The position numbers and the translations under genes are program-made. Below, piece by piece: positions 1 to 64,000 of a DNA stretch of 64,000 nucleotides (the first letter of the stretch is position 1; every line of letters starts with the position of its first letter). The notes under the pieces are model-generated. The model saw only the letters and a list, made by a program, of their open reading frames with translations. It had not been told where the DNA came from and made no database searches. Origin of the DNA: an uncultured Atopobiaceae bacterium (GTDB lineage: Bacteria; Actinomycetota; Coriobacteriia; Coriobacteriales; Atopobiaceae); NCBI GenBank assembly GCA_947625405.1, contig CANQOF010000001.1, forward strand, positions 62,001 to 126,000, read 5' to 3'.

Positions 1-964
1 CGAGCTTCGCCTCCTCGATGCGCGCGGGGTCCTCGTCCCCCTCAGCGGCGTTCTGGTAGTCGGAGAGCGCGTCGGGGAAGCGCCGCGTGACGCCCGCGAG
101 GATCTCGATCGGGCGCGTGAAGCGACGCTCGAGGTACCAAAGCACCCCGCAGACGAAGATCCAGAGGAGGCACGCCGTCTCGCCCGCGTAGAGGAAGTTG
201 GAGACGAGCATCACGGTGATGTCGAAATACGTGAGAGTGGAGAAGTCGGCGTTGGCAAGGTAGGGCGGGAACGAGAAGATCACCATGAACGTCATGAAGA
301 GCGTGCAGACGAGAATGAGGCGCTGGGTGAGGTTCATGCGCGGCCTCTGCTCGAAGGGGGTGCGCACGAAGCTCGGCGCCCGTGGCACGATCGCGCTTCG
401 GTCGAGCGCGAGGAGCGAAAGGATCCCGAGGATGCTCGCGAGGTCGAAGGTGATGAAGAAGCAGAACGTGAAGAGGTCCATGAAGCTCGAGCCCTGGGCC
501 TCCTCGAAGAGGAAGATCGTGACCATCAAGCCCCAGATGAGCGAGATACAGGCCAAGAACGCAAGGACGACGACGAGCTCGACGGCCCTTTCGAGCCGCG
601 GATAGGGATGGTCGCTCCTGCCGAAGATGGCGTACCAGCCCACGTAGGGCAGCGCGTTGAACACGAACTCCGTCCCGAGCGCGATCCAGAAGGCCACAGG
701 GCCCAGGGGCTGCGCGAATATGAGGAGCAGCACCTCTGCCCCCATGCATCCCGCGACCGCCGGCCAGCCGAGGTAGAGGCAGATGATGGGCGAGATGTAT
801 TGGATGGGCGAGCGCGGGAATGTCGGCGGATGCTCGGGGACGAGATAGAAGAGCCAGGTGATCGCCAAATAGAGCAGGAACGTGATGATGATGGTGAGGG
901 CCACCCTCGCCGCGCGGGAACCTCCCTCGCCATGCTCCCCAAGCGCCGCGTCAACTTCGGCCAT
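1..964 (-). CDS. Polytopic membrane protein with HAMP-like linker, sensor-like (3' end beyond window)
   Basis: About 321 residues are visible; the gene runs off the left edge, so its effector domain is not seen. The ATG at 964 is preceded by GAGGAGG ten bases upstream. The N-terminus (MAEVDAALGE) is soluble and is followed by about seven hydrophobic segments, roughly residues 21-42, 55-110 (two or three spans), 127-153, 165-187, 212-233 and 245-278. After the last span comes a charged HAMP-like stretch with the pattern RRFTRPIEILAGVTRRF. HAMP linkers in this position usually lead to a kinase, phosphatase or cyclase domain, so I infer a membrane sensor or signalling protein. It is the last visible gene of the peptide-export locus, 123 bases after the small peptide gene, and could sense the exported peptide or regulate the locus. 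That role is inference only. Confidence 0.75.
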   Translation of the reverse strand, partial: MAEVDAALGEHGEGGSRAARVALTIIITFLLYLAITWLFYLVPEHPPTFPRSPIQYISPIICLYLGWPAVAGCMGAEVLLLIFAQPLGPVAFWIALGTEFVFNALPYVGWYAIFGRSDHPYPRLERAVELVVVLAFLACISLIWGLMVTIFLFEEAQGSSFMDLFTFCFFITFDLASILGILSLLALDRSAIVPRAPSFVRTPFEQRPRMNLTQRLILVCTLFMTFMVIFSFPPYLANADFSTLTYFDITVMLVSNFLYAGETACLLWIFVCGVLWYLERRFTRPIEILAGVTRRFPDALSDYQNAAEGDEDPARIEEAKL

Positions 965-1027
965 GCTAGTGCCGCCTCCTCGATCGTGCATGCGTGCGTC
1001 CAAGGGTAGCCCCTTAGAACCCAACGA

Positions 1028-1056
1028 GGGAGGAACCCGAAGCCCGGGCTCCTCCC
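1028..1056 (-). terminator. Hairpin downstream of the small peptide gene
   Basis: Inverted repeat GGGAGGA...TCCTCCC with additional inner GC pairing, 31 bases after the stop of the peptide gene at 1088-1243 and before the sensor gene. There is no clean T run, so it may be a leaky terminator or an mRNA-stabilising 3' hairpin. Such hairpins are common after small precursor-peptide genes that must be expressed more strongly than the genes after them. Confidence 0.45.
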
Positions 1057-1087
1057 TGAAGTGTCGTGCTTGACGTCGAATGAACCG

Positions 1088-1243
1088 TTACTTGCGGAAC
1101 AGCGGCTTCGCAACGGCCTTGACCGCCATCGCCCTGGCGACGGCCTCGTTGGGGGTCAGATTGACGCCGCCGATGACGCTATCGAGCTGCGGATCGGTGA
1201 GCTTGATGCCGTCGTACTTACGGTCCTCTTGCTTCTTGTCCAT
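1088..1243 (-). CDS. Putative double-glycine-leader secreted peptide precursor (51 aa)
   Basis: This small gene encodes 51 residues. The ATG at 1243 has an excellent ribosome-binding site (GAGGAGG, seven bases upstream), and codon use is GC3-rich like the neighbours. The N-terminal half holds a textbook double-glycine leader: LTDPQLDSVIGG at residues 15-26, with Leu at -12, Leu at -7, Val at -4 and Gly-Gly at -2/-1. Cleavage after Gly26 would release a 25-residue core, VNLTPNEAVARAMAVKAVAK followed by PLFRK. The core has no Cys or Ser, is rich in Ala/Val/Lys and has a net charge of about +4, consistent with an unmodified amphipathic helix. The gene lies downstream of a C39-peptidase ABC exporter, the enzyme class that cuts exactly such leaders. 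Bacteriocin or signalling peptide cannot be told apart from sequence. A weak TAATAT box lies about 50 bases upstream, but no convincing -35 was seen. Confidence 0.85.
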   Translation of the reverse strand: MDKKQEDRKYDGIKLTDPQLDSVIGGVNLTPNEAVARAMAVKAVAKPLFRK

Positions 1244-1410
1244 GGAGGCACCTCCTCAAAAATCGACGCCGAACCCACTGCTGCGTATATTACCGTGCCC
1301 TGCTCGAGATAGCTCGTAGAACCTGGCGAAACCACCACTTCCACGCGCTCATGTTCGTTTATCGCCCATTCGTGCAACCGGAAGAAGGCATGCGGCCTTG
1401 TCCACACGGT

Positions 1411-1587
1411 TTATCCACCCGACCACGATACCCGCGTGTTCCAGTGATCTCGATCAGCTGAAGCTGCCATCCCGAATTGGCTGTTGCACATGGAGAGCTC
1501 GCACCACCGGCCCTGTCCTGAGCAGTGCCGCCTGCCGCCATCGATGACGGCGACCAGCTCCTCGTCGTCGACGAGGTCCTCGACCAC
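1411..1587 (-). CDS. Putative second double-glycine-leader peptide precursor, Cys-containing (58 aa, GTG start)
   Basis: The frame opens with GTG at 1587, five bases after a GAGGAGG site, and ends with TAA at 1411. The predicted leader is 18 residues (MVEDLVDDEELVAVIDGG): acidic, with hydrophobic residues at -4, -7 and -8 and Gly-Gly at the end. The 40-residue core begins RRHCSGQGRWCELSMC, so it has three cysteines in its first 16 residues, and ends WNTRVSWSGG. It sits 78 bases after the stop of the second ABC exporter and upstream of the other peptide gene, where a precursor is expected. Points against it: the core uses many codons ending in A or T (TCA, GGA, GCT, CGA) unlike its neighbours, and the leader is one position out of register with the canonical E-L at -8/-7. 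It may be a recently acquired peptide or a chance frame. Confidence 0.5.
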   Translation of the reverse strand: MVEDLVDDEELVAVIDGGRRHCSGQGRWCELSMCNSQFGMAASADRDHWNTRVSWSGG

Positions 1588-1665
1588 GAGATCCTCCTCA
1601 ACGAGCTCGAGACTCTTCTCGCGGGCGACGGCGAGGACGCGGGATGGTCGCGGACGGTCGCTCCC

Positions 1666-3843
1666 CTACTCGTCCTCCAACTGCTGGCGCCGGACGAGGT
1701 CGTAGAACTTGCCCTTCTTGGCGATGAGTTCTTCGTAGGTGCCGTCTTCGGCGATGCCGCCGTTCTCGAGTAGCACGATGCGGTCGCACGTCTTGATCGT
1801 CGAGAGGCGGTGCGCGACCACGATGCGGGTGCAGTTGAGCGAGTCGAGCGAATCGGCGACGATGCGCTGGGTGATGTTGTCGAGCGCGCTCGTGGCCTCG
1901 TCGAAGATGAGGATCTTCGGCTTCGGCGCGATGGCGCGCGCGATCATCAGGCGCTGGCGTTGCCCGCCGGAGACGCCGCCCCCTCCCTGCGAGACCATCG
2001 TGAACATCCCCATGGGCATGGCACGGATGTCGTCCGCGATGCCCGCCATCTCGGCGGCCTCCCACGCGTCGTCCATCGTGAGCCAGGGAGCGCTGATGGT
2101 GATGTTGTTGAAGATGTCGCCCTGGAAGAGCTTGCCGTCTTGGAGCACGACGCCGATGTGCTTGCGAAGCGACGCCACGTCCACGGCGGAGATGTCGCGG
2201 CCGTCGTAGTAGATGCCGCCGCGCTTGGGCTTCTCGAAGCCGAGGAGGAGCCGCATGAGGGTGGACTTCCCGCACCCGCTCTTGCCCACGATGGCCACGT
2301 ATTGGCCGCGCTTGATCTTCAGCGAGAGGTTCTCCAACACGGCCTTTTGGCCCTCGTTATAGGCGAAGGTGACGTTGTCGATCTCTATGGCGCCGGAGAC
2401 ATGCTCCACGATCGGCCTGCGCTCGCTCACCTCGGGTACGGTCTTCAGGATGGGCTCGGCGAGCTCGATCTGCGGCCGGATGGCGGCGATCATGAGCATC
2501 GCCTGCGAGAGCGACTGGAAGGCGCCCGTCACCATGCCGAAGGCCGAGGTGTAGGCCATGTAGTCCGCCACCGAGACGCCGTTGTCGTAGGAGATGACGT
2601 ACATGACGATGGTGCCGATGAGCGAAACCACGAGCGCGAGCGGCGTCGAGAGCCGGGCGAGGAGCGGCCCGTTGTAGGTGAGGCGGGCCACCGGCGCGTA
2701 ACGCTCCGCCCACGTGGAGAAGCCGCGGCTCTCGGCCCCCGCGAGCTTCACCTTCTGGACGCCGCCGATGAGGCTGTACTGCCAGCCGGAGAGCTTCGTG
2801 TTGAGCTTGAGCTGCTGGCGGGTGACCTGCACCTGCACGAGGCCCGTGAGGAGGGTCACCGTGAAGGTGAGAGCGATGATCACGAACGCCGGGAACGCGA
2901 GCACGGGGGCGATCACGAAGATCTGCCCGATGTAGACGAGGGAGAAGAGCGCCGTGAGCACGGATTCGACCACCGTCTCCGTGAGCGAGTTCACCACTTC
3001 GGTGATCCCCTGCACGCGCATGACGAGGTCGCCGGGGCTGTAGTCCTTGAAGAAGCTCGCCGGCAGGCGCAGTACGCGCATCATGATCGCGGCCTCGAGC
3101 GTCACGGAGAGCTTGGACCCCACCGAGCTCAGGAAGATCGTCCTGAAGCCGGTGATGAGCAGCTGCGAGAACTGCACGCTGATGAGCAGCACGAAGACGG
3201 GCACGAGGATGAAGGCGTCGTTTGCGCGCGTGACCGGCCCGAATATGATCTGGTTCACGATCGGCAGCACGAGGCCGAGCACCGACACGGCCACCGACGC
3301 GATGAGCATGATCGCGTAATCGCGCTTGGAGAGGGCCCGAAGCCCGAAGCCGAAGAGGCTCAGGACGCCGAGCTCGCCGGAGGGCAGCGGCTTGTAGAAG
3401 CAGTAGGCCTTCGTCTGGAGCCCCGCGTTCACCTGACGGTTCACGTGGACCACCGAGCCCGTGGTGGGGTCGTTGTAGTGGTAGCCGCCGTTGCTGGGGA
3501 TGAGGGCGATGGGGATGCCCTCCTCGGTGAAGCCGAGCATGGGGCCGATCGCGTCCTTGTACCAGCCCTCCGTGAGCTTCACCTCGCGATACATCATGCC
3601 CGTGGGACGCGTGTGGAAATCCATGAGCTCCTGCACGCCCTTGAGGTTGCGCGGAACCTCCTTGGGCTTGAAGCCATAGAAGGCGAGGATCGCCTCGAGG
3701 GCGCTCTCCGCCTGACGGGCGGCGTCGTCCTCGCTGATGGCCTCGCGTCCAGTGACGGCGGAGACGAGCTTTTGGAGGGCGGTGGACATGCGCGCTTGAT
3801 CGGACTCGCGCCGCTCCTCGATCTGGCTCTCGAACCAACTCAT
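1666..3843 (-). CDS. NHLM-type peptide-export ABC transporter, permease/ATP-binding protein (second exporter)
   Basis: A 725-residue half-transporter lacking a peptidase domain. Residues about 1-160 form a soluble N-terminal domain of the type seen in the NHLM_micro_ABC2 family (a stretch reading GPMLGFTEEGIPIALIPSNG and a later AYCFYKPLPSGELG). Residues about 170-450 carry six membrane spans. The C-terminal ATPase has Walker A GKSGCGKST, signature VSGGQRQR and Walker B ILIFDEATSALD. The ATG at 3843 follows GGGGAGGTGACGTC and lies 13 bases after the stop of the C39-peptidase exporter, so the two are cotranscribed and probably form a heterodimer or act in sequence on the same cargo. In known NHLM loci this paralogue always accompanies the peptidase-bearing one. 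The substrate is inferred to be the small peptides encoded immediately downstream. Confidence 0.9.
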   Translation of the reverse strand: MSWFESQIEERRESDQARMSTALQKLVSAVTGREAISEDDAARQAESALEAILAFYGFKPKEVPRNLKGVQELMDFHTRPTGMMYREVKLTEGWYKDAIGPMLGFTEEGIPIALIPSNGGYHYNDPTTGSVVHVNRQVNAGLQTKAYCFYKPLPSGELGVLSLFGFGLRALSKRDYAIMLIASVAVSVLGLVLPIVNQIIFGPVTRANDAFILVPVFVLLISVQFSQLLITGFRTIFLSSVGSKLSVTLEAAIMMRVLRLPASFFKDYSPGDLVMRVQGITEVVNSLTETVVESVLTALFSLVYIGQIFVIAPVLAFPAFVIIALTFTVTLLTGLVQVQVTRQQLKLNTKLSGWQYSLIGGVQKVKLAGAESRGFSTWAERYAPVARLTYNGPLLARLSTPLALVVSLIGTIVMYVISYDNGVSVADYMAYTSAFGMVTGAFQSLSQAMLMIAAIRPQIELAEPILKTVPEVSERRPIVEHVSGAIEIDNVTFAYNEGQKAVLENLSLKIKRGQYVAIVGKSGCGKSTLMRLLLGFEKPKRGGIYYDGRDISAVDVASLRKHIGVVLQDGKLFQGDIFNNITISAPWLTMDDAWEAAEMAGIADDIRAMPMGMFTMVSQGGGGVSGGQRQRLMIARAIAPKPKILIFDEATSALDNITQRIVADSLDSLNCTRIVVAHRLSTIKTCDRIVLLENGGIAEDGTYEELIAKKGKFYDLVRRQQLEDE

Positions 3844-3856
3844 GACGTCACCTCCC

Positions 3857-6118
3857 CTATTCCGTGGCGATGAGCTTGGCGTACGTGCCGCCAGCCGCGT
3901 AGAGCTCGGAATGCGTGCCGCGCTCCACCACCTTGCCCCTGTCCAAGACCACGATCTCGTCGCAGTCGCGGATGGCGGAGAGGCGGTGCGCGATGATCAC
4001 GAGCGTGAGCCCGCGCCGCTTGATGTTTTCCATGACCTCGAGCTCCGTCTCGGCGTCGAGCGCGCTCGTGGCCTCGTCCATGATGAGGATCGTCGGATCC
4101 TGTGCGAGGGCGCGCGCGATCTCCATCCTCTGGCGCTGGCCACCGGAGAGGTCTTGGCCGCCTTCGAGCAGCTCGTGCTCGTAGCCGCCGTCCTTTTCCA
4201 TGATCACGTCGTGGATGCGGGCGTCGCGCGCGGCGAGGATGGTCTCGAAGTCCTCGATCGAATCATCCCAGAGGCGGATGTTGGCCGAGATCGTGTCGTT
4301 GAAGAGGATGATGTCCTGGTCGATGACGGCCACCGAACCCGTGCGCACGGCCTTGGGCACCTCGCGCATGGGCACGCCGTCGAAGCGCACCTCGCCCTCC
4401 CACGGCTCGTAGAGGCCGCTGATGAGCTTGGAGAGCGTGGACTTTCCCGAGCCCGAGGAGCCCACGAAGGCCACCGATCCGCCGGGCTTCACATGGAGCG
4501 AGAAGTTCTCGATGAGCGGCGGATCGAGCGGCGAGTAGCCGAACGTGATGCCGTCGAGGTCGATGGCGCCGGAGAGCTTCGCGAGGCCGGTCTGCGCGCT
4601 GCTGAGGTCGATGCCGAGATCGGAGAAGTCGTCCTCCACCTCCACCTTCTCGGCTGGCGTAGCCTCGGGCTCGTAGTCGTCGTCCTTGGAGAGCGGGTCC
4701 TCGGGATAGTCCATCACGTCCTGAATGCGCTCCATGGACGTCCGCATCTCCTGGAATTGCTGCATGGCGAGGGTGAGGTTCTGGGCCGGCGTGACGAAGG
4801 ACTGCAGGTAGCCCTGGAAGGCGAGGATCATGCCGATGGTGAATTGGCCCTGGAACGTGAGCCAGAGGCCCGCCACGAGCACCATCACGTTGGCGAACGA
4901 CGTCACCATCTGTGGGATGAGCGAGAGGCGGACGTCGGTGGTCGCGAAGCGCGCGCCCTGGGTGTTCGCCCCCGCCTGGAAGCCGCTCCAGCGCTGGAAA
5001 TAGCCCTGCTCCGCGCCGGAGGATTTGAGGGTCTCGATCATCTCGATCGCGCCCGCCGTGGCGCCTATGAGGTTCGCCTGGTCGCGCATCTGCACGCGGG
5101 TGATGTTCACGCGCTTGGCGGAGATGTAGCGCGCCACCAGCAGGTTCGCCACCACTGACGCGATGCCGATGAGCGAGAGCAGCCACGAGTACGAGAACAT
5201 GATGAAGAGGTAGATGATGAGCGTGAGGAAGTCGATGATGAGGGGCGCGAGCGTACCCACCATCTGGCTCGCCACCATCTGCGAGCTCTGTGCGCGCTGG
5301 TTGATGTCGCCCACGTCTCGCTGCGAGAAGAAGCCCATGGGCAGGTGGAGCACCCGCCAGATGAACGAGACGTTGGAGACCACCGCCATCTTGCCCTCGA
5401 GCTTGAGGAGGTAGATGGCGTTCAGGATGGAGATCACGATCTGGACGCCGCAAATGGCGCTCACGATGAAGAGGAACGGCGTGAACCACGAGGGCGCCTC
5501 GCCCGTGAGCAGACGATCGAGAAAGATCTGCGAGAGCGCCGGATTCACGATGCCGAGGAGCGAGATGATCCCCACGGTGATGGCCACGAAGGCGATGGCT
5601 GCCCCCGTGCCCTTCAGGCGCTCCATGGCGAAATCCTTGATGGACGCCGGCTCGCCCTCCGGCTGGAACTCCGGCCCCGGCGTCATCGAGAGGCAGATGC
5701 CGGTGAAGCCGCGATCGAACTCGTCGAAGCTCATCGAGTAATCGCCGCGCGCGGGATCGTTCACGTAGACCTTGTCGCCCTTGAAGCCGCGGACGACGAT
5801 GAAGTGGTTGAAGTCCCAGTGGACGATGCAGGGAAAGACGGCCTTCTCCTTGAGGGTGTCCGGCTCATAGCGATACCCCGAGGCCTCGAAGCCGTAGTGG
5901 CGCGCCGCGCGGAGCACCTTGAGCGCGCTCGAGCCATCGCGGGAGACGCCGCAATCGGCGCGCACCTGCTCGAGCGGCACCCATTTGCCGTAGTAGGCGC
6001 AGATCATGGCGAGGGAAGCGGCCCCGCACTCGAGCGCCTCCATTTGCATGATCTGGGGGACTTTATCGGCCATGACCCCCGGGGCCTTGACCTTGCGCAC
6101 CTGACGCTTCCTGCTCAC
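3857..6118 (-). CDS. C39 peptidase-containing ABC exporter (NHLM-type peptide processing/export)
   Basis: A 753-residue protein combining protease, channel and ATPase. The N-terminal C39 domain has its triad intact: Cys31 in MEALECGAASL, His105 in NHFIVVRGF and Asp121 in VNDPARG. This protease removes leaders after Gly-Gly. Six membrane spans follow (about 170-450), then an acidic linker near residues 480-510 and an ATPase with GSSGSGKST, LSGGQRQR and ILIMDEATSALD. The GTG start at 6118 is preceded by GAGGGG and lies five bases after the adaptor gene's stop. Together with the adaptor and the second ABC protein it forms the three-part export machine defined by NHLM families. The two small Gly-Gly peptides encoded at the end of the locus are the obvious candidate substrates. 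Confidence 0.93.
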   Translation of the reverse strand: MSRKRQVRKVKAPGVMADKVPQIMQMEALECGAASLAMICAYYGKWVPLEQVRADCGVSRDGSSALKVLRAARHYGFEASGYRYEPDTLKEKAVFPCIVHWDFNHFIVVRGFKGDKVYVNDPARGDYSMSFDEFDRGFTGICLSMTPGPEFQPEGEPASIKDFAMERLKGTGAAIAFVAITVGIISLLGIVNPALSQIFLDRLLTGEAPSWFTPFLFIVSAICGVQIVISILNAIYLLKLEGKMAVVSNVSFIWRVLHLPMGFFSQRDVGDINQRAQSSQMVASQMVGTLAPLIIDFLTLIIYLFIMFSYSWLLSLIGIASVVANLLVARYISAKRVNITRVQMRDQANLIGATAGAIEMIETLKSSGAEQGYFQRWSGFQAGANTQGARFATTDVRLSLIPQMVTSFANVMVLVAGLWLTFQGQFTIGMILAFQGYLQSFVTPAQNLTLAMQQFQEMRTSMERIQDVMDYPEDPLSKDDDYEPEATPAEKVEVEDDFSDLGIDLSSAQTGLAKLSGAIDLDGITFGYSPLDPPLIENFSLHVKPGGSVAFVGSSGSGKSTLSKLISGLYEPWEGEVRFDGVPMREVPKAVRTGSVAVIDQDIILFNDTISANIRLWDDSIEDFETILAARDARIHDVIMEKDGGYEHELLEGGQDLSGGQRQRMEIARALAQDPTILIMDEATSALDAETELEVMENIKRRGLTLVIIAHRLSAIRDCDEIVVLDRGKVVERGTHSELYAAGGTYAKLIATE

Positions 6119-6123
6119 GGCGC

Positions 6124-6630
6124 CTACCCCTCCGCCGAAGAGTCGGTTTGCCCGGCTCCGAATATGAGTTGGATCGGCGAGTAGCTCTCAACCGTCACCC
6201 GCGCGGGATAGGTGCCCGCCGGCATGTTGATCGACGCGGAGAGCGGGCAGACCCACTGGCCCTTGACGCCAAGCTGGACATCTCCGTCCTCCCCCAGCTG
6301 GGCGTCGACGTCCTCGACGGCCTCCGGCGCTCCGGCGGCGCTCGTGACCATGCCTTTTTGATCGCCCACCCAAACAGGCGAGCCGGGAATCACCTGCTGG
6401 GCCGTCTCCTCGTCCAGCCAGAGGGTCGTCGAGCCTCGCTGGATGGAGATGATGCCCTGGCTGTCGACGTTCACCGTTCCGAACACGCCCCACACGATGG
6501 CCGCGCCGATGAGGAGGATGACGGCGATGAGCACCATCCACACGCCCGGGTTCGCGATGCGTATGTAGTCGTCAAGCGTATCGGGGTTCGAGACCCTCTC
6601 GAGATTCTGCTCGCGAAAGATCGATGCCAC
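6124..6630 (-). CDS. NHLM-type secretion adaptor, short HlyD-like membrane protein
   Basis: 168 residues from the GTG at 6630, preceded by GAGAAAGG. A longer upstream frame to 6729 has no ribosome-binding site and reads as low-quality sequence. The N-terminus (SIFREQNLERVSNPDTLDDY) and the single membrane span at about residues 28-50 match the start of NHLM secretion proteins, which resemble HlyD membrane-fusion adaptors. The periplasm-facing part of classical HlyD, with its long coiled coil, is missing; only a short beta-rich tail of about 115 residues remains. A minimal adaptor makes sense in a cell with no outer membrane. It is the first gene of the peptide-export operon, five bases before the C39 exporter. 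Confidence 0.8.
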   Translation of the reverse strand: MASIFREQNLERVSNPDTLDDYIRIANPGVWMVLIAVILLIGAAIVWGVFGTVNVDSQGIISIQRGSTTLWLDEETAQQVIPGSPVWVGDQKGMVTSAAGAPEAVEDVDAQLGEDGDVQLGVKGQWVCPLSASINMPAGTYPARVTVESYSPIQLIFGAGQTDSSAEG

Positions 6631-6651
6631 GGAGATGCCTTTCTCACATGG

Positions 6652-6667
6652 GGCCAGGCCCCTGGCC
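6652..6667. promoter_or_regulatory. GC-rich palindrome in the leader region of the peptide-export operon
   Basis: GGCCAGG-cc-CCTGGCC lies about 20 bases upstream of the adaptor start codon, within the 357-base divergent region between the export operon and the dehydrogenase gene at 6988. It could be a 5'-leader hairpin close to the ribosome-binding site or a repressor site. The rest of this divergent region shows only an AT-richer patch around 6745-6765 (TTTACCATAAA on the minus strand); no clear promoter was recognised. Confidence 0.3.
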
Positions 6668-6987
6668 TTCGCGTTGCGCCGGCACGCGCCTCTTGGTGGG
6701 AGGATCCGCGGGGATTGGGCCCAACCCAACGCGGCGCGCTTGCTGGCAAATGTTTATGGTAAACCTAGGTTGCGCGCCACACCGTGTGCATCGTAGTCGC
6801 ATTCACGACCTTTAAATGCCCTTTCGCGCGCTTCGTCGCGCTCATACCCCTTCTTGCCACGTTCATGCAGAGTCTCCGAGGACGCGTGCGCGCATATGAG
6901 ATGATGAAACCGAGCCCGGTCCCGCGACCGCGCGATCCACGAGGATCCGCGCAACGGGAGCCATTCGACGCCCATCGGGAGGCAGGC

Positions 6988-8025
6988 ATGAGGGACGGGA
7001 AGATCGTCGTTGGCTACATCGGGAACGGCAAGGCGACGAACCGCTACCACGCGCCCTTCGCACTCGCGCTGCCCGAGATGTTCGCGATAAAAGCCATCTT
7101 CGCGCGCCATGTGGACCATTCGGCGTGGGCGGCCATCCCGGACGTCGACTACGTTACGGACATCGACGCCGTGCTCGGAGACCCCGAGATCGACGTTATC
7201 GAGGTGACGACGCCCTCGCCGCTCCACTACGAGATGGCGAAGAAGGTGCTTCTCGCGGGCAAGCACTGCGTCGTGGACAAGCCCTTCGCCGCAAGCGTCG
7301 CCGAGGGCGAGGAGCTCTTCGACCTTGCCGCCGAGCGCGGCGTCACCGTCCAGTGCTACCAGAACCGCCGCTTCGACTCGGACTTCCTCACCGTGAAGCG
7401 GGTGCTCGAAACCCAGCGCCTCGGCAAGGTCTTCGAGATCGTGACCACCTACGACTACTACCGGCCCCACATGCTCGAGGGCGTGCCCTACGAGCGCGTG
7501 GGAGGCGCCGTCTACGGCCACGCCACCCATAGCCTCGACCAGCTCATCTCTCTCCTCGGCATCCCCACCCGCTGGCGCTCCGTGGTGCGGCAGCTCCAGG
7601 GCACGGGCTATGCGGTTGATTACTTCGACTTCGATCTCTTCTACGACGAGATCGACATCCGCGCCTCCGCGCGCGCGAACTACCAGATGGCGGCCCTGCG
7701 CCCGAGCTTTGCGGTCTACGGCAGCAAGGGAAGCTTCATCAAGTTCTCCAAAGACGCGCAGGAGCGCGACCTCAAGCACTTCTACCTGCCCGCAGGCCAC
7801 GACGACTTCGGACTCGACCTTCCCGAGGAGTGGGGCACGCTTGTGTGGTACGACGATGACGACCAGCGCCACGAGGAGCGCGTGGAGACCGTGCGCTCGA
7901 GCTATTGCGGCTTCTACGAGGCCCTCTACGAGACCATCGCCCATGGCGCCCCGCAGCTCGTGAAGCCCGACGAGACCCTCTTCCAACTCGAATGCCTCGA
8001 GCAAAGCACGGAGGGCCTACGCTAG
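6988..8025 (+). CDS. Gfo/Idh/MocA family NAD(P)-dependent oxidoreductase
   Basis: 345 residues from the ATG at 6988, chosen because GGGAGG lies five bases upstream; the frame is open for 200 bases further 5' but that stretch is not protein-like. The N-terminal Rossmann fold begins KIVVGYIGNGKATNRYH (family glycine loop GxGxxxxxxH-like). The second conserved element is the VTTPSPLHYEMAKKVLLAGKHCVVDKPF stretch at about residues 72-99, with the family Lys in the DKPF (usually EKP) motif. The C-terminal half has the typical VGGAVYGHATHSLDQL segment. The family oxidises or reduces sugars and inositols; the exact substrate cannot be told. It is followed 87 bases later by a second member of the family on the same strand. 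Confidence 0.9.
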   Translation: MRDGKIVVGYIGNGKATNRYHAPFALALPEMFAIKAIFARHVDHSAWAAIPDVDYVTDIDAVLGDPEIDVIEVTTPSPLHYEMAKKVLLAGKHCVVDKPFAASVAEGEELFDLAAERGVTVQCYQNRRFDSDFLTVKRVLETQRLGKVFEIVTTYDYYRPHMLEGVPYERVGGAVYGHATHSLDQLISLLGIPTRWRSVVRQLQGTGYAVDYFDFDLFYDEIDIRASARANYQMAALRPSFAVYGSKGSFIKFSKDAQERDLKHFYLPAGHDDFGLDLPEEWGTLVWYDDDDQRHEERVETVRSSYCGFYEALYETIAHGAPQLVKPDETLFQLECLEQSTEGLR

Positions 8026-8112
8026 GAAACGTGGCGGCATCCACGCCTTGAGAAGAGGGATGCCTCGACATCCCTCGAGCTCCACTCGCTCCGTCCGTCC
8101 CAAGGGGCAAAG

Positions 8113-9093
8113 ATGAAGGTCTCCATCATCGGAACCGGCATGATCACGAAGCTCGTCCTCCCCCACCTCGCGGAATGGGGTTGGGACCCCGTGGCCATAA
8201 GCGCCACGCCCCCCCACTTCGCCCAGGCGGAGGAGCTGTGCGCCGCCTTCGGGGGAAGGCCCTACGGCAACTACGAGGCGATGCTCGAAGAGGTGCCGGC
8301 AGACGCCGTGTACGTGGCCATTCCGAACTTCCTCCATGAGCGCGCGGCGAGCGCCGCGCTGCGAGCGGGTCAGAACGTCATCTGCGAAAAGCCACTCTGC
8401 TCGAACTTCTCCGAAGCCCAAGGACTCGCGCGCGAGGCCCGGGAGCGCGGGCTCCTCCTCTTCGAGGCGGTCACGCTCGCCCATCTCCCCAACTACGCGA
8501 AGCTTCGCGAATGGCTGCCGAGGGTGGGCGACGTGAAGACGGTGATTTGCAATTACGCGCAGTATTCAAGCCGCTACGACGCCTTCCGGAGGGGCGAGGT
8601 CCTCCCCGCGTTCGACCCGGCCAAGAGCGGCGGCGCGCTCATGGACCTCGGCCTCTACAACCTCCATTGGCTGACGGGGCTCTTCGGCGAGCCCGTCTCG
8701 GTCGAGTACCACGCGAACGTAGAGCGCGGCATCGACACGAGCGGCATCGTCGAGCTCGATTACGGCTCCTTCAAGGCCACCTCCGTCGCCTGCAAGGATT
8801 GTGCGGGCCCCGCGTTCTATTGCATCCAAGGCACGGAGGGCTATCTCCTGCAGACAAGTCCCGCGAATCACTGCGGCGCCGTGACCCTGCATTTGAACGA
8901 TGGCACCGAGGAGTGCTTTGACGGCGACCCCGAGGTCATCTGGGAATCCGAGTTCAGGGACTTCGCCCGCATCATCTCCGAGCGCGACATGGCGGAAGCC
9001 GAGCGCCTCATGGAAGTCTCGCTCGCGGTCTCTTCGATCCAGACCCAAGCACGCCTCTTTGCCGGCGTCGTGTTCCCCGCGGACGAGGCGTGA
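8113..9093 (+). CDS. Gfo/Idh/MocA family oxidoreductase (second copy)
   Basis: 326 residues; ATG at 8113 preceded by AAGGGG. The N-terminal glycine motif is KVSIIGTGMITKL and the conserved VAIPNFLHERAASAALRAG and CEKPLCSN segments (EKP lysine) are intact. The C-terminal half contains SGGALMDLGLYNLHWLTGLFG, the family's GG..D.G.Y pattern. It is clearly related to, but divergent from, the preceding dehydrogenase, so the pair is probably an operon acting on related sugar intermediates rather than a recent duplication. It ends 36 bases from the convergent AEC transporter gene. Confidence 0.9.
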   Translation: MKVSIIGTGMITKLVLPHLAEWGWDPVAISATPPHFAQAEELCAAFGGRPYGNYEAMLEEVPADAVYVAIPNFLHERAASAALRAGQNVICEKPLCSNFSEAQGLAREARERGLLLFEAVTLAHLPNYAKLREWLPRVGDVKTVICNYAQYSSRYDAFRRGEVLPAFDPAKSGGALMDLGLYNLHWLTGLFGEPVSVEYHANVERGIDTSGIVELDYGSFKATSVACKDCAGPAFYCIQGTEGYLLQTSPANHCGAVTLHLNDGTEECFDGDPEVIWESEFRDFARIISERDMAEAERLMEVSLAVSSIQTQARLFAGVVFPADEA

Positions 9094-9111
9094 GGGGCCC
9101 CGAGAGGCCCC
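9094..9111. terminator. Short hairpin between convergent genes
   Basis: GGGGCC...GGCCCC with a six-base loop immediately after the dehydrogenase stop and 19 bases from the end of the convergent transporter gene. It could end transcription from both sides. No T run follows, so this is a weak call. Confidence 0.3.
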
Positions 9112-9129
9112 GAGCTCGAGGGATCCTCG

Positions 9130-10080
9130 CTAACCCACGATCGCCATGAAGGCGACGAGGATCGGCGTGAGCACGAACGAGAGAAGCGACGTGAGCACCG
9201 TGCCGCGCGCGGCGAGCCGATCGTTTGCGCCGAGCTGGAGGGCGAACATCGAGGCCATGGAGCCGACGGGCATAGCGAAGAGCACGCTGAAGACGCCCAT
9301 GAGCAGCGGGTTTTGCACGATGGGCTCGAGCACCACGTAGAGCGCGCACGGGATGATGAGCATGCGGATGAGCGAGTAGCCGTAGAGGCGCCAGTCGGAG
9401 AAGACCTCCCTCGCCGGCATCTCCGAGACGATGGCGCCGACGATCATCATCGCGAGCGGCGACGTCACGGAACCGATCGTGGTGATGGAATCCTGCACCA
9501 GGGAAGGCAGGCGAAACGGGCTCAGGAAGAGCACGACGGTGATCACGGAGCCGATAAGCGGCGGATTCAGCATCTTGTCCCACGGCAGCCGGAACTTCTC
9601 GCCCGGCACGCGCGGCGCGATCGTGGCGAAGCCGAGCGAGAACGTAAAGACGCTCAGCACCATGATGAAGACGCTTACGAAGATGACGGCGTCAGGGCCG
9701 TAGATGGCCGAGACGACCGGCAGGCCGATGAAGCCCGTGTTTGTGGCGAGGGACATGAAGTAGTAGAGCGGCCTATCGTCCTTCGGCGTGCGCAGCACGA
9801 GGTTGCAGACAAACGCGGATCCGTAGAGCAAAAAGCCCTGGGCGATGGCGAGGCCGAAGGTGAGGCCGATACCCGCGCCCGCCTCGCCGGGTTGCGCGTC
9901 GCCCACCGAGGCCACGAGCATGCACGGGAGCGTGATCTCCGTAAGCAGGCGCGAAAGCTTGCCACGCACCTCGGTGGTGATGATGTCGCGCTTCGCGCAC
10001 ACGAAGCCGATGCACGCCACCACGAAAAGCACCAGCATTTGCTCGATGGTGATGAGGATGATCCCCGCAGTCTCGCCCAA
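9130..10080 (-). CDS. AEC (auxin efflux carrier) family transporter
   Basis: 316 residues from a TTG start at 10080; GAGAGGG seven bases upstream supports this codon. The protein is hydrophobic throughout with about ten membrane spans and the AEC-family two-part layout: an N-terminal half with the RGKLSRLLTEITLPCMLVAS segment (the family's conserved L..P.L..S region) and a C-terminal half with SPLAMMIVGAIVSEMP. AEC members export organic acids, malate or related anions by secondary transport; substrate cannot be inferred. It is transcribed alone, convergent with the two dehydrogenases. Confidence 0.88.
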   Translation of the reverse strand: MGETAGIILITIEQMLVLFVVACIGFVCAKRDIITTEVRGKLSRLLTEITLPCMLVASVGDAQPGEAGAGIGLTFGLAIAQGFLLYGSAFVCNLVLRTPKDDRPLYYFMSLATNTGFIGLPVVSAIYGPDAVIFVSVFIMVLSVFTFSLGFATIAPRVPGEKFRLPWDKMLNPPLIGSVITVVLFLSPFRLPSLVQDSITTIGSVTSPLAMMIVGAIVSEMPAREVFSDWRLYGYSLIRMLIIPCALYVVLEPIVQNPLLMGVFSVLFAMPVGSMASMFALQLGANDRLAARGTVLTSLLSFVLTPILVAFMAIVG

Positions 10081-10186
10081 CGCAAAACCCTCTCTACTCT
10101 CTCGATTTCTAGTCTAGCGGGTTCTCGATGGGGATTGCCGAGATAATGGTGGCTGGGCGCCACGCGATATCGAAGAGATTCTCTCG

Positions 10187-10405
10187 ATGAAACTCACCGC
10201 GCGCCGCTATCAGCTGTTTGCCATGTCAACGTTTCTCCGTCTCTCGCACGCGGCGTGCGGAAGTGCGACGCCCGCAAGCTCCGACGCCGACGCAATGGCG
10301 GCGTACGGCTTCAAGCCGCTCGACACCGAATGGTGGCACTTCACGCTCGCGGACGAGCCCTACCCCGACACCTATTTCGATTTCCCCGTGGCCTCGCTCA
10401 ACGAG
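10187..10405 (+). pseudogene. VanX-like D-Ala-D-Ala dipeptidase remnant
   Basis: The only recognisable part is the C-terminal catalytic segment AYGFKPLDTEWWHFTLADEP followed by YPDTYFDFPV (bases about 10295-10395), which matches the end of M15D dipeptidases: the EWWHF signature carries the catalytic Glu and zinc His. The preceding 35 residues (from MKLTARRYQLFAM) do not resemble the rest of the family, so about 150-200 residues including the SxHxxGxAxD metal site are missing. The frame continues past the normal end without a stop into the antisense of the PAP2 gene. I read this as a deletion relic. The sensor-response pair and wall-active genes nearby make loss of a cell-wall or dipeptide-resistance function plausible, but that link is inference. 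Confidence 0.7.
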
Positions 10406-10450
10406 AGAACGGGGGCGTCGTCTGTCGCTCGGCTGTTCTGCTCGCGATTG

Positions 10451-11404
10451 CTAGGCCTCTTGCGCCACATTCGCCGCTCGACGGCTCTCGAACCAGTTGA
10501 AGATCGCGGGCCAAGCGGCGATGAGCACGAAGAGCTCCCACCAGCTTGCAAAGAAGTAGGTCCAGAGCTCACCGCTCGCCGTGAACCACGGCATCAGCAC
10601 TTGCTCCATGAGGACGAGCAGGAGAAGCCCCCAGCAGCAGCGCGTCACGCGCCAGATGATGGGCACGCCCTTGGTCTCGAACTTCACGACGCGACTCTCG
10701 CTCACGATGCCGCACGCCACGCCGAAGAAGCGCCCCGCGTCCCTCCACCCGTCGATCTGCATCTCGAGCGGGTCCACGAGGAGCTTGCCTGTGGCGTCGT
10801 AGTCAAGCGGATAGGGACGCAGGCTGATGTAGACGAGGAAAAGCACCGTGAGCACGGCCGCACCGCCGAGGAGCCACCAGACGCGGTTCGGCTCGGCGTC
10901 AATCCAGTCCCAGAGCCTCGGCGCGAAGATCACCACGAGCACCGCCACCGCGAAGCCCACGAGTACGTCCTCGGGCGTGTGGGCGCCGATGTAGAGCCTC
11001 GAGAAGAGCGTGAGTGCGATCATCGCGCAGAGGAAGACCACGAGCGGCACGTAGCGCCGATAGCGGTAGATGAGGGTGCCGTAGTTCGTCGTGGCGGTGA
11101 CCGAGTGGCCGCTCGGGAACGAGTAGCCCGAGGCCAACTGCACCGGCTTGATCGCCGGCTCGCGGATCCACGGCCGATAGACCGTGAACGTGAGCTTCAG
11201 CGATTGCATGACGAAGCGCGCAAGCCCGAGGTTGAGGAACAGGTAGCGGCCCGTCTTCTTGCTCACCGCCCAGAAGAAGACGCAGGCCAGCACCCATATG
11301 AAGATGCCATTCGAGAAATCGCTCATCTGTACAAAGAAGTCGTTGAAAAGGCCGTCGATCGACTCGCGCCAGCCTTGCAGCGCTAACAAGAATTGAAGGT
11401 CCAT
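10451..11404 (-). CDS. PAP2 family membrane phosphatase
   Basis: 317 residues from the ATG at 11404 (GGGGAGGGGCC upstream); the longer frame to 11479 has no ribosome-binding site. All three phosphatase signature motifs of the PAP2 superfamily are present: KLTFTVYRPW (KxxxxxxRP), SFPSGHS, and SRLYIGAHTPEDV (SRxxxxxHxxxD). They sit between membrane spans in the N-terminal two thirds. A further set of spans forms the C-terminal 120 residues. Family members remove phosphate from undecaprenyl pyrophosphate or other lipid phosphates at the membrane, so a role in envelope lipid recycling is likely. It stands alone, 124 bases downstream of the small NlpC/P60 gene on the same strand. Confidence 0.92.
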   Translation of the reverse strand: MDLQFLLALQGWRESIDGLFNDFFVQMSDFSNGIFIWVLACVFFWAVSKKTGRYLFLNLGLARFVMQSLKLTFTVYRPWIREPAIKPVQLASGYSFPSGHSVTATTNYGTLIYRYRRYVPLVVFLCAMIALTLFSRLYIGAHTPEDVLVGFAVAVLVVIFAPRLWDWIDAEPNRVWWLLGGAAVLTVLFLVYISLRPYPLDYDATGKLLVDPLEMQIDGWRDAGRFFGVACGIVSESRVVKFETKGVPIIWRVTRCCWGLLLLVLMEQVLMPWFTASGELWTYFFASWWELFVLIAAWPAIFNWFESRRAANVAQEA

Positions 11405-11528
11405 GGCCCCTCCCCTGTTGCCATGCCATGCCACGTGGACACTACACCGATCGCACGCGAAGGGGCCCGCCTTTCGCAAATTGGATTGCGATTGTTACGT
11501 ACGCGGGGATTGACGGCATGAAGCGCAG

Positions 11529-12113
11529 CTACAGCCAGCCCCAGCGTACCGGCACGCTCGCGCCGTAGTGCGAGATCCACCAATCGAGCGGCGTCACGCG
11601 GATGTGCCCCACGTTGTCCATCACGCGACCCTCGCCGAGGTAGACGCCGATGTGGCCGTACTTGCGGCCGGCTTCGGTGTGCGGGTGCGTGGAGACCGCG
11701 ATGGCCATGCCGGGCTCGAGCTCGGCGCGATCGGTGCTCGTGAGCTGCTCGTACATGTCGTTCGCGTTGCCCGTGGGATAGCGATCGAGCGCCTTGGCGT
11801 AGACCTGCGAGACCCATGCCGCGCAGAGGTCCTCTCCCGGAGACGGCACCTCATAGCACGCCTGGACGATCGCCCTCCCCTGCGAAGTCATGGTTTCATG
11901 AGCGTAACGATCCTGCTGAAGCGAGGAGAAACCCACGAGCACGCACATGAAGGCGGCGAGGATCGCCACGAGCACGATTACGAGGCGCGTAAGCCAACGA
12001 TGCGCGCGGCGCGGACGGGGGACCGCGGGATCTGCCTGCGCGCGGGGAGATGCGGGCGCAACGTGTGCGTGCCGTGGGGTGGCGTGGCGTTTTGCGTAGG
12101 CGACGGGTTCCAT
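11529..12113 (-). CDS. Small membrane-anchored NlpC/P60-like cysteine hydrolase
   Basis: 194 residues; the ATG at 12113 follows GAGGAGGATCCCG. Residues 1-38 are Pro/Arg/His-rich and cytoplasmic, one membrane span lies at about 41-62 (RLVIVLVAILAAFMCVLVGF), and the rest is exported. The extracellular part has a cysteine in EDLCAAWVSQVYAKA and a histidine in KYGHIGVYLGEGRVMDNV, the Cys and His pair of NlpC/P60-like peptidoglycan hydrolases. The first conserved motif reads CAAWV rather than DCSG, so this is a divergent member. It is divergently arranged with the two-component system at 12278; wall cleavage is the likely role. Confidence 0.7.
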   Translation of the reverse strand: MEPVAYAKRHATPRHAHVAPASPRAQADPAVPRPRRAHRWLTRLVIVLVAILAAFMCVLVGFSSLQQDRYAHETMTSQGRAIVQACYEVPSPGEDLCAAWVSQVYAKALDRYPTGNANDMYEQLTSTDRAELEPGMAIAVSTHPHTEAGRKYGHIGVYLGEGRVMDNVGHIRVTPLDWWISHYGASVPVRWGWL

Positions 12114-12277
12114 CGGGATCCTCCTCGGATTGGCATGGATGCGTTGCCCATCGTCCGAGGTGAGTGCCTTGGCTTTCGCGAAACGCCGCCTGAGGATTCC
12201 TTTGCCATTCCCTAAGTTTTCCTTAAGGCCCTCGCATGGGCCGCGCGTGCGCTGCGAGCGCGCCCTACCATGGGCCC

Positions 12278-12982
12278 ATGGACATCTCCGGCCGCATACT
12301 CGTCGTCGACGACGATCCCGACATCCGCGAGCTCCTCGCCTCGACGCTCGAAGCGGAAGGGTTTCAGGTGCGCGCGGTGGAAGACGGCGAAACTGCGCTT
12401 GTGGCGCTCGCGCACGGCGCCTTTGACCTCGTGCTCCTCGATGTGATGATGCCGGGGCTCTCCGGCTTGGAGCTCCTCGGCCGCATCCGCGAGGATTCCG
12501 ACGTGACCGTGCTCGTGCTCTCCGCGCGCTCGGAGGAGCTCGACCAACTTCTCGGATTCGCGCTCGGCGCAGACGACTACCTTCCCAAGCCCTTCCGCCC
12601 GCGCGAGCTCGCTGCGCGCGTGCGGGCGCGCATGCGGCGCATCCGCGCCGAGGGGCAGCCGAAGCGCGAGCACGGGGCGCTGACGGCGGGCGATCTGGCC
12701 ATCGACGCCGAGACGCATCTCGCGACGCTCCATGGCGAGGCGCTCGCCCTCACCCCCAAGGAGTTCGCGATCCTCGACATCCTCGCGCGGAATCTTGGCA
12801 AGCCGCAGGCCGCACGCACGCTCTTCGAACAGGTGTGGGAGATGCCCTACGACGCCTCCGCCGCGAATTCAGTGATGGTGCACATTCGCCATCTCCGCCA
12901 GAAGATGGCCGCAGTGTGCGAGGCGGAGGCCCGCATCGACACCGTCTGGGGCGTCGGCTACAAGCTGGTGGCGGGCGAATGA
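12278..12982 (+). CDS. OmpR/PhoB-family response regulator
   Basis: 234 residues from the ATG at 12278; only a weak ribosome-binding site is visible, but the receiver domain starts immediately (ISGRILVVDDDPDIREL). The receiver domain has acidic residues 11-12, phospho-acceptor Asp55 in LVLLDVMMPG and Lys104 in YLPKPF. A winged-helix DNA-binding domain fills residues about 135-232 and ends with RIDTVWGVGYKLV. Its stop overlaps the kinase start in ATGA, so the pair is translationally coupled. The upstream 164 bases shared with the NlpC/P60 gene hold an AT-richer CTTAAG patch but no recognised operator. Confidence 0.93.
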   Translation: MDISGRILVVDDDPDIRELLASTLEAEGFQVRAVEDGETALVALAHGAFDLVLLDVMMPGLSGLELLGRIREDSDVTVLVLSARSEELDQLLGFALGADDYLPKPFRPRELAARVRARMRRIRAEGQPKREHGALTAGDLAIDAETHLATLHGEALALTPKEFAILDILARNLGKPQAARTLFEQVWEMPYDASAANSVMVHIRHLRQKMAAVCEAEARIDTVWGVGYKLVAGE

Positions 12983-14241
12983 CGCGCGGCATGAAGGGCC
13001 AGCCGCGGCTCAGCCCGCAGGCGCGCCTCCTCCGAAAGATGGTCGTCGGGCGCCTCGTGAAGCAGCTGCTCGCCTGCCTCGTCGCCTTCATCGCCACCGC
13101 AGTGCTGCTCGATCTCCTCGCCTCCGGGCCGATCTCGAGCTACTTGGCCGATACGGCTGATACGTGGATCTACCCCGCGGAAACCGCCGAGGAGAAGGTG
13201 GCGGCCGATACGGCGCTTCAGGAGCTCTTCGACATGCGCCCGATCGCCGTCTGGGACATCCAGACCAATCCCATCGACCACTCGCTCTACGTGCGCGATC
13301 TCTCCATGTACCACCTCGTGAAGGTGGCCTGGCTCCCCACGCTCGGCTGCGTGGCGCTCGTCTTTGTCGTGGGGTTCGTACTCGCCGCGTTCAGGCGCAT
13401 GTATGGACTCGTGGATGCCCTCGCAAGCGGCGTGGGCTCGCTTTTGGGCAACGCGGAAGCGCCCATCACGCTCCCTCGCGAGCTCGCCGTCACCGAGCGG
13501 GAGCTTGAGCGCATTCGGGAGGGCACGCTCGAGCGCGAGAGGGCCGCCGAGCAGGATCGCATGCGCACGCAAGAGCTCATGGCCTACCTCGCCCATGACG
13601 TGCGCACGCCCCTCACGGCGGTGATCGGCAACCTCTCGCTCATAGGAGAGAGCCCCCGCCTCGGGGCCGAAGAGCGAGGCAGGGCGCGCGTGGCACTCAG
13701 CCGCGCGACGGAGATAGAGGAACTCACGGATGACCTCTTTGACGTCACTCGCCTCTCACTCGATCCCGAGGCAGTCGATCTCAAGGTGGTTGACCTGCAG
13801 CTTCTCACCTTGCAAGTAGTGGACGAGCTCGCGAGCGAGGGTGCACTGGGCATTGCCCCGAGCATGGCGAGCGGTCCCCACCATGCATGCCCTGACGTGA
13901 AGGTGCGAGCCGATGCGGAGCTTCTCGCAAAGGCCCTCCGCCACCTCATTCAAACGGCAATCTCCCTCGCGGCGCCCGATTCACACGTCGCCATTCGCGG
14001 CAGTACCTCTCCAGACCACGCGTTCGTGCTGGTTGAGGCACCCCTTGCGCCGATGGATGATGCCGACGCGGCACGTCTCGAGGCTCAGGCTTTTGAACCC
14101 TTCTACCTCAAGGGCAGCACCCGCGGGGTCTCGCTCGAATTCTCACGGGAAATAGCCCGAGCGCTCGGTGGCGACGTCACGCTCAGCGTCGAGCAGCGCA
14201 TCGTCACGCTCGCCCTTTCGCTTCCCGCCTGCATGGATTGA
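12979..14241 (+). CDS. Sensor histidine kinase with degenerate ATP-binding domain
   Basis: 420 residues; the ATG overlaps the regulator's stop. Two membrane spans (about 24-47 and 117-138) flank an extracytoplasmic domain of 70 residues. A HAMP-like region is followed by the phospho-acceptor His206 in YLAHDVRTPLTAV. The catalytic domain is abnormal: the N box reads HLIQTAISLA with Gln where Asn is needed, no DxGxG motif is present (that region reads VEAPLAPMDDADA), and the G2 box reads RGVSLEFSREIARALGG instead of GxGLGL. It may therefore work mainly as a phosphatase, or be phosphorylated by another kinase. The family is sure; the loss of kinase activity is inferred. Confidence 0.85.
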   Translation: MTRGMKGQPRLSPQARLLRKMVVGRLVKQLLACLVAFIATAVLLDLLASGPISSYLADTADTWIYPAETAEEKVAADTALQELFDMRPIAVWDIQTNPIDHSLYVRDLSMYHLVKVAWLPTLGCVALVFVVGFVLAAFRRMYGLVDALASGVGSLLGNAEAPITLPRELAVTERELERIREGTLERERAAEQDRMRTQELMAYLAHDVRTPLTAVIGNLSLIGESPRLGAEERGRARVALSRATEIEELTDDLFDVTRLSLDPEAVDLKVVDLQLLTLQVVDELASEGALGIAPSMASGPHHACPDVKVRADAELLAKALRHLIQTAISLAAPDSHVAIRGSTSPDHAFVLVEAPLAPMDDADAARLEAQAFEPFYLKGSTRGVSLEFSREIARALGGDVTLSVEQRIVTLALSLPACMD

Positions 14242-14256
14242 AATGCGATGTCGCTC

Positions 14257-15012
14257 CTAGGCAAGCGCGGGGGATGCGGTGGTCTTGGGGGTGAAGACCT
14301 TCGTGAGGCGCGCGATCGTGCCGTGGCCGGTGCGCTTCTTCGAGATGTCGACGGCGTCCACGAGCAGGCGCATCATCTTGATGCCACGTCCGTGCTCGTA
14401 GGTGGTCACCGGCTCTTCCGTGGGCGCAATCTCGAAGCCCTCGCCGTCATCCACGGTTTCGATGATCACGCGATCCTCGTAGGCCGTCACGCTCATCGAC
14501 CCCGTGCCGCTCGGCGTGTGGAGCACGGCGTTACCCATGGCCTCCCCTGCCGCGAGCGTCACGTCGAAGATCTCATCCTCGGAAAGCGGCAGCGTCACGA
14601 GCATCTCCTCGAGGCGATGTCGCGCCGCCTGGAGGCTGTCCGCGCTGATCCTCAAGGAAAGCGACCAACGGGGTATCGCGCCACGCGCGAGCGGTACGAG
14701 CGAAGGACGCAGGCCAGGGCGCGCCTTCATCGGAATGAAGCTCGAAAGCTGCAGGATCGTGAAGGTGCGCGCGACTGAATCCGGCACGTTGATGAGGGTG
14801 AGGAGGCCGCCCGCGCGCCTGAGGTTGCGGCCAAGCGTGAGGATGAACGCGACGCCACTCGAATCGACGTATTCGACATTGGCAAGATCGAGGATGATGC
14901 GCTGGCAACCGCCATCTATGAGACGCGTGATGTGCCGACGCAGTGCAGGCACGCTCGCGACGTCGATGTCGCCAGCCACGGGAACCCGCATGCCGTCGGA
15001 AATGATGAGCAC
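14257..15012 (-). CDS. STAS domain fused to anti-sigma-factor kinase (SpoIIAA/RsbV + RsbW-like)
   Basis: 251 residues joining two proteins that are normally separate. Residues 1-100 form a STAS anti-anti-sigma domain; the phosphorylation motif is VDSSGVAF with Ser51/Ser52. Residues about 118-240 form a GHKL ATPase of the RsbW type, with GEAMGNAVLHTPSGTG (N box), ETVDDGEGFEI (G1) and EHGRGIKMMRLLVD (G2). The start is GTG at 15012 with only a weak ribosome-binding site; an ATG at codon 8 is an alternative. A good promoter lies 100-130 bases upstream. The SpoIIE-type phosphatase encoded just upstream on the same strand is the natural partner that would dephosphorylate the STAS domain. Confidence 0.88.
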   Translation of the reverse strand: MLIISDGMRVPVAGDIDVASVPALRRHITRLIDGGCQRIILDLANVEYVDSSGVAFILTLGRNLRRAGGLLTLINVPDSVARTFTILQLSSFIPMKARPGLRPSLVPLARGAIPRWSLSLRISADSLQAARHRLEEMLVTLPLSEDEIFDVTLAAGEAMGNAVLHTPSGTGSMSVTAYEDRVIIETVDDGEGFEIAPTEEPVTTYEHGRGIKMMRLLVDAVDISKKRTGHGTIARLTKVFTPKTTASPALA

Positions 15013-15111
15013 GGTTGTCCGTTCGTCTCGTGCCTATGTTTCGGTTTATCTACCCAAACTCCCGCCCAGAAGCAGCCTACACGATTCGGCGCCAAAGCTG
15101 AACCAAACCTG

Positions 15112-15140
15112 TAGATATGTTGAGCTAGGAAATCCGTCAA
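15112..15140 (-). promoter_or_regulatory. Predicted sigma-70-type promoter for the STAS-kinase fusion gene
   Basis: On the minus strand TTGACG (15140-15135) and TATCTA (15117-15112) are separated by exactly 17 bases, about 100 bases upstream of the start codon at 15012. This is the clearest promoter in the window and implies that the fusion gene can be expressed separately from the SpoIIE gene before it. Confidence 0.6.
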
Positions 15141-15195
15141 ACAGGTGAGAGATGAGGGAACTTTCGAATCTGGGATCATTGCTTCCTCGCCCGGT

Positions 15196-15273
15196 GTCGG
15201 GGGTGCCTCTATTCCCCGCGCTGGAATGTCTTCTGGGAGCGGGGGTGCATCCAGAGTGCCGCAGCGTCAACCG
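15196..15273. repeat. Dispersed intergenic repeat with a 30-bp exact copy at 38671-38700
   Basis: The 254-base gap between the SpoIIE and STAS genes holds a short repeat around CCCGCGCTGG-ATGTCTTCT (15214-15232), also seen at 38082-38168 and 51198-51264, each flanked by a GGGTGCCTMTAKTCCCC-like string. It runs directly into GGTGCATCCAGAGTGCCGCA plus ten more bases (15244-15273), which is identical to 38671-38700. The end of this block contains the stop codon of the SpoIIE gene. Confidence 0.85.
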
Positions 15274-17609
15274 TCAAGGCGAACTGCCAGCAGTGCGCAG
15301 TCGTCCTCCAGATCGTTGTGGGTGTACGCGAGGAGCACGTCGAGGATCGCGTTGGGGAGATCGAGCACGTCGGAGTCGAAGAGCTTCACGACCGCCTCGT
15401 GGAGGCCCTCCTCTCCGAAGAAATGGCCCTCGGGATCGCGTGCCTCGGTGAGGCCATCGGAGTAGAGCAGGATCTCGTCGCCCGGGAAAAACGGGATCGT
15501 GGCCTCGGTGAAGATCATCTCGCGGAAAGCGCCGATCGCGCCGGACTGCTCGGAGAGGTACTCCGCCTCGTGCCGCTTTGGATGGATGAGGAGCGCGGGG
15601 GGATGGCCCGCCGAACAATACGTGAGCGTCCGCGCGTCGATGTCGATGATGCCCACGAAGAGCGAGGCGAATGTCTCGAGCGAGGAGAAGCTCATGAAGA
15701 AATCGTTCATAAGGCGCACCATGTGCGCAGGCGACAGGCCCTCCCAGGCATAGGCGCCGAGGGCCGTGCGGAGTGCCGAGGAGACGCTCGCCGCGCGCAC
15801 GCCCTTGCCCGCCACGTCGCCGAGGATCACGCACGCGCGCTGGCCGGGCAGGTTGATGAGATCGTAGAAGTCCCCTCCCACGGACGCCGTGGCGGTGGCC
15901 GAGTTGTAGATGGCGGCAGAGGAGAGGCCGGGCACCTCCTGGAGGCGGTTGCCCATGCCGTGCTGAAGCGACTGCGAAATGTAGTTTGCCTGCGTGTAGG
16001 CGGCGCGCTGGCGATCCACCATCACGAGGTCTTGGAGGCAGCGCTTGAGGAACGTCACGTCGAAGCTCTCGAGCGGGCCCGCGTCCCAGGTGCGGTTCAC
16101 GATGAAGGTACGACGCTTGCCCCCGAGCGACGCCACGTCCACGATGGCGCCACGCGGCTGGAGCCCCTGGCCCACGAGCCAGCGCCGGAAGGCCGGCGAA
16201 CTCCTCGCCGTGGCCACGCGCACCACTTCGCCCATCTGGTCGGAGAACACCTCGTCGAGGTCGAGCGTCATCACGCGCGACGATCCGTCCGGCGTGGTGA
16301 TCCAGAACTCGTCTTGGCCGGGCTCGGAGTCGATTGCGATATAGCGACCCTCAAGGGATCGCGCGATGAGCCCAAACACGCCGTTATAGTCGAAGTTCTC
16401 GAGGTCATCGGCCTCCTCGAGGCTCTGGCGCACGGTGCGCATCACCTGCTCCACGCGGTCGGCCGTGCGGGTGCGGAGCGTGCCGAGGCCGTTCATGATC
16501 TCCGTGCCGAGGTGCTGCGCGAGGAGGTAGAGCACGTGGCGCTCGCCCTTGGCGACGTTGTGATCGCCCTCCCAGCCGACGATCACGATCCCCGTGGCAT
16601 CCGTGCCAAAGCGAAGCGGAATGAGATAGAAGGAGCCGAGTGGCGGCACCTCCGCGGCGGGGCGATCCGCCGTGATGCCCGTCGTCGCGGAGCCCACGGT
16701 TATGAGCCCTTGCCTCCCCACTCCCGCCTTGTTCGGCTCGGGCACGATGATGCCAAGCACGGGTTCGCTCGATTCCTCGAGCTGACGCGTGTTCACGTGT
16801 TCGAGGTAGCTCGGCATGCGCTCGGTGAAGGGACGGTCCTCTCCCGCTCCGCGCGCGTGAGCGCCCGCTGAGGGCGATTGCGCCTTCAAGTGGAAGATAG
16901 CGTCGTCTTCGAGGTAAATGGCCGCGATATCGGCATTCACGGCGCTCCTGAGCTCCTCTACCACGGGGGAGAAGAGCGTCTGCGAGAGCTCGTGCGTGCC
17001 AGTGCCGAGGAATTGCTGGAGCTCGGTTCGCGAGATGTCGTGGGCGCGGAATGCGTCGCCAATCGCTTCGTGGAAGACCTCCGCCTCCTCGGCGCTCGCT
17101 GCTCCCTCAAGCCCTTGCGCGCTTTCGTCGCGTTCGTGAGACGGCGTGGGGGCCGAGCCGCGTGTGCTCTTCTTCTCGAGCTTCGGGGCGGTCCCCTCGT
17201 TCGCGCGATCGTCAGCGATGGCGGGGCGGCAGACGAGCAGGAACGATCCGGCGTTTCCCAGCCGCTGCGCGCGCACGATCACGGGGAGGAATCCTCCTTC
17301 GTTCGGCCGACGGCAATGCAGGAGACATTCGCGTCCGTCGAGCGGGAAGGGCCACTCCCCCTCAGGCGCAAAGGAGCCGGTGGTGAGCAAGAAGAGGAGC
17401 CGCACGTCGAGGCCGATCAGCTGGCGCGGCTCGAGGCCGCAGATCTCGGCGAAGTGGTCGTTCGCGATGATGATGTGGCCGTCCTCGTCGTAGCCGGCCA
17501 TCGCGTCGTTCGTGAGGTTCAGCACGGCGTAGAGGCCCTGCAGGCTCACGAAGTCCGTGACGTGGCTTGCGCCCACGTCGCCCGCAACGAGGTTGTCGCC
17601 GAGGATCAC
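15267..17609 (-). CDS. PAS/GAF-domain SpoIIE-type PP2C phosphatase
   Basis: 780 residues from the GTG at 17609, preceded by GGGGGAGGG five bases upstream. The open frame continues 33 codons further, but through a terminator and a tRNA gene, so that extension cannot be coding. Residues about 22-130 form a PAS domain (NLTNDAMAGYDEDGHIIIAN). A central region about 230-440 is GAF-like. The C-terminal 230 residues are a SpoIIE phosphatase with metal-binding aspartates in ASVGGDFYDL, LGDVAGKGV, YSDGLTEARD and EDDCALLAV. No membrane span is present, so the sensor is cytoplasmic. It probably dephosphorylates the STAS domain encoded downstream in response to a small-molecule or redox cue. Confidence 0.92.
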   Translation of the reverse strand: MILGDNLVAGDVGASHVTDFVSLQGLYAVLNLTNDAMAGYDEDGHIIIANDHFAEICGLEPRQLIGLDVRLLFLLTTGSFAPEGEWPFPLDGRECLLHCRRPNEGGFLPVIVRAQRLGNAGSFLLVCRPAIADDRANEGTAPKLEKKSTRGSAPTPSHERDESAQGLEGAASAEEAEVFHEAIGDAFRAHDISRTELQQFLGTGTHELSQTLFSPVVEELRSAVNADIAAIYLEDDAIFHLKAQSPSAGAHARGAGEDRPFTERMPSYLEHVNTRQLEESSEPVLGIIVPEPNKAGVGRQGLITVGSATTGITADRPAAEVPPLGSFYLIPLRFGTDATGIVIVGWEGDHNVAKGERHVLYLLAQHLGTEIMNGLGTLRTRTADRVEQVMRTVRQSLEEADDLENFDYNGVFGLIARSLEGRYIAIDSEPGQDEFWITTPDGSSRVMTLDLDEVFSDQMGEVVRVATARSSPAFRRWLVGQGLQPRGAIVDVASLGGKRRTFIVNRTWDAGPLESFDVTFLKRCLQDLVMVDRQRAAYTQANYISQSLQHGMGNRLQEVPGLSSAAIYNSATATASVGGDFYDLINLPGQRACVILGDVAGKGVRAASVSSALRTALGAYAWEGLSPAHMVRLMNDFFMSFSSLETFASLFVGIIDIDARTLTYCSAGHPPALLIHPKRHEAEYLSEQSGAIGAFREMIFTEATIPFFPGDEILLYSDGLTEARDPEGHFFGEEGLHEAVVKLFDSDVLDLPNAILDVLLAYTHNDLEDDCALLAVRLDG

Positions 17610-17641
17610 GTCGGCCCTCCCCCACTTCGCATAAAGCCATG

Positions 17642-17669
17642 AAAAAAGCGACCCTCGGGAGGGTCGCTT
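17642..17669 (-). terminator. Rho-independent terminator of tRNA-Leu
   Basis: On the minus strand an 11-bp stem (AAGCGACCCTC pairing GAGGGTCGCTT, 17669-17646) is followed by six T. It begins ten bases after the tRNA 3' end and separates the tRNA from the SpoIIE gene. Confidence 0.9.
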
Positions 17670-17678
17670 GGAGGTCGC

Positions 17679-17769
17679 TGGTGTCGGAGGCGGGACTTGA
17701 ACCCGCACGACCGTTTAGTAAGTCACTAGCACCTCAAGCTAGCGCGTCTGCCAATTCCGCCACTCCGAC
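17679..17769 (-). tRNA. tRNA-Leu (anticodon GAG)
   Basis: A 91-base class II tRNA with encoded CCA. The acceptor stem GTCGGAG pairs with CTCCGAC, the D arm begins GGCGGAATTGGCAGAC, and the anticodon stem CTAGC/GCTAG encloses the loop TTGAGGT, which places GAG at positions 34-36. A long variable arm and the T arm GCGGGTTCAAGTCCCGC follow. It reads CUC and CUU leucine codons; CUC is the dominant Leu codon in this window. Confidence 0.97.
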
Positions 17770-17810
17770 AAGGCCTTAAGGACTCTAGCACAAGCGGGCC
17801 GATGGTAAAG

Positions 17811-17847
17811 CCCCGCGCTCACGGCTCCTCCAACCGCGAGCGCGGGG
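17811..17847 (-). terminator. Hairpin terminating the opp operon
   Basis: CCCCGCGCTC pairs with GAGCGCGGGG around a 17-base loop, 16 bases after the oppF stop; on the minus strand it is followed by CTTTACC. This is the likely end of the oligopeptide transporter transcript. Confidence 0.7.
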
Positions 17848-17862
17848 TTTACGCCAAAGGGA

Positions 17863-18960
17863 TTAGAGCTTGATCGAGGAGCCCTCGATCGGGAACGGCT
17901 TCGCGAAGTGGCACGCGCAGAAGTGGCCGGGTTCGATTTCACGAAGTTCGGGCTTTTCCTTGGAGCAGATTTCCTGGGCGATCGGGCATCGCGTGTGGAA
18001 GAGGCAGCCCGACGGCGGATCGATCGGCGAGGGCGGATCGCCCGCGAGGATGATGCGCTCGCGCGAACGCTGGAGGTCGGGGTCGGCCACGGGCACGGCC
18101 GAGAGCAGCGCCTGGCTGTAGGGGTGGCACGGCTCGGCGTAGAGGCTGCGCCAGTCGCTCATCTCGCAGATGGAACCGAGGTACATGACGGCCACGCGGT
18201 CCGAGATGTGCTGCACGACGGAGAGGTCGTGGGCGATGAAGAGGTAGGCCGTGCCGAACTCCTGCTGGAGCTCGTCGAGCAGGTTCAGCACCTGCGCCTG
18301 GATGGACACGTCGAGCGCCGAGACCGGCTCGTCGCAGATGATCAGCTTCGGGTGCAGCGCGAACGCGCGGGCGATGCCGATGCGCTGGCGCTGGCCGCCG
18401 GAGAACTCGTGCGGGTAGCGGTTGATGTGCTCGGGGTTCAGGCCGACGACCTTGAGGAGCTGGCGCACGGTATCGATGCGCTCCTCGTTCGTGCCGCCTT
18501 CGTTGTGGATGTACATCGGCTCGCTGATGAGCTCGCCGATCGTCATGCGTGGGTTCAGCGACGCGTACGGATCCTGGAACACGTACTGCATGTCGTGGCG
18601 AAGGCCCTTGAGCTGCTTGCCCTTCATGTTGGACACGTCTTCGCCGTTGAAGACGACGGTGCCCGACGTGGGGTTGATGAGGCGCATGAGGCAGCGGCCG
18701 GTCGTGGACTTGCCGCAGCCGGATTCGCCGACGAGGCCGAAGGTCTCTTCGGGGTAGATGTCGAAGGAGACGTCGTTCACGGCGTGCACGGAGCGCTTCT
18801 TGCCGCGACGGAAGATGGAGCTCGAGACCGGGAACTCCTTCACGAGGTGCTCGACGTGCAGGAGCGGATCGTTCCCGCGCTGGGAGGGATCGAGCTCGCT
18901 CACGTCGTCCGCGTAGACGGGGGTCTGCGTGGCCTCTGCCACAGTGGAAGTGTCGGGCAT
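17863..18960 (-). CDS. oppF: Oligopeptide ABC transporter ATP-binding protein
   Basis: 365 residues; ATG at 18960, one base after the oppD stop. After a 30-residue acidic N-terminal tail, the ATPase shows Walker A GESGCGKST, signature FSGGQRQRIG and Walker B LIICDEPVSALD. The C-terminal oligopeptide domain has the family cysteine cluster (CLFHTRCPIAQEIC and CACHF). With OppD it forms the ATPase pair that powers peptide uptake through OppB and OppC. It is the last gene of the five-gene operon and is followed by a terminator hairpin. Confidence 0.95.
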   Translation of the reverse strand: MPDTSTVAEATQTPVYADDVSELDPSQRGNDPLLHVEHLVKEFPVSSSIFRRGKKRSVHAVNDVSFDIYPEETFGLVGESGCGKSTTGRCLMRLINPTSGTVVFNGEDVSNMKGKQLKGLRHDMQYVFQDPYASLNPRMTIGELISEPMYIHNEGGTNEERIDTVRQLLKVVGLNPEHINRYPHEFSGGQRQRIGIARAFALHPKLIICDEPVSALDVSIQAQVLNLLDELQQEFGTAYLFIAHDLSVVQHISDRVAVMYLGSICEMSDWRSLYAEPCHPYSQALLSAVPVADPDLQRSRERIILAGDPPSPIDPPSGCLFHTRCPIAQEICSKEKPELREIEPGHFCACHFAKPFPIEGSSIKL

Positions 18961-18961
18961 G

Positions 18962-20236
18962 TTATTCCTCGCCTTCTTCTGCGGAGGCGGCTTCGGGGGC
19001 CTTCTGGGCCAGGGCGCCGTCCACGGCAGTCACCGTGCCGGGCTCGCTCTTCGCCATGCCGGCCACGGGCGCGCCCGCGGGCTCGTCGATGACGACACGC
19101 GGCGTGCCGCCGGAGTAGCTGCGGGAGTTCTCCGGCGCGCGGCCCTTCACGAAGTCGGGATCGAGCGCGTAGTGGCATTTGGAGTAGTGGCCATCGGGCA
19201 GCGTGTAAGTCTTGGGGACCTCGTTGCGGCACAGGTCGGTGGCGTAGGGGCAGCGCGGGCTGAAGGAGCAGCCCTTGGGAAGGGTCACGAGCGAGGGCGG
19301 GTTGCCCTTGATGGGCGTGAGCGGCTTCTTCTCGTCCGTCACCTGCTCGGGGATCGAGCGCATGAGGCCCCAGGTGTAGGGGTGGATCGGGTTGTAGAAG
19401 ATGTCGTCGGCGGTGCCGAACTCCACCGGGTTGCCGGCGTACATGACCATGATCTTGTCCGCGATGTCGGCGACCACGCCGAGGTCGTGGGTGATCATGA
19501 TGATGGCGTTGCCGTTCTGCTCTTGCATCTTCTGCATGAGCTCGATGATCTGCGCTTGGATGGTCACGTCGAGGGCCGTCGTGGGCTCGTCGGCGATGAG
19601 GATGTCGGGGTCGCAGGCGAGCGCCATGGCGATCATCGCCCTCTGGCGCATACCGCCGGAGAACTCGTGCGGGTACTCCCTCACGCGCTGCTCGGCGTTG
19701 GGGATGCCGACCATCGAGAGGAGCTCCGCGGCGCGATCGACGGCGTCCTTCTTGGAATAGCCGCGGTGGATGCGAAGCGGCTCGCCGATCTGGTCGCCCA
19801 CGCGATACACCGGGTTCAGGGCCGTCATGGGGTCCTGGAAGATCATCGCGATGTCGTTGCCGCGAACGGTCTGCATCTCGCGCTCGCTCATCTTGAGGAG
19901 CGATTTTCCGCGATAGAGGACGTCGCCGCCCTCGATCTTTCCCGGGGGCATGTCGATGAGGCCCATGATGGTCATGGCCGTCACGGATTTCCCGGAGCCG
20001 GATTCGCCCACGACGCCGAGCGTCTCGCCGCGATCGAGCGTGTAGGACACGCCGTTCACGGCCTTGACCACGCCGTCCTTCGTGTGGAAGAACATGTGGA
20101 GGTCGTCCACCTCGAGCAGGTGGTGGCCCTCGGGGATGGGCTGTTCCTTAAGGTCGGTGATCCCGTCGAGGATCCCGCTGAGAGGGGTGTTGGCCAAAGG
20201 ATCCTTGGCCTCGCCCTTTTTCTTTCCGAAAGCCAT
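18962..20236 (-). CDS. oppD: Oligopeptide ABC transporter ATP-binding protein
   Basis: 424 residues from the ATG at 20236 (MAFGKKKGEAKDP), five bases after the oppC stop; AAGGA within the oppC tail can serve as ribosome-binding site. A longer frame upstream overlaps oppC and is not credible. Motifs: GESGSGKSV, FSGGMRQRAM, ILIADEPTTALD, then the oligopeptide C-terminal domain with CSFSPRCPYATDLC. Compared with most OppD proteins it carries an extra tail of about 80 residues after the cysteine motif, rich in Ala, Pro, Gly and Glu, probably a disordered extension. Confidence 0.95.
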   Translation of the reverse strand: MAFGKKKGEAKDPLANTPLSGILDGITDLKEQPIPEGHHLLEVDDLHMFFHTKDGVVKAVNGVSYTLDRGETLGVVGESGSGKSVTAMTIMGLIDMPPGKIEGGDVLYRGKSLLKMSEREMQTVRGNDIAMIFQDPMTALNPVYRVGDQIGEPLRIHRGYSKKDAVDRAAELLSMVGIPNAEQRVREYPHEFSGGMRQRAMIAMALACDPDILIADEPTTALDVTIQAQIIELMQKMQEQNGNAIIMITHDLGVVADIADKIMVMYAGNPVEFGTADDIFYNPIHPYTWGLMRSIPEQVTDEKKPLTPIKGNPPSLVTLPKGCSFSPRCPYATDLCRNEVPKTYTLPDGHYSKCHYALDPDFVKGRAPENSRSYSGGTPRVVIDEPAGAPVAGMAKSEPGTVTAVDGALAQKAPEAASAEEGEE

Positions 20237-20241
20237 GTCTA

Positions 20242-21336
20242 TCACGCGTCCTTCATCTTGACGTCGAGGGCGTCGCGCAGGCCGTCGCCCACGAGGGTGA
20301 AGGCGAGCACCGTGGTGAGGATGGCGATACCGGGCATGAGCATGAGCCACGGCTCCGTGGCGAGGTACTGCTGGCCGTCTTGGATCATGATGCCCCAGGA
20401 CGGGTTCGGAGGCACGACGCCCATGCCGAGGAACGAGAGCGCGCTTTCCGTGAGGATGGCACCGCCGATGTTCATCGTGGCGTAGACCACGATCGACGCC
20501 ACGGAGTTCGGGAAGATGTGGCGTGTGATGATGCGCCCGTCAGAGGCGCCCATGGCGCGCGCCGCGTCCACGTAGTCGTTCTCCTTGACGGAGAGGATCG
20601 CGGAGCGGAAGACGCGGGCGATGGAGGGCCACCCGAGGACGCCGATGGCGATGAACACGTTCTGGATGCCGTTGCCGATGACGGCGAGCATGGCGATCAC
20701 GAAGAGCGTGTAGGGGAACGCCAGGAAGATGTCGGCGAGGCGCATGATGAGCGTGTCCCAGATGCCGCCGTAGAAGGCCGCGATGGCGCCCATCACGAGG
20801 CCGATCACCGTGGAGATCGCGGTGGCGATGACGCCGACGGAGAGCGAGACGCGGGCGCCGTAGATCACGCGCACGAGCACGTCGCGGCCGACGGAATCAG
20901 TGCCGAACGGGTGCTCGAGCGAGGGCGGCTGCAGCTGCGTGGCCGCGGCGGTGCCGGTGTCGATCGCCGTCGGGCTGCCGAGGAGCTGCTGGGCCCAGAG
21001 GTCGGCCGTGAGGGCGATGATCACCATGAAGATGATCCAGCACGCGCCGATGATGGCGAGGCGGTTCTTCTTCAGTCGCCCCCAGGCATCGCTCCAGAGC
21101 GTGCGGGTGGGCGCGTCGCTGTCGACCTCGGCCACCACGTCGTCGTAGGTGGTGAGGAAGTCGTTGTGGTGCTCGGGCTCGCTGTCCACATAGCGGTAGT
21201 AGCCGCCGGGCTCCACCTGGGAAGCCGCCTGATGCGCTTCGTTATGGGCGTGAAGCGCTGCGTCAGAGCCGTCGACGAGCTTGTTGAACACCTCTTCCTC
21301 GAGGCGCTCTTCGCGCTTCTTATCTCCGATTGGCAT
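20242..21336 (-). CDS. oppC: Oligopeptide ABC transporter permease
   Basis: 364 residues. The first 95 residues are hydrophilic and acidic, longer than in most OppC proteins. Six membrane spans follow. The cytoplasmic EAA loop that contacts the ATPases reads VKENDYVDAARAMGASDGRI at about residues 260-280. The segment EHPFGTDSVGRDVLVRVIYG is a strong OppC/DppC family marker. It lies 16 bases after oppB and overlaps neither neighbour. Confidence 0.95.
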   Translation of the reverse strand: MPIGDKKREERLEEEVFNKLVDGSDAALHAHNEAHQAASQVEPGGYYRYVDSEPEHHNDFLTTYDDVVAEVDSDAPTRTLWSDAWGRLKKNRLAIIGACWIIFMVIIALTADLWAQQLLGSPTAIDTGTAAATQLQPPSLEHPFGTDSVGRDVLVRVIYGARVSLSVGVIATAISTVIGLVMGAIAAFYGGIWDTLIMRLADIFLAFPYTLFVIAMLAVIGNGIQNVFIAIGVLGWPSIARVFRSAILSVKENDYVDAARAMGASDGRIITRHIFPNSVASIVVYATMNIGGAILTESALSFLGMGVVPPNPSWGIMIQDGQQYLATEPWLMLMPGIAILTTVLAFTLVGDGLRDALDVKMKDA

Positions 21337-21352
21337 GGCTGCACCTCCCCTT

Positions 21353-22390
21353 CTAGCTCTGGTCCTTGGGCGCGCCGAAGCGGATCCTGGGGTCCAGGAA
21401 CGCGTAGGACACGTCCACGACGAGGTTGATGACCATCACCACGATGACGATCAACGTGACGCCGCCCATGACGATGGGCCAGTCGCGTTGGGTGATGGCG
21501 CGGTATATCTCGTAACCCACCCCGGGCCAGTTGAAGACCGTTTCCGTGAGGATGGCGCCGGAGAGCATCGCGCCGAAGTCGATGCCGATGTAGGTGACGA
21601 CGGGGATGAGGGCGTTCTTGAGCGCGTGGTGGAAGATGATCTTGCCACGCGAGAGGCCCTTCGCCTTCGCCGTGCGGATGTAGTCCTGGTTCATGACCTC
21701 GAGCAGCTGGGAGCGCATGATGCGCGCCGTGTAGGCCGTGGAGACGGCGGCGAGCGTAATGGCGGGGAGGATGTAGTACACCCAGCCGGGGAACTCCGCC
21801 ATCTTGCCGCCCGCGCCGGAGATCGGCAGGTAGAAGGCACCGTTTGTCACTTGCCTGAGGAAGATGCCGAAGAAGAGTTGCAAGAGCATGCCGAGCCAGA
21901 ACGCGGGGATGGCCACGAGGATGGATGTGATGAGCGTGACGATCACGTCCCAGACCGAATAGCGTTTGATGGCCGAGATGAGGCCCGCGCCGATGCCCAC
22001 GACGGCCTCGATGCAGATGGCCGTGACGGCAAGGCCGATGGTGTAGGGATACTTTTGCGCGAAGATCTCGTTCACCGTCATGCCACGCGTGTAGCTGTTG
22101 CCGAGATCGCCATGGAGCAGGTTATTCATGTAGATGAGGTAGCGCTTCCAGAGCGGCGTCTCCACGTAGTTGCCGTTCTCGTCGTGCAGCGGCTCCCCAT
22201 TCTCATCCACCTCGATGAGGTGGTTGCTGATGCGCAGCTGTTCCTCCACCGCCGGGGGAAGGGCACGATCGCCACCGATGATGGAGATCGGATCGCCCGG
22301 CACGATGTTCTGGAGCGCAAACAGGATGATCGTTACGCCGATGAACACCGGGATGAACTGAATGAGACGCTTGATGATGTAGGTAAGCAT
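21353..22390 (-). CDS. oppB: Oligopeptide ABC transporter permease
   Basis: 345 residues from the ATG at 22390 (MLTYIIKRLIQFIPV), chosen because GAGGAGAG precedes it; the 16-codon extension to 22438 would include that site. Six membrane spans are seen, with a larger extracellular loop between spans 1 and 2 (residues about 40-95) and the EAA motif MNQDYIRTAKAKGLSRGKI. The C-terminus YAFLDPRIRFG is typical of OppB/DppB. It is the first permease gene after the 372-base gap that separates it from oppA. Confidence 0.95.
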   Translation of the reverse strand: MLTYIIKRLIQFIPVFIGVTIILFALQNIVPGDPISIIGGDRALPPAVEEQLRISNHLIEVDENGEPLHDENGNYVETPLWKRYLIYMNNLLHGDLGNSYTRGMTVNEIFAQKYPYTIGLAVTAICIEAVVGIGAGLISAIKRYSVWDVIVTLITSILVAIPAFWLGMLLQLFFGIFLRQVTNGAFYLPISGAGGKMAEFPGWVYYILPAITLAAVSTAYTARIMRSQLLEVMNQDYIRTAKAKGLSRGKIIFHHALKNALIPVVTYIGIDFGAMLSGAILTETVFNWPGVGYEIYRAITQRDWPIVMGGVTLIVIVVMVINLVVDVSYAFLDPRIRFGAPKDQS

Positions 22391-22762
22391 GCTCCGTCTC
22401 TCCTCGTCCCGTCCTCTACTTCTCGCCGCCTTGCTCACCCTGCCAAGACGGCACGCCCCAAGAGTTGGACCTCATGGATCAACCACTTGCGGCGTTTTCC
22501 GTGCCGTACGCGCGCACACGGACTCTCCCGCTCGAAATCAAGCGAGTAACAGGGTAGAAGTATAAGTTCGTGATGCGCCGGGGCTGGCTTTTACGCCCCG
22601 ATTTCGCGCCATATGAAACCTCAACGAAATAAATTGAGATCGCTTCGGATGCGCCCCGAAGAAACTCGTCTCATCGCTTCACGTCTCAGAACTCGCATCA
22701 AACGCGAACGGGGCCCGGAACGTCGTTCCGAGCCCCGTGCTACGCGATCTTAGTTCCCGAGA
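22391..22762 (-). promoter_or_regulatory. oppA-oppB spacer with strong hairpin
   Basis: This 372-base gene-free gap has a strong hairpin at 22709-22737 just after the oppA stop (CGGGGC and CGGAAC pairing GTTCCG and GCCCCG, one internal mismatch) without a T run, consistent with partial termination or 3' protection of oppA mRNA. A second weak hairpin GGGGC...GCCCC lies near 22580-22600, and an AT-richer patch at about 22605-22640 could hold a promoter for oppB. No small frame with a ribosome-binding site was found in it. Confidence 0.55.
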
Positions 22763-24451
22763 TTACTCGGAGAACGCGGAGTCGGCGAAGTAGAACTTGC
22801 CCTGCGGGTCCTCGTAGAGCGAGAGCACGTGGTCAGAGCCGCACATGGAGAACTTGTAGAACATGAGCGGGATGACCGGGCAGTCCTCGGCGATCGTCTT
22901 GTTGACTTCCTGGAGCGCGGCGATGCGGGCAGCGTCATCGGTGTTGGAGCGAGCCTCGTCCATGGCCGTGTCCACGTCGGGGTTGCTGTACTGCGAGCGG
23001 TTGTCGCCGTTGTCGGTGTAGAACAGCGGGAACAGGAAGTTGTCCATGATCGGGTAGTCGGCGATCCAGCCGAGGCGGCCGATCTGGTAGGCGCCAGCCT
23101 GGTAGTCGTCGAGGATGGTCGCCCACTCCTTTTGATCGAGGTTGACGGTCATGCCGAGGTTGTTCTGGAGGTCGGCCTGGACCATCTGCATGATCTCGCC
23201 ATGGCCGCCGTCGCCGTTATAGACGAGGGTGAGGGTGATGGTGGAGGGATCGATGCCGGCGTCAGAGAGGACCTGCTTCGCCTGGTCGACATCGTACTTC
23301 GCATACGGCCACGCCTCGGGCTCGTAGCCGTTGATTCCGGGCGGGATGATGTTGTCCGCGGGAGAGCGCGTGCCCTGGAAGAGGGCGTCGCAGATGGCCT
23401 GACGGTCGATGGAGAGGGAGATGGCCTGGCGAACCGCCTTCTCGGAGAGCGTGGGATCCTCGCAGTTCACGACGAGGTAGTACGTGGAGGTCTGGTCGCC
23501 GTTCAGCACCTGGTGCTCCGGGGTGATGGTGTAGCCATCCTCGGACTCGCCGTACTGCGCGATGGCATCCGGCACCTGCTGGGACGGGATGTCGCAGATA
23601 TCCAGGTTGCCCGCCTGGAACTCACGCCACGCCGTTTCGACGTCACGCTGGATGTTGAAGTAGACGCCGCCGATGGAGGCCTTGGCGCCGTAGTAGTTGT
23701 CGTTGCGCACGACGCTGATTTCCTGGCCGTCGACCCACTCGCCGTCCATCATGAACGGGCCGTTGCCGATGGGCGCGACGTAGAACTGGCCGGCGTCGGT
23801 GACGGCGGCCTCGGGCACGGGCACGAGCGCGGGGTGGCAGCACACGTAGAGGAAGTCGGCGTAGGGCTGGGAGAGCGTCACGACGAGGGTGTCGTCGGAG
23901 GGAGCCTGCACGCCGGCGAAATCGGTGGTCTTGCCCTCGGAGAGCTCCTGATAGCCCTCAACCATGGCGAGGTGGTACGCGATGACCGAAGGATTGTCGG
24001 GGTCGGTCGTCGGGTCGACGATACGGGTCCAGCCGCGCTTGAAGCACTCGGCCGTCACGGGGTCGCCGTTGGCGAAGGTGGCGCCGGGCTGCAGCGTGAA
24101 GGTGAACTCGGTGGCCTCTTCGTTCACGTTCCACTCCATGGCCGCGCAGGGCTGGAGCTCCTGGTTCGTGTAGTCGTACTTGAGAAGCGTGTCGAAGAGC
24201 TGGAAGCCCACCTGCGTGCCCTGGTTCTCCTGCAGGTTGTACGGCTCGATGCAGGCAGGGTTGTTCAGGTACATGCGAGCGACGGCATCGGGATTGCCCT
24301 CGCCCCTCGCCGGGTTTTCACTCTCGGCTGCGTTCTCCTCGAGCGTCTCGTTCGGGTTCGTGCCAGCGCACGCGGCGAGAGAAGCCATAGCCGCGGCGGC
24401 AGCGGTGCCCTTGAGGAACGTGCGACGTCCCATCGAGCTATCGATTGCCAT
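22763..24451 (-). CDS. oppA: Oligopeptide ABC transporter substrate-binding lipoprotein
   Basis: 562 residues from the ATG at 24451 (AAGGAGAG upstream). The N-terminus combines a twin-arginine-like motif (GRRTFLKG, residues 8-15) with a lipobox LAAC at Cys28, so it is probably exported by Tat and lipid-anchored. The mature part is a family 5 extracellular solute-binding protein: the LSQPYADFLYVCCHPALVPV and SLSIDRQAICDALFQGT segments are typical. It captures extracellular peptides for OppBCDF. It is the first gene of the operon and is followed by a hairpin, which would give more binding protein than permease. Confidence 0.95.
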   Translation of the reverse strand: MAIDSSMGRRTFLKGTAAAAAMASLAACAGTNPNETLEENAAESENPARGEGNPDAVARMYLNNPACIEPYNLQENQGTQVGFQLFDTLLKYDYTNQELQPCAAMEWNVNEEATEFTFTLQPGATFANGDPVTAECFKRGWTRIVDPTTDPDNPSVIAYHLAMVEGYQELSEGKTTDFAGVQAPSDDTLVVTLSQPYADFLYVCCHPALVPVPEAAVTDAGQFYVAPIGNGPFMMDGEWVDGQEISVVRNDNYYGAKASIGGVYFNIQRDVETAWREFQAGNLDICDIPSQQVPDAIAQYGESEDGYTITPEHQVLNGDQTSTYYLVVNCEDPTLSEKAVRQAISLSIDRQAICDALFQGTRSPADNIIPPGINGYEPEAWPYAKYDVDQAKQVLSDAGIDPSTITLTLVYNGDGGHGEIMQMVQADLQNNLGMTVNLDQKEWATILDDYQAGAYQIGRLGWIADYPIMDNFLFPLFYTDNGDNRSQYSNPDVDTAMDEARSNTDDAARIAALQEVNKTIAEDCPVIPLMFYKFSMCGSDHVLSLYEDPQGKFYFADSAFSE

Positions 24452-24514
24452 ACACACTCTCCTTATCTTCTGGCCCGCCGGAACGCCCTGTGCGACTGGT
24501 CGGACAAGAAACAA

Positions 24515-24627
24515 GTGACAGGGCGCTGGACCATGTCACAGGTTGGACAAATATTTTTTAGCACATCCCCGCTGTTTGCAAGCATTGCCAAAGAATATGC
24601 CGTCTCTTTTTGTTACGAATTGGTAAC
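24515..24627 (-). promoter_or_regulatory. Regulatory region of oppA with two dyad elements
   Basis: Between secG and oppA, GTTAC-gaattg-GTAAC (24612-24627) and GTGACA...TGTCAC (24515-24520 and 24534-24539) are dyads of operator type. An AT-rich minus-strand stretch GTGCTAAAAAATATTTG at about 24545-24565 preceded by TTGCAA may be the promoter, though spacing is ambiguous (15-17 bases). Confidence 0.35.
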
Positions 24628-24655
24628 GCGATCCCACGTCCTCGCGAAAGGCTCC

Positions 24656-24904
24656 CTAGCCGATCGAGCCCTGCGGGAACGTGAGCATGAGGATGAAGAG
24701 CGTCACGCCGAAGACGCAGCACGCGATGATCGTCATGCGGTCGAGGTTCTTCTCGACGACGCCCGAGGCAGCCGTGTTGTACATGGACTGCGCGAGCATG
24801 TCGGAGAGGCCCGTGCCCTTGCCGGAGTGCATGAGCACGAGGACGATCGACGCGAGGGCCGAGATGGCCCAGATGATGATGAGCAGGATGTTGTACCAAG
24901 TCAC
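24656..24904 (-). CDS. secG: Preprotein translocase subunit SecG
   Basis: 82 residues; GTG start at 24904 with GGAG eight bases upstream. Two membrane spans (about 4-24 and 58-78) flank the conserved SecG cytoplasmic loop LMHSGKGTGLSDM. SecG assists SecYE in protein export. Its position after gap-pgk-tpiA is a common arrangement in Gram-positive bacteria. Here 247 bases with palindromic repeats separate it from tpiA, so it may have its own promoter. Confidence 0.95.
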   Translation of the reverse strand: MTWYNILLIIIWAISALASIVLVLMHSGKGTGLSDMLAQSMYNTAASGVVEKNLDRMTIIACCVFGVTLFILMLTFPQGSIG

Positions 24905-24961
24905 GAAAGGGCTCCTAACCAGGTTGCAAGCAAGAACGACCTGTCAGGTTAGCATATGCAG

Positions 24962-25030
24962 CCATGCCGTATGGGCCACTCTTTCTTCCTTCGCAAAGCG
25001 AAGTCAAAAAGAGTGGCCCATACGGCATGG
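24962..25030. repeat. Long perfect palindrome (hairpin element A)
   Basis: A perfect 23-bp inverted repeat (24962-24984 with 25008-25030; arms begin CCATGCCGTATGGGCCACTC) encloses a second small hairpin CTTCGC-aaa-GCGAAG. The same apical hairpin with flanking TTTCT and TCA is found in the neighbouring element B at 25079-25141, while the outer halves of the stems differ completely. It lies between tpiA and secG. Confidence 0.9.
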
Positions 25031-25040
25031 AAACAAAACC

Positions 25041-25065
25041 GCACCCCGCGCGCTGCGCGGGGTGC
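25041..25065 (-). terminator. Probable tpiA terminator
   Basis: An 11-bp GC stem GCACCCCGCGC/GCGCGGGGTGC with a three-base loop lies between the two larger palindromes. On the minus strand it is followed by GGTTTTGTTT, so it can end the gap-pgk-tpiA transcript. Confidence 0.65.
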
Positions 25066-25078
25066 ACTGAATTTCCGA

Positions 25079-25141
25079 GGGCACAAAGAACCTTCTTTCT
25101 GCCTTCGCGCAGCGAAGTCAGAAAGAAGGTCCCTTGTGCCC
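25079..25141. repeat. Long palindrome (hairpin element B), paired with element A
   Basis: A 23-bp inverted repeat (25079-25101 with 25119-25141) encloses CTTCGC-gca-GCGAAG. Two positions are not perfect complements in DNA, but in a minus-strand RNA both become G-U wobble pairs, leaving a fully paired stem; on the plus strand they would be A-C mismatches. It ends 11 bases from the tpiA stop. Confidence 0.9.
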
Positions 25142-25151
25142 GAGGTCATAC

Positions 25152-25916
25152 CTAACTGCTCTTGCGAACCATGCTTGCAAAGTCGGCCGCCACGAGCGAG
25201 GCGCCGCCCACGAGCGCGCCGTCCACGTCGTCGCAGGCCACGAAACCGGCGATGTTGCCGGGCTTGGCGCTGCCGCCGTAGAGGACGCGGATCTCGTCGG
25301 CGAGGTCGCCGAACATCTCGCGGAGCGTGTCGCGAATGGCCTTGCACACCTCTTCGGCGTCGTCGGCCGTCGCGGTCTCGCCGGTGCCGATGGCCCAGAT
25401 GGGCTCGTAGGCGATCACGAGCTGGTCGCCGCGCTCGAGCGGAAGGCCGGCGCAGTCGGCCTTGATCTGCGAGACGACGTGCTCGACGTGCTTGCCGGCC
25501 TTGCGGACCTCGAGCGATTCGCCGCAGCAGAGGATCGGGGTGATGTTGCCCTCGACGAGGACCTTCGCCTTGCGGTTCACGTCCTCGTCGCTCTCCTTGA
25601 AGTAGTCGCGACGCTCGGAGTGGCCGATGATGCAATAGGTACAGCCCACGGAGTCGAGCATGTCGCGGCTCGTCTCGCCGGTGTAGGCGCCGGAGGCCTC
25701 CCAGTAGACGTTCTGGGCACCGAGGCCGAAGGGAGCCTTGTCGAACTCGATGACGCCCGCGACACCCTTGAGGTCCACGAACGGCGGGCACACGACGACT
25801 TCCACGCCGTTCGTACCGTCGGCGAGCTCTTGGGAGAGCTGCTGGGCGAGCTCAACGCCCTCGCCGTAGTTCTTGTTCATCTTCCAGTTTCCGGCAATGA
25901 GGATGGTCCTAGGCAT
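25152..25916 (-). CDS. tpiA: Triosephosphate isomerase
   Basis: 254 residues from the ATG at 25916, overlapping the end of pgk by eight bases. It interconverts dihydroxyacetone phosphate and glyceraldehyde 3-phosphate. The catalytic Lys12 sits in GNWKMNK, the catalytic His in IGHSERR, and the catalytic Glu in [11 protein letters not shown]; the phosphate-gripping loop ends [11 protein letters not shown]. The longer upstream frame overlaps pgk and is rejected. Confidence 0.98.
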
Positions 25917-27105
25917 CGAGCAACGCCTCCACTCCAGGCAGGTCCTTGCCCTCGACGAGCTCCATCGAGGCACCGCCGCCAGTCGAAATGAACGTCATCT
26001 TGTCGGCCAGGCCGAACTTGTTGATGGCCGCCACGCTGTCGCCGCCGCCGATCACGCTCTTGCAATGATCGTTGGCCGCGATGGCCTCGGCCACGGCCTT
26101 CGTGCCGTGCTCGAAGCTCGGCATCTCGAAGACGCCCATGGGGCCGTTCCAGAAGACGGTGTTGGCCTTGGCGATGGCGTCGCCGAAGAGCTTCTCGGTG
26201 GCCGGCCCGATGTCGAGGCCCTGCCAGTCGGCCGGGATCTCGTCGGAGGCCACGACCTTGGTGTTCGCATCGTTGTCGAAGGCGTCCGCCACGACGGTGT
26301 CGATGGGGAGCAGGAGGTCGACGCCGTTCTGCTCGGCCTTCTTCATCATGTCCTTCGCGCGGTCGATCCAGTCCTCCTGCAGCAGGCTCTTGCCCACCTC
26401 GTAGCCCTTGGCCGCGAGGAAGGTGTAGGCCATTCCGCCGCCGATGATGAGGGTGTCGGCGGAATCAAGGAGGTGATCGATGACGCCGATCTTGTCGGAG
26501 ACCTTCGATCCGCCGAGGATAGCCACGAACGGGCGATCAGGATCGCCGAAAAGCCCGGTGAGGGTATCCACCTCGTTTTCCAGCAGGAATCCGGCGACGG
26601 CGGGCAGGTACGCGGCCGGGCCCACCACGGAGCCCTGCGCGCGGTGCGCGGTGCCGAAGGCGTCGAGCACGAAGATGTCGCCGAGGGACGCGAGGGTCTT
26701 CGCGATCTCGGGGTCGTTCTTCTTCTCGGCCTTCACGAAGCGCACGTTCTCGAGCACGAGCACCTGGCCCGGCTTGAGGGCGTCGGCCGCGGCCTTCGCC
26801 TCGTCGCCGTAGGTGTCCGGCACGAACGTGACGTCGAGGCCGGTGAGCTCGCGGAGCTTATCGGCCGCGGGCTTCAGGGAGAGTTTCGGCTCGGGGCCGT
26901 CGCCCTTGGGGCGGCCAAGGTGGCTCATGAGGATGACCTTGGCGTTATGGTCGACGAGGTACTTGATCGTGGGGATCGCGGCCTTGATGCGCGTGTCGTC
27001 GGTCACGTTGCCGTTCTCGTCCAGCGGCACGTTGAAGTCGACGCGCATGAGGACGCGCTTGCCGTCCACATCAATGTCGCGGACGGTCTTCTTGGTGAAT
27101 GCCAT
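25909..27105 (-). CDS. pgk: Phosphoglycerate kinase
   Basis: 398 residues, usual length. It transfers phosphate from 1,3-bisphosphoglycerate to ADP. Substrate-binding signatures are present: [20 protein letters not shown] at residues 21-40, SHLGRPKG, and [17 protein letters not shown]; the ATP-binding C-terminal half has [10 protein letters not shown] and a [14 protein letters not shown] loop. It is the middle gene of the gap-pgk-tpiA operon. Confidence 0.98.
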
Positions 27106-27134
27106 CGACGTTCCTTCCTTGGATCGCTGCCGAA

Positions 27135-27195
27135 AAAGGACGCGAACGAAGCCTCGCCTCGCTCGCGTCCTTTGAGCCCGCGCGTGTAAGCGGGC
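27135..27195 (-). promoter_or_regulatory. Two hairpins in the gap-pgk spacer
   Basis: AAAGGACGCGA pairs with TCGCGTCCTTT (27135-27173), and GCCCGC with GCGGGC (27176-27195), directly upstream of the pgk leader and after the gap stop. They probably tune relative gap and pgk expression by processing or partial termination. The first is terminator-like with a short T-rich end (CCTTTTTCGG on the minus strand). Confidence 0.5.
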
Positions 27196-27219
27196 AGTGT
27201 GCCCTTAGCGCGAGAAGGC

Positions 27220-28248
27220 CTACACGAACTTCTCGAAGTACTTGATGGTGCGGACCATCTGGGAGCTGTAGGAGTTCTCGTTGTCGTACCAGGAGACGAC
27301 CTGGACGAGGTACTCGTCGTTGCCGAGGTCGCAGACCATGGTCTGGGTGGCGTCGAAGAGGGAGCCGTAGGTCATGCCCACGACGTCGGAGGAGACGATC
27401 GGATCGGTGTTGTAGCCGAAGGTCTCGGGGTCGGAGGCGGCCTTCATGGCGGCGTTGATGGAGTCGACGGTGACGGGCTGGCCGTCCTTGGACTTCACGA
27501 CACAGTAGAGCAGGGTGGTGGAGCCGTCGGCCACGGGCACGCGCTGGGCAGAGCCGATGAGCTTGCCGTTGAGCTCGGGGATGACGAGGCCGATGGCCTT
27601 CGCGGCGCCGGTGGAGTTCGGCACGATGTTGATGGCGGCGGCGCGAGCGCGACGCATGTCGCCCTTGCGATGCGGACCGTCGAGGATCATCTGGTCGCCG
27701 GTGTAGGCGTGGATGGTGCTCATGATGCCGGCCTTGATCTCAACGTAGTCGTTGAGGGCCTTGGCCATGGGAGCGAGGCAGTTGGTGGTGCAGGAGGCCG
27801 CCGAGACGATGTTGTCGTCGGCCGTGAGGGTCTCGTGGTTCACGTTGTAGACGACGGTCGGGAGGTCGTTGCCCGCGGGAGCGGAGATGACGACCTTCTT
27901 GGCGCCGGCGTCGATGTGGGCCTGGGCCTTGGCCTTGGAGGTGTAGAAGCCCGTGCACTCGAGCACGACGTCGATGTTGAGCTCGCTCCAAGGAAGGTTC
28001 TTGGCGTCCGGCTCCTTGTAGATGGTGATCTTCTTGCCGTCGACGGTGATGGAATCCTCGTCGGAGGTCACCTCGTGAGTGCGAGCGTAGTTGCCCTGCA
28101 TCGAGTCGTACTTGAGAAGGTTAGCGAGCATCGCGGGGTCGGTGAGGTCGTTGATGGCGACGATCTCGGTGCCCTCGTGCTCGAACATCTGGCGGAAGAC
28201 AAGACGCCCGATGCGGCCGAAGCCGTTGATGCCAACGCGAACTGCCAT
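27220..28248 (-). CDS. gap: Type I glyceraldehyde-3-phosphate dehydrogenase
   Basis: 342 residues from the ATG at 28248 (GGAG upstream). NAD-binding motif [10 protein letters not shown] at residues 6-15, catalytic cysteine in [13 protein letters not shown], and substrate-site HAYTGDQ and [11 protein letters not shown] segments. The C-terminal [14 protein letters not shown] is intact. The conserved Asp after the Rossmann strand (VAINDLTDP) fits NAD use in glycolysis. A far longer upstream frame in the same register crosses the divergent rapZ gene and is not used. Confidence 0.97.
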
Positions 28249-28443
28249 GTGCTGCTCTCCTTTCAGCGACCCCGCCGGCGAGCCCCTTTGGCTGGCCCGG
28301 TCGGGCCCTAAAACATTCGACAGCCCCATAGTAGCGCGAGGAGGACGGCCGGCACGGCCTGAATTGGAGAGTGTTTCGAGCTCATTTTTCCGTTGAAGCG
28401 ATCCTTTAGACTTTGCGTAGCGGGCGATGCGAAGGGGCTTGCC

Positions 28444-29430
28444 ATGGAAGAGCGGGTAAACGCGCAGCACGAGAGCCTTGCCGTGGCCGACGTGGTGGTG
28501 ATCACCGGCATGAGCGGAGCCGGGCGCACGCACGCCATGCACGTGTTCGAGGATCTCGGCTACTACGTGATCGACAACCTTCCCCCGAGCCTGCTCTTGA
28601 GCCTCGCGGAGATCGTGGGACTCCAGAGCGGCGTGGGACGCCATCTCGCCTGCGTGTGCGATCTCAGGAGCCAGGGGCTCTTCGACCAGCTCCTCGAGGA
28701 GGTGGGCAAGCTCGAGGAACACGAGATCTCCTGCTCGGTGCTCTTCCTCGACGCCTCCGACGAGGTGCTTCGCCGCCGCTACGCGCTCTCAAGGCGCCGC
28801 CACCCCATCGCGCAGGGCGGCGAATCGAACCTCCACGCCATCCGCCGCGAACGCGCCCAGCTCGAGGGCGTGCGTGCGGCCGCCGACGTGGTGATTGACA
28901 CCACCGAGCTTCGGTCCGCCGAGCTCACGCGCGCGATCGAGCGGCTCTACTCCGAGCTCTCGGCACAGCAGATGATGGAGGTGCACGTCTTCAGCTTCGG
29001 ATTCAAATACGGGATGCCGCCCGAGGCGGACCTCCTCATCGACGTGCGCTTCCTGCCCAACCCGTTCTGGGATCCCACCATGCGCGCGCTCTCCGGAAAG
29101 GACGCGAAGGTGCGCGACTTCGTGCTCGAGCACGAACAAACGAAGGCCTTCCTCGATGCCTGGGAGCACCTTCTCGACACGGTGCTTCCCGGCTACGTGG
29201 CCGAGGGAAAGTCCTACCTCTCCATCGGCGTGGGGTGCTCGGGCGGCCAGCATCGCTCGGTGGTGCTCGCCGATGCCACCGCGGCGCACCTGAAGGCGAA
29301 TGGCTATAGCGTGAGCGTCTCCCATAGGGATCTCCCGAGGGCGAAGCTCGATCCGTTGATCGTCGCGGAGGATGGCGCGCCCGCCGAACGCGAGGCCGCC
29401 TCCCCCGCCCAGAGCGCCCCGGAGGCCTGA
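28444..29430 (+). CDS. rapZ: RapZ/YvcJ-family nucleotide-binding protein
   Basis: 328 residues from the ATG at 28444 (GAAGGGG upstream; an in-frame ATG at 28393 has no such site). The protein has the family P-loop position [12 protein letters not shown], the conserved DNLPPSLL motif, the basic SRRRHPIA segment, and a C-terminal domain with [25 protein letters not shown] and [14 protein letters not shown]. In this copy the P-loop lysine is replaced by arginine. In Gram-positive bacteria the protein is tied to sugar-nucleotide or wall metabolism and cell division and sits next to whiA, as here (one-base overlap). Confidence 0.95.
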
Positions 29431-30371
29431 TGTCCTTCACGGCCGAGGTGAAGGAGGACTTGGCGCGCATCGACGAGACCGCGCGACCCTGCGCGGTGGC
29501 CGAGCTCTCCGCGCTCACGAAGGTGGCGGGCAACCTCTCCTTCCAGAGCAATGGCTCCTACTCGCTCGTGTTCGTCACGGAGACGCCCGCGGCCGCGAGG
29601 GTGTTCCTGCGCCTCGCGCACACCGTCTTCAACCTCCGCACGACGCTCTCCATGCATGACTCGAACTTCCATCGCTCGCGGAATCGCTCGAGGCGGACCT
29701 ACGTCGTGTCGCTTGCGGAGCAGCCTGGCTTGGACGAGGCGCTCGAGGAGATGGGCATCGTGAGCCTCGGACAGGGCGTGACGCTCGGAGTGCCCTGGGC
29801 GCGGGTGAGAAGCCAGGCCGAGCGCGCGGCGTACCTCCGCGGCGCCTTCATGGGCGCGGGGTTCGTGGCGGATCCTCGCGGCGACTTCTCGCTCGAGTTC
29901 GTGTGCGAGGGCGAACCCCTCGCGCTCGGCATCCAGGCGATCCTCGACAGCGTGGGCGTGCGCTCCTCGATCAACCGTCGTCGCCAGGCCTTCGTGGTCT
30001 ACGCAAAATCCTTCGACGACGTGGCGACGCTCCTCTCCTACATGGGCGCGTCCTCGAAGACCATGCTCCTCGAGCGCGTGCGCGTGGTGCGCTCGCTCAA
30101 AAACGACGTGAATCGCGTGGTGAACGCCGAGCTCGCGAACCAGCGACGCGCCCTCTCCGCGGCACAGGACCAGGTGGCGCTCGTGGCGCGCGCGAAGGAG
30201 GAGATCGGCTACGACGCCATGCCCGCGGCGCTCTCCGAGTTCTGTCGCCTTCGCGAACGCTATCCCGACCTTTCGCTCGCCGACCTCGGTCAAAGGGCCG
30301 ATCCCCCTCTCTCGAAATCGGCCATCTACCACCGACTCTTGAGGGTCAGGGAGCTGCTCGGGCAGTCTTAG
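29430..30371 (+). CDS. whiA: DNA-binding protein WhiA
   Basis: 313 residues; ATG overlaps the rapZ stop by one base. The N-terminal LAGLIDADG-like domain (SFTAEVKEDLARI, then AAYLRGAFMGAGFVADPRGD) is followed by a helix-turn-helix at the C-terminus (LADLGQRADPPLSKSAIYHRLLRV). WhiA controls division or sporulation genes in actinobacteria and is a general Gram-positive protein. It converges on uvrC, overlapping its end by four bases. Confidence 0.96.
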   Translation: MSFTAEVKEDLARIDETARPCAVAELSALTKVAGNLSFQSNGSYSLVFVTETPAAARVFLRLAHTVFNLRTTLSMHDSNFHRSRNRSRRTYVVSLAEQPGLDEALEEMGIVSLGQGVTLGVPWARVRSQAERAAYLRGAFMGAGFVADPRGDFSLEFVCEGEPLALGIQAILDSVGVRSSINRRRQAFVVYAKSFDDVATLLSYMGASSKTMLLERVRVVRSLKNDVNRVVNAELANQRRALSAAQDQVALVARAKEEIGYDAMPAALSEFCRLRERYPDLSLADLGQRADPPLSKSAIYHRLLRVRELLGQS

Positions 30372-32287
30372 GCGGACATCTCCCGCTCCCAGGCGCGAAG
30401 GGTCTCGAAGACCTCGCGGGCGACGGTCGGGGGGATGCCGGGGACGGCGGCGATTTCCTCCTCCGAGGCGGCGCGCAGCTTCGCCATCGACGGGAAGGCG
30501 CGGCGGAGCGCCTTCTTGCGCTTGGGGCCCACCCCCTCGATCTCGTCCAAGATCGAGACGGTCATCGCCTTGTCGCGGAGCTCGCGGTGGAAGGTGATGG
30601 CGAAGCGGTGCGCCTCGTCGCGCAGGCGCTTCACGAGGTAGAGCGAGGCGGAGCCGTTCGGAAGCACGACCGGCATGTCGTCCCAGGGCACGATGAGCTC
30701 CTCGTCGGCCTTCGCGAGCCCGCAGACGGGCACGTCGAGCTCGAGGTCCGCGAGTTGGTTAAGCGCGGCGGTGAGCTGGGGCTTTCCGCCGTCGAGCACG
30801 AGGAGGTCGGGGCGCTTGCCGAAGCGTTCGTCGGCCATCCTCTCGGGCGAGTAGCGCCTCGAGAGCGCCTCGCTCATGGAGAGGAAGTCGTTCGCCTCCG
30901 AAAGCGGGGTGCGGATCTTGAAGCGCCGGTACTGCGATTTATCCGGCTTGCCGTTCGTGAAGACGACCATCGAGGCCACGGTGTGCTTGCCGTGGATCGT
31001 GGAGATATCGAAGCATTCCATGCGAAGCGGCGGCCCCGGGAGGGCGAGCGCGCTCTCGAGCTCGAGGAGCGCTTGGTTCGTGCGCGTGTCCTCGTAGCCC
31101 GTCTTCACCTCATGGCGCACGAGGTAGTGGCGCGCGTTTTGCGTGGCGGTGTCGAGGAGCTTCTTGCGGGCGCCGCGTTTGGGCACGTGAAGCGCGACCT
31201 TGCTCCCCCGCTTTTCCGAGAGCCACCGCTCGAGCGCCTCGGAATCGCCCGGGAGCCACGGCACCTCCACCGCGCGAGGCACGTCGTTCGTCTGGCGGTA
31301 GTAGCGCTTGAGAAAGCCGCTCGCAAGCTCGTCTTCCTCGATGTCGAGGCCTTTGTTCAGCACGAACTCCACCGAGCGCGAAACGCGGCCCTCGCGCATG
31401 GCGAGCACGCACACGCCGCAGATGGTCTCCTCGCGAAAGATCCCCACCACGTCGGCGTCCACGTTGGCCTCGAGGATCACCTGCTGGCGGTCCTCGAGGC
31501 CCTGGACCGCGTCGAGCCGGCGCTTGTAGCGCGCCGCGCGCTCGAAATCGAGCGTGTCCGCCGCGTCGGCGATCTCGTCCTTGAGCGCGCTGACGAGCTT
31601 CGCGCGCTGACCCTTGAGGAGCCCCTCCACCACGGTCACGTTCTCGGCGTAGGCCTCCGGGCTGATCTCCCCCGCGCAGGGGCCCGGCCCGCGCCCCACG
31701 TGGAAGTCGAAGCAGGGCCTACCCGTGGCCGCCATCGCAAGCTCCACCACATCCTCGTCCTCGGGATGCGCGTCGAGGCGCCGCTTCAGGCGCTTCCACT
31801 CCGCGCACGTGGCCACGCAAAGCGGGCAGACCTTGCGCACCACGTCGATGGCCGCGCGCGCACTCCGCGCATCGGTGTAGGGCCCGAAGTAGCGGGTCTT
31901 GTGCTTATGCCGCTCGCGCGTGTACTTGATGGCGGGAAAGACGTCGCCTTCCGTGATGGCGATGAAGGGGTAGGACTTGTCATCGGTGTAGGAGACGTTG
32001 TAGCGCGGGTGGTACTTCTGGATGAGGTTCATCTCCAAGAGGAGCGCCTCGTGCTCGGAGGCCACGGTGAGGTAGTCGAAGCCCTCGACCTCGGCCATGA
32101 GGAGCGGGATCTTCGCACGCTCGTCCTCGAGATTCACGTACTGGCGCATGCGGGCGCGTAGGTTCTTCGCCTTGCCCACGTAGAGGATCTCGCCGTCGGC
32201 GCCTTTCCAGAGGTAGCAGCCGGGCTCGGTGGGCACGCGCATGACCTGGTCCTTGAGCTCGGCGAGCTTTTGCAGCCCCTCGGCCAT
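30368..32287 (-). CDS. uvrC: Excinuclease ABC subunit C
   Basis: 639 residues from the ATG at 32287; a longer frame upstream is antisense-like and unrelated. The N-terminal GIY-YIG nuclease (GCYLWKGADGEILYVGKAKN, residues about 21-40) makes the 3' cut, a UvrB-binding helix pair lies near residue 210, the C-terminal RNase H-like nuclease holds LLVLDGGKPQL, and paired helix-hairpin-helix motifs (IEGVGPKRKKALRRAFPS; VPGIPPTVAREVFE) end the protein. Four cysteines in the first 180 residues (CPLCVATC and a downstream PCFDFHVGRGPGPCAG) are typical of UvrC. It acts with UvrA and UvrB in nucleotide excision repair. Confidence 0.98.
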   Translation of the reverse strand: MAEGLQKLAELKDQVMRVPTEPGCYLWKGADGEILYVGKAKNLRARMRQYVNLEDERAKIPLLMAEVEGFDYLTVASEHEALLLEMNLIQKYHPRYNVSYTDDKSYPFIAITEGDVFPAIKYTRERHKHKTRYFGPYTDARSARAAIDVVRKVCPLCVATCAEWKRLKRRLDAHPEDEDVVELAMAATGRPCFDFHVGRGPGPCAGEISPEAYAENVTVVEGLLKGQRAKLVSALKDEIADAADTLDFERAARYKRRLDAVQGLEDRQQVILEANVDADVVGIFREETICGVCVLAMREGRVSRSVEFVLNKGLDIEEDELASGFLKRYYRQTNDVPRAVEVPWLPGDSEALERWLSEKRGSKVALHVPKRGARKKLLDTATQNARHYLVRHEVKTGYEDTRTNQALLELESALALPGPPLRMECFDISTIHGKHTVASMVVFTNGKPDKSQYRRFKIRTPLSEANDFLSMSEALSRRYSPERMADERFGKRPDLLVLDGGKPQLTAALNQLADLELDVPVCGLAKADEELIVPWDDMPVVLPNGSASLYLVKRLRDEAHRFAITFHRELRDKAMTVSILDEIEGVGPKRKKALRRAFPSMAKLRAASEEEIAAVPGIPPTVAREVFETLRAWEREMSA

Positions 32288-32310
32288 GGCGCACCTCCTC
32301 CCGCCTCGCC

Positions 32311-32327
32311 GCGCCCCTAGGGGGCGC
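32311..32327 (-). terminator. GC hairpin between the ATP-grasp gene and uvrC
   Basis: GCGCCCC/GGGGCGC with a three-base loop, 26 bases after the ATP-grasp stop and before uvrC. It lacks a T run, so termination may be incomplete. Confidence 0.4.
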
Positions 32328-32352
32328 GCCCCCTCGCTCCTTTGATTGAAGG

Positions 32353-33600
32353 TTAGCGCGGGTCGAACTCGTTGAACTTCTGCACTTGGCGGCGCTCGTA
32401 GGCCTCCACCCAGAGCTTGTGCTTCACGCTGTCCTTGCCATAGCGAAGCGGCGATGCCATGAGGTGGCGCGTATCCATCTCCATGGCCTCGGCGAGGAGG
32501 CGCTCGTCGCGAATGTGGTGCGTGAGGGTGGTCTTGGGCACGAGGGCGTAGCAGAAGGGGTCGTAAGCCTCCGCGTAGTCGAGCACCTCGCCGCACACCA
32601 CCGAGCGCACGAGCGGTTCCATGAAGTTCACGCCGCCTTGGCTCATGTAGAACGTGTTTCGTCCCGCACGGGCGTTGACCTCGAAGAACTTGTAGGTGCC
32701 ATCGCGCGAATCGAACTTGAGGTCGAAGTTCGCAAAGCCCGTGAAGCCCACCTCGGCGCAGATGCGCTTTGCACCCTCGATCGCCTCCCCCACGCGCTCG
32801 GAGAGGATGCACACGGGGTTGCCGAGCCTATCGGGAGAGTGGTCCTGCAGCGCCACGCGCCCGCCGGAGACGACCTTCGCCTCGCCGCCCGGCTCGCAGA
32901 AGAGCGTGAGCGAGCGGATCTCCTCGTCAAAGCCCGGCACGAAGTCTTGGATGACGATCGGATGGTCGTAGCCGCTCGCGTGTACGGCCGCCATGGCCTC
33001 TTCGAGCTCCTCGGGGCGCTCGATCTCGTAGATCTTCCTCTTGCCGGCGAAGTCCAGAAGATCCCAGCTCGGAGAATGCGATGGCTTCGCGATGAGCGGA
33101 TAGGGATAGGCGCCCGGGTCGAAGCCCGAGAGGTCCGCGGGGTCCACGAGCCAGGTCTTGGGATAGGGCACGCCGAGCTTTTCGCAGATCTCGTAGAAGC
33201 GCTGCTTCCGCGTGATGGCGTCGAAGACCTCGGGCTCGCAGTAGGGCACGTGCCAGAAAGCGCTGAGCTCGCGCTTGTGGTGCGAGAGGAATCGCGCCTG
33301 CCAGTCGGCGGAGCCCATGAGAAGGCCCACCTTGCCCGCGCCCTCGAGCTCCTCCCCCATCTTGAGGAGGTAGCCGAGCAGCGCCTCCTCCTTCGCCGCC
33401 TCGGCGAAGACGCGGTAGTCCACGAACTTGCTCGACGAGGTGATCTTCACGTCGATGTTCGAGATCACGCGAAGCGGCACGCCGTACGCGTCGTTCAGCG
33501 AGCGCGCGCAGCTGTAGGCGAGCACGTCGCCGCCAAGGATGGCGGGCACGAGGCGGCTCTTGAGATCGGAGAGCTCGAGCTTCGGCAGGGGCTTTGCCAT
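32353..33600 (-). CDS. ATP-grasp carboxylate-amine ligase (possible peptidoglycan cross-bridge ligase)
   Basis: 415 residues from the ATG at 33600 (AAAGGA upstream). The middle holds an ATP-grasp fold: ATP-binding lysine in YPLIAKPSHSPSWD, hinge IVIQDFVPGFDEEIRS, and metal-binding FANFDLKFDSRDGTYKFFEVNAR. The length and the Glu/Asn metal pair resemble D-aspartate ligases that add D-Asp to peptidoglycan side chains, but I cannot exclude another amino-acid ligase. The neighbours (FemX-like, NlpC/P60, DegT-like) favour a wall or amino-acid ligation role. It is the last gene of that run, 16 bases after the DegT-like gene. Confidence 0.75.
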   Translation of the reverse strand: MAKPLPKLELSDLKSRLVPAILGGDVLAYSCARSLNDAYGVPLRVISNIDVKITSSSKFVDYRVFAEAAKEEALLGYLLKMGEELEGAGKVGLLMGSADWQARFLSHHKRELSAFWHVPYCEPEVFDAITRKQRFYEICEKLGVPYPKTWLVDPADLSGFDPGAYPYPLIAKPSHSPSWDLLDFAGKRKIYEIERPEELEEAMAAVHASGYDHPIVIQDFVPGFDEEIRSLTLFCEPGGEAKVVSGGRVALQDHSPDRLGNPVCILSERVGEAIEGAKRICAEVGFTGFANFDLKFDSRDGTYKFFEVNARAGRNTFYMSQGGVNFMEPLVRSVVCGEVLDYAEAYDPFCYALVPKTTLTHHIRDERLLAEAMEMDTRHLMASPLRYGKDSVKHKLWVEAYERRQVQKFNEFDPR

Positions 33601-33616
33601 GCGCGTCCTTTCGGGG

Positions 33617-34822
33617 CTAGAGGAAATCCCTCGCGGCCGAGATGACGGCCTCCACCACGGCCCCCGGCTCCACGGTGCCGAGGTCGGTGGGCAGGCACAC
33701 CACGCCGTCCGAGAGTCGCTTCGAGACAGGCCAGGCATCGAAGTCCTCGATGCCGAACGCCGCGAGATCTGAGCCGGGGAAGAGGAGTGGCCGGTACCAC
33801 TTCGTGCAGTAGAGTCCGAGCGCCTCCACGCGCCCGCGGATGGCGTCAGCGGCCTCGGGGGTGCGCGCGAAGAGCGGGAAGCGGAGGAGCGGTTGCGGGT
33901 GCTCGGCGCTGAGGGCGGCCCCGGGCACGAACACGTGCGCGAGATGCGAAATGCCGCGTGAATACGCCGCCACGCTCTTCCTGCGCGCGGCGAGGTTCGC
34001 GTCGAGGGCCTCGAGATCGGGCACCGCCTGCGCGCTCACCCACTCCCCCGGGGCCATGGGCGCGAGCGGAAGACCGCCTTCGAGCTCGACGGATGCCACG
34101 GCGGGCTCGCGCGTGCCGTTGGCCACCCACTTCTCGCCCATGCGCCGCGCCATCGAGGCGGGCATGCGGTTCAGGAGGCGCGTTTGGTTGCGGAAGGCCC
34201 TCGCGGCCTTCTCGAGCTTCTTGGGAATGGGGGGAAGCGCGGAAAGCGCCTCGTTCAAGGCCACGCAAAGCGCTTCGCTCTCCATGGCGGGATTCACCCA
34301 CACGGCCCCGCCGAAGCGCGTGTGCGGCAGGAGCTTCTCCACACCGAAGGAGTGTACGGAGACGTCGGGCACGGGACCATCCTCGCCCATCGCGAGGCGC
34401 CCGGGGCAGTGCGCGCAGTCCTCCACGAGCCACGCGCCGCGCGCGTGAGCCGCCTCGGCAAGCTCGCGTGACGCGGCGTCGTCGATGATGCCGTAGGTGT
34501 GCTGGTCCACGACCGCGAGGAGCGGCTCCTCCGCCGCCTGGAGCCCCGAGGCGGAAAGTGCGATGCGGCCCTCGTCCACCTCGAGGAAACGCGGGGTGAG
34601 TCCCGTGGCGGTGATGGGATCCACCGCCGTCACGCACGTGAAGACCTGCGTGGCCACGTGCGTGCGATCGCCGAGCCTCGCCATGGTGGCAAACGCCACC
34701 TGGAGGCCATAGCGTGCTTTGAAGACGAGGTGCCAGTCCTCGGCGCGCGTGCCGGTGCGCTCCGCGAGGAGCGAGACCACGCGAGCGGCTTGCGCGCCCG
34801 CCACGCTAGTTGATGTAGCCAC
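33617..34822 (-). CDS. DegT/DnrJ/EryC1-family PLP-dependent protein
   Basis: 401 residues; the GTG at 34822 has GAGGAG 11 bases upstream and overlaps the end of the NlpC/P60 gene by 17 bases. The fold-type I PLP layout is visible: aspartate in WLVEDCAHCPG, the PLP lysine in HSFGVEKLLPHTRFGGAVWVN, and the C-terminal domain with CTKWYRPLLFPG. Classic members transaminate nucleotide-activated keto sugars, but the sequence is divergent and no sugar-nucleotide genes are nearby. With the ATP-grasp ligase and FemX-like protein it may make an amino compound for the envelope; this is inference. Confidence 0.75.
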   Translation of the reverse strand: MATSTSVAGAQAARVVSLLAERTGTRAEDWHLVFKARYGLQVAFATMARLGDRTHVATQVFTCVTAVDPITATGLTPRFLEVDEGRIALSASGLQAAEEPLLAVVDQHTYGIIDDAASRELAEAAHARGAWLVEDCAHCPGRLAMGEDGPVPDVSVHSFGVEKLLPHTRFGGAVWVNPAMESEALCVALNEALSALPPIPKKLEKAARAFRNQTRLLNRMPASMARRMGEKWVANGTREPAVASVELEGGLPLAPMAPGEWVSAQAVPDLEALDANLAARRKSVAAYSRGISHLAHVFVPGAALSAEHPQPLLRFPLFARTPEAADAIRGRVEALGLYCTKWYRPLLFPGSDLAAFGIEDFDAWPVSKRLSDGVVCLPTDLGTVEPGAVVEAVISAARDFL

Positions 34823-35957
34823 AGACGTCGTAGCTCCTCGACCAGCTGTTCACGGGGATGACCTCCACGCCGCCCCAATTCGCGTGGATCATCATGCCGT
34901 CGCCCGCGTAGAGGGCCACGTGGTTGCCGCTCATCGGGTTCATGCCGCCGAGCCACACGAGGAGGTCTCCGGGCTGGAGGTTCGACGAGCTCACCGGCGT
35001 GAGGGTGTAGCCCTGGCTCGCGGCGGAGTGCGGGATCGAGATGCCCGCCTGCGCATAGCACCACGAGGTGAAGCCGGAGCAGTCGAACGCCACGCCCGGC
35101 GAGCACGCGCCATAGGAGTACGGCACGCCAAGCTGCGTGTAGGCGGCGTTCACGATGGTCTGCCTCGCGCTCGAGGAAAGGCCGCCCCCGCCCGAGGACG
35201 GTACGCTCGGCGCGGAGGGCGTGCTCGGCGTGCTCGGCTGGGAAGGCTGCGATTGCTGCTGCTGTTGCTCTTGTTGCTGTTGCTGTTGCTGCTGTTGGCG
35301 CTGGGCCTCCTCGGCGCGCCTGCGCTGCTCTTCGAGCTCGCGCTGGCGCTTCTCCTCGAGGGCGCGCTTCACCTCTTCCGAGAGGCTGTCCACATAGGCC
35401 TGCTGCTGTGCCTGCTCGGACTCGAGCTCGGCCACCTGCGCCTGCTTTTGGTCGACGAGTGCCTGCTGCTCGGCCTGCAGCCCTTCGAGCTCGGTCTTCT
35501 TCGCATCGAGCTCAGCGCGCGCCGTGTTCACCGCGTCGATGGTGGCCACGGATTGCTCGTTCAGCTTGTTCAGGTAGTAGACATTGGAGACGAACTCCTC
35601 CACGGAGGTGGAGTTGAGCACGAGCGCGAGGAGCGAGAGCGGGCCCGTCTTGTACTCGTCGCTCACGATGTCGGCGAGCTTGTCCTGGTTCTCCTCGAGC
35701 TCCGCCTGCTTGGCCTCGATCTGCGTCTCGGTGTCCGCGATGGCATCCGCCGTCTCTTGGAGCTGCACCTGCGTTTCGTTCAGCTCCTCCCCTGCGCTCA
35801 TCACCTGTTCGCCGAGTTCGTCGAGCGTGGCGCTCGCCGCATCGAGCTGGGCCTGGAGGTCGCTCACCTCGTCGGCAAGCGCGACGGTGCCCAGGGGCAA
35901 GGCGAGAATGATCGCAAGAATCGCCGTCATCGCGACGCGTAGAAGCTTTGAATGCAT
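34806..35957 (-). CDS. Secreted NlpC/P60 peptidoglycan hydrolase with coiled-coil N-domain
   Basis: 383 residues from the ATG at 35957 (MHSKLLRVAMT). A signal peptide ends near residue 30 (VALA-DEV). Residues about 32-230 form a long coiled coil of the CwlO/PcsB type. A Gln-rich tract (runs of Q at about 207-225) and a Pro/Ser linker follow. The C-terminal NlpC/P60 domain has the catalytic Cys in AFDCSGFTSWC and His in SGNHVALYAGDG. Such proteins cut peptide cross-links, activated by binding at the division or elongation site through the coiled coil. An alternative start about 14 codons upstream has a poorer ribosome-binding site. Confidence 0.92.
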   Translation of the reverse strand: MHSKLLRVAMTAILAIILALPLGTVALADEVSDLQAQLDAASATLDELGEQVMSAGEELNETQVQLQETADAIADTETQIEAKQAELEENQDKLADIVSDEYKTGPLSLLALVLNSTSVEEFVSNVYYLNKLNEQSVATIDAVNTARAELDAKKTELEGLQAEQQALVDQKQAQVAELESEQAQQQAYVDSLSEEVKRALEEKRQRELEEQRRRAEEAQRQQQQQQQQQEQQQQQSQPSQPSTPSTPSAPSVPSSGGGGLSSSARQTIVNAAYTQLGVPYSYGACSPGVAFDCSGFTSWCYAQAGISIPHSAASQGYTLTPVSSSNLQPGDLLVWLGGMNPMSGNHVALYAGDGMMIHANWGGVEVIPVNSWSRSYDVCGYIN

Positions 35958-36092
35958 CGACGTACCACCGTCCCCGCGCAGGATGCGTTTCAGTTTCATT
36001 TGCCTGAACGGCGGCCTAATGATGCTACAACAGCGCTTTTCTGTCATGCCCCAACCGGCGAACACCACATTCTTCGCACGCCCCGGCGGCGC

Positions 36093-37073
36093 TCACGCCT
36101 CCCCGCGGTGCTTGTCGCGCACCTTGAGCGCCGTTTCGAAGAGCGGGTAGAGCGGCGAGAGGGGCTTGTCGAATGTGCCCGCCCAATACGTGGGCTCGCC
36201 CGCGAAGAGCAGCTTGAACTTCGAGATGCCGTCGTTCATAAGGCCGTTCAGGTCGTAGAGCACGGCGCCCTTCGCCTTGGCCGCGAGCATGGCCGTCCAT
36301 TTGAGGAGGTAGTTCGCGCGCGATTGCTTGCCCGCGTCGTCCACCGCGCCCCAGAGCTCGAAGGCGCAGGCGCGCGTGGCGACGTTCCAGAGGAAGGCCT
36401 GGATGTTGCCCTCCTGCTCGGCCACGAAGAGCTGGCTCTCTTCGCCCAAGAGGTCGAACGCCTGCTCGTAGTAGGCGTCCTCGTGGATGCCGAAGTGGTC
36501 GTTCTCGGCGGTGCCGTGGTAGAGCTCGAGCACGCGCGGGAGATCGCCACGCTCGGCGGGACGGCACACGATGCCCGTGCGACCGGCCTTGCGAATGTAC
36601 TGGCGCGCCTTCTTGCCGTGGATCGACTTCATGAGCGCGTCCTCATCGAGCGTGAGGTCCATGACGGCCGTTTTGGCGAGGAGGACCTTGTGGCCCTCGC
36701 GCCACGCCTTCGAGAGCGTGAGCGCCTCCTTCGGCACTCCCGGCTCGATCTTCAGGCACACGGGCCTCACCTCGGCCTTTGCCCACTCAGCCGCGGCATT
36801 GGCCATCTCGCCCAGGCGCGCGGAGTCCTTCGCGAAGGGGCCGCGCGGCACATAGGCCATCGCGCCGAAGGGCTTGGGGACGCTCCGCACGAGCATCTGG
36901 CACCCTCCCACGCGCTCGCCGCCTTCGCAAAAGAGCAGCCGATGCGCGTCCCACGGGCCGGTCTTCGACTTGAGCTCTCCCCAGCCCCACGCCTGGAGCG
37001 GATGCGCGCCGAGCTCGTCCACGATGGACGCCCACTGAGCTTGATCGGTGATGACGTGCGTCTCGAGCGCCAC
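36093..37073 (-). CDS. FemABX-family peptidyltransferase (peptidoglycan bridge formation)
   Basis: 326 residues from the GTG at 37073, chosen because GGAGAGGGGAG lies directly upstream; a longer frame to 37181 has no such site. The family markers are all visible: HPLQAWGWGELKSKTGPWD near the N-terminus, MAYVPRGPFAKD, the SIHGKKARQYIRKAGRTGI helix that replaces an acetyl-CoA site, and LLKWTAMLAAKAKGAVLYDLNG. These enzymes use aminoacyl-tRNA to add cross-bridge residues to lipid II. It is the first gene of the minus-strand wall run, 135 bases before the NlpC/P60 gene. Confidence 0.92.
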   Translation of the reverse strand: MALETHVITDQAQWASIVDELGAHPLQAWGWGELKSKTGPWDAHRLLFCEGGERVGGCQMLVRSVPKPFGAMAYVPRGPFAKDSARLGEMANAAAEWAKAEVRPVCLKIEPGVPKEALTLSKAWREGHKVLLAKTAVMDLTLDEDALMKSIHGKKARQYIRKAGRTGIVCRPAERGDLPRVLELYHGTAENDHFGIHEDAYYEQAFDLLGEESQLFVAEQEGNIQAFLWNVATRACAFELWGAVDDAGKQSRANYLLKWTAMLAAKAKGAVLYDLNGLMNDGISKFKLLFAGEPTYWAGTFDKPLSPLYPLFETALKVRDKHRGEA

Positions 37074-37233
37074 GGGCTCTCCCCTCTCCAGCCGAATGCT
37101 CTTGCCATGGTACACGCTGCCCCGCGCGGGCACCTTCCCTCGGAAGGCGCGAATGCCGAGTTCGTGGAGACCCTCGCGCACGCGCGGACGCTAGCATAGG
37201 GCGAGCAAACCCAAGGGACGAGGAGCACCCACG

Positions 37234-38055
37234 ATGCGGTTCCTGAACGTCGACTGCCACGTGCACAGCGACTACTCCGACGGCGATGACGCCCTGCTCG
37301 CCATGGTCGAGGCGGGTGCCGCAGCTCATCTCGACGTGATGGTGATGACCGATCACCTCACGCTTCCCCGCGCCATGGACCCCGCGGCAGACGTCTCGGT
37401 GGCGGAGCGCGCCCTGCCCTTCTACAAGGCCGACGTCGTGGCCGCCGATCACATGAGTCGCGCCAAAGGCGGCCCTGAAGTGGTCCTCGGCTTCGAATGC
37501 GACTGGTATCCCGGATGCGAGGACAAAATCGAGCGCTGGAGCGCCGGCGCGAAGGTGCGGCTCGGGTCGGTCCACTGGATCGACCACGGCTGGATGGACG
37601 ACCCCGAGGACCTCTCGCTTTGGGAGGAGCTCGGCGCCGACGAACTCTGGCGCCGCTACGTGGACGCGTGGTGCGCCGCCTGCGAGAGCCCCGTGAACTT
37701 CGACGTCATGGCCCATCCCGACCTCGCCCGACGCTTCGAAGCCGAGGGCTGGAAGGCGACCATCGACCTCGTGCCCCTCTACGACCGCATGGCCGAGGCC
37801 GCGCGCAGCACGGGCCGCCGCATCGAGATCTCCACGGCCGGGCTGCGCAAGCCCTTCGGCGACTACTACCCCGCGCTTCCGCTCCTCGAGCGCTTCTTCC
37901 GCGCCGAGGTGCCCGTCACGATCGGATCGGACGCCCATCGTGCCCGTGACGTGGGCGCGGGGCTCGAGAGCGCTCGAGCCTACGCGGCCAAGGTCGGCTA
38001 CCGCACGCAGGAAGTTCCGCACACGGACGGCTCCTGGGAAACCTGCGCCCTCTAG
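37234..38055 (+). CDS. PHP-domain phosphoesterase, histidinol-phosphatase-like
   Basis: 273 residues from the ATG at 37234. The four PHP metal-binding motifs are intact: NVDCHVHSDYSDG, MTDHLTLP, GSVHWIDH with a preceding FECDWY glutamate, and VMAHPDLARRF; GSDAHRARDVG closes the site. This pattern fits the HisK/HisJ type of histidinol-phosphate phosphatase. The his operon in this window has no HisN-type or bifunctional HisB phosphatase (its hisB encodes only the dehydratase), so this gene may fill that step, though it is outside the operon. Divergent from femX. Confidence 0.85.
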   Translation: MRFLNVDCHVHSDYSDGDDALLAMVEAGAAAHLDVMVMTDHLTLPRAMDPAADVSVAERALPFYKADVVAADHMSRAKGGPEVVLGFECDWYPGCEDKIERWSAGAKVRLGSVHWIDHGWMDDPEDLSLWEELGADELWRRYVDAWCAACESPVNFDVMAHPDLARRFEAEGWKATIDLVPLYDRMAEAARSTGRRIEISTAGLRKPFGDYYPALPLLERFFRAEVPVTIGSDAHRARDVGAGLESARAYAAKVGYRTQEVPHTDGSWETCAL

Positions 38056-38081
38056 GCGGAGTAGCAAAAAGCGAAACTTGG

Positions 38082-38168
38082 CCCCCGCGCTGGGATGTCT
38101 TCTGGGGTCGGCGTCCTTATGGTTCCCGCGCTGGGATGTTCTTGGGATCGGGGGTGCCTATAGTCCCC
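38082..38168. repeat. Two copies of a dispersed ~44-bp intergenic repeat
   Basis: Two tandem units built on CGCGCTGGGATGTCTTCT / CGCGCTGGGATGTTCTTG, each preceded by a TATRGTTCCC-like string, follow the PHP gene. The same unit appears at 15196-15243 and 51198-51264. The second copy runs into the outer arm of the nested inverted repeat. Confidence 0.8.
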
Positions 38169-38342
38169 GGAGCCCGGTTCCCGCTCGCTCGGGTAGCCGG
38201 CTTTCACCGGCCCTTTTTCTCGGGTGACACACCTCCAATTGGCATACGGGCTTTCTTACCGGCGGACCACTCCTCCGTGCCGAGAAAAAGGGCCTTCTCT
38301 TTTACGGCTCCCACAGGGCTCCGGGGACTATAGGCACCCCCG
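38149..38342. repeat. Nested inverted-repeat element, 194 bp
   Basis: Perfect 27-bp outer arms (38149-38175 and 38316-38342, starting CGGGGGTGCCTATAGTCCCC) enclose perfect 15-bp inner arms GGCCCTTTTTCTCGG (38209-38223) and CCGAGAAAAAGGGCC (38280-38294), with a further GCCGG/CCGGC hairpin near 38196-38211. No transposase or convincing gene lies inside. It could be a small mobile palindrome (MITE-like) or encode a highly structured RNA. Confidence 0.9.
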
Positions 38343-38377
38343 CCCTCGCAAGCTATTACGTCAACAAGCTACGAGCA

Positions 38378-38600
38378 AGGGACGAGCAAAACGTCAGCGA
38401 GGCCTCTCGTTAATCCTTGCTTCAACAAGATGAGGGCCAGGGACGAGCAAAACGACAGCGAGACCTCCCATTAATCCTCGCTTCAACAAGCAGCGAGCCA
38501 GGGAATCAGCAAAACGTCAGCGAGGCTCTTCGTGAGTCTTTGCTTCAACAACCGAAGAGCCAGGGACGAGCTAAACGTCAGCGAGGCGCTCTGGGGTGCC
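38378..38600. repeat. Tandem array of 61-62-bp units
   Basis: Units begin at 38378, 38439, 38500 and 38562 (the last partial). Each has a conserved block AGGGACGAGCAAAACGTCAG followed by CGAGG, a variable 13-base segment, a second conserved block TTGCTTCAACAA, and a variable 10-base segment. The third unit contains a perfect 9-bp inverted repeat, GGCTCTTCG with CGAAGAGCC, spanning the second conserved block. A partial related unit may precede at about 38350. No coding frame with a ribosome-binding site was found. Confidence 0.9.
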
Positions 38601-38612
38601 TCAGATAGACAG

Positions 38613-38658
38613 GATCTCGGGGGCGTAGCGTACTTACGCTACGTAAGCCCCCGAGATC
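38613..38658 (-). terminator. Strong hairpin after the giant surface-protein gene
   Basis: GATCTCGGGGGC pairs with GCCCCCGAGATC, and inside it GTAGCGTA pairs with TACGCTAC, leaving only a GTAA bulge. It lies 36 bases beyond the stop of the 4130-residue gene and is its likely 3' end, although no T run follows. Confidence 0.6.
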
Positions 38659-38670
38659 GTGGCTAGATGA

Positions 38671-38700
38671 GGTGCATCCAGAGTGCCGCAGCGTCAACCG
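38671..38700. repeat. 30-bp exact repeat overlapping the giant gene's stop codon
   Basis: Identical over 30 bases to 15244-15273. In both places the block contains the TGA stop of the adjacent minus-strand gene, whose last codon is GGT (Gly), so two unrelated proteins end at the same repeat. Confidence 0.95.
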
Positions 38701-41700
38701 GCAGCGTACCAGGCGATACCCTCGTCGTTCCAGCCGGCGGGCTTGAGATTCGTGATCACTTCCACCTCGTGCGCGTCGGTGGTGTAGTGGTGTGCGCCGA
38801 TGCCATCGGAGAACGGGTTGAAGACTCGATAGATCGGCACGCGCTCCTCGGGGTCGGAGAACCAGCACACGCCCTCGTAGCGCCACGACGCGTCATCCGC
38901 GTTGGCGGAGAGGACCTGCACCTCGTGGTAGTCGCCCGTGTAGAGGTGCTCGCCGGTCCACGGGTTGTAGAGGCGATAGATCGGGCGGTTGGAGGTGACG
39001 GGGCTCATCCACGCGACACCCTCATAGCCCCACTCGTCGCCGTACTCGGTGGTGAGGACCTCCACCTCGTGCGGGTCGCGGGTGAAGAGGTGTGCGCCGT
39101 TCTTGCAGTTGTAGAGGCGATAGACGGTGAGAAACTCGCCCTCGGGGCTCTCGGGATCGCCCGTGGTGCCCGAGCCGCCGGGGCCACTCGGATCTGACGA
39201 GGTGTGCTCGAGGTAGTCGGCGATGCCGTTGCCGTTCGCGTCGACGGCCCAGAGCGCCCACACCTTCGCGTTGCCTTCGGCGGGGATGTCGATGGTCGTG
39301 ATGCGCACCGAGTCCACCTGCACTTGGGTGCCGGTCTCGGGCACGTCGTCGTGAGCGGTGGCGGTCCAGCCGAGGAACACGTAGCCCTCGCGCATGATGC
39401 GGCCCTTCGCGTCGTTGAGCGTGAGGAGACCGACGCCCTTCTCGTTCGGCAAATATTTCTCCGTGCTCACGTAGAAGGGGTCGCCGAGTGTGGCGCCGTT
39501 TGGCTGCGTGCCCTCCTTTGAGTGGTATTCGATAGATTGATTCGCGCTTGCGCGATAGTCGGCGGTGCCGTCATCGTTGGAGTCCTCCGCCCACACCGCA
39601 TAAATCTCCGCGGCTCCACTCGGGGGCATGATGAAGGTCGTGCCCTTGATGAGGCCCGCGGATTCCTCGTCTTCGAGGCTCTTGCACACTTTTGAACACT
39701 GCGTTTCCGACCAGCCGATAAGCGTGCATTGGTCTTTCACGATTTGAGAGGCGGGCACCTTGTCGATGGAGAGCAGCTCCACGTTCGGCTCGTTTGCCAC
39801 GTGGTGGTGCGGGCAGGTGTAGAAGACGTCGTCTACCAGCGTGATGTCGGAGCCCTCCGCGGGCGCGCCACCGTTCGCGTGGTAGCGGACGGGGTTGCCG
39901 CTCTCGAAGAAGTCGGCTTGGTCGTCATCGTTCAAATCGACGCCGTAGACCGCGTAGAGCCAGATCTCGCTGCCGCCCGTGTCTGGGACGATGAATTGAT
40001 CGCCGGCCTTCGTCACGTCCGAGGCGTTGAGCTGGTGGCGCTGGCCGTCCTCGGTGGTGTAGGTGCCGTCGCGCCCGATCGCGCCGAGGACCTTCGTGGT
40101 GGACCAGCCGTAGAACACACATTCGTCGTCCCCGCTCAGGGTGATCTTCCAAGTGCCGGTGGGCGTCTCGAACGACTGCCGCGGATAGAGTTGTTTGTCG
40201 CTCGGCTTCTCGCCTCCCGTGCCTCCCAAGAGGTCGAATTTCACGGTGACCTTCAGCTCGAGCGCGTCCCAGACCCCGTTGGAGTTCTCGTCGGCGCCCC
40301 AGAGCGCGTAGACGCGCGCGTTGCCGCGAGCGGGGAAGTTCGAGATCTCGTTATCCAGACACGCGAAGTTCGCAAGCTCGGCTTCGCTCGCCACGAACTC
40401 GGGGTGCTCGATCTCGCTCCACCCGATGAGCACGCCGTCCACGGGCGCGTCGTCCTTTGGCGGCACGAGCGCGTACGTCTCGTTCTCGTCCTCGTCCACG
40501 TCGGGCACGATCGTGCCCTCGAGGTGCTTGATGTGCTCGCGCCCCTCGCTCACGGGCATGAGGATCGCCTGCTGGCCCGCGGAATGGTGGTCGGCGCAGG
40601 TGAAGAAGAGGCCGGTATCGGGGTCCACGTGCGTGTTCGCGTCCACGGCCACGCCGCCATTCGCGTAGTACTCCACGCGCTGGGCGAGTTCGAGGTAGTC
40701 GGGCACGCCATCGCCCGTCTCCGAGCCCGCTCCCCACTCGTCCACGGCGTAGATGGCGTAGAGCTTCTCGTCGGTGCCGCGCAGGGTGATCGAGTTGCTG
40801 TTCGTGCCTGAGATGAGGCTGCTGAGCTCGTAGGAAGAGTCCGCCTCGTTCTCGGGGATGATGCCGAGCTTGTGGAGCGATTTCTCATCCTCGGAGCCGT
40901 TCGCGAACGTGCGCTCCGCGGGATTAACCGTGCTCCAACCCGCGAAGATCGCGGTGTGCGCCGCTCCCGCGTCGTCTGTATAGACCTTCTTGAGCCCAAG
41001 CTGGGCGCCGTTCAGCATCGGGTAGCTCTTGCCGGCTACGAGCCCCGTGACGGGGTTTGCCACGCCGCTTCGGCTGAGCTCGCTCCACGTGCTCCCGCTC
41101 GCGCTCTCGTAGTAGGTGAGCTTGGCGTTCTTCTGCGTGTAGTCGGGCGTGCCGTCGCCCGCACCGCCGTTGTCGGCGTCGATCGCCCAGACGGCGTAGA
41201 GCGTGGTGTCCGCAGTGATCGGCTGGAGCGGCGCGGGGTTCTCGTTGGCGAGGACCTCCCTCGCCACATCGCTTGCATCGGCGCTCTCCGACACCACGGA
41301 GCTGCCGAACGCGCTGTTGAGCGTCCAGCCGATGAAGACGGCGTGGCCGGTCGGCGTCTCGCACTGCCACGCGACGCCACCATTGTTGTCCGTGATGTTC
41401 CAGAGCTTCGGCACGTTCTGTCCTGCGAGGTAGACCTCATCGACGGGCTTATTCGCCATGCTCTCGCCGAGCGAGTAGTCGTAGACGTAGCGCAGCCAGG
41501 CCTTCTCCTGGTTGTAGTCGGCGACGCCGTTGCCATCCTCGTCGTAGCCCCACGCCGCGTAGAGGTAGGCGTCCTCCTCCGGCATGTCGAAGTAGTCGCC
41601 GGCCTCGTGCAGGCGCACGTTGAGCTCGTCGGTCTGGTCGGCCGTCATCGCCTTGCTCACGATGAGGTTCACGGGGCCTTCCGCCCAGCCGATGAAGACG

Positions 41701-44700
41701 ACGGAGCGCTTTTCATCGCCCTTGGGCGTCGTCCAGGACGTGAACGGGTTGCCGTCTGCGCTCTTCGTGGGGTCCCTCATGAGCACCTTCGACCCGCCGT
41801 TCGCGGGTTGGGTGGCGGTGTTTTCCGTCTCCACCGCGTCGAGGTAGGTGAGCGTGAACTGGTTCTCGAGGACGTCCGCCACGCCGTTGCCGTCGGTGTC
41901 GTAGCCCCACACGGCGTAGAGCGTATCGTGGCCCTCCGTGATGTCGCTCTTCTTGACCGCCGCTTCGCCGGCGAGCACGCGCTCCGCGCTGAGGTAGCTT
42001 CCCTCGGCGGGCGCGTGGTTGCGTTTCGAGTAGAGCATCGTATCAGCCGTCCAGCTCCAGCCCATGAAGACGATGCCGCTCGCACCCTCGGGCTTCGAAC
42101 ACGCGGGCACCTGCATGGGCAGGGTCACGTCGTCTTTGCCGTAGGTGAACTCCATTGGCGCGGGCATGCCGGAGACCGCGCGGTTCCCCTCCGCCGCCGC
42201 CAGCGCGCTCTGGTTTGCGTCGAAGGAAAGCGTGAGCAGCTCTTGGTAGTCGGGCGTCGCATTGGCATTGAGGTCGATGCCCCACACGGCGTAGACCGTT
42301 TGCGGACTCGCCTTTCCCATGGTCACGCGCTTGACGAGCGTGAGCTCAGCCGAGGGATCGCTCGTCCAGATGGTGCCCGCGTTCTTCGCGTTATCCGAGG
42401 TCCAGCCGACGAAGACGGCCTTGTCGAGCGCGGGCGTGGCCGTGCTCAGCGTCACGTTGATGCCACTCACGTACTCCTCGTCCTTGGGCAGGTTCCGGAC
42501 GGTTCCCTCACCCGCGTTTGCGTCGTAGTGCAGCGTCGTCTTCGCTTCCGCGTAATCCGGGGTGCCGTTGCCGTTCTCGTCGACGGCCCAGACGGCGTAG
42601 ACCTTGGTGTTCTGCGGAACATCCCCCACCGTTTCGCTGGAGAGCTTGATGAGGCCGCCGAGCGGAATGAGACCCTCGGGGTCGCTCGTCTGCACGTCGG
42701 GAAGCGCCTCCATCGACCAGCCGATGAGCGTGTAGCCCGTGCGCTCGTTCTTCGGCTCGGCCGCGGCCGCGTCGAGGAGCGCCACGTTCTCCTCGCCCGG
42801 CACGTGGTTGTGCGCGCACGTGTAGAACGGCTCGCCCTTGGGATAGGCCTTGTGGTCCCTGGGGTTCTCGCCGCCGTTCGGCCAGTACTCCACGTGGACC
42901 TTGCCCTCTTCGTAGTCGGGCTTCCCGTCCTCGTTCTCGTCCGTGGCGTAGGCGGCGTAGAACGTGGTGTTCCCCGTGAGCTCGAAGCCCTCGTCGGGGT
43001 TGATGAGCTTCGTACTCAGGCCCGATCCCGCGTGCTCGGATTCCGGCCCAGCGAGATCGAAGCTCGGGATCACATCGTCAATGCGTTCCGTCGACCATCC
43101 CGCGAACACCGCCGGGAGCGCTGGCTTGGCGGGGTCGTAGTTCGTCCAATCCTTCACCCAGTAGAGCTCGTTCTTGGAGAGGGACGGGTCCTTGCTGAAG
43201 ACGGGGAAATCGTAGTAGCGGCCGATGAGCACGTTCGCCACTTGGAACGTGCTCGTGCGCGTCTCGCTCGCACTCCCCGCGCGGCCGCCGTTGATGTTGA
43301 AGGTGACGGTCACGTGCTGGCCGGGTTCGTAGTCGGGCGTGCCGTCCTCGTTCTCGTCGGCGGCCCAGACGGCGTAGACGCGCGTGCCATCCGCATCGAG
43401 CGTGGCCTTGGTGATGATGACGCCCGCAGCCGGCTTGCTCGTGCGATAGGGGTCGTGCCGCGTAGCGCTCCATCCGAGGAAGATCGCCTCATCGCGCGTG
43501 GGCTTCGCGCCCGCGGTCTCCGCGTCCCAGAGCGTGATTTCGGTGCCGGGGAGGGCGGTGACGGTATCGCGCCACTCGCTCGACGTGGGCGCTTCGCCGC
43601 CGTTCAGGTCGTAGGCGAGCGTGGAGGGCGTCTCGGTGAAGTCGGGCTCGCCGTTGTGGTTCGCATCGAAGGCCCAGATGGCGTAGACCGTCACCTTCTC
43701 CGCGGGCATCGTGAAGGGCGCGGTGATGGTCGCCGGCACGAGGCTCGCATCGTCGGAGCCGTAGATCGTCCTCGAGCCCTTTTCGAAGGCCCAGCCGTAG
43801 AAGATGATGGGCGTGCCGTCCTCGTTCGTACACGTGGGCTTCGTCTCGCTGAGCGTGACCTCGACGCCGCTCAGATATGTCACGGTGGCGGGATCCGGCA
43901 TGCCAGTGACGGCGCCAGATTCCGCGTTCGCGTCGTACGTGAGCTCGTACTTCTTCTCGTCGTAGTCCGCGACGCCATTGCCGTTCTCGTCCTTCGCCCA
44001 CACGGCGTAGACCTTGGCGTTCACCGGCTTGCCGTCCTTCGCCGGCGGGATCGTCACGGTGGTTCCAAGCAGCTGGCTGGAAGTCGGTTTCTCCGTGAGA
44101 TCGGAGGCGATGGGATCAGGCGAGCTCCATCCCACGAGCACCGCGCCCGGCTTCGCGATCTGGGTCTTTCCCCACGCGACCGTATTCACCTCGGCGCTGC
44201 CCTCTGGCACGTGATGGTCGGCGCAGGTGTAGAACTTGCCGTCCTTCCCCACCGTCACGTATGCGCTCGCCGCCTCGCCGCCATTGGCGTAGTACTCCAC
44301 GTGCGCCGCGGCCTCGCCATAGTCGGCGCGATCATTCCTGTTGCCATCTTCTGCGTAGGCGGCGTAGAGGGTGATCGTTCCGCTCGCCTCGCTCGGCACG
44401 GCGAACGAGTCGGTCTTGATCAGCTTGTCGCTCAACTTCGAACCGCTACTCGCCTCGAGGTCGTTCGCGGGGATGATCTGCGTGATTGCCTCGGTTTCCG
44501 TCCAGCCGGCAAAGACCGCGTCATGATCGCCGCCCGATGCCTTAGTCCACGTCACCGTGGGTAGCGAAACTTTTTCGCCTTTGAGCACTTGAAGCGAATA
44601 GCTGGGATTTTCCGCGTTCCTCGCGTGCCCGCCGTTCGCGTCGAACGTGAGCGTGAGGGGTGTTTCCGTGTAGTCGGCAACGCCGTTTCCGTTGATGTCG

Positions 44701-47700
44701 TAGGCCCAGACGGCGTAGACCGTCACGTCCTTGCTATCGATGGTTACCTCGGAGAGGAGCTCGGACTTCGACGTTTCGTGGTCGAGCTTGCCGTAGATCT
44801 TGGAATCCTTCGAGGCTGACCAGCCGACGAAGACGGCGTTGATGGCCTCGCGCTTCCAGGGAGAAGACGCGCCCTCCGGCTTCCAGAGGTCCACCGTGGT
44901 GCTCGGCAAGTACTCTTCGCGATTCACGAGGCCGGTTGCGCCCGCAAAGTCGCCACCGTTCGCGTCGTAGATGAGCTTGTGCTTCGTCTCGGCGTAGTCG
45001 GCGACGTGGTTGCCGTTCGCGTCTTCTGCCCAGAGGGCGTAGAGGGTTTTGTTGCCGTCGATGGTGATCGCGCCAGTGACCTTGGCGGGCACGCTGCCCT
45101 TGTTCGCGTAGCCGTAGACCTTGTCGCTCGCTTCGGTGCCCAGCGTCCAGCCGTCGAAGATGACCGCATGCTCGCCCTGGTTCGCGTGCGTGAGGCCAGA
45201 ACCATCGAGAAGCGTCGCCTTCTCGCCCTTGAGGTAGTGATTGTGATCCGTGGGCACAGTTCCCGAGCCACCGTTTATGTCATACGTGACGGTGTACTTA
45301 TCCTCGAGATAGTCCGCCGTCCCATCGCCGTTCGCGTCCTCGGCCCAGACGGCGTAGACCTTGGCGTTGCCCTCGCCTTCAGCGGGCATAGTGACTTGCT
45401 TGACGACCGTCCCCTCGGCGATTGTCCCATCTCGCTTGATGGGCTCCTGCATGCTCTCCGACCAGCCCACGAGCACGCAGCCCGTGCGATGGACCTTCGC
45501 GGCCCCGTCCTCCACGGTAAGGAGCGTGAGGCCCGTTTCTCCCGGCACGTACTTCGCGAGGTCGGTGTAGAAGACCGCGTTCGCCTTCGCGGTGCTGCTG
45601 CCCACCGGAGTGCCACCGTTGGTGTAGTACTCCACGTGGACCGCGCTCTCGCTGAAGTCCGCCGTGCCATTGCCGTTCACGTCAGCGGCCCAGACGGCGA
45701 GGACGGTCGTGCCGTCTCTGGGCATGACGAGCTGGTTGCCCTTGACGAGGTAGCCCTTGACCGTGGCTTCGCTCGCGCTCTTGTCGAAGACCTGATTCTC
45801 GACGTCCTTCTTATGCGCGGGATCCGCCCAGCCGACGAAGACGGCGTTGTCGTGCGTGGGCTTCTCCTCGCTCAGCGTGACCGGGAGGCCCTCGATGCCC
45901 TCCGTGGGCGACAGTGCTCCCGATCCGCCATTCGCGTCATACGAGAGCTTGTACTTCGTGTCCGCGTAGTCCGGCGTGCCGTTGCCATTCTCGTCTACGG
46001 CCCACACGGCATAGACCTTAGCGTTGCCCTTGCCCGTCGGGGGCATTGTCGTCGAGGTAATGAGATCGTCCGGCTCGGAAGCGACGTCCTTGGTCTTGCT
46101 CGCGCTCCACCCGATGAGGACGGCATGGTCCTTCTCGATTTGCTTCTTGCCCCATTCGATGGCGTCGTTGAGCTTGACGTTCTCTTGCCCGCTCACGTAG
46201 CGCTCGGGGCTCGTGTAGAACTTGCCGTCGCTTCCCACTTTCACCGAGGGGCTCGCCGCCTTGCCATTGTTTGCGTAGTACTCCACGTAGACGGCTGCTT
46301 CGTCATAGTCCGGTGTGCCATCGCCGTTCGCGTCGAGCGCGTAGACGGCGTAGAGCGTGATGTCGCCCGTCGCCTCGGAGTCCACGGCATAGGGGCTCGC
46401 GACGAGTACGGCGGAGACGTCGACTTCCCCGCTCTTGCCATTCGCGTCGAAGATGCCTTCGTATTTCGTTTTGCTCCAGCCGACGACCACCGCGGCCTTC
46501 CCGCTGCCATCTACCTCGGCCTTCTTGGTCCAAAGCGGCTTCTCGTCGCTCCCTTGCACCGAGGGAAGTTCCACGGACGCGCCGGGAAGCACCATGAGGT
46601 CTTCGGGCTTTTCGACATCGCCTTCGCCGCCGGCGAGGTCGAACGTGAGCTTGATGGGCGTATCCTCGTAGTCCGGCGTATCGTTGCCGTTGGTGTCGAG
46701 CGCCCAGATGGCGTAGACGCGCGTGCCGTTTTCCAGGATCTTCACGCGATCCACGCGATCGGGCTTGTCCGCGTGGTCCTCGTAGGTGAAGACCTTTTCG
46801 CTCGTATCCGTCTCGGTCCAGCCCGCGAAGATGACCTTGAAGCCATTTTGCTTCGCGTGCGCGGGCTTCTCGGAGGAAGTCTTGAGCGGGACATCGGTGC
46901 CCACGAGGTAGTTCGTGGTGTCGACGGGCTGCGAGCCGTCCACGCCGCCGTTCACGTCGTAGATCACGCGGTAGCCGCGCTCGTCGATGTCCGGCGTGCC
47001 GTTGCGGTTCGCGTCCTGCGACCACACGGCGTAGACGGTGAGATCGTCCTTGGGCATCGTGAGCGCACGGTACGTGTCCGCGTGCTTCCCAAAGGCGAGC
47101 ACCTCGTTGATCGGCGTGATCGACCAACCGGCGAACACGACGTCGACGCTTTCGCCGTCGATTGAGATCTGGGGATGCGCGGGCGCCTCGCGGCGCTCGT
47201 TTTTCATCTTGAGCGTGACCGTCGTGCCCGCGAGGTACTTCGTGGCGTCCGTGGGCTGCGTGCCCTCGGTGCCGCCGTTGATGTTATACGTGACGCCGTG
47301 GCGCTCCTCGAAGCAGTCCGCCACGCCATTGTCGTTCGTGTCCGCGCCCCATACGGCGTAGACGGTGAGATCCTTTGTGCCGGTGTCGACGGTCTTGATG
47401 AGGTCCTCAGGCGCTTCGTCGAAGAGCGTCGCGCCATTGTCCTTGAGCGACCAGCCGATGAAGACGCCCGTCCCCGCGCCTCCCGTGTAGGCGGGACGGT
47501 TGTCCTGCGTGGCGAGATCGTCGTTCGGCGCCCAGAGCTCATAGCCCGTGAGCCCCGGCAGCACGTTCACGGACGCGGGCGGTTCGGTTTCGGAGTGCGG
47601 TGTGCCGCTCGTGAGGGTGTAGGTGAGCGTGATGAGTTTCTCGAGGTAGTCGGCCTTGCCATTTCCGTTCGCGTCATAGCCCCACACGGCGTGGACCGTG

Positions 47701-50700
47701 GCGTTTCCGGCCTTGGCGTCGTCGTTCGTGATCGTGTAGGTCGTGATGAGGGGTACGGTGCTCCTCGCGCCCTGCGCGTAGATGGCGCTTGGCTTCGTCG
47801 ACGCCCAGCCGGCAAAGGCCACACGCGTGGAGGCGCCGTTGAGATCGACATGCTCGTGCGTGGGCGCCTTCGTGCTGAGCGTCACCGTCTCGCCGGGCAC
47901 GAGCCCCTCGACGTCCGCGGGCTTCGAGCTCTCGACGCCGCCGTTCACGTCGTAGGAGAGTTTCACCTTCTGCTCACTGAGGTCGGCGATGCCGTCGCCG
48001 TTGCTGTCCACGGCCCAGACGGCGTAGACGGCCTTGTCGCTCGTCTCGAACGTCACGCTCGAAACGAGGCTCGGCTTTTCACTGTTCTTGGTGAGCGGCG
48101 CGCTCGAGGCACGCTCCGCCCAGCCGAGGAAGATCACCTTCTTGCCTTGGTAGGTGCCGTCGTACTCCCAGTTCGCGCGGGCATCGAGCTCCACCTTCTC
48201 GCCCTTCACGTGCTGGGTCGGCGTCGGCGCGGTGCCCTTGCCGCCGTTCAGCTGGTAGGTGAGGGTGTGCGTCTTCACGCCCAGCGAGATCGTGGCGTCT
48301 TCCGCCTTCTCGATGTCGTCGTTTCCCTCGAAGCTCACCGTCGCGCCAAGCGCGGTCGTGGGGCGCGATGAGACCTTTGGCGTCACTTTGAAGGACACGC
48401 GACCGTCCGTGCCATCTACGCGATCGCTGATCTCCACGCTGCCCATGGAAGCAGGCTCGACCTTGATCTCACCGCCCTCGAGCTTCGCGTACGGCGTGGT
48501 GGGGTACGCGTTGTCGAGCGAGAGGTACACGGAGGCGCTCCCCGCACTTCCCGCCTCGAGCTCGAGCGCCTCGGGGGAAACCACGAGCTTCGAAGTGGCT
48601 TTCTTGATGGTGAACGTGAAGGTTTGGTCGTCTCTCGAGCCAGTGCTCCAGCAGGCGTTGGGCGACGTGAGCGTGGCCTTCACCTTGTACGTGCCGGCGT
48701 GGGTGCCGAAGAAGCGGCACGCGTCGGGGGTTTCTTCCCTTCCGTAGCTCTTCGTGTCGGTGATCGCCCCGCCGGTGGAGCTCTTCACTTCGCCCCACTC
48801 GAGTTTGACGTCGTCCTTATAGGCGCTCGCGTTATCGAGCTGAACCCCGTACTTCTTAGTGCCGTCGAACGTGAATTCCCTGGACGTGGTGTACGGATCG
48901 AGCTTCTTCACCGTAATCGTCACGGAGCTCGTCACGCGATTGAAGTTGCCGCTGGTGGTGCCCGCCGTGCCCACGGAGATGGTGGCCGAGCGCGTGCCCG
49001 CGCCCACGGGCGTGATATCCGCCACGTACCCGTCATCCTTGAAATCCGGGGCCGTCACGGTCATCACGCCTTGATCGCCCGCGGCAACCGTGCATTTGGG
49101 CATGTCGGTTTCGTCAAGCTGCTCTTGTGGAATCATCGAGTCGCTCGCGCCCTGGTACTTCACCCTGAACGCGATTTGCTGATTCTCGAGCTCCGTATTC
49201 TTCGTGTCGCCCACGTAGCGCGTGATCGAGGCGTGCTCGAGAACGATCTCGGGCGTAGCCTTGGCGATGGTGAACTCGATTTCGCGCGCGTCGCGTCCGC
49301 CGGTTTCATCCGCCCACTCAGTTCCATTGGGCGTCGCGGTCACCACGTAGGTGCCCGCATGGGTGGCCTTCGCCGCGTCATCAACGATCCCCATGCCCTC
49401 GCTCGTGGCGCCGGTCCCCGCCTTCGGCGTGATGCTCGTGAGCGTGTAGTCCTCGGACGCGTCGATGCCCACCTGCTGCGTGCCGTTGTAGGTGAGACGA
49501 TTTGGCTGCGGGACGTTGGTCTCCGCGAAGCGGAGCTCGCCCGTGGTCGACTTCGCCCAGATGTTCTGCGCGTCGCCGTCCACCGAGAAGGTGAGGTCGG
49601 CTTTCGTAAGGCTCTTGTTATTGACGGTGACCTCGAGCATGACGGTCTTGCCGTCGCCCAGATAGGCGTACTTGCCGAACTCTACGCCCGCCGTCTTGGT
49701 GGAGGCCTTGATCGCCTTGATGTCGTCTTCGCTGAAGACGATTCCCTCGGAGTCGGTTGTGAAGCGGATGGGCACTTGGAACTTCTTGCCCTGCGCGTAG
49801 TAGAGCACCTCTTTCGGTGCCTCGAAGAAGAGCTCGGCCCTCTCGATCTTGAATGAGAGGGATTTTTCCGCCCTGTCCGGGGTGCTGGTGGAAGCCCCCG
49901 CCACCGGCATCCATTGCGTGTTGTCCTCCGTGAGCGACGCCGTCACGGAGTGCGTGCCCGCGTTCGTGGCCACCGCGTTGCCACCGGCATCGATCGACGC
50001 GCCACTGCTCGTGGCACCGAGCTTCACGCCCTCGGCCCTCTGCACGCCCACCTGCGGTTTTCCGTTGTAGATGAGGTTGATGGGCTTCGGGAGCTGGACG
50101 ACGCGCGTGGTCTGCTCCGTGCCGTCCTTGGGATTGCCGGTGAAGTAACCCGTGGTGGGATTGCAATAGTCCGCGGACGTGGCGTCCTTGTTCCACGTCT
50201 TTCCGCTCGACGTCGAGTGGAGCGCGGTCGTGCACTTCGCGAAGGGATTATTGTCCGAGCTGCTCGTCGTCCACGTCGTGGTCCACGCGTTGTGGCAGTA
50301 GATCGTGGTCAACTTCTCGCACTGGTAGAACGTCTTGCTGAGCTTTACATTCGTCGCGGGCTTCCAGTCCCAGATCTCGAGTTCCTCGATGTCGCATTCG
50401 CGGAACAGGTTGTCCAAGCTCGTGACCTTGCTCACGTCCCAGTCGCCCACCGCCGAGACGTCGCGGAGCGCGGTGCAGGTGTGGAAGAGGTACTCGAGAC
50501 TTTGCATGCGAGAGGTGTCCCAATAGCGGAGGTCGGAGATGTCGCGCAGCTGGGACATGCCCTGGAAGAGGTGCGCCGCGTAGACGGGCGCGATGACGTC
50601 GGAATCGTTCGCGTTTTGCACCGCGTAGACGCGCCTGTGGTCAACGCCGGACGTGTCTTGTTGCCATGGCACGTTGCTCGCGCTCTTCCAAAGGATGCCG

Positions 50701-51086
50701 CTCGTCCACGGGCCGAGCTCCTTGTCGGACACGGTATCGCCCGAGCCGATCACCCTCTTGAGGCCATTGCCGTAGAGCGCGCTGCCGCTGTTGTAGGTGT
50801 CGCCGAGCTCGTTGGTGCTGAAGACGAGCACGAGCGGGGGCTTCGAGCCCGAGTAGTCCGTTGGGATCTTGTCGTCCGCGATTGCGTAATACGCCCAGTG
50901 GTAGTCAGTCGCCGCAAGCCTCGCGCCCGCTCCCGCGACCCCATCGCCCACGGTGGCCGCGCGCGCCACCATCGGCGCCGCCACGCACAGTATCGCGAAC
51001 ACCGCGACGCACGCCGCGAACAGGCGACGGATGGCGTCCACGCGACGAGAAGCTCGAGCATGAGACCTGCGTTTGCCTTGCGTCAT
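38694..51086 (-). CDS. Giant secreted repeat protein (BspA-type head, ~26 InlB-like/EF-hand-like repeats, triple C-terminal module)
   Basis: 4130 residues from the ATG at 51086 (GGGGGAAG upstream); the frame from 51134 adds 16 codons with no such site. Residues 1-42 are an export signal (MTQGKRRSH... cleaved near ARA-AT). About 150-270 is a BspA/DUF285-type leucine-rich head (DTSRMQSLEYLFHTC). About 310-950 are Ig/MBG-like beta domains. Then some 26 repeats of about 95-120 residues each join an InlB-type segment (LTYDANGG ... FVGWS) to an acidic hinge of the form AVWAxDxNGNGxADYxE, which looks like a calcium-binding loop. Three copies of a ~47-residue module (IYRLYNPWTGEHLYTGD...) close the protein. 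No LPXTG or membrane anchor is present. Role: probably adhesion. Confidence 0.93.
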   Translation of the reverse strand: MTQGKRRSHARASRRVDAIRRLFAACVAVFAILCVAAPMVARAATVGDGVAGAGARLAATDYHWAYYAIADDKIPTDYSGSKPPLVLVFSTNELGDTYNSGSALYGNGLKRVIGSGDTVSDKELGPWTSGILWKSASNVPWQQDTSGVDHRRVYAVQNANDSDVIAPVYAAHLFQGMSQLRDISDLRYWDTSRMQSLEYLFHTCTALRDVSAVGDWDVSKVTSLDNLFRECDIEELEIWDWKPATNVKLSKTFYQCEKLTTIYCHNAWTTTWTTSSSDNNPFAKCTTALHSTSSGKTWNKDATSADYCNPTTGYFTGNPKDGTEQTTRVVQLPKPINLIYNGKPQVGVQRAEGVKLGATSSGASIDAGGNAVATNAGTHSVTASLTEDNTQWMPVAGASTSTPDRAEKSLSFKIERAELFFEAPKEVLYYAQGKKFQVPIRFTTDSEGIVFSEDDIKAIKASTKTAGVEFGKYAYLGDGKTVMLEVTVNNKSLTKADLTFSVDGDAQNIWAKSTTGELRFAETNVPQPNRLTYNGTQQVGIDASEDYTLTSITPKAGTGATSEGMGIVDDAAKATHAGTYVVTATPNGTEWADETGGRDAREIEFTIAKATPEIVLEHASITRYVGDTKNTELENQQIAFRVKYQGASDSMIPQEQLDETDMPKCTVAAGDQGVMTVTAPDFKDDGYVADITPVGAGTRSATISVGTAGTTSGNFNRVTSSVTITVKKLDPYTTSREFTFDGTKKYGVQLDNASAYKDDVKLEWGEVKSSTGGAITDTKSYGREETPDACRFFGTHAGTYKVKATLTSPNACWSTGSRDDQTFTFTIKKATSKLVVSPEALELEAGSAGSASVYLSLDNAYPTTPYAKLEGGEIKVEPASMGSVEISDRVDGTDGRVSFKVTPKVSSRPTTALGATVSFEGNDDIEKAEDATISLGVKTHTLTYQLNGGKGTAPTPTQHVKGEKVELDARANWEYDGTYQGKKVIFLGWAERASSAPLTKNSEKPSLVSSVTFETSDKAVYAVWAVDSNGDGIADLSEQKVKLSYDVNGGVESSKPADVEGLVPGETVTLSTKAPTHEHVDLNGASTRVAFAGWASTKPSAIYAQGARSTVPLITTYTITNDDAKAGNATVHAVWGYDANGNGKADYLEKLITLTYTLTSGTPHSETEPPASVNVLPGLTGYELWAPNDDLATQDNRPAYTGGAGTGVFIGWSLKDNGATLFDEAPEDLIKTVDTGTKDLTVYAVWGADTNDNGVADCFEERHGVTYNINGGTEGTQPTDATKYLAGTTVTLKMKNERREAPAHPQISIDGESVDVVFAGWSITPINEVLAFGKHADTYRALTMPKDDLTVYAVWSQDANRNGTPDIDERGYRVIYDVNGGVDGSQPVDTTNYLVGTDVPLKTSSEKPAHAKQNGFKVIFAGWTETDTSEKVFTYEDHADKPDRVDRVKILENGTRVYAIWALDTNGNDTPDYEDTPIKLTFDLAGGEGDVEKPEDLMVLPGASVELPSVQGSDEKPLWTKKAEVDGSGKAAVVVGWSKTKYEGIFDANGKSGEVDVSAVLVASPYAVDSEATGDITLYAVYALDANGDGTPDYDEAAVYVEYYANNGKAASPSVKVGSDGKFYTSPERYVSGQENVKLNDAIEWGKKQIEKDHAVLIGWSASKTKDVASEPDDLITSTTMPPTGKGNAKVYAVWAVDENGNGTPDYADTKYKLSYDANGGSGALSPTEGIEGLPVTLSEEKPTHDNAVFVGWADPAHKKDVENQVFDKSASEATVKGYLVKGNQLVMPRDGTTVLAVWAADVNGNGTADFSESAVHVEYYTNGGTPVGSSTAKANAVFYTDLAKYVPGETGLTLLTVEDGAAKVHRTGCVLVGWSESMQEPIKRDGTIAEGTVVKQVTMPAEGEGNAKVYAVWAEDANGDGTADYLEDKYTVTYDINGGSGTVPTDHNHYLKGEKATLLDGSGLTHANQGEHAVIFDGWTLGTEASDKVYGYANKGSVPAKVTGAITIDGNKTLYALWAEDANGNHVADYAETKHKLIYDANGGDFAGATGLVNREEYLPSTTVDLWKPEGASSPWKREAINAVFVGWSASKDSKIYGKLDHETSKSELLSEVTIDSKDVTVYAVWAYDINGNGVADYTETPLTLTFDANGGHARNAENPSYSLQVLKGEKVSLPTVTWTKASGGDHDAVFAGWTETEAITQIIPANDLEASSGSKLSDKLIKTDSFAVPSEASGTITLYAAYAEDGNRNDRADYGEAAAHVEYYANGGEAASAYVTVGKDGKFYTCADHHVPEGSAEVNTVAWGKTQIAKPGAVLVGWSSPDPIASDLTEKPTSSQLLGTTVTIPPAKDGKPVNAKVYAVWAKDENGNGVADYDEKKYELTYDANAESGAVTGMPDPATVTYLSGVEVTLSETKPTCTNEDGTPIIFYGWAFEKGSRTIYGSDDASLVPATITAPFTMPAEKVTVYAIWAFDANHNGEPDFTETPSTLAYDLNGGEAPTSSEWRDTVTALPGTEITLWDAETAGAKPTRDEAIFLGWSATRHDPYRTSKPAAGVIITKATLDADGTRVYAVWAADENEDGTPDYEPGQHVTVTFNINGGRAGSASETRTSTFQVANVLIGRYYDFPVFSKDPSLSKNELYWVKDWTNYDPAKPALPAVFAGWSTERIDDVIPSFDLAGPESEHAGSGLSTKLINPDEGFELTGNTTFYAAYATDENEDGKPDYEEGKVHVEYWPNGGENPRDHKAYPKGEPFYTCAHNHVPGEENVALLDAAAAEPKNERTGYTLIGWSMEALPDVQTSDPEGLIPLGGLIKLSSETVGDVPQNTKVYAVWAVDENGNGTPDYAEAKTTLHYDANAGEGTVRNLPKDEEYVSGINVTLSTATPALDKAVFVGWTSDNAKNAGTIWTSDPSAELTLVKRVTMGKASPQTVYAVWGIDLNANATPDYQELLTLSFDANQSALAAAEGNRAVSGMPAPMEFTYGKDDVTLPMQVPACSKPEGASGIVFMGWSWTADTMLYSKRNHAPAEGSYLSAERVLAGEAAVKKSDITEGHDTLYAVWGYDTDGNGVADVLENQFTLTYLDAVETENTATQPANGGSKVLMRDPTKSADGNPFTSWTTPKGDEKRSVVFIGWAEGPVNLIVSKAMTADQTDELNVRLHEAGDYFDMPEEDAYLYAAWGYDEDGNGVADYNQEKAWLRYVYDYSLGESMANKPVDEVYLAGQNVPKLWNITDNNGGVAWQCETPTGHAVFIGWTLNSAFGSSVVSESADASDVAREVLANENPAPLQPITADTTLYAVWAIDADNGGAGDGTPDYTQKNAKLTYYESASGSTWSELSRSGVANPVTGLVAGKSYPMLNGAQLGLKKVYTDDAGAAHTAIFAGWSTVNPAERTFANGSEDEKSLHKLGIIPENEADSSYELSSLISGTNSNSITLRGTDEKLYAIYAVDEWGAGSETGDGVPDYLELAQRVEYYANGGVAVDANTHVDPDTGLFFTCADHHSAGQQAILMPVSEGREHIKHLEGTIVPDVDEDENETYALVPPKDDAPVDGVLIGWSEIEHPEFVASEAELANFACLDNEISNFPARGNARVYALWGADENSNGVWDALELKVTVKFDLLGGTGGEKPSDKQLYPRQSFETPTGTWKITLSGDDECVFYGWSTTKVLGAIGRDGTYTTEDGQRHQLNASDVTKAGDQFIVPDTGGSEIWLYAVYGVDLNDDDQADFFESGNPVRYHANGGAPAEGSDITLVDDVFYTCPHHHVANEPNVELLSIDKVPASQIVKDQCTLIGWSETQCSKVCKSLEDEESAGLIKGTTFIMPPSGAAEIYAVWAEDSNDDGTADYRASANQSIEYHSKEGTQPNGATLGDPFYVSTEKYLPNEKGVGLLTLNDAKGRIMREGYVFLGWTATAHDDVPETGTQVQVDSVRITTIDIPAEGNAKVWALWAVDANGNGIADYLEHTSSDPSGPGGSGTTGDPESPEGEFLTVYRLYNCKNGAHLFTRDPHEVEVLTTEYGDEWGYEGVAWMSPVTSNRPIYRLYNPWTGEHLYTGDYHEVQVLSANADDASWRYEGVCWFSDPEERVPIYRVFNPFSDGIGAHHYTTDAHEVEVITNLKPAGWNDEGIAWYAAG

Positions 51087-51141
51087 GGCACTTCCCCCAT
51101 TGGATGAACCAAGACCGGAAACAGAGCGATCCAATGCTCAA

Positions 51142-51170
51142 ACTATAGCGATACGCTCGGGGTATACCAA
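51142..51170 (-). promoter_or_regulatory. Predicted promoter of the giant surface-protein gene
   Basis: Minus strand TTGGTA (51170-51165) and TATAGT (51147-51142) are 17 bases apart, about 56 bases upstream of the start codon, in an AT-richer patch within otherwise GC-rich DNA. No obvious operator or phase-variable tract accompanies it. Confidence 0.5.
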
Positions 51171-51197
51171 CTATCCACGCATACACTCCCGGGAAGC

Positions 51198-51264
51198 GTC
51201 CCTATGGTCCCCGCGCTGCGACGTCGCCTGGGGTCGGTGCTGCCTTTAGTCCCCGCGCTGGGCT
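51198..51264. repeat. Two copies of the dispersed ~44-bp intergenic repeat
   Basis: Units around CCCTATGGTCCCCGCGCTGC and CCTTTAGTCCCCGCGCTGGG lie in the 182-base gap between the giant gene and hisE, just after the hisE stop. They match the copies near 15200 and 38100. Confidence 0.75.
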
Positions 51265-51268
51265 TTCG

Positions 51269-51583
51269 TCAATGCCTTGAATCGAGTTCGCCGGCTAGCT
51301 CGGCGAGGGACACGCCCTCGGCGTCGAGGACGACGAGCAGGTGGTAGAGCAGGTCGGCGGCCTCGTAGCGGATGTGGTCGTGATCATGGTCCTTCGAGGC
51401 GAGCGCCACCTCGGTGGCCTCCTCGACGACCTTCTTCAGCCGCTCGTCCTCTCCGCCTTGGAGGAGCTTGGCGGTATAGCTCTCGGAGGGGTCCGCGTCG
51501 CGGCGGCTTGCGATCACTTCCGCGAGGTAGCCGAGGGTTTCGGCGAGATCTCCGTCCCGCACGTTCGGGGTTCGCTCGCCCAT
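51269..51583 (-). CDS. hisE: Phosphoribosyl-ATP pyrophosphatase
   Basis: 104 residues from the ATG at 51583 (AAAGGG upstream), two bases after the hisI stop. It hydrolyses phosphoribosyl-ATP to phosphoribosyl-AMP. The all-alpha MazG-like motifs are present: EEATEVALASKD and RYEAADLLYHLLVVLDAEG. It is a separate protein from HisI, unlike the fused HisIE of many bacteria. It is the last gene of the his operon. Confidence 0.95.
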   Translation of the reverse strand: MGERTPNVRDGDLAETLGYLAEVIASRRDADPSESYTAKLLQGGEDERLKKVVEEATEVALASKDHDHDHIRYEAADLLYHLLVVLDAEGVSLAELAGELDSRH

Positions 51584-51585
51584 GG

Positions 51586-51954
51586 TCACGCCCTTTCGGT
51601 TTCGCTCAGGGGAAGTTCGCGGAAGAAGCAGCTCGCGTGGCCGGTGTGGCACGCGGGGCCCGCGGCTTCGACGAGCGCGAGGAGGGTATCGCCATCGCAG
51701 TCGAGGAGAAGGCGCTTCACCCGCTGGGTGTTTCCCGAGGTCGCGCCCTTGTGCCAGAGCTCTTGGCGCGAGCGCGACCAGAACCACGTCTCCCCGCGCT
51801 CGAGCGTGAGCGCGAGCGATTCGCGGTTCATCCACGCCACCATGAGCACGCTTCCCGTGGCCGCATCCGAGACCACGCACGGCACGAGGCCGTTCGCGTC
51901 GAAGCGCACCTCCTCCACGCTCACACGTTCCACCGGCTCGCCCGCGTAGTCCAC
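51586..51954 (-). CDS. hisI: Phosphoribosyl-AMP cyclohydrolase
   Basis: 122 residues from a GTG at 51954 with AGGAGG upstream that overlaps the hisF stop. The longer frame in this register crosses hisF and is not used. Family motifs: [32 protein letters not shown], and the metal-binding [13 protein letters not shown] and [13 protein letters not shown] with its cysteines and histidine. Confidence 0.96.
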
Positions 51955-51962
51955 GGTTCCTC

Positions 51963-52739
<777 letters not shown>

Positions 52740-52742
52740 CTG

Positions 52743-53480
52743 CTAGCCCTCCAGGATGGAGATGGCGCTCGCAAGGTCGACGGTGCCCTCGTAGAGCGCG
52801 CTGCCGATGATCACGCCCTCGAGCACCTCGGGGCCAAGCTCCGCGAGCGCGCGGATGTCGTCGAGGTTCGAAACACCGCCCGACGCCACCACGGGGAAGT
52901 CGACGATCTCAGCCACGCGACGGTAGGGCTCCACGTCCACGCCCTCGCGCGTGCCGTCCTTCTCGACGTTCGTGAACACGAGATGCGCGAAGCCGAGGTC
53001 GCGCGCCCGCATGCACACGTCCGCCATGCCCTGGCCCGCACCCTTGCGCCAGCCGTCCACGCGCACCGCGTCGCCTCGGGCGGCGATGTCGGCGGAGAGC
53101 GCGTCGCCGTAGCGCGCGACCGCCTTCCGCACGAAGGCCGGGGTGCGCACGATCGCCGTGCCGATGGAGATACGCGTGGCTCCGAGGCTGAAGAAGCGCT
53201 CGAGGTCCTCCATGCGGCGCGCGCCACCGCCGAGCTCCATGGAGAGCTCGTCCAGCGCGCCGAGCCTCTCGATGACGTGAAGGTTCTCGAGCTGCGCCTC
53301 GCGCGTCTCGCCGAGGGCGGCCGAGAGGTTCACCACGTGGATCCACGAGGCACCGGCGTCCGCGAAGCGCTTCGCCACCTCCACGGGGTTGTCGTCGTAG
53401 ACGCGCATGTTGGCGCGCTCACCTTGGCGAAGGCGCACGACTTTTCCCTCTATGAGGTCGATTGCCGGAAACGCGATCAT
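52743..53480 (-). CDS. hisA: ProFAR isomerase (phosphoribosylformimino-AICAR-ribotide isomerase)
   Basis: 245 residues; its ATG directly follows the hisH stop. The barrel protein is related to HisF. Catalytic Asp8-region reads FPAIDLIEGKVVRL, and the second Asp lies in FTNVEKDGTREGVD; ELGGGARRMED and VVASGGVSNLDD bind phosphate. In actinobacteria this gene is often the dual HisA/TrpF enzyme PriA; no trp genes are in view, so the simple name is used. Confidence 0.94.
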   Translation of the reverse strand: MIAFPAIDLIEGKVVRLRQGERANMRVYDDNPVEVAKRFADAGASWIHVVNLSAALGETREAQLENLHVIERLGALDELSMELGGGARRMEDLERFFSLGATRISIGTAIVRTPAFVRKAVARYGDALSADIAARGDAVRVDGWRKGAGQGMADVCMRARDLGFAHLVFTNVEKDGTREGVDVEPYRRVAEIVDFPVVASGGVSNLDDIRALAELGPEVLEGVIIGSALYEGTVDLASAISILEG

Positions 53481-54158
53481 CTAAAGGACCTCCCCTGCGC
53501 GTGCGCGATCCACGATCGCGCAAAAGTTCCGCAAAAGCCGCTCCCCCACCGCCGAGCTCTTCTCGGGGTGGAACTGGGTGCCGAAGACATGCGCGACGCC
53601 CACGACCGAGGGAAACGACCAGCCGTAGTGCGTCTTCGCGAGGACGATGCGCGGGTTCACCTCGTCCTCGAGCGCGTAGGAATGCGTGAAGTAGACGCTT
53701 GCGCCCCAGGGGATGCCCTCGAGAAGCGGGCTTTCCCCGGCGCCGGGGACGATGTCGAGCGTGTCCCAGCCCACATGCGGCACCTTCAAGCGCTCGGAGC
53801 GCAGGCGCTTCACGCGGCCCGCGAAGAGGCCGAGCCCGCTTCGCACGGGGCCCGCGCAATCGCCCGTCGCCCCCGGCACCCCCTCGTCTCCCGCTTGAAA
53901 GAGGAGCTGGAGCCCGAGGCAGATGCCGAGGAAGGGCACGCCCACCTCGATCGCGTCTTGGATGGCCGCCGCCTCGCCGGATTTTTCGAGGTAGGACATG
54001 GCGTCGGCAAAGGAGCCGACCCCGGGGAGCACCACGGCGTCGGAGGTGGCGATCTCGATGGGATCGTCGGTGACCCTCGCCTCGGCGCCCGCGCGCTCAA
54101 GGCCGCGAAGGACGCTCGAGAGGTTTCCCGCGTGATAGTCGACGACGGCGATGGACAT
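53481..54158 (-). CDS. hisH: Imidazole glycerol phosphate synthase, glutaminase subunit
   Basis: 225 residues from the ATG at 54158; longer frames overlap hisB. A class I glutamine amidotransferase with nucleophile Cys in FLGICLGLQLLF and the His/Glu pair in GTQFHPEKSS; the oxyanion strand PGVGSFADAM is present. It releases ammonia for HisF. The stop codon is adjacent to the hisA start. Confidence 0.97.
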   Translation of the reverse strand: MSIAVVDYHAGNLSSVLRGLERAGAEARVTDDPIEIATSDAVVLPGVGSFADAMSYLEKSGEAAAIQDAIEVGVPFLGICLGLQLLFQAGDEGVPGATGDCAGPVRSGLGLFAGRVKRLRSERLKVPHVGWDTLDIVPGAGESPLLEGIPWGASVYFTHSYALEDEVNPRIVLAKTHYGWSFPSVVGVAHVFGTQFHPEKSSAVGERLLRNFCAIVDRARAGEVL

Positions 54159-54165
54159 GGCGCCC

Positions 54166-54753
54166 CTAGAGCGAGCCCTTGGTGGAGGGGATGCCCTCCA
54201 CGCGCGGATCGAGCTCGAGCGCCACTCGGAGCGCGCGTCCCACGCCCTTGAAGCAGGCCTCGAGGAGGTGGTGTGAATTCTCCCCCGCGAGCTTGCGCAC
54301 GTGGAGCGAGATGCCCGCCTCGCGCGCGAGCGCCACGAAGAACTCCTGGCCAAGCTCGGTGTCGAAGAGCCCCACCTGCTCGGACGCGATGGGCACGTCC
54401 CAATAACAGCCGCCGCGGCCGGAGACGTCGATCGCGCAGAGCACGAGCGCCTCGTCCATCACCATCGCCACCGTGGAAAAGCGCGTGATGCCCGCCTTAT
54501 CGCCCATGGCGCGCGCGAGGGCCTGGCCGATCACGATGCCCGTGTCCTCCACCGTGTGGTGCGCGTCGACCTCGAGGTCGCCCTGCGCGTCCACGTCGAG
54601 CGAGAGGAGCCCATGGCGCCCGAACGCCGAGAGCATGTGGTCGAAGAAGCCGACCCCGGTGTGGACCTTCGTTTCCGCGCCGCCATCAAGATCAAGCGCG
54701 ACGGTGATCTTCGTCTCGCCGGTCTCGCGCGAAACGGTTGCGCTGCGTGTCAT
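54166..54753 (-). CDS. hisB: Imidazoleglycerol-phosphate dehydratase (monofunctional)
   Basis: 195 residues from the ATG at 54753 (AAAGGGG upstream). The two metal-binding halves show EVDAHHTVEDTGI and AGENSHHLLEACFK; GVGFFDHMLSAFGRHG is intact. The N-terminal phosphatase domain of E. coli-type HisB is absent, so histidinol phosphatase must come from another gene, for instance the PHP protein at 37234-38055. Confidence 0.97.
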   Translation of the reverse strand: MTRSATVSRETGETKITVALDLDGGAETKVHTGVGFFDHMLSAFGRHGLLSLDVDAQGDLEVDAHHTVEDTGIVIGQALARAMGDKAGITRFSTVAMVMDEALVLCAIDVSGRGGCYWDVPIASEQVGLFDTELGQEFFVALAREAGISLHVRKLAGENSHHLLEACFKGVGRALRVALELDPRVEGIPSTKGSL

Positions 54754-54789
54754 TCGAAACCCCTTTGCGCCCGCGCGCAGCCCACGCAC

Positions 54790-55902
54790 TCAGGAGGCCT
54801 GCGCGCATTCCTCCCTAAGGATACGGGCAAATCCCGCGAGGAAGCGATCGTCCTCCGCGGGCGTGCCCACACTCACCCTGAGGCACCCCCCAAGCCCGCG
54901 CGCATAGGAGAAGTCGCGCACGAGCACGCTCTCCTCGTCGGCGAGGCGCTCCCGCACCGCGCTCGCGTGGGGCAGGCGGAGGAGCACGAAGTTCGCCTCG
55001 CTGGCAAAGACCTCCACGCCGAGCTCGCGGGAGAGCTCCCCGAGCGCCGCGCAGAGGCGGCCCCTCTCGGCGATGATCTTGGCCACGAGCTCGTCTACCT
55101 CGTCTTTCGCCTCAAGCGCGGCGAGGCCGAGCGCCTGGGTGACGGCGTTCACGGAATAGATCTGGCGCACGGAGGCGAGCGCGGCCACCACGTCCGGCGA
55201 TGCGAGGAGGTAGCCGAGGCGCGCGCCCGCGAGCGAGAAGGCCTTGGAGAACGTGCGCGCCACGACGAGCCGCTCCGAGCTCGAGAGCAGTGGCACGACC
55301 GAGCTCTCCGGGCTCGCGAACTCCGCGTACGCCTCGTCGACGAGCACGATGCCGGGCGTGGAGTCATGGAGTGCGCGGACGAACTCCGGCCGCACAACGT
55401 CGCCCGTGGGATTGTTCGGCGAGCAGAGGATGGTGAGCGCCGCGGAGCAGCTCGCCTCAGCGAGCGCCTCCTCGTCGAGCGTGAAGGCGCGTTCCTCGCG
55501 CCAGACGCGCCGCACCGGCGCGGCAAGGAGGGCGGCGAAGTTCGCGTACTCCTCGAAGGTGGGCGGGGCCACCACCACCTCTCGCCCGGGGCCCGAAAAC
55601 GCGAGGAGCAGGTTGAAGAGCCCCTCGTCGGCGCCGTTGCAAACGATCACCTGCTCGGGCGCGAGGCCATGGAGCTCGGCGATCCGCGCGCGGAGCTCAT
55701 GGGCGAGCGGGTCGGGATAGCGGTACAGCGCCACGCGCTCGAGCGCCGCCACATAGGAGGCGAGCCGTGCCTCGGACACGGGCCACGTGTTCTCGTTCGC
55801 GGAGAGGTTGACCTCGGTTTCGCGGAAGGCGGGGTCGTAGGGCGTGAGCTCGCGCAGGTCCTCGCGCATGAGGCGCTTGACGCGCTCGGGAAGGCCAGCC
55901 AT
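54790..55902 (-). CDS. hisC: Histidinol-phosphate aminotransferase
   Basis: 370 residues from the ATG at 55902, four bases after the hisD stop with GCGGAG in the hisD tail. A class I/II PLP enzyme: substrate loop ILCSPNNPTGD, Asp and Tyr in VLVDEAYAEF, PLP lysine in ARTFSKAFSLAGARLGYL, and the C-terminal arginine in LRVSVGTPAED. A 36-base gap follows before hisB. Confidence 0.96.
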   Translation of the reverse strand: MAGLPERVKRLMREDLRELTPYDPAFRETEVNLSANENTWPVSEARLASYVAALERVALYRYPDPLAHELRARIAELHGLAPEQVIVCNGADEGLFNLLLAFSGPGREVVVAPPTFEEYANFAALLAAPVRRVWREERAFTLDEEALAEASCSAALTILCSPNNPTGDVVRPEFVRALHDSTPGIVLVDEAYAEFASPESSVVPLLSSSERLVVARTFSKAFSLAGARLGYLLASPDVVAALASVRQIYSVNAVTQALGLAALEAKDEVDELVAKIIAERGRLCAALGELSRELGVEVFASEANFVLLRLPHASAVRERLADEESVLVRDFSYARGLGGCLRVSVGTPAEDDRFLAGFARILREECAQAS

Positions 55903-55906
55903 GGCG

Positions 55907-57334
55907 CTACTCCGCGTCAATCGAGATGCCCAGCGTGCCCTGAAGGGCCTCCGGCCACGCGATGGAGGTGAGATCGGGGTAGGCCCCTGGCGTGGCGCCC
56001 TCAGCCCGCACGCGACGAAGCCCCGCGGAAAGGCCGTGCGCCCAAAGGCCCTCGGCACGCGAGAGCATCTGCGTCGCGGGCGCGTCGGAGAGGATCCCCT
56101 CCTCGCCGTAGGCGATGACGGAGCTTTCCACCTGGAAGTTCTTCACGGAAAGCGGCCCCGCGAAGCGCGCGGTGCCTCCGGTGGGAAGCGTGTGGTTGGG
56201 GCCGGCCACGTAGTCTCCGAGCGGCTCCGAGCTCCATGGCCCGAGGAAGGCCGCGCCCGCGGCGCGCACGCCCTCGAGCGTGGCCCAGGGGTCCTTCGTG
56301 TGGATTTCCAAATGCTCGGGCGCGATCACGTTCACCGATGCCACCGCCTCGCGCTCACCCGAGCACGCCACGAAGAGCCCGTGGTTCTCGAGCGAGGCGC
56401 GAGTCTCGTCCGCGCGCGGGCTCTCCTCGAGGATGCGCGCGAGCTCCGCGCGCACGCGCTCGAGGAGCCCCGTTGCCGCGTCGGGCATCGCCTCGTCGAA
56501 GGCCACGAGGTAGCAGGCGGCAAGCGGGTCGTGCTCCGCTTGCGCGGCGAGATCGGCCGCGATGGTGAGCGGATCGGCGTCCACGGAGGCGTCCTGGAGC
56601 ACGCACACCTCGGAAGGCCCGGCGATGAGGTCGGTGCCCACGTCGCCCGACACGAACTTCTTCGCGGCCGCCACGTAGGCGTTTCCCGGGCCGGTGATGG
56701 CATCGACCTTCGCGATGCCCTCGCACCCATAGGCGAGCGCCGCGATGGCCTGGGCGCCACCCATGGCGTAGACCTCGTCCACGCCCGCGATCTTCGCGGC
56801 GGCGAGCGTCGGCGCGAAGAGCGTGCCGTCTCGCTGGGGCGGCGTCGCCATCACGACGCGCGCGACCCCGGCCACTTTCGCGGGGATGGCGTTCATGAGC
56901 ACGGTCGAGGGATAGTTCGCGCGCCCTCCCGGCACGTAGATGCCGCAAGACGCGAGGGGGTCCACCTTGATGCCGAGCGTGACGCCCGAATCCGTCTCCA
57001 TGTACCAAGAGCTTTGGCGCTCGCGCTCGTGGAACGCGCGGATCTGGCGCGCCGCCTTCTCAAGCGCCGCGCGGAGCGGGGGGTCGATCGCCGCGAGAGC
57101 CGCGTCGAGGGCCGTGTCGCGCACCCTGAAGCGCTCCGGGGCCCACCCGTCGAGCTCCCTCGTCCACGACCTCAGCGCCTCGGCGCCGCGCTCGCGCACG
57201 TCGAGCACGATCTCCGCGGCACGCGCCTCCACATCGGCGGGAAGCGCGCCCCGCCGCTCGAGCTGGCTCGCGCAAAGCGCCTCGCCCGCGCCGAGCACGA
57301 GGGTGCGCACGGAGACATCGGGTTCACGCGCCAT
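55907..57334 (-). CDS. hisD: Histidinol dehydrogenase
   Basis: 475 residues. Two in-frame ATGs exist; the ribosome-binding site GAGGAGG touches the first (57343), so the second (57334, MAREPD) has the workable spacing of nine bases and is preferred. Both lie inside the end of the upstream gene, showing coupling. Zinc and catalytic residues are in GPSEVCVL, AEHDPLAACY, APEHLEI and AGPNHTLPTGGTARF; NAD loop ITGPGNAYVAAAKKFV. It carries out the last two steps of histidine synthesis. Confidence 0.97.
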   Translation of the reverse strand: MAREPDVSVRTLVLGAGEALCASQLERRGALPADVEARAAEIVLDVRERGAEALRSWTRELDGWAPERFRVRDTALDAALAAIDPPLRAALEKAARQIRAFHERERQSSWYMETDSGVTLGIKVDPLASCGIYVPGGRANYPSTVLMNAIPAKVAGVARVVMATPPQRDGTLFAPTLAAAKIAGVDEVYAMGGAQAIAALAYGCEGIAKVDAITGPGNAYVAAAKKFVSGDVGTDLIAGPSEVCVLQDASVDADPLTIAADLAAQAEHDPLAACYLVAFDEAMPDAATGLLERVRAELARILEESPRADETRASLENHGLFVACSGEREAVASVNVIAPEHLEIHTKDPWATLEGVRAAGAAFLGPWSSEPLGDYVAGPNHTLPTGGTARFAGPLSVKNFQVESSVIAYGEEGILSDAPATQMLSRAEGLWAHGLSAGLRRVRAEGATPGAYPDLTSIAWPEALQGTLGISIDAE

Positions 57335-58991
57335 GGGGTCCATCCTCCTCCTCGGCCACGAGCTCGGCGAGCGTCGCCGCTAGGGCCGCCACGCGATCGT
57401 CGGTGCGATAGGCCACCGTCGAGGCAAAGAAGCGCGCCGTGGAGGCCAGCACATCGTCCGCCACGATCTCGAGGTGGTTTTCCCTCAGCGTGGCGCCGGT
57501 CGCGGTGATGTCCACGATGCAGTCGGAGAGACCGATGATGGGCCCGAGCTCGATGTTTCCCCGAAGCGTGACCACATCGGCGGAAACGCCCTTCGCCTCG
57601 AAATAGTGCCGTGTGATGCGCGGGTACTTCGTGGCCACCGTGAGGCTCGCACGCCCCTCGAGGGCGTCTCGCACCGCCTCCACGCGCCCGCTCGGCGCGG
57701 CCACCACGAAGCGGCACCCGCCAAAGGCGAGGTCCGTGAGGGTCACGAGGTCGAGATCCGCCTCGGCAAGGGAATCGGCGCCGCAGATGCCGCACTCGGC
57801 GCCCCCGTGCGCCACGAAGGCGGGTGCGTCCATCGCGCGCACGATCACGTACTCGGCGTCGCCCGCGCGAATGAGGAGCTTCCTGCCGGGATCCTCCAGC
57901 TCGCCCACGTCGAAGCCCGCCTCGGCGAGAAGCTGGTGCGAGCCCTCGGCGAGCGCCCCCTTGGGGACGGCGATCCTCAGCGGACGGCCCGCCTGCGCGC
58001 GCCCGCTCGGCGCGGCGCCGAGCGCCTCCTCGATGCGCTCGAGCGAGAGCGCAAAGCCCACGGCGCCATCCGAGCCTCCGGTGAGGCCGTCGGAGACGTC
58101 GTCGTAGCGTCCTCCCGCGGCGAGGCTTCCCGTGAGCCCCGCCACGTAGGCCTTGAAGATCGCGCCGGTGTAGTAGTCGAAGGATCCCGCGAGCGAGAAG
58201 TCGAAGAGAAGATGCGCGCGGGCCTCGCCGCCGAGCGCCTCGTAGAGGCACGTGAGCTGCCCCACCGCGGAATCGATCTCGGAGGGCTCGACGCCGGCCT
58301 CGCGAAGCCGCTCGGAGAGCTCGCCGAGCGCCTCGACGCCGCCGCGCAGCGAGGACACGCGGCAGATGGCTCGCACCTGGGCGTCCTCGAGCTTCGCGGC
58401 GCGGGCGCACTCCCGCACCGCCACGAGATCGCTCTCGTGGAGCGCGGCGCGTATGGCGCACGCGTCACGCGCTTCGAGCTCCGCGGCATCGAGGATCGCG
58501 CCCATCGGCGCCACCGAACCCACGGCGAGCGTCCAGCGCTCGATGCCGAGCTCGCCGAGCGCCTTCGCGAGGAGGTTCATGAGCTCGGCCTCGGCAACGC
58601 CGCGCTCGCCGCCGATGAGCTCGGCGCCCATCTGCGTGAATTGCCTCGGCTCCCCCGTGCCGTCCGCCTGCTCCCGCACGACCGTGCCCGCGTAGCGCAG
58701 GCGAAGCGGCCGCTCGACGAGCGCCGCGTGCGTGGCCACGAGTCGCGCGATCGGGAGCGTGAACTCGGGTCGGAGCATGAGGAGGTGGTCGTCGGTGTCG
58801 AAGAGCTGGAACGGCACGCCCTTCACGCGCCCCGCGCGCTCGAGCACCTCGCGGCTCTCGAGGAGCGGCGGCTCCACGGGAAGGTAGCCCGCCTCCGAGA
58901 ACACCGCACGCACCGTCTCGGAGATGCGCTCCCTTAAGAGCGCCTCGTCGGGAAGGATGTCGCGAAAGCCGCGCGGGGTATCCAGCCGCAT
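57324..58991 (-). CDS. hisG: HisZ-HisG fusion: ATP phosphoribosyltransferase regulatory and catalytic subunits in one protein
   Basis: 555 residues from the ATG at 58991 (GGAGG upstream), two bases after the livF stop; a far longer frame through livF/livG is not coding. Residues 1 to about 330 are HisZ, the histidyl-tRNA-synthetase-like subunit (TPRGFRDILPDEALLRERI, LRPEFTLPIARLVAT, AAGGRYDDVSDG). Residues 338-555 are a short-form HisG (LRIAVPKGALAEG, ICGADSLAE, ATKYPRITRHYF, LGPIIGLSDCIVDITATGAT). Short HisG needs HisZ for activity and histidine feedback, and the two are normally separate genes. The fusion has a natural-looking linker (GAAPSGRAQAGRP) and no frameshift is required to read it. 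Confidence 0.95.
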   Translation of the reverse strand: MRLDTPRGFRDILPDEALLRERISETVRAVFSEAGYLPVEPPLLESREVLERAGRVKGVPFQLFDTDDHLLMLRPEFTLPIARLVATHAALVERPLRLRYAGTVVREQADGTGEPRQFTQMGAELIGGERGVAEAELMNLLAKALGELGIERWTLAVGSVAPMGAILDAAELEARDACAIRAALHESDLVAVRECARAAKLEDAQVRAICRVSSLRGGVEALGELSERLREAGVEPSEIDSAVGQLTCLYEALGGEARAHLLFDFSLAGSFDYYTGAIFKAYVAGLTGSLAAGGRYDDVSDGLTGGSDGAVGFALSLERIEEALGAAPSGRAQAGRPLRIAVPKGALAEGSHQLLAEAGFDVGELEDPGRKLLIRAGDAEYVIVRAMDAPAFVAHGGAECGICGADSLAEADLDLVTLTDLAFGGCRFVVAAPSGRVEAVRDALEGRASLTVATKYPRITRHYFEAKGVSADVVTLRGNIELGPIIGLSDCIVDITATGATLRENHLEIVADDVLASTARFFASTVAYRTDDRVAALAATLAELVAEEEDGPHGA

Positions 58992-58993
58992 CG

Positions 58994-59701
58994 CTAGCCT
59001 CCGAGGTAGGCCTTGCGCACTCGATCGTCGTTGGCGAGGTCGCTCGCCTTGCCGCTCATGGTGACGTTGCCGGTCTCGAGCACGTAGGCGCGATCGGCCA
59101 CGGAGAGCGCCATCTGCGCGTTTTGCTCCACGAGGAGGATCGTGGTGCCCTGCTCGTGGAGGCTCTTGATGATGTCGAAGATCTCCTCCACGAGGATCGG
59201 CGCGAGGCCCATGGAGGGCTCGTCGAGCATGAGGAGCTTCGGGTTGCTCATGAGTGCCCGGCCCATGGCGAGCATCTGCTGCTCGCCGCCGGAGAGCGTG
59301 CCGCCGCTTTGGCTCTCGCGCTCCCTCAGGCGCGGGAAGCGCTTGAAGACGCGCTCCATGCTCTCGGAGGCCTCGGCATCGTCGCGGGTGAAGCCGCCCA
59401 TCTCGAGGTTTTCCCGCACGGTCATGTTGAGGAAGATGCGGCGTCCCTCGGGGCAGAGCGCGATCGAGCGGTTCACGATCTTGTGCGCCGGCACGTTCGT
59501 GAGCGATTCGCCCTCGTAGGTGATCGAGCCGGTGCGCGGGCGCAGGAGCCCCGCGATGGTGTTCAGCGTCGTGGACTTCCCGGCGCCGTTCGCCCCGATG
59601 AGGGTGACGATCTCGCCTTCGTCCACGTCGAAGGACACGCCCTTCAACGCGTGGATGGAGCCGTAGTAGACGTTGAGGTCCTGCACGGAGAGCATCGCCA
59701 T
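58994..59701 (-). CDS. livF: Branched-chain-type amino-acid ABC transporter ATP-binding protein
   Basis: 235 residues. Walker A GANGAGKST, signature LSGGEQQML, Walker B LLMLDEPSMGLAP and LVEQNAQMALSVADRAYVLE place it firmly in the LivF family. It ends two bases before the hisZG start, so the transporter and histidine genes are probably one transcript. Confidence 0.95.
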   Translation of the reverse strand: MAMLSVQDLNVYYGSIHALKGVSFDVDEGEIVTLIGANGAGKSTTLNTIAGLLRPRTGSITYEGESLTNVPAHKIVNRSIALCPEGRRIFLNMTVRENLEMGGFTRDDAEASESMERVFKRFPRLRERESQSGGTLSGGEQQMLAMGRALMSNPKLLMLDEPSMGLAPILVEEIFDIIKSLHEQGTTILLVEQNAQMALSVADRAYVLETGNVTMSGKASDLANDDRVRKAYLGG

Positions 59702-59707
59702 CGAGCC

Positions 59708-60826
59708 TCACGCTCCCTTCGCGCCACTGCCGAGGTAGGCCTCGATCACCTGCTCGTTGCCTTGGATCTCCTCGGGGGTGCCCTTCGCGATGATCTTGCC
59801 GTAGTTCAGCACCGCGATGCCCTCGCAGATGTTCATCACGAGGTCCATGTCGTGCTCGATGAGCACGATCGCGATCTGGAACTCGTCGCGGATCTTGCGG
59901 ATGTTGGCCATGAGGTCCTCGGTCTCCACCGGGTTCATGCCCGCCGCGGGCTCGTCGAGGAGCAGGAGCTTCGGATGCGTCGCGAGCGCGCGGATGATCT
60001 CGAGGCGCCGCTGCGCGCCGTACGGGAGGTTGCCCGCGGTGATGTTGGCCATGTCCGCCATCGAGAAGATGTCGAGGAGCTCGATCGCCTGCTTGTGGAA
60101 CTCGTGCTCCGAGACCCAGTACTTCGGCAGGCGGAAGATCGAGGACCACATGCCGCAGCGCACTTGGTTGTGGAGGCCGATCTCCACGTTCTCCTCCACC
60201 GTGAGGTTGGAGAAGAGGCGGATGTTCTGGAACGTGCGCGCGATGCCCGCCTGCGCCACCTTCGAGGGCGTCATGCCATGGGTGTCCACGCCGTCGAGGA
60301 GGATCGTGCCGCGCGTGGGCTGGTAGACCTTGGTGAGGAGGTTGAAGACGGTCGTCTTGCCCGCGCCGTTCGGGCCGATGAGTCCCGCGATTTCGGTCTT
60401 CCCGACGATGAGGTTGAAGTCCTCCACCGCGTGGAGGCCGCCGAAGTCGATGCCGAGGTGGCGGCACTCGAGCACTGGCGTGGCGTAGAGGTCGCGCTCG
60501 GGCACGATGCCGTCAGAGGGCAGCGCGACCATCTTCGTCTGCGAGCCCTTCGCCTTGGCCTTGGGGGCGCCAGACTTCGACTGCGCGCGATAGGTGCCGC
60601 GACGCGAGCGATTGAAAACCGAGACGACGCCGCGCGTGGGCCGCGCCTTCTCGGCCTCGGCCTCGGCCTCGAGCGCCTCGTCGCCCATCGCCGGGGCGTC
60701 AGGGGTGGTGTCTGCCGCGGGGAGGTCCGCGTCCGCCACGGGCGCATCCTCCGAGGTCTGGGGCTCGGGCACTTCCTGGCGGAAATCGTCGGGCTCGCCG
60801 AAACGCCCTTCGCGATCGTCGGCCAT
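59708..60826 (-). CDS. livG: Branched-chain-type amino-acid ABC transporter ATP-binding protein, with N-terminal extension
   Basis: 372 residues from the ATG at 60826, overlapping the livM stop by one base; GGGAGG lies nine bases upstream. The ATPase begins only near residue 118 (LECRHLGIDFGGLHAVEDFN): Walker A GPNGAGKTT, signature-like LPYGAQRRLEI, Walker B LLLLDEPAAGMNP. The first ~117 residues are extra: an acidic, Ala/Asp/Glu/Pro-rich half (to about residue 60) and a basic half (RPTRGVVSVFNRSRRGTYRA). LivG proteins usually start directly at the ATPase, so this tail is unusual. Confidence 0.93.
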   Translation of the reverse strand: MADDREGRFGEPDDFRQEVPEPQTSEDAPVADADLPAADTTPDAPAMGDEALEAEAEAEKARPTRGVVSVFNRSRRGTYRAQSKSGAPKAKAKGSQTKMVALPSDGIVPERDLYATPVLECRHLGIDFGGLHAVEDFNLIVGKTEIAGLIGPNGAGKTTVFNLLTKVYQPTRGTILLDGVDTHGMTPSKVAQAGIARTFQNIRLFSNLTVEENVEIGLHNQVRCGMWSSIFRLPKYWVSEHEFHKQAIELLDIFSMADMANITAGNLPYGAQRRLEIIRALATHPKLLLLDEPAAGMNPVETEDLMANIRKIRDEFQIAIVLIEHDMDLVMNICEGIAVLNYGKIIAKGTPEEIQGNEQVIEAYLGSGAKGA

Positions 60827-61914
60827 CACTCAGCACCTCCCACCACGTCTCCGGGCACTTCCGAGCGCTTGCGCAGGAAGGGCAGCTTGGTGGGCAGGTA
60901 GTCGAGGAAGCGCTTCACCGCGGGCACGTTCGGCAGCACCATCACGGCGATGAGCACGATGGCGTAGATGAGCATGCGGTATTCGCTCATGAAGCGCAGC
61001 ACCTCGGGCAGCACGACGAGCACCGTCGCGGAGATGATGGAGCCGCGGATGTTGCCGATGCCGCCGAGCACCACGTAGACGAGGATGAGGATCGACGCGT
61101 TGTAGTCGAAGCGCACGGGCACGACCGCGTTGTAGTTCATCGCGTAGAGCACGCCCGCCATGCCGGCGAGCGCGGCGGCCACCACGAAGGCCATGAGCCG
61201 GTACTTCATGGTGTTGATGCCCACGCTCTCGGCGGCGATCGAGTTATCGCGCACGGCCATGATCGCGCGGCCCGAGCGACTGCGCACGAGGTTCAACACG
61301 ACGGCGAGCGTGAGCATCACGAGGATGAACCCGAAGAAGAAGGTCGAGAGCTGCTCGATGCCCACGGCGCCCTGCGGGCCGTTGATGATGATCTTGCCGT
61401 TCGTCATGTGGAGGTCGGTCGTGCTCGTGAGCGAGAAGTGGAGGCCCGAGGCGTCGAGACCCACGTAGAGGTTGTTCATGATGTTCTTGATGATCTCGCC
61501 GAAGGCCAGGGTGACGATGGCGAGGTAGTCGCCCGAGAGGCGAAGCACGGGCACGCCCACGACGAAGCCCGCGAGGGCGGCGAAGGCGGCGCCGGTGAAC
61601 ATCGAGAGGAAGAACACGAGCCACGGGATGTCGAACATCGCCGAATAGCACGTGGCGGCGACGACGCCCGTGTAGCAGCCGACGCTCATGAAGGCCGCGT
61701 GGCCGAGCGAGAGTTCGCCCGAGATGCCCACGACGAGGTTCAGCGACACCGCCGCGGCTATGTAGGCGCAGATCGTGGGCAGGAGGCCGATGATCACGCT
61801 CGGGAGGTTTCCTGTCGAGGCCAAGACCTGGAAGATCACGTAGGCCACGATCACGATGAGATAGGTGCCGAAGGGGCCCTTCCAGAGCTTGGAGAAGCTG
61901 AAGTTCTTTGCCAT
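60826..61914 (-). CDS. livM: Branched-chain-type amino-acid ABC transporter permease
   Basis: 362 residues, about eight to nine membrane spans. LivM-family segments: NLVVGISGELSLGHAAFMSVG, LRLSGDYLAIVTLAFGEI and VVLGGIGNIRGSIISATVLV. The C-terminus overlaps the livG start. It forms the membrane channel with LivH. Confidence 0.95.
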   Translation of the reverse strand: MAKNFSFSKLWKGPFGTYLIVIVAYVIFQVLASTGNLPSVIIGLLPTICAYIAAAVSLNLVVGISGELSLGHAAFMSVGCYTGVVAATCYSAMFDIPWLVFFLSMFTGAAFAALAGFVVGVPVLRLSGDYLAIVTLAFGEIIKNIMNNLYVGLDASGLHFSLTSTTDLHMTNGKIIINGPQGAVGIEQLSTFFFGFILVMLTLAVVLNLVRSRSGRAIMAVRDNSIAAESVGINTMKYRLMAFVVAAALAGMAGVLYAMNYNAVVPVRFDYNASILILVYVVLGGIGNIRGSIISATVLVVLPEVLRFMSEYRMLIYAIVLIAVMVLPNVPAVKRFLDYLPTKLPFLRKRSEVPGDVVGGAE

Positions 61915-61923
61915 GGCCGCCTC

Positions 61924-62808
61924 CTACACCTTCTCCGGCACGTACTTGCCGAGAAGCCCGGAGGGCTTGATGAGCAGGACGATGATGAGCACCGCGAAGA
62001 CGATGGCGTCGGAGAACTGCGTGCCGATGTAGGCCTTCGCGAAGACCTCGATGATGCCGAGGAGAATGCCGCCGAGCACGGCGCCCGGGATGGAGCCGAT
62101 GCCGCCGAAGACCGCGGCCGTGAAGGCCTTGATGCCCGGCATGGCGCCCGTGGTGGGCATGAGCGTGGGGTAGCTCGAGCAGAGGAGCACGCCCGCGATG
62201 GCGGCGAGGCCGGATCCGATGGCGAACGTGGTGGAAATCGTGCTATCCACGTTGATGCCCATGAGGCGCGCGGCGCCGGGATCCTCGGAGACGGCGCGCA
62301 TGGCCTTGCCCATCTTCGTCTTGTGGATGAAGAGGACCATGAGGACCATGATCACCGCGCACACGACGATCGTCACGATGGTCTCCGCGCTGATGATGAG
62401 TTGGCCGTCGAAGAGCATGAGCTTCGGCCATCCCGCCACCACCGAGGTGTAGACCTTCGGGTTCGCGCCCCAGATGAGGAGCGCGAGGTTCTGAAGCAGG
62501 TAGGAGACGCCGATCGCCGTGATGAGCACCGTGAGGCTCGCCGATTGGCGGAGCGGTTTATATGCCACCTTCTCGATCGTGATGCCGAGGAGCGTGCATA
62601 CGACGACGGCGGCGAGGATGCCGAAAAGCGGGTTCAGGCCCATGGAGCTCGCGATGATGAAGCTCACGTAGCCGCCGACCATGATGACGTCGCCGTGCGC
62701 GAAGTTCAGCATGCGCGCGATGCCGTACACCATGGTGTAGCCGAGCGCGATGATCGCGTAGACGCTTCCGAGGCTCACGCCGTTGATGAGGTTTTCCAAA
62801 AACCCCAT
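61924..62808 (-). CDS. livH: Branched-chain-type amino-acid ABC transporter permease
   Basis: 294 residues from the ATG at 62808 (CAGGAGGAG upstream). LivH-family markers: GVSLGSVYAIIALGYTMVYGI and MLNFAHGDVIMVGGY at the N-terminus, KMGKAMRAVSEDPGAARLMG in the EAA-like loop, and GGIGSIPGAVLGGILLG. Ten bases separate its stop from livM. Confidence 0.96.
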   Translation of the reverse strand: MGFLENLINGVSLGSVYAIIALGYTMVYGIARMLNFAHGDVIMVGGYVSFIIASSMGLNPLFGILAAVVVCTLLGITIEKVAYKPLRQSASLTVLITAIGVSYLLQNLALLIWGANPKVYTSVVAGWPKLMLFDGQLIISAETIVTIVVCAVIMVLMVLFIHKTKMGKAMRAVSEDPGAARLMGINVDSTISTTFAIGSGLAAIAGVLLCSSYPTLMPTTGAMPGIKAFTAAVFGGIGSIPGAVLGGILLGIIEVFAKAYIGTQFSDAIVFAVLIIVLLIKPSGLLGKYVPEKV

Positions 62809-62846
62809 GGACTCCTCCTGCCTCGCTCGGGTTGGTCTTAGGTAGC

Positions 62847-62882
62847 GGTGACGGCTGCCCGCCATTTCGGACAGCCGTCACC
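62847..62882 (-). promoter_or_regulatory. Hairpin between livJ and livH
   Basis: A perfect 11-bp stem GGTGACGGCTG/CAGCCGTCACC with a 14-base loop lies 50 bases after the livJ stop and 39 bases before the livH start. There is no T run. It probably limits read-through or protects livJ mRNA so that binding protein exceeds permease. Confidence 0.6.
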
Positions 62883-62932
62883 GGATATTGCCATAGTGCT
62901 CGGGACTCCGTGGTCCGAGCGTATCTTTCAGG

Positions 62933-64000
62933 CTACTCGCCCTCGCTCGCGGGAGCGGTTTCGGAGGTCTCGGTGGTGGCGTTCTCAGGCGACACGTAGG
63001 CGCCGTCTTTGATGACGACCGCGCGCGGCTCCTTGGAAACCTCGCCCGTGTCCTGCCAGGTCATGGTCTCGCCGGTGAGGCCGTCGAACTCGAAGGTCGG
63101 GTCGCTGAAGACGGCCACGAGCTTGTCGCAGATCTCGGAGGCGCTCATCTCGGGCGTGCACTCGGACTTCTCGAGCGCCGCCTTCACCGCGTAGACGCAG
63201 TCGTAGGCGTCGGCCGCGAACTGGTTCGGGGTGTCGCCGAACTCTTTCTTGTACTCCTCGACGAACTTCTGGGTCTTCTCGTCGGCGGAGTCGGCGGAGA
63301 AGGGGGTGAGGAGCATGACGCCCTCGGCGAGCTTGGGATCGAAGCCCTCGAGCGTAAGGATGCCGTCCATGCCGTCAACGCCGAAGAAGATGGGCTTGTA
63401 GCCGATCTGGTCGGCGTACTTGAGGATGAGCGACGCGGGGGTGTAGTAGATCGGGAGGAAGACGACGTCGGCAGCGGCGTCGCGGCAGGCGTTCACCTGC
63501 ACGGAGAAGTCGGTGGCGTTGTCGTCGGTGAAGGTCTGGACGCAGACGATCTCGAGGCCAAGGCTCTCGGCCTCCTGCTGGAACTTGTTGTAGATGCCGG
63601 TGGAGTAGGCGTCGGAGTTGTTGTAGATCACGCCGACCTTGGCGCCAAGCTCGTTGTCCTTGATGTACTTCGCGGAAGCCGTGCCCTGGTTGGGGTCGGT
63701 GAAGCACATCTGGAAGACGTTGCCCTTGCGCTGGATGGTGACGTTGCCGTCGGCGTCGGCCTGGCCGCCGATGACGTCGGTGGAAGAGGCGGACGGGGTG
63801 AGCATGAAGATGTTGTCCTTGTTGGCCTCTTCGGAGACGGCGATCGCAGGAGCCGTGGTGGTGGTGCCGACGAGCACCTGCATGCCCCAGTCCTTGAGCG
63901 TGTTGAACGCGTTCACCGACTGCGTGGCGTCGTGCGCGTCGTCCTCAAACTGCTGCTCGAAGGTCGCGCCCTCGCCGGCGGCGTTGATCTCGTCAACGGC
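62933..64000 (-). CDS. livJ: Branched-chain-type amino-acid ABC transporter substrate-binding protein (5' end beyond window)
   Basis: 355 residues are visible; the start and signal peptide lie past the right edge, and the frame is open to the last base. It is a periplasmic-binding-protein type I (Leu/Ile/Val-binding) receptor: VGTTTTAPAIAVSEEANKDN, NVFQMCFTDPNQGTASAKYI, GAKVGVIYNNSDAYSTGIYN and FAADAYDCVYAVKAALEKS. It is the first visible gene of the liv-his run. The family mostly binds branched-chain amino acids, but members bind many amides and peptides, so specificity is open. Confidence 0.93.
   Translation of the reverse strand, partial: AVDEINAAGEGATFEQQFEDDAHDATQSVNAFNTLKDWGMQVLVGTTTTAPAIAVSEEANKDNIFMLTPSASSTDVIGGQADADGNVTIQRKGNVFQMCFTDPNQGTASAKYIKDNELGAKVGVIYNNSDAYSTGIYNKFQQEAESLGLEIVCVQTFTDDNATDFSVQVNACRDAAADVVFLPIYYTPASLILKYADQIGYKPIFFGVDGMDGILTLEGFDPKLAEGVMLLTPFSADSADEKTQKFVEEYKKEFGDTPNQFAADAYDCVYAVKAALEKSECTPEMSASEICDKLVAVFSDPTFEFDGLTGETMTWQDTGEVSKEPRAVVIKDGAYVSPENATTETSETAPASEGE

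What the first reader, a model, noticed from the sequence alone, without database searches (positions are those of the whole stretch)
24962..25141. Two neighbouring palindromes with shared apex, unrelated stems and wobble-preserved pairing
Both elements have 23-bp arms and the same CTTCGC-nnn-GCGAAG cap, yet the outer stem halves differ while remaining self-complementary. In element B the two imperfect positions become G-U pairs only in minus-strand RNA. This is the pattern expected of a selected RNA hairpin family or a REP-like mobile palindrome.
Basis: partly seen in the sequence, partly recalled or inferred. Interest (0 to 1): 0.65.

Follow-up and report, generated by a model that had tools for sequence, protein, structure and literature searches.

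The report
Covarying twin hairpins between tpiA and secG
Between two genes of an uncultured gut bacterium (family Atopobiaceae) lie two very stable hairpins with the same tip but different stems; a sister species keeps both and has changed their stems on both sides at once so that they still pair, so the pairing matters, but they are not scattered mobile repeats.

Summary
A (24962-25030) and B (25079-25141) are 33- and 30-nt inverted repeats sharing CTTCGC-nnn-GCGAAG. They lie in the tpiA-secG gap, either side of an ordinary intrinsic terminator (25040-25066, minus). B's two imperfect pairs, and one in A, are G-U only in minus-strand RNA, the sense strand of tpiA and secG.

The sister species G004 has both hairpins and the terminator in the same order. 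Over the four hairpins, 98% of cells pair, 10 of 32 pairs change on both sides, and an A-G mismatch under the cap persists in all four. The apex is conserved and the outer stems run free.

They are not REPs: two copies in the genome, no second site in 120 relatives, no GTAG/CGTC tag, no Y1 transposase in either genome. The wobble bias is 4:1, too few to prove RNA.

Best reading: insulating hairpins, made in tpiA read-through RNA, between the glycolytic operon and the secG promoter. Rival: DNA palindromes whose arms are homogenised by template switching.

Following the pattern uncovered an unrelated, order-wide hairpin family (apex GTGCTCANACAG...CTGCGC; 25 of 107 genera; no Rfam match) with the same logic: fixed apex, unrelated but complementary stems.

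The parts
24962..25030 (-). Hairpin A: 25-bp outer stem, then A-G/G-A mismatches, then the CTTCGC-TTT-GCGAAG cap (minus-strand RNA, -59.0 kcal/mol)
   Evidence: orthologue L037:331-393
25079..25141 (-). Hairpin B: 23-bp outer stem with two G-U pairs, A-G mismatch, then the CTTCGC-TGC-GCGAAG cap (-49.5 kcal/mol); starts 10 nt after the tpiA stop codon
   Evidence: orthologue L037:218-280
25040..25066 (-). Intrinsic terminator between B and A: 12 pairs, 10 GC, tail GTTTTGTTTC; also covaries with the sister species
24988..25004 (-). Apex of A: A-CTTCGC-nnn-GCGAAG-G, the part conserved between A and B and between species
25102..25118 (-). Apex of B: A-CTTCGC-nnn-GCGAAG-G
24946..24954 (-). Putative extended -10 element of the secG promoter (TGC-TAACCT, hexamer 24951-24946), just after hairpin A; similar TGNTANNNT boxes precede secG in many relatives' gaps (by eye)
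   Evidence: read; inference
24656..24904 (-). secG (PF03840)
25152..25973 (-). tpiA, triosephosphate isomerase (PF00121); probable start within this ORF near 25919
25909..27105 (-). pgk, phosphoglycerate kinase (PF00162), upstream on the same strand

Best explanation
A and B are two paralogous copies of one long hairpin element, duplicated before this species and its sister G004 split, kept either side of the intrinsic terminator that follows gap-pgk-tpiA and just upstream of the secG promoter. In tpiA transcripts, and in transcripts that read through the terminator, each folds into a 29- to 31-bp hairpin that most likely blocks 3'-to-5' decay of tpiA mRNA (B) and stops, or marks for double-strand-specific cleavage, RNA that would run into secG (A). 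The stem only has to pair; its sequence is free. The apex (CTTCGC cap with a fixed A-G mismatch) is kept in sequence, as a recognised tip would be. Shown: anatomy, gene context, conservation of order, maintained pairing, fixed apex. Inferred: action as RNA, insulation and decay block, the promoter. Unknown: what recognises the apex.
For: Same B-terminator-A order in the sister species. Across the four hairpins 98.3% of cells pair, 10 of 32 pairs change on both sides, 0/500 shuffles as high on any measure. Outer stems diverge more than spacers (25 of 92 against 10 of 85 positions, p about 0.01, though the two arms are not independent) while the apex diverges least (5 of 62). The A-G mismatch is present in 4 of 4 copies although many outer pairs changed, which argues against mere homogenisation of the arms. 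B begins 10 nt after the tpiA stop; a U-tailed terminator lies between B and A. Many relatives' tpiA-secG gaps hold a single GC-rich hairpin after tpiA and a TGNTANNNT box before secG, so the gap's constant job is to end one unit and start the next. Minus-strand RNA folds more stably than plus for three of the four hairpins and equally for the fourth.
Against: No transcript data. Wobble bias 4:1 is not significant. Only two species carry it; G002 and another tpiA-secG contig of G004 lack both hairpins and have one ordinary terminator-like hairpin, so the gap works without them. In the unrelated GTGCTCA hairpins of the order there is no sense-strand bias of wobbles (35 GU against 58 AC) nor a clear orientation bias to genes (22 against 15), so pairing there looks DNA-like.
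Confidence: 0.42

Rival explanations
1. DNA palindromes without a host role: remnants of a palindromic element that landed in a permissive gap and was locally duplicated; the arms stay complementary because replication template switching copies one arm onto the other.
For: Template switching homogenises inverted-repeat arms (PMC7202029, PMC8604942). Outer stems change faster than spacers while staying complementary. The same gap in another genus (G010) holds an unrelated 31-bp palindrome (L134:5113-5176) that resembles others dispersed in that genome. This genome carries other dispersed repeats with long inverted arms.
Against: Arm copying should also erase the A-G mismatch and the apex asymmetry, yet these survive in 4 of 4 copies. 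The element did not spread: one site with two copies.
Confidence: 0.35
2. REP/BIME element mobilised by a REP-associated tyrosine transposase (RAYT).
For: Short intergenic palindromes in a pair.
Against: No Y1_Tnp (PF01797) in this genome (98.5% complete) nor in G004, while it is found in G001 and G005 of the genus. Two copies only. No GTAG or CGTC end tag; published REP stems are 5-13 bp (PMC3733652). Most Y1 genes examined in relatives are flanked by other palindromes, none by these apices.
Confidence: 0.03
3. B and the terminator form a small RNA gene (one large hairpin plus a U-tailed terminator).
For: In G004 tpiA has its own additional 20-bp hairpin with a T-rich tail before B, so B plus terminator could be a separate unit.
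Against: No convincing promoter upstream of B; A is unexplained; in this genome B starts 10 nt after the tpiA stop.
Confidence: 0.08
4. A sequence-specific DNA operator for secG or tpiA.
For: Long palindromes; A abuts the probable secG promoter.
Against: The outer stem sequence is not conserved between A and B or between species; only the apex is.
Confidence: 0.07

Closest known systems
REP/BIME (GTAG- and CGTC-tagged repeats, PMC3733652)
   Same: intergenic palindromes near 3' ends of genes; complementary changes on both arms occur within families; proposed roles in termination and mRNA stability
   Different: two copies, not tens to thousands; 23- to 25-bp outer stems plus a 6-bp cap, not 5-13 bp; no tag; no RAYT; stems unrelated, apex conserved
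Intrinsic (rho-independent) terminators
   Same: GC-containing hairpin after a stop codon; one real terminator lies between A and B
   Different: A and B have no U tract, are two to three times longer and have a conserved apex
RNase III-processed intercistronic hairpins (general knowledge)
   Same: long near-perfect double strand between neighbouring genes on one strand, sequence-free stem
   Different: no evidence of cleavage here; conserved apex unexplained
GTGCTCANACAG...CTGCGC hairpins of the same order (found here, no Rfam match)
   Same: conserved imperfect apex, unrelated self-complementary outer stems, intergenic near gene ends; some copies even have the CTTCGC-TGC-GCGAAG cap (G008, L186)
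   Different: different apex internal loop; dispersed (up to 69 exact-pattern copies, G031); absent from G000 and G004; homology with A/B not shown

Membership tests
REP/BIME | many similar copies in the genome | tested here: not met
   two copies, adjacent
REP/BIME | RAYT / Y1 transposase in the genome | tested here: not met
   PF01797: none in G000 or G004
REP/BIME | GTAG or CGTC tag at one end | tested here: not met
   ends are CCATGCCG and GGGCACAA; flanks carry no tag (definition)
REP/BIME | stem of 5-13 bp | tested here: not met
   23-25 bp outer stem plus 6 bp cap
Intrinsic terminator | GC-rich hairpin followed by a U tract | tested here: not met
   met by 25066-25040 only; A and B not reported by the scan
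Known Rfam RNA family | covariance-model match at gathering score | tested here: not met
   only weak generic hairpin matches below gathering score
Selected hairpin with conserved structure | compensatory changes exceed controls | tested here: met
   10 of 32 pairs, 0/500 shuffles, slid controls 0-3; only four sequences, and A is not independent of B
Selected hairpin acting as RNA | wobbles favour the transcribed strand | tested here: inconclusive
   4 against 1
GTGCTCANACAG...CTGCGC hairpin family | that apex sequence | tested here: not met
   0 matches in G000 and G004
RNase III processing site | cleavage in the stem | not testable with these tools
   needs RNA data

The most novel reading that the evidence does not exclude
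Coriobacteriales carry several families of 'fixed apex, free stem' hairpins, of which A/B is a young local one and the GTGCTCA apex an order-wide one, in which an unidentified protein recognises only the apex while the outer stem may be any self-complementary sequence and turns over rapidly.
Probability: 0.25. Interest if true: 0.62.

Novelty: new variant of a known kind. Interest (0 to 1): 0.42.

Why it matters
The window itself holds a clean natural case of two hairpins whose stems were rewritten on both sides while the tip, mismatch included, stayed put. That separates 'the stem must pair' from 'the tip must be recognised' and can be tested with few mutants. The same logic, seen independently in an order-wide family with no Rfam match, suggests a general class of bacterial intergenic hairpins that sequence searches would miss because their stems are not conserved.

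Tried and rejected
Hairpin arms as ends of an insertion sequence: 30-nt arm matches lie about 2.5 kb apart, inverted, in G003 and G001, but what lies between is an mtnA-like gene and an ORF without a Pfam match, and the matches are arms of a separate 225-bp repeat; similarity to A is 31 nt at 84%, E 0.0135 in one of 60 genomes searched, not significant. REP/RAYT: rejected. Rfam: nothing at gathering score for A/B or the GTGCTCA loci. Scan of about 85,000 species genomes for TTTYTGACTTCGCNNNGCGAAG: only the sister species carries the hairpin; six other hits lack a matching outer stem, i.e. chance. RNA strand test on 60 copies of the GTGCTCA family: no sense-strand wobble excess, slight opposite bias, p 0.02. 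Orientation test: 22 against 15, not significant; a preference for gene 3' ends shows as 15 convergent against 5 divergent gaps (home-made gene caller). Earlier gene-caller runs were crude and their gene calls are not relied on.

Full report
What is there. The window is part of a 1.72-Mb genome whose close relative G004 corresponds to a record named 'uncultured Atopobiaceae bacterium'. At 24962-25030 (A) and 25079-25141 (B) lie two near-perfect inverted repeats with 3-nt loops, the only such long tight palindromes in the window. They sit in the 247-nt gap between tpiA and secG, both on the minus strand, downstream of pgk. Between A and B is an ordinary intrinsic terminator, 12 pairs with a GTTTTGTTTC tail. 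Chance is excluded: palindrome score 24 against a maximum of 13 in shuffled windows and a folding z-score of -15.5.

Anatomy. In the minus strand, A is 25 bp of outer stem, an A-G/G-A mismatch pair, then CTTCGC-TTT-GCGAAG; B is 23 bp with two G-U pairs, one A-G mismatch, then CTTCGC-TGC-GCGAAG. The outermost stems are unrelated; the cap and the few pairs next to it are shared.

Evolution. In G004 the same order B-terminator-A stands between tpiA and secG at 82% identity, with one more terminator-like hairpin right after tpiA. Of 32 pairs over the four hairpins, 19 never vary and 10 have changes on both sides; 98.3% of cells pair; none of 500 shuffles reaches the observed values and slid registers give 0-3. 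The terminator stem also changed compensatorily. Outer stems differ at 25 of 92 positions (A, B and terminator together), spacers at 10 of 85, apices at 5 of 62. The A-G mismatch below the cap is in all four. So pairing is maintained, the apex is conserved in sequence, and the outer stem sequence is free.

Which strand. Minus is the transcribed strand of both neighbours.

How widespread. The genome has only these two places. A covariance model of the four hairpins searched over 120 relatives finds only G000 and G004 at E below 1e-11; four weaker matching sites (E 0.01 to 4e-6) in the same family have other apices. A scan of about 85,000 species genomes for the cap with part of the stem finds the complete hairpin only in G004. 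In the survey of relatives' tpiA downstream regions none besides the own genome shows A or B; most gaps that lead to secG hold one ordinary hairpin after tpiA and a TGNTANNNT box before secG (boxes judged by eye). Neither G000 nor G004 has a Y1 transposase.

Mechanism. B follows the tpiA stop by 10 nt, then comes the terminator, then A, which ends about 10 nt before a probable extended -10 box (TGC-TAACCT). If that promoter is right, A lies upstream of the secG start and would exist as RNA only in read-through transcripts. The simplest reading is that B protects or defines the tpiA 3' end and A stops, or exposes to cleavage, RNA that passes the terminator. This is inference from position. The rival is that the palindromes are inert and their arms are kept alike by template switching, a known process (PMC7202029, PMC8604942); the persistent apex mismatch speaks against it being the whole story, because arm copying would remove it.

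A related pattern elsewhere. The weak model matches led to a separate hairpin family with apex GTGCTCANACAG...CTGCGC. It occurs in 76 of 299 genomes and 25 of 107 genera of the order; the reversed control pattern never matches. G031 has 69 exact-pattern copies. Outer stems differ between copies yet pair over about 20 bases at about 95% in the outermost part. At the leuC-leuD gap of two species of one genus, flanks and apex align while the outer stems are largely replaced and still self-complementary. No Rfam match in the loci tested; it is not beside the Y1 genes examined and is present in G008, which has none. Wobbles and orientation show no RNA strand bias there. I do not claim that A/B belongs to it: the apex differs and neither G000 nor G004 carries it.

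Verdict. Observation confirmed. Selected hairpin pair: supported for pairing, open for RNA against DNA. REP-like mobile element: not supported. Moderate interest in itself; more as the thread that led to the order-wide family.

Noticed in passing
L174, L181, L186, L169-L238 (e.g. L186:1501-1579); whole order: Order-wide hairpin family with apex GTGCTCANACAG...CTGCGC and unrelated, self-complementary outer stems: 76 of 299 genomes, 25 of 107 genera, 69 exact-pattern copies in G031, no Rfam match in the loci tested.
   Followed up: partly
L035:385-620, L058, L062, L066, L069 and others: A 225-bp repeat (starts CTTTACATAACATCNCAGAATTACACG, ends CAGAAACTCC..CGCGGCAG) with invariant AGTTTCTG/CAGAAA blocks between variable complementary stems; 18 aligned copies over 5 genomes of the genus, 4 of them in this genome; inverted pairs flank an mtnA-like gene and an ORF without a Pfam match.
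   Followed up: partly
window 38149-38342: About 200-bp MITE-like repeat with 30-bp, 97% complementary inverted ends (CGGGGGTGCCTATAGTCCCCGGAGCC...), roughly 20 or more long copies dispersed in this genome and present in relatives; no Rfam match.
   Followed up: partly
window 38350-38600: Four imperfect tandem units of about 62 nt (CTTCAACAAG...GCCAGGGACGAGCAAAACGNCAGCGAGG), parts of which recur elsewhere in the genus.
   Followed up: no
L120:14351-14411: Another isolated long hairpin (20-bp outer stem, GC-rich cap) in an intergenic gap of this genome.
   Followed up: no
L134:5113-5176, L137, L142: G010, another genus, has dispersed long palindromes with a GGGGGTACTCCCC core; one lies in its own tpiA-secG gap, independently of A/B.
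   Followed up: partly
window 24905-24951, minus strand: The secG leader has a conserved inverted repeat CTAACC...GGTTAG overlapping the Shine-Dalgarno region AGGAG; kept in G004.
   Followed up: no
L203, L218: In G031, two tandem hairpin pairs have a first copy with left arm and apex but an unrelated right arm, and an intact second copy.
   Followed up: no
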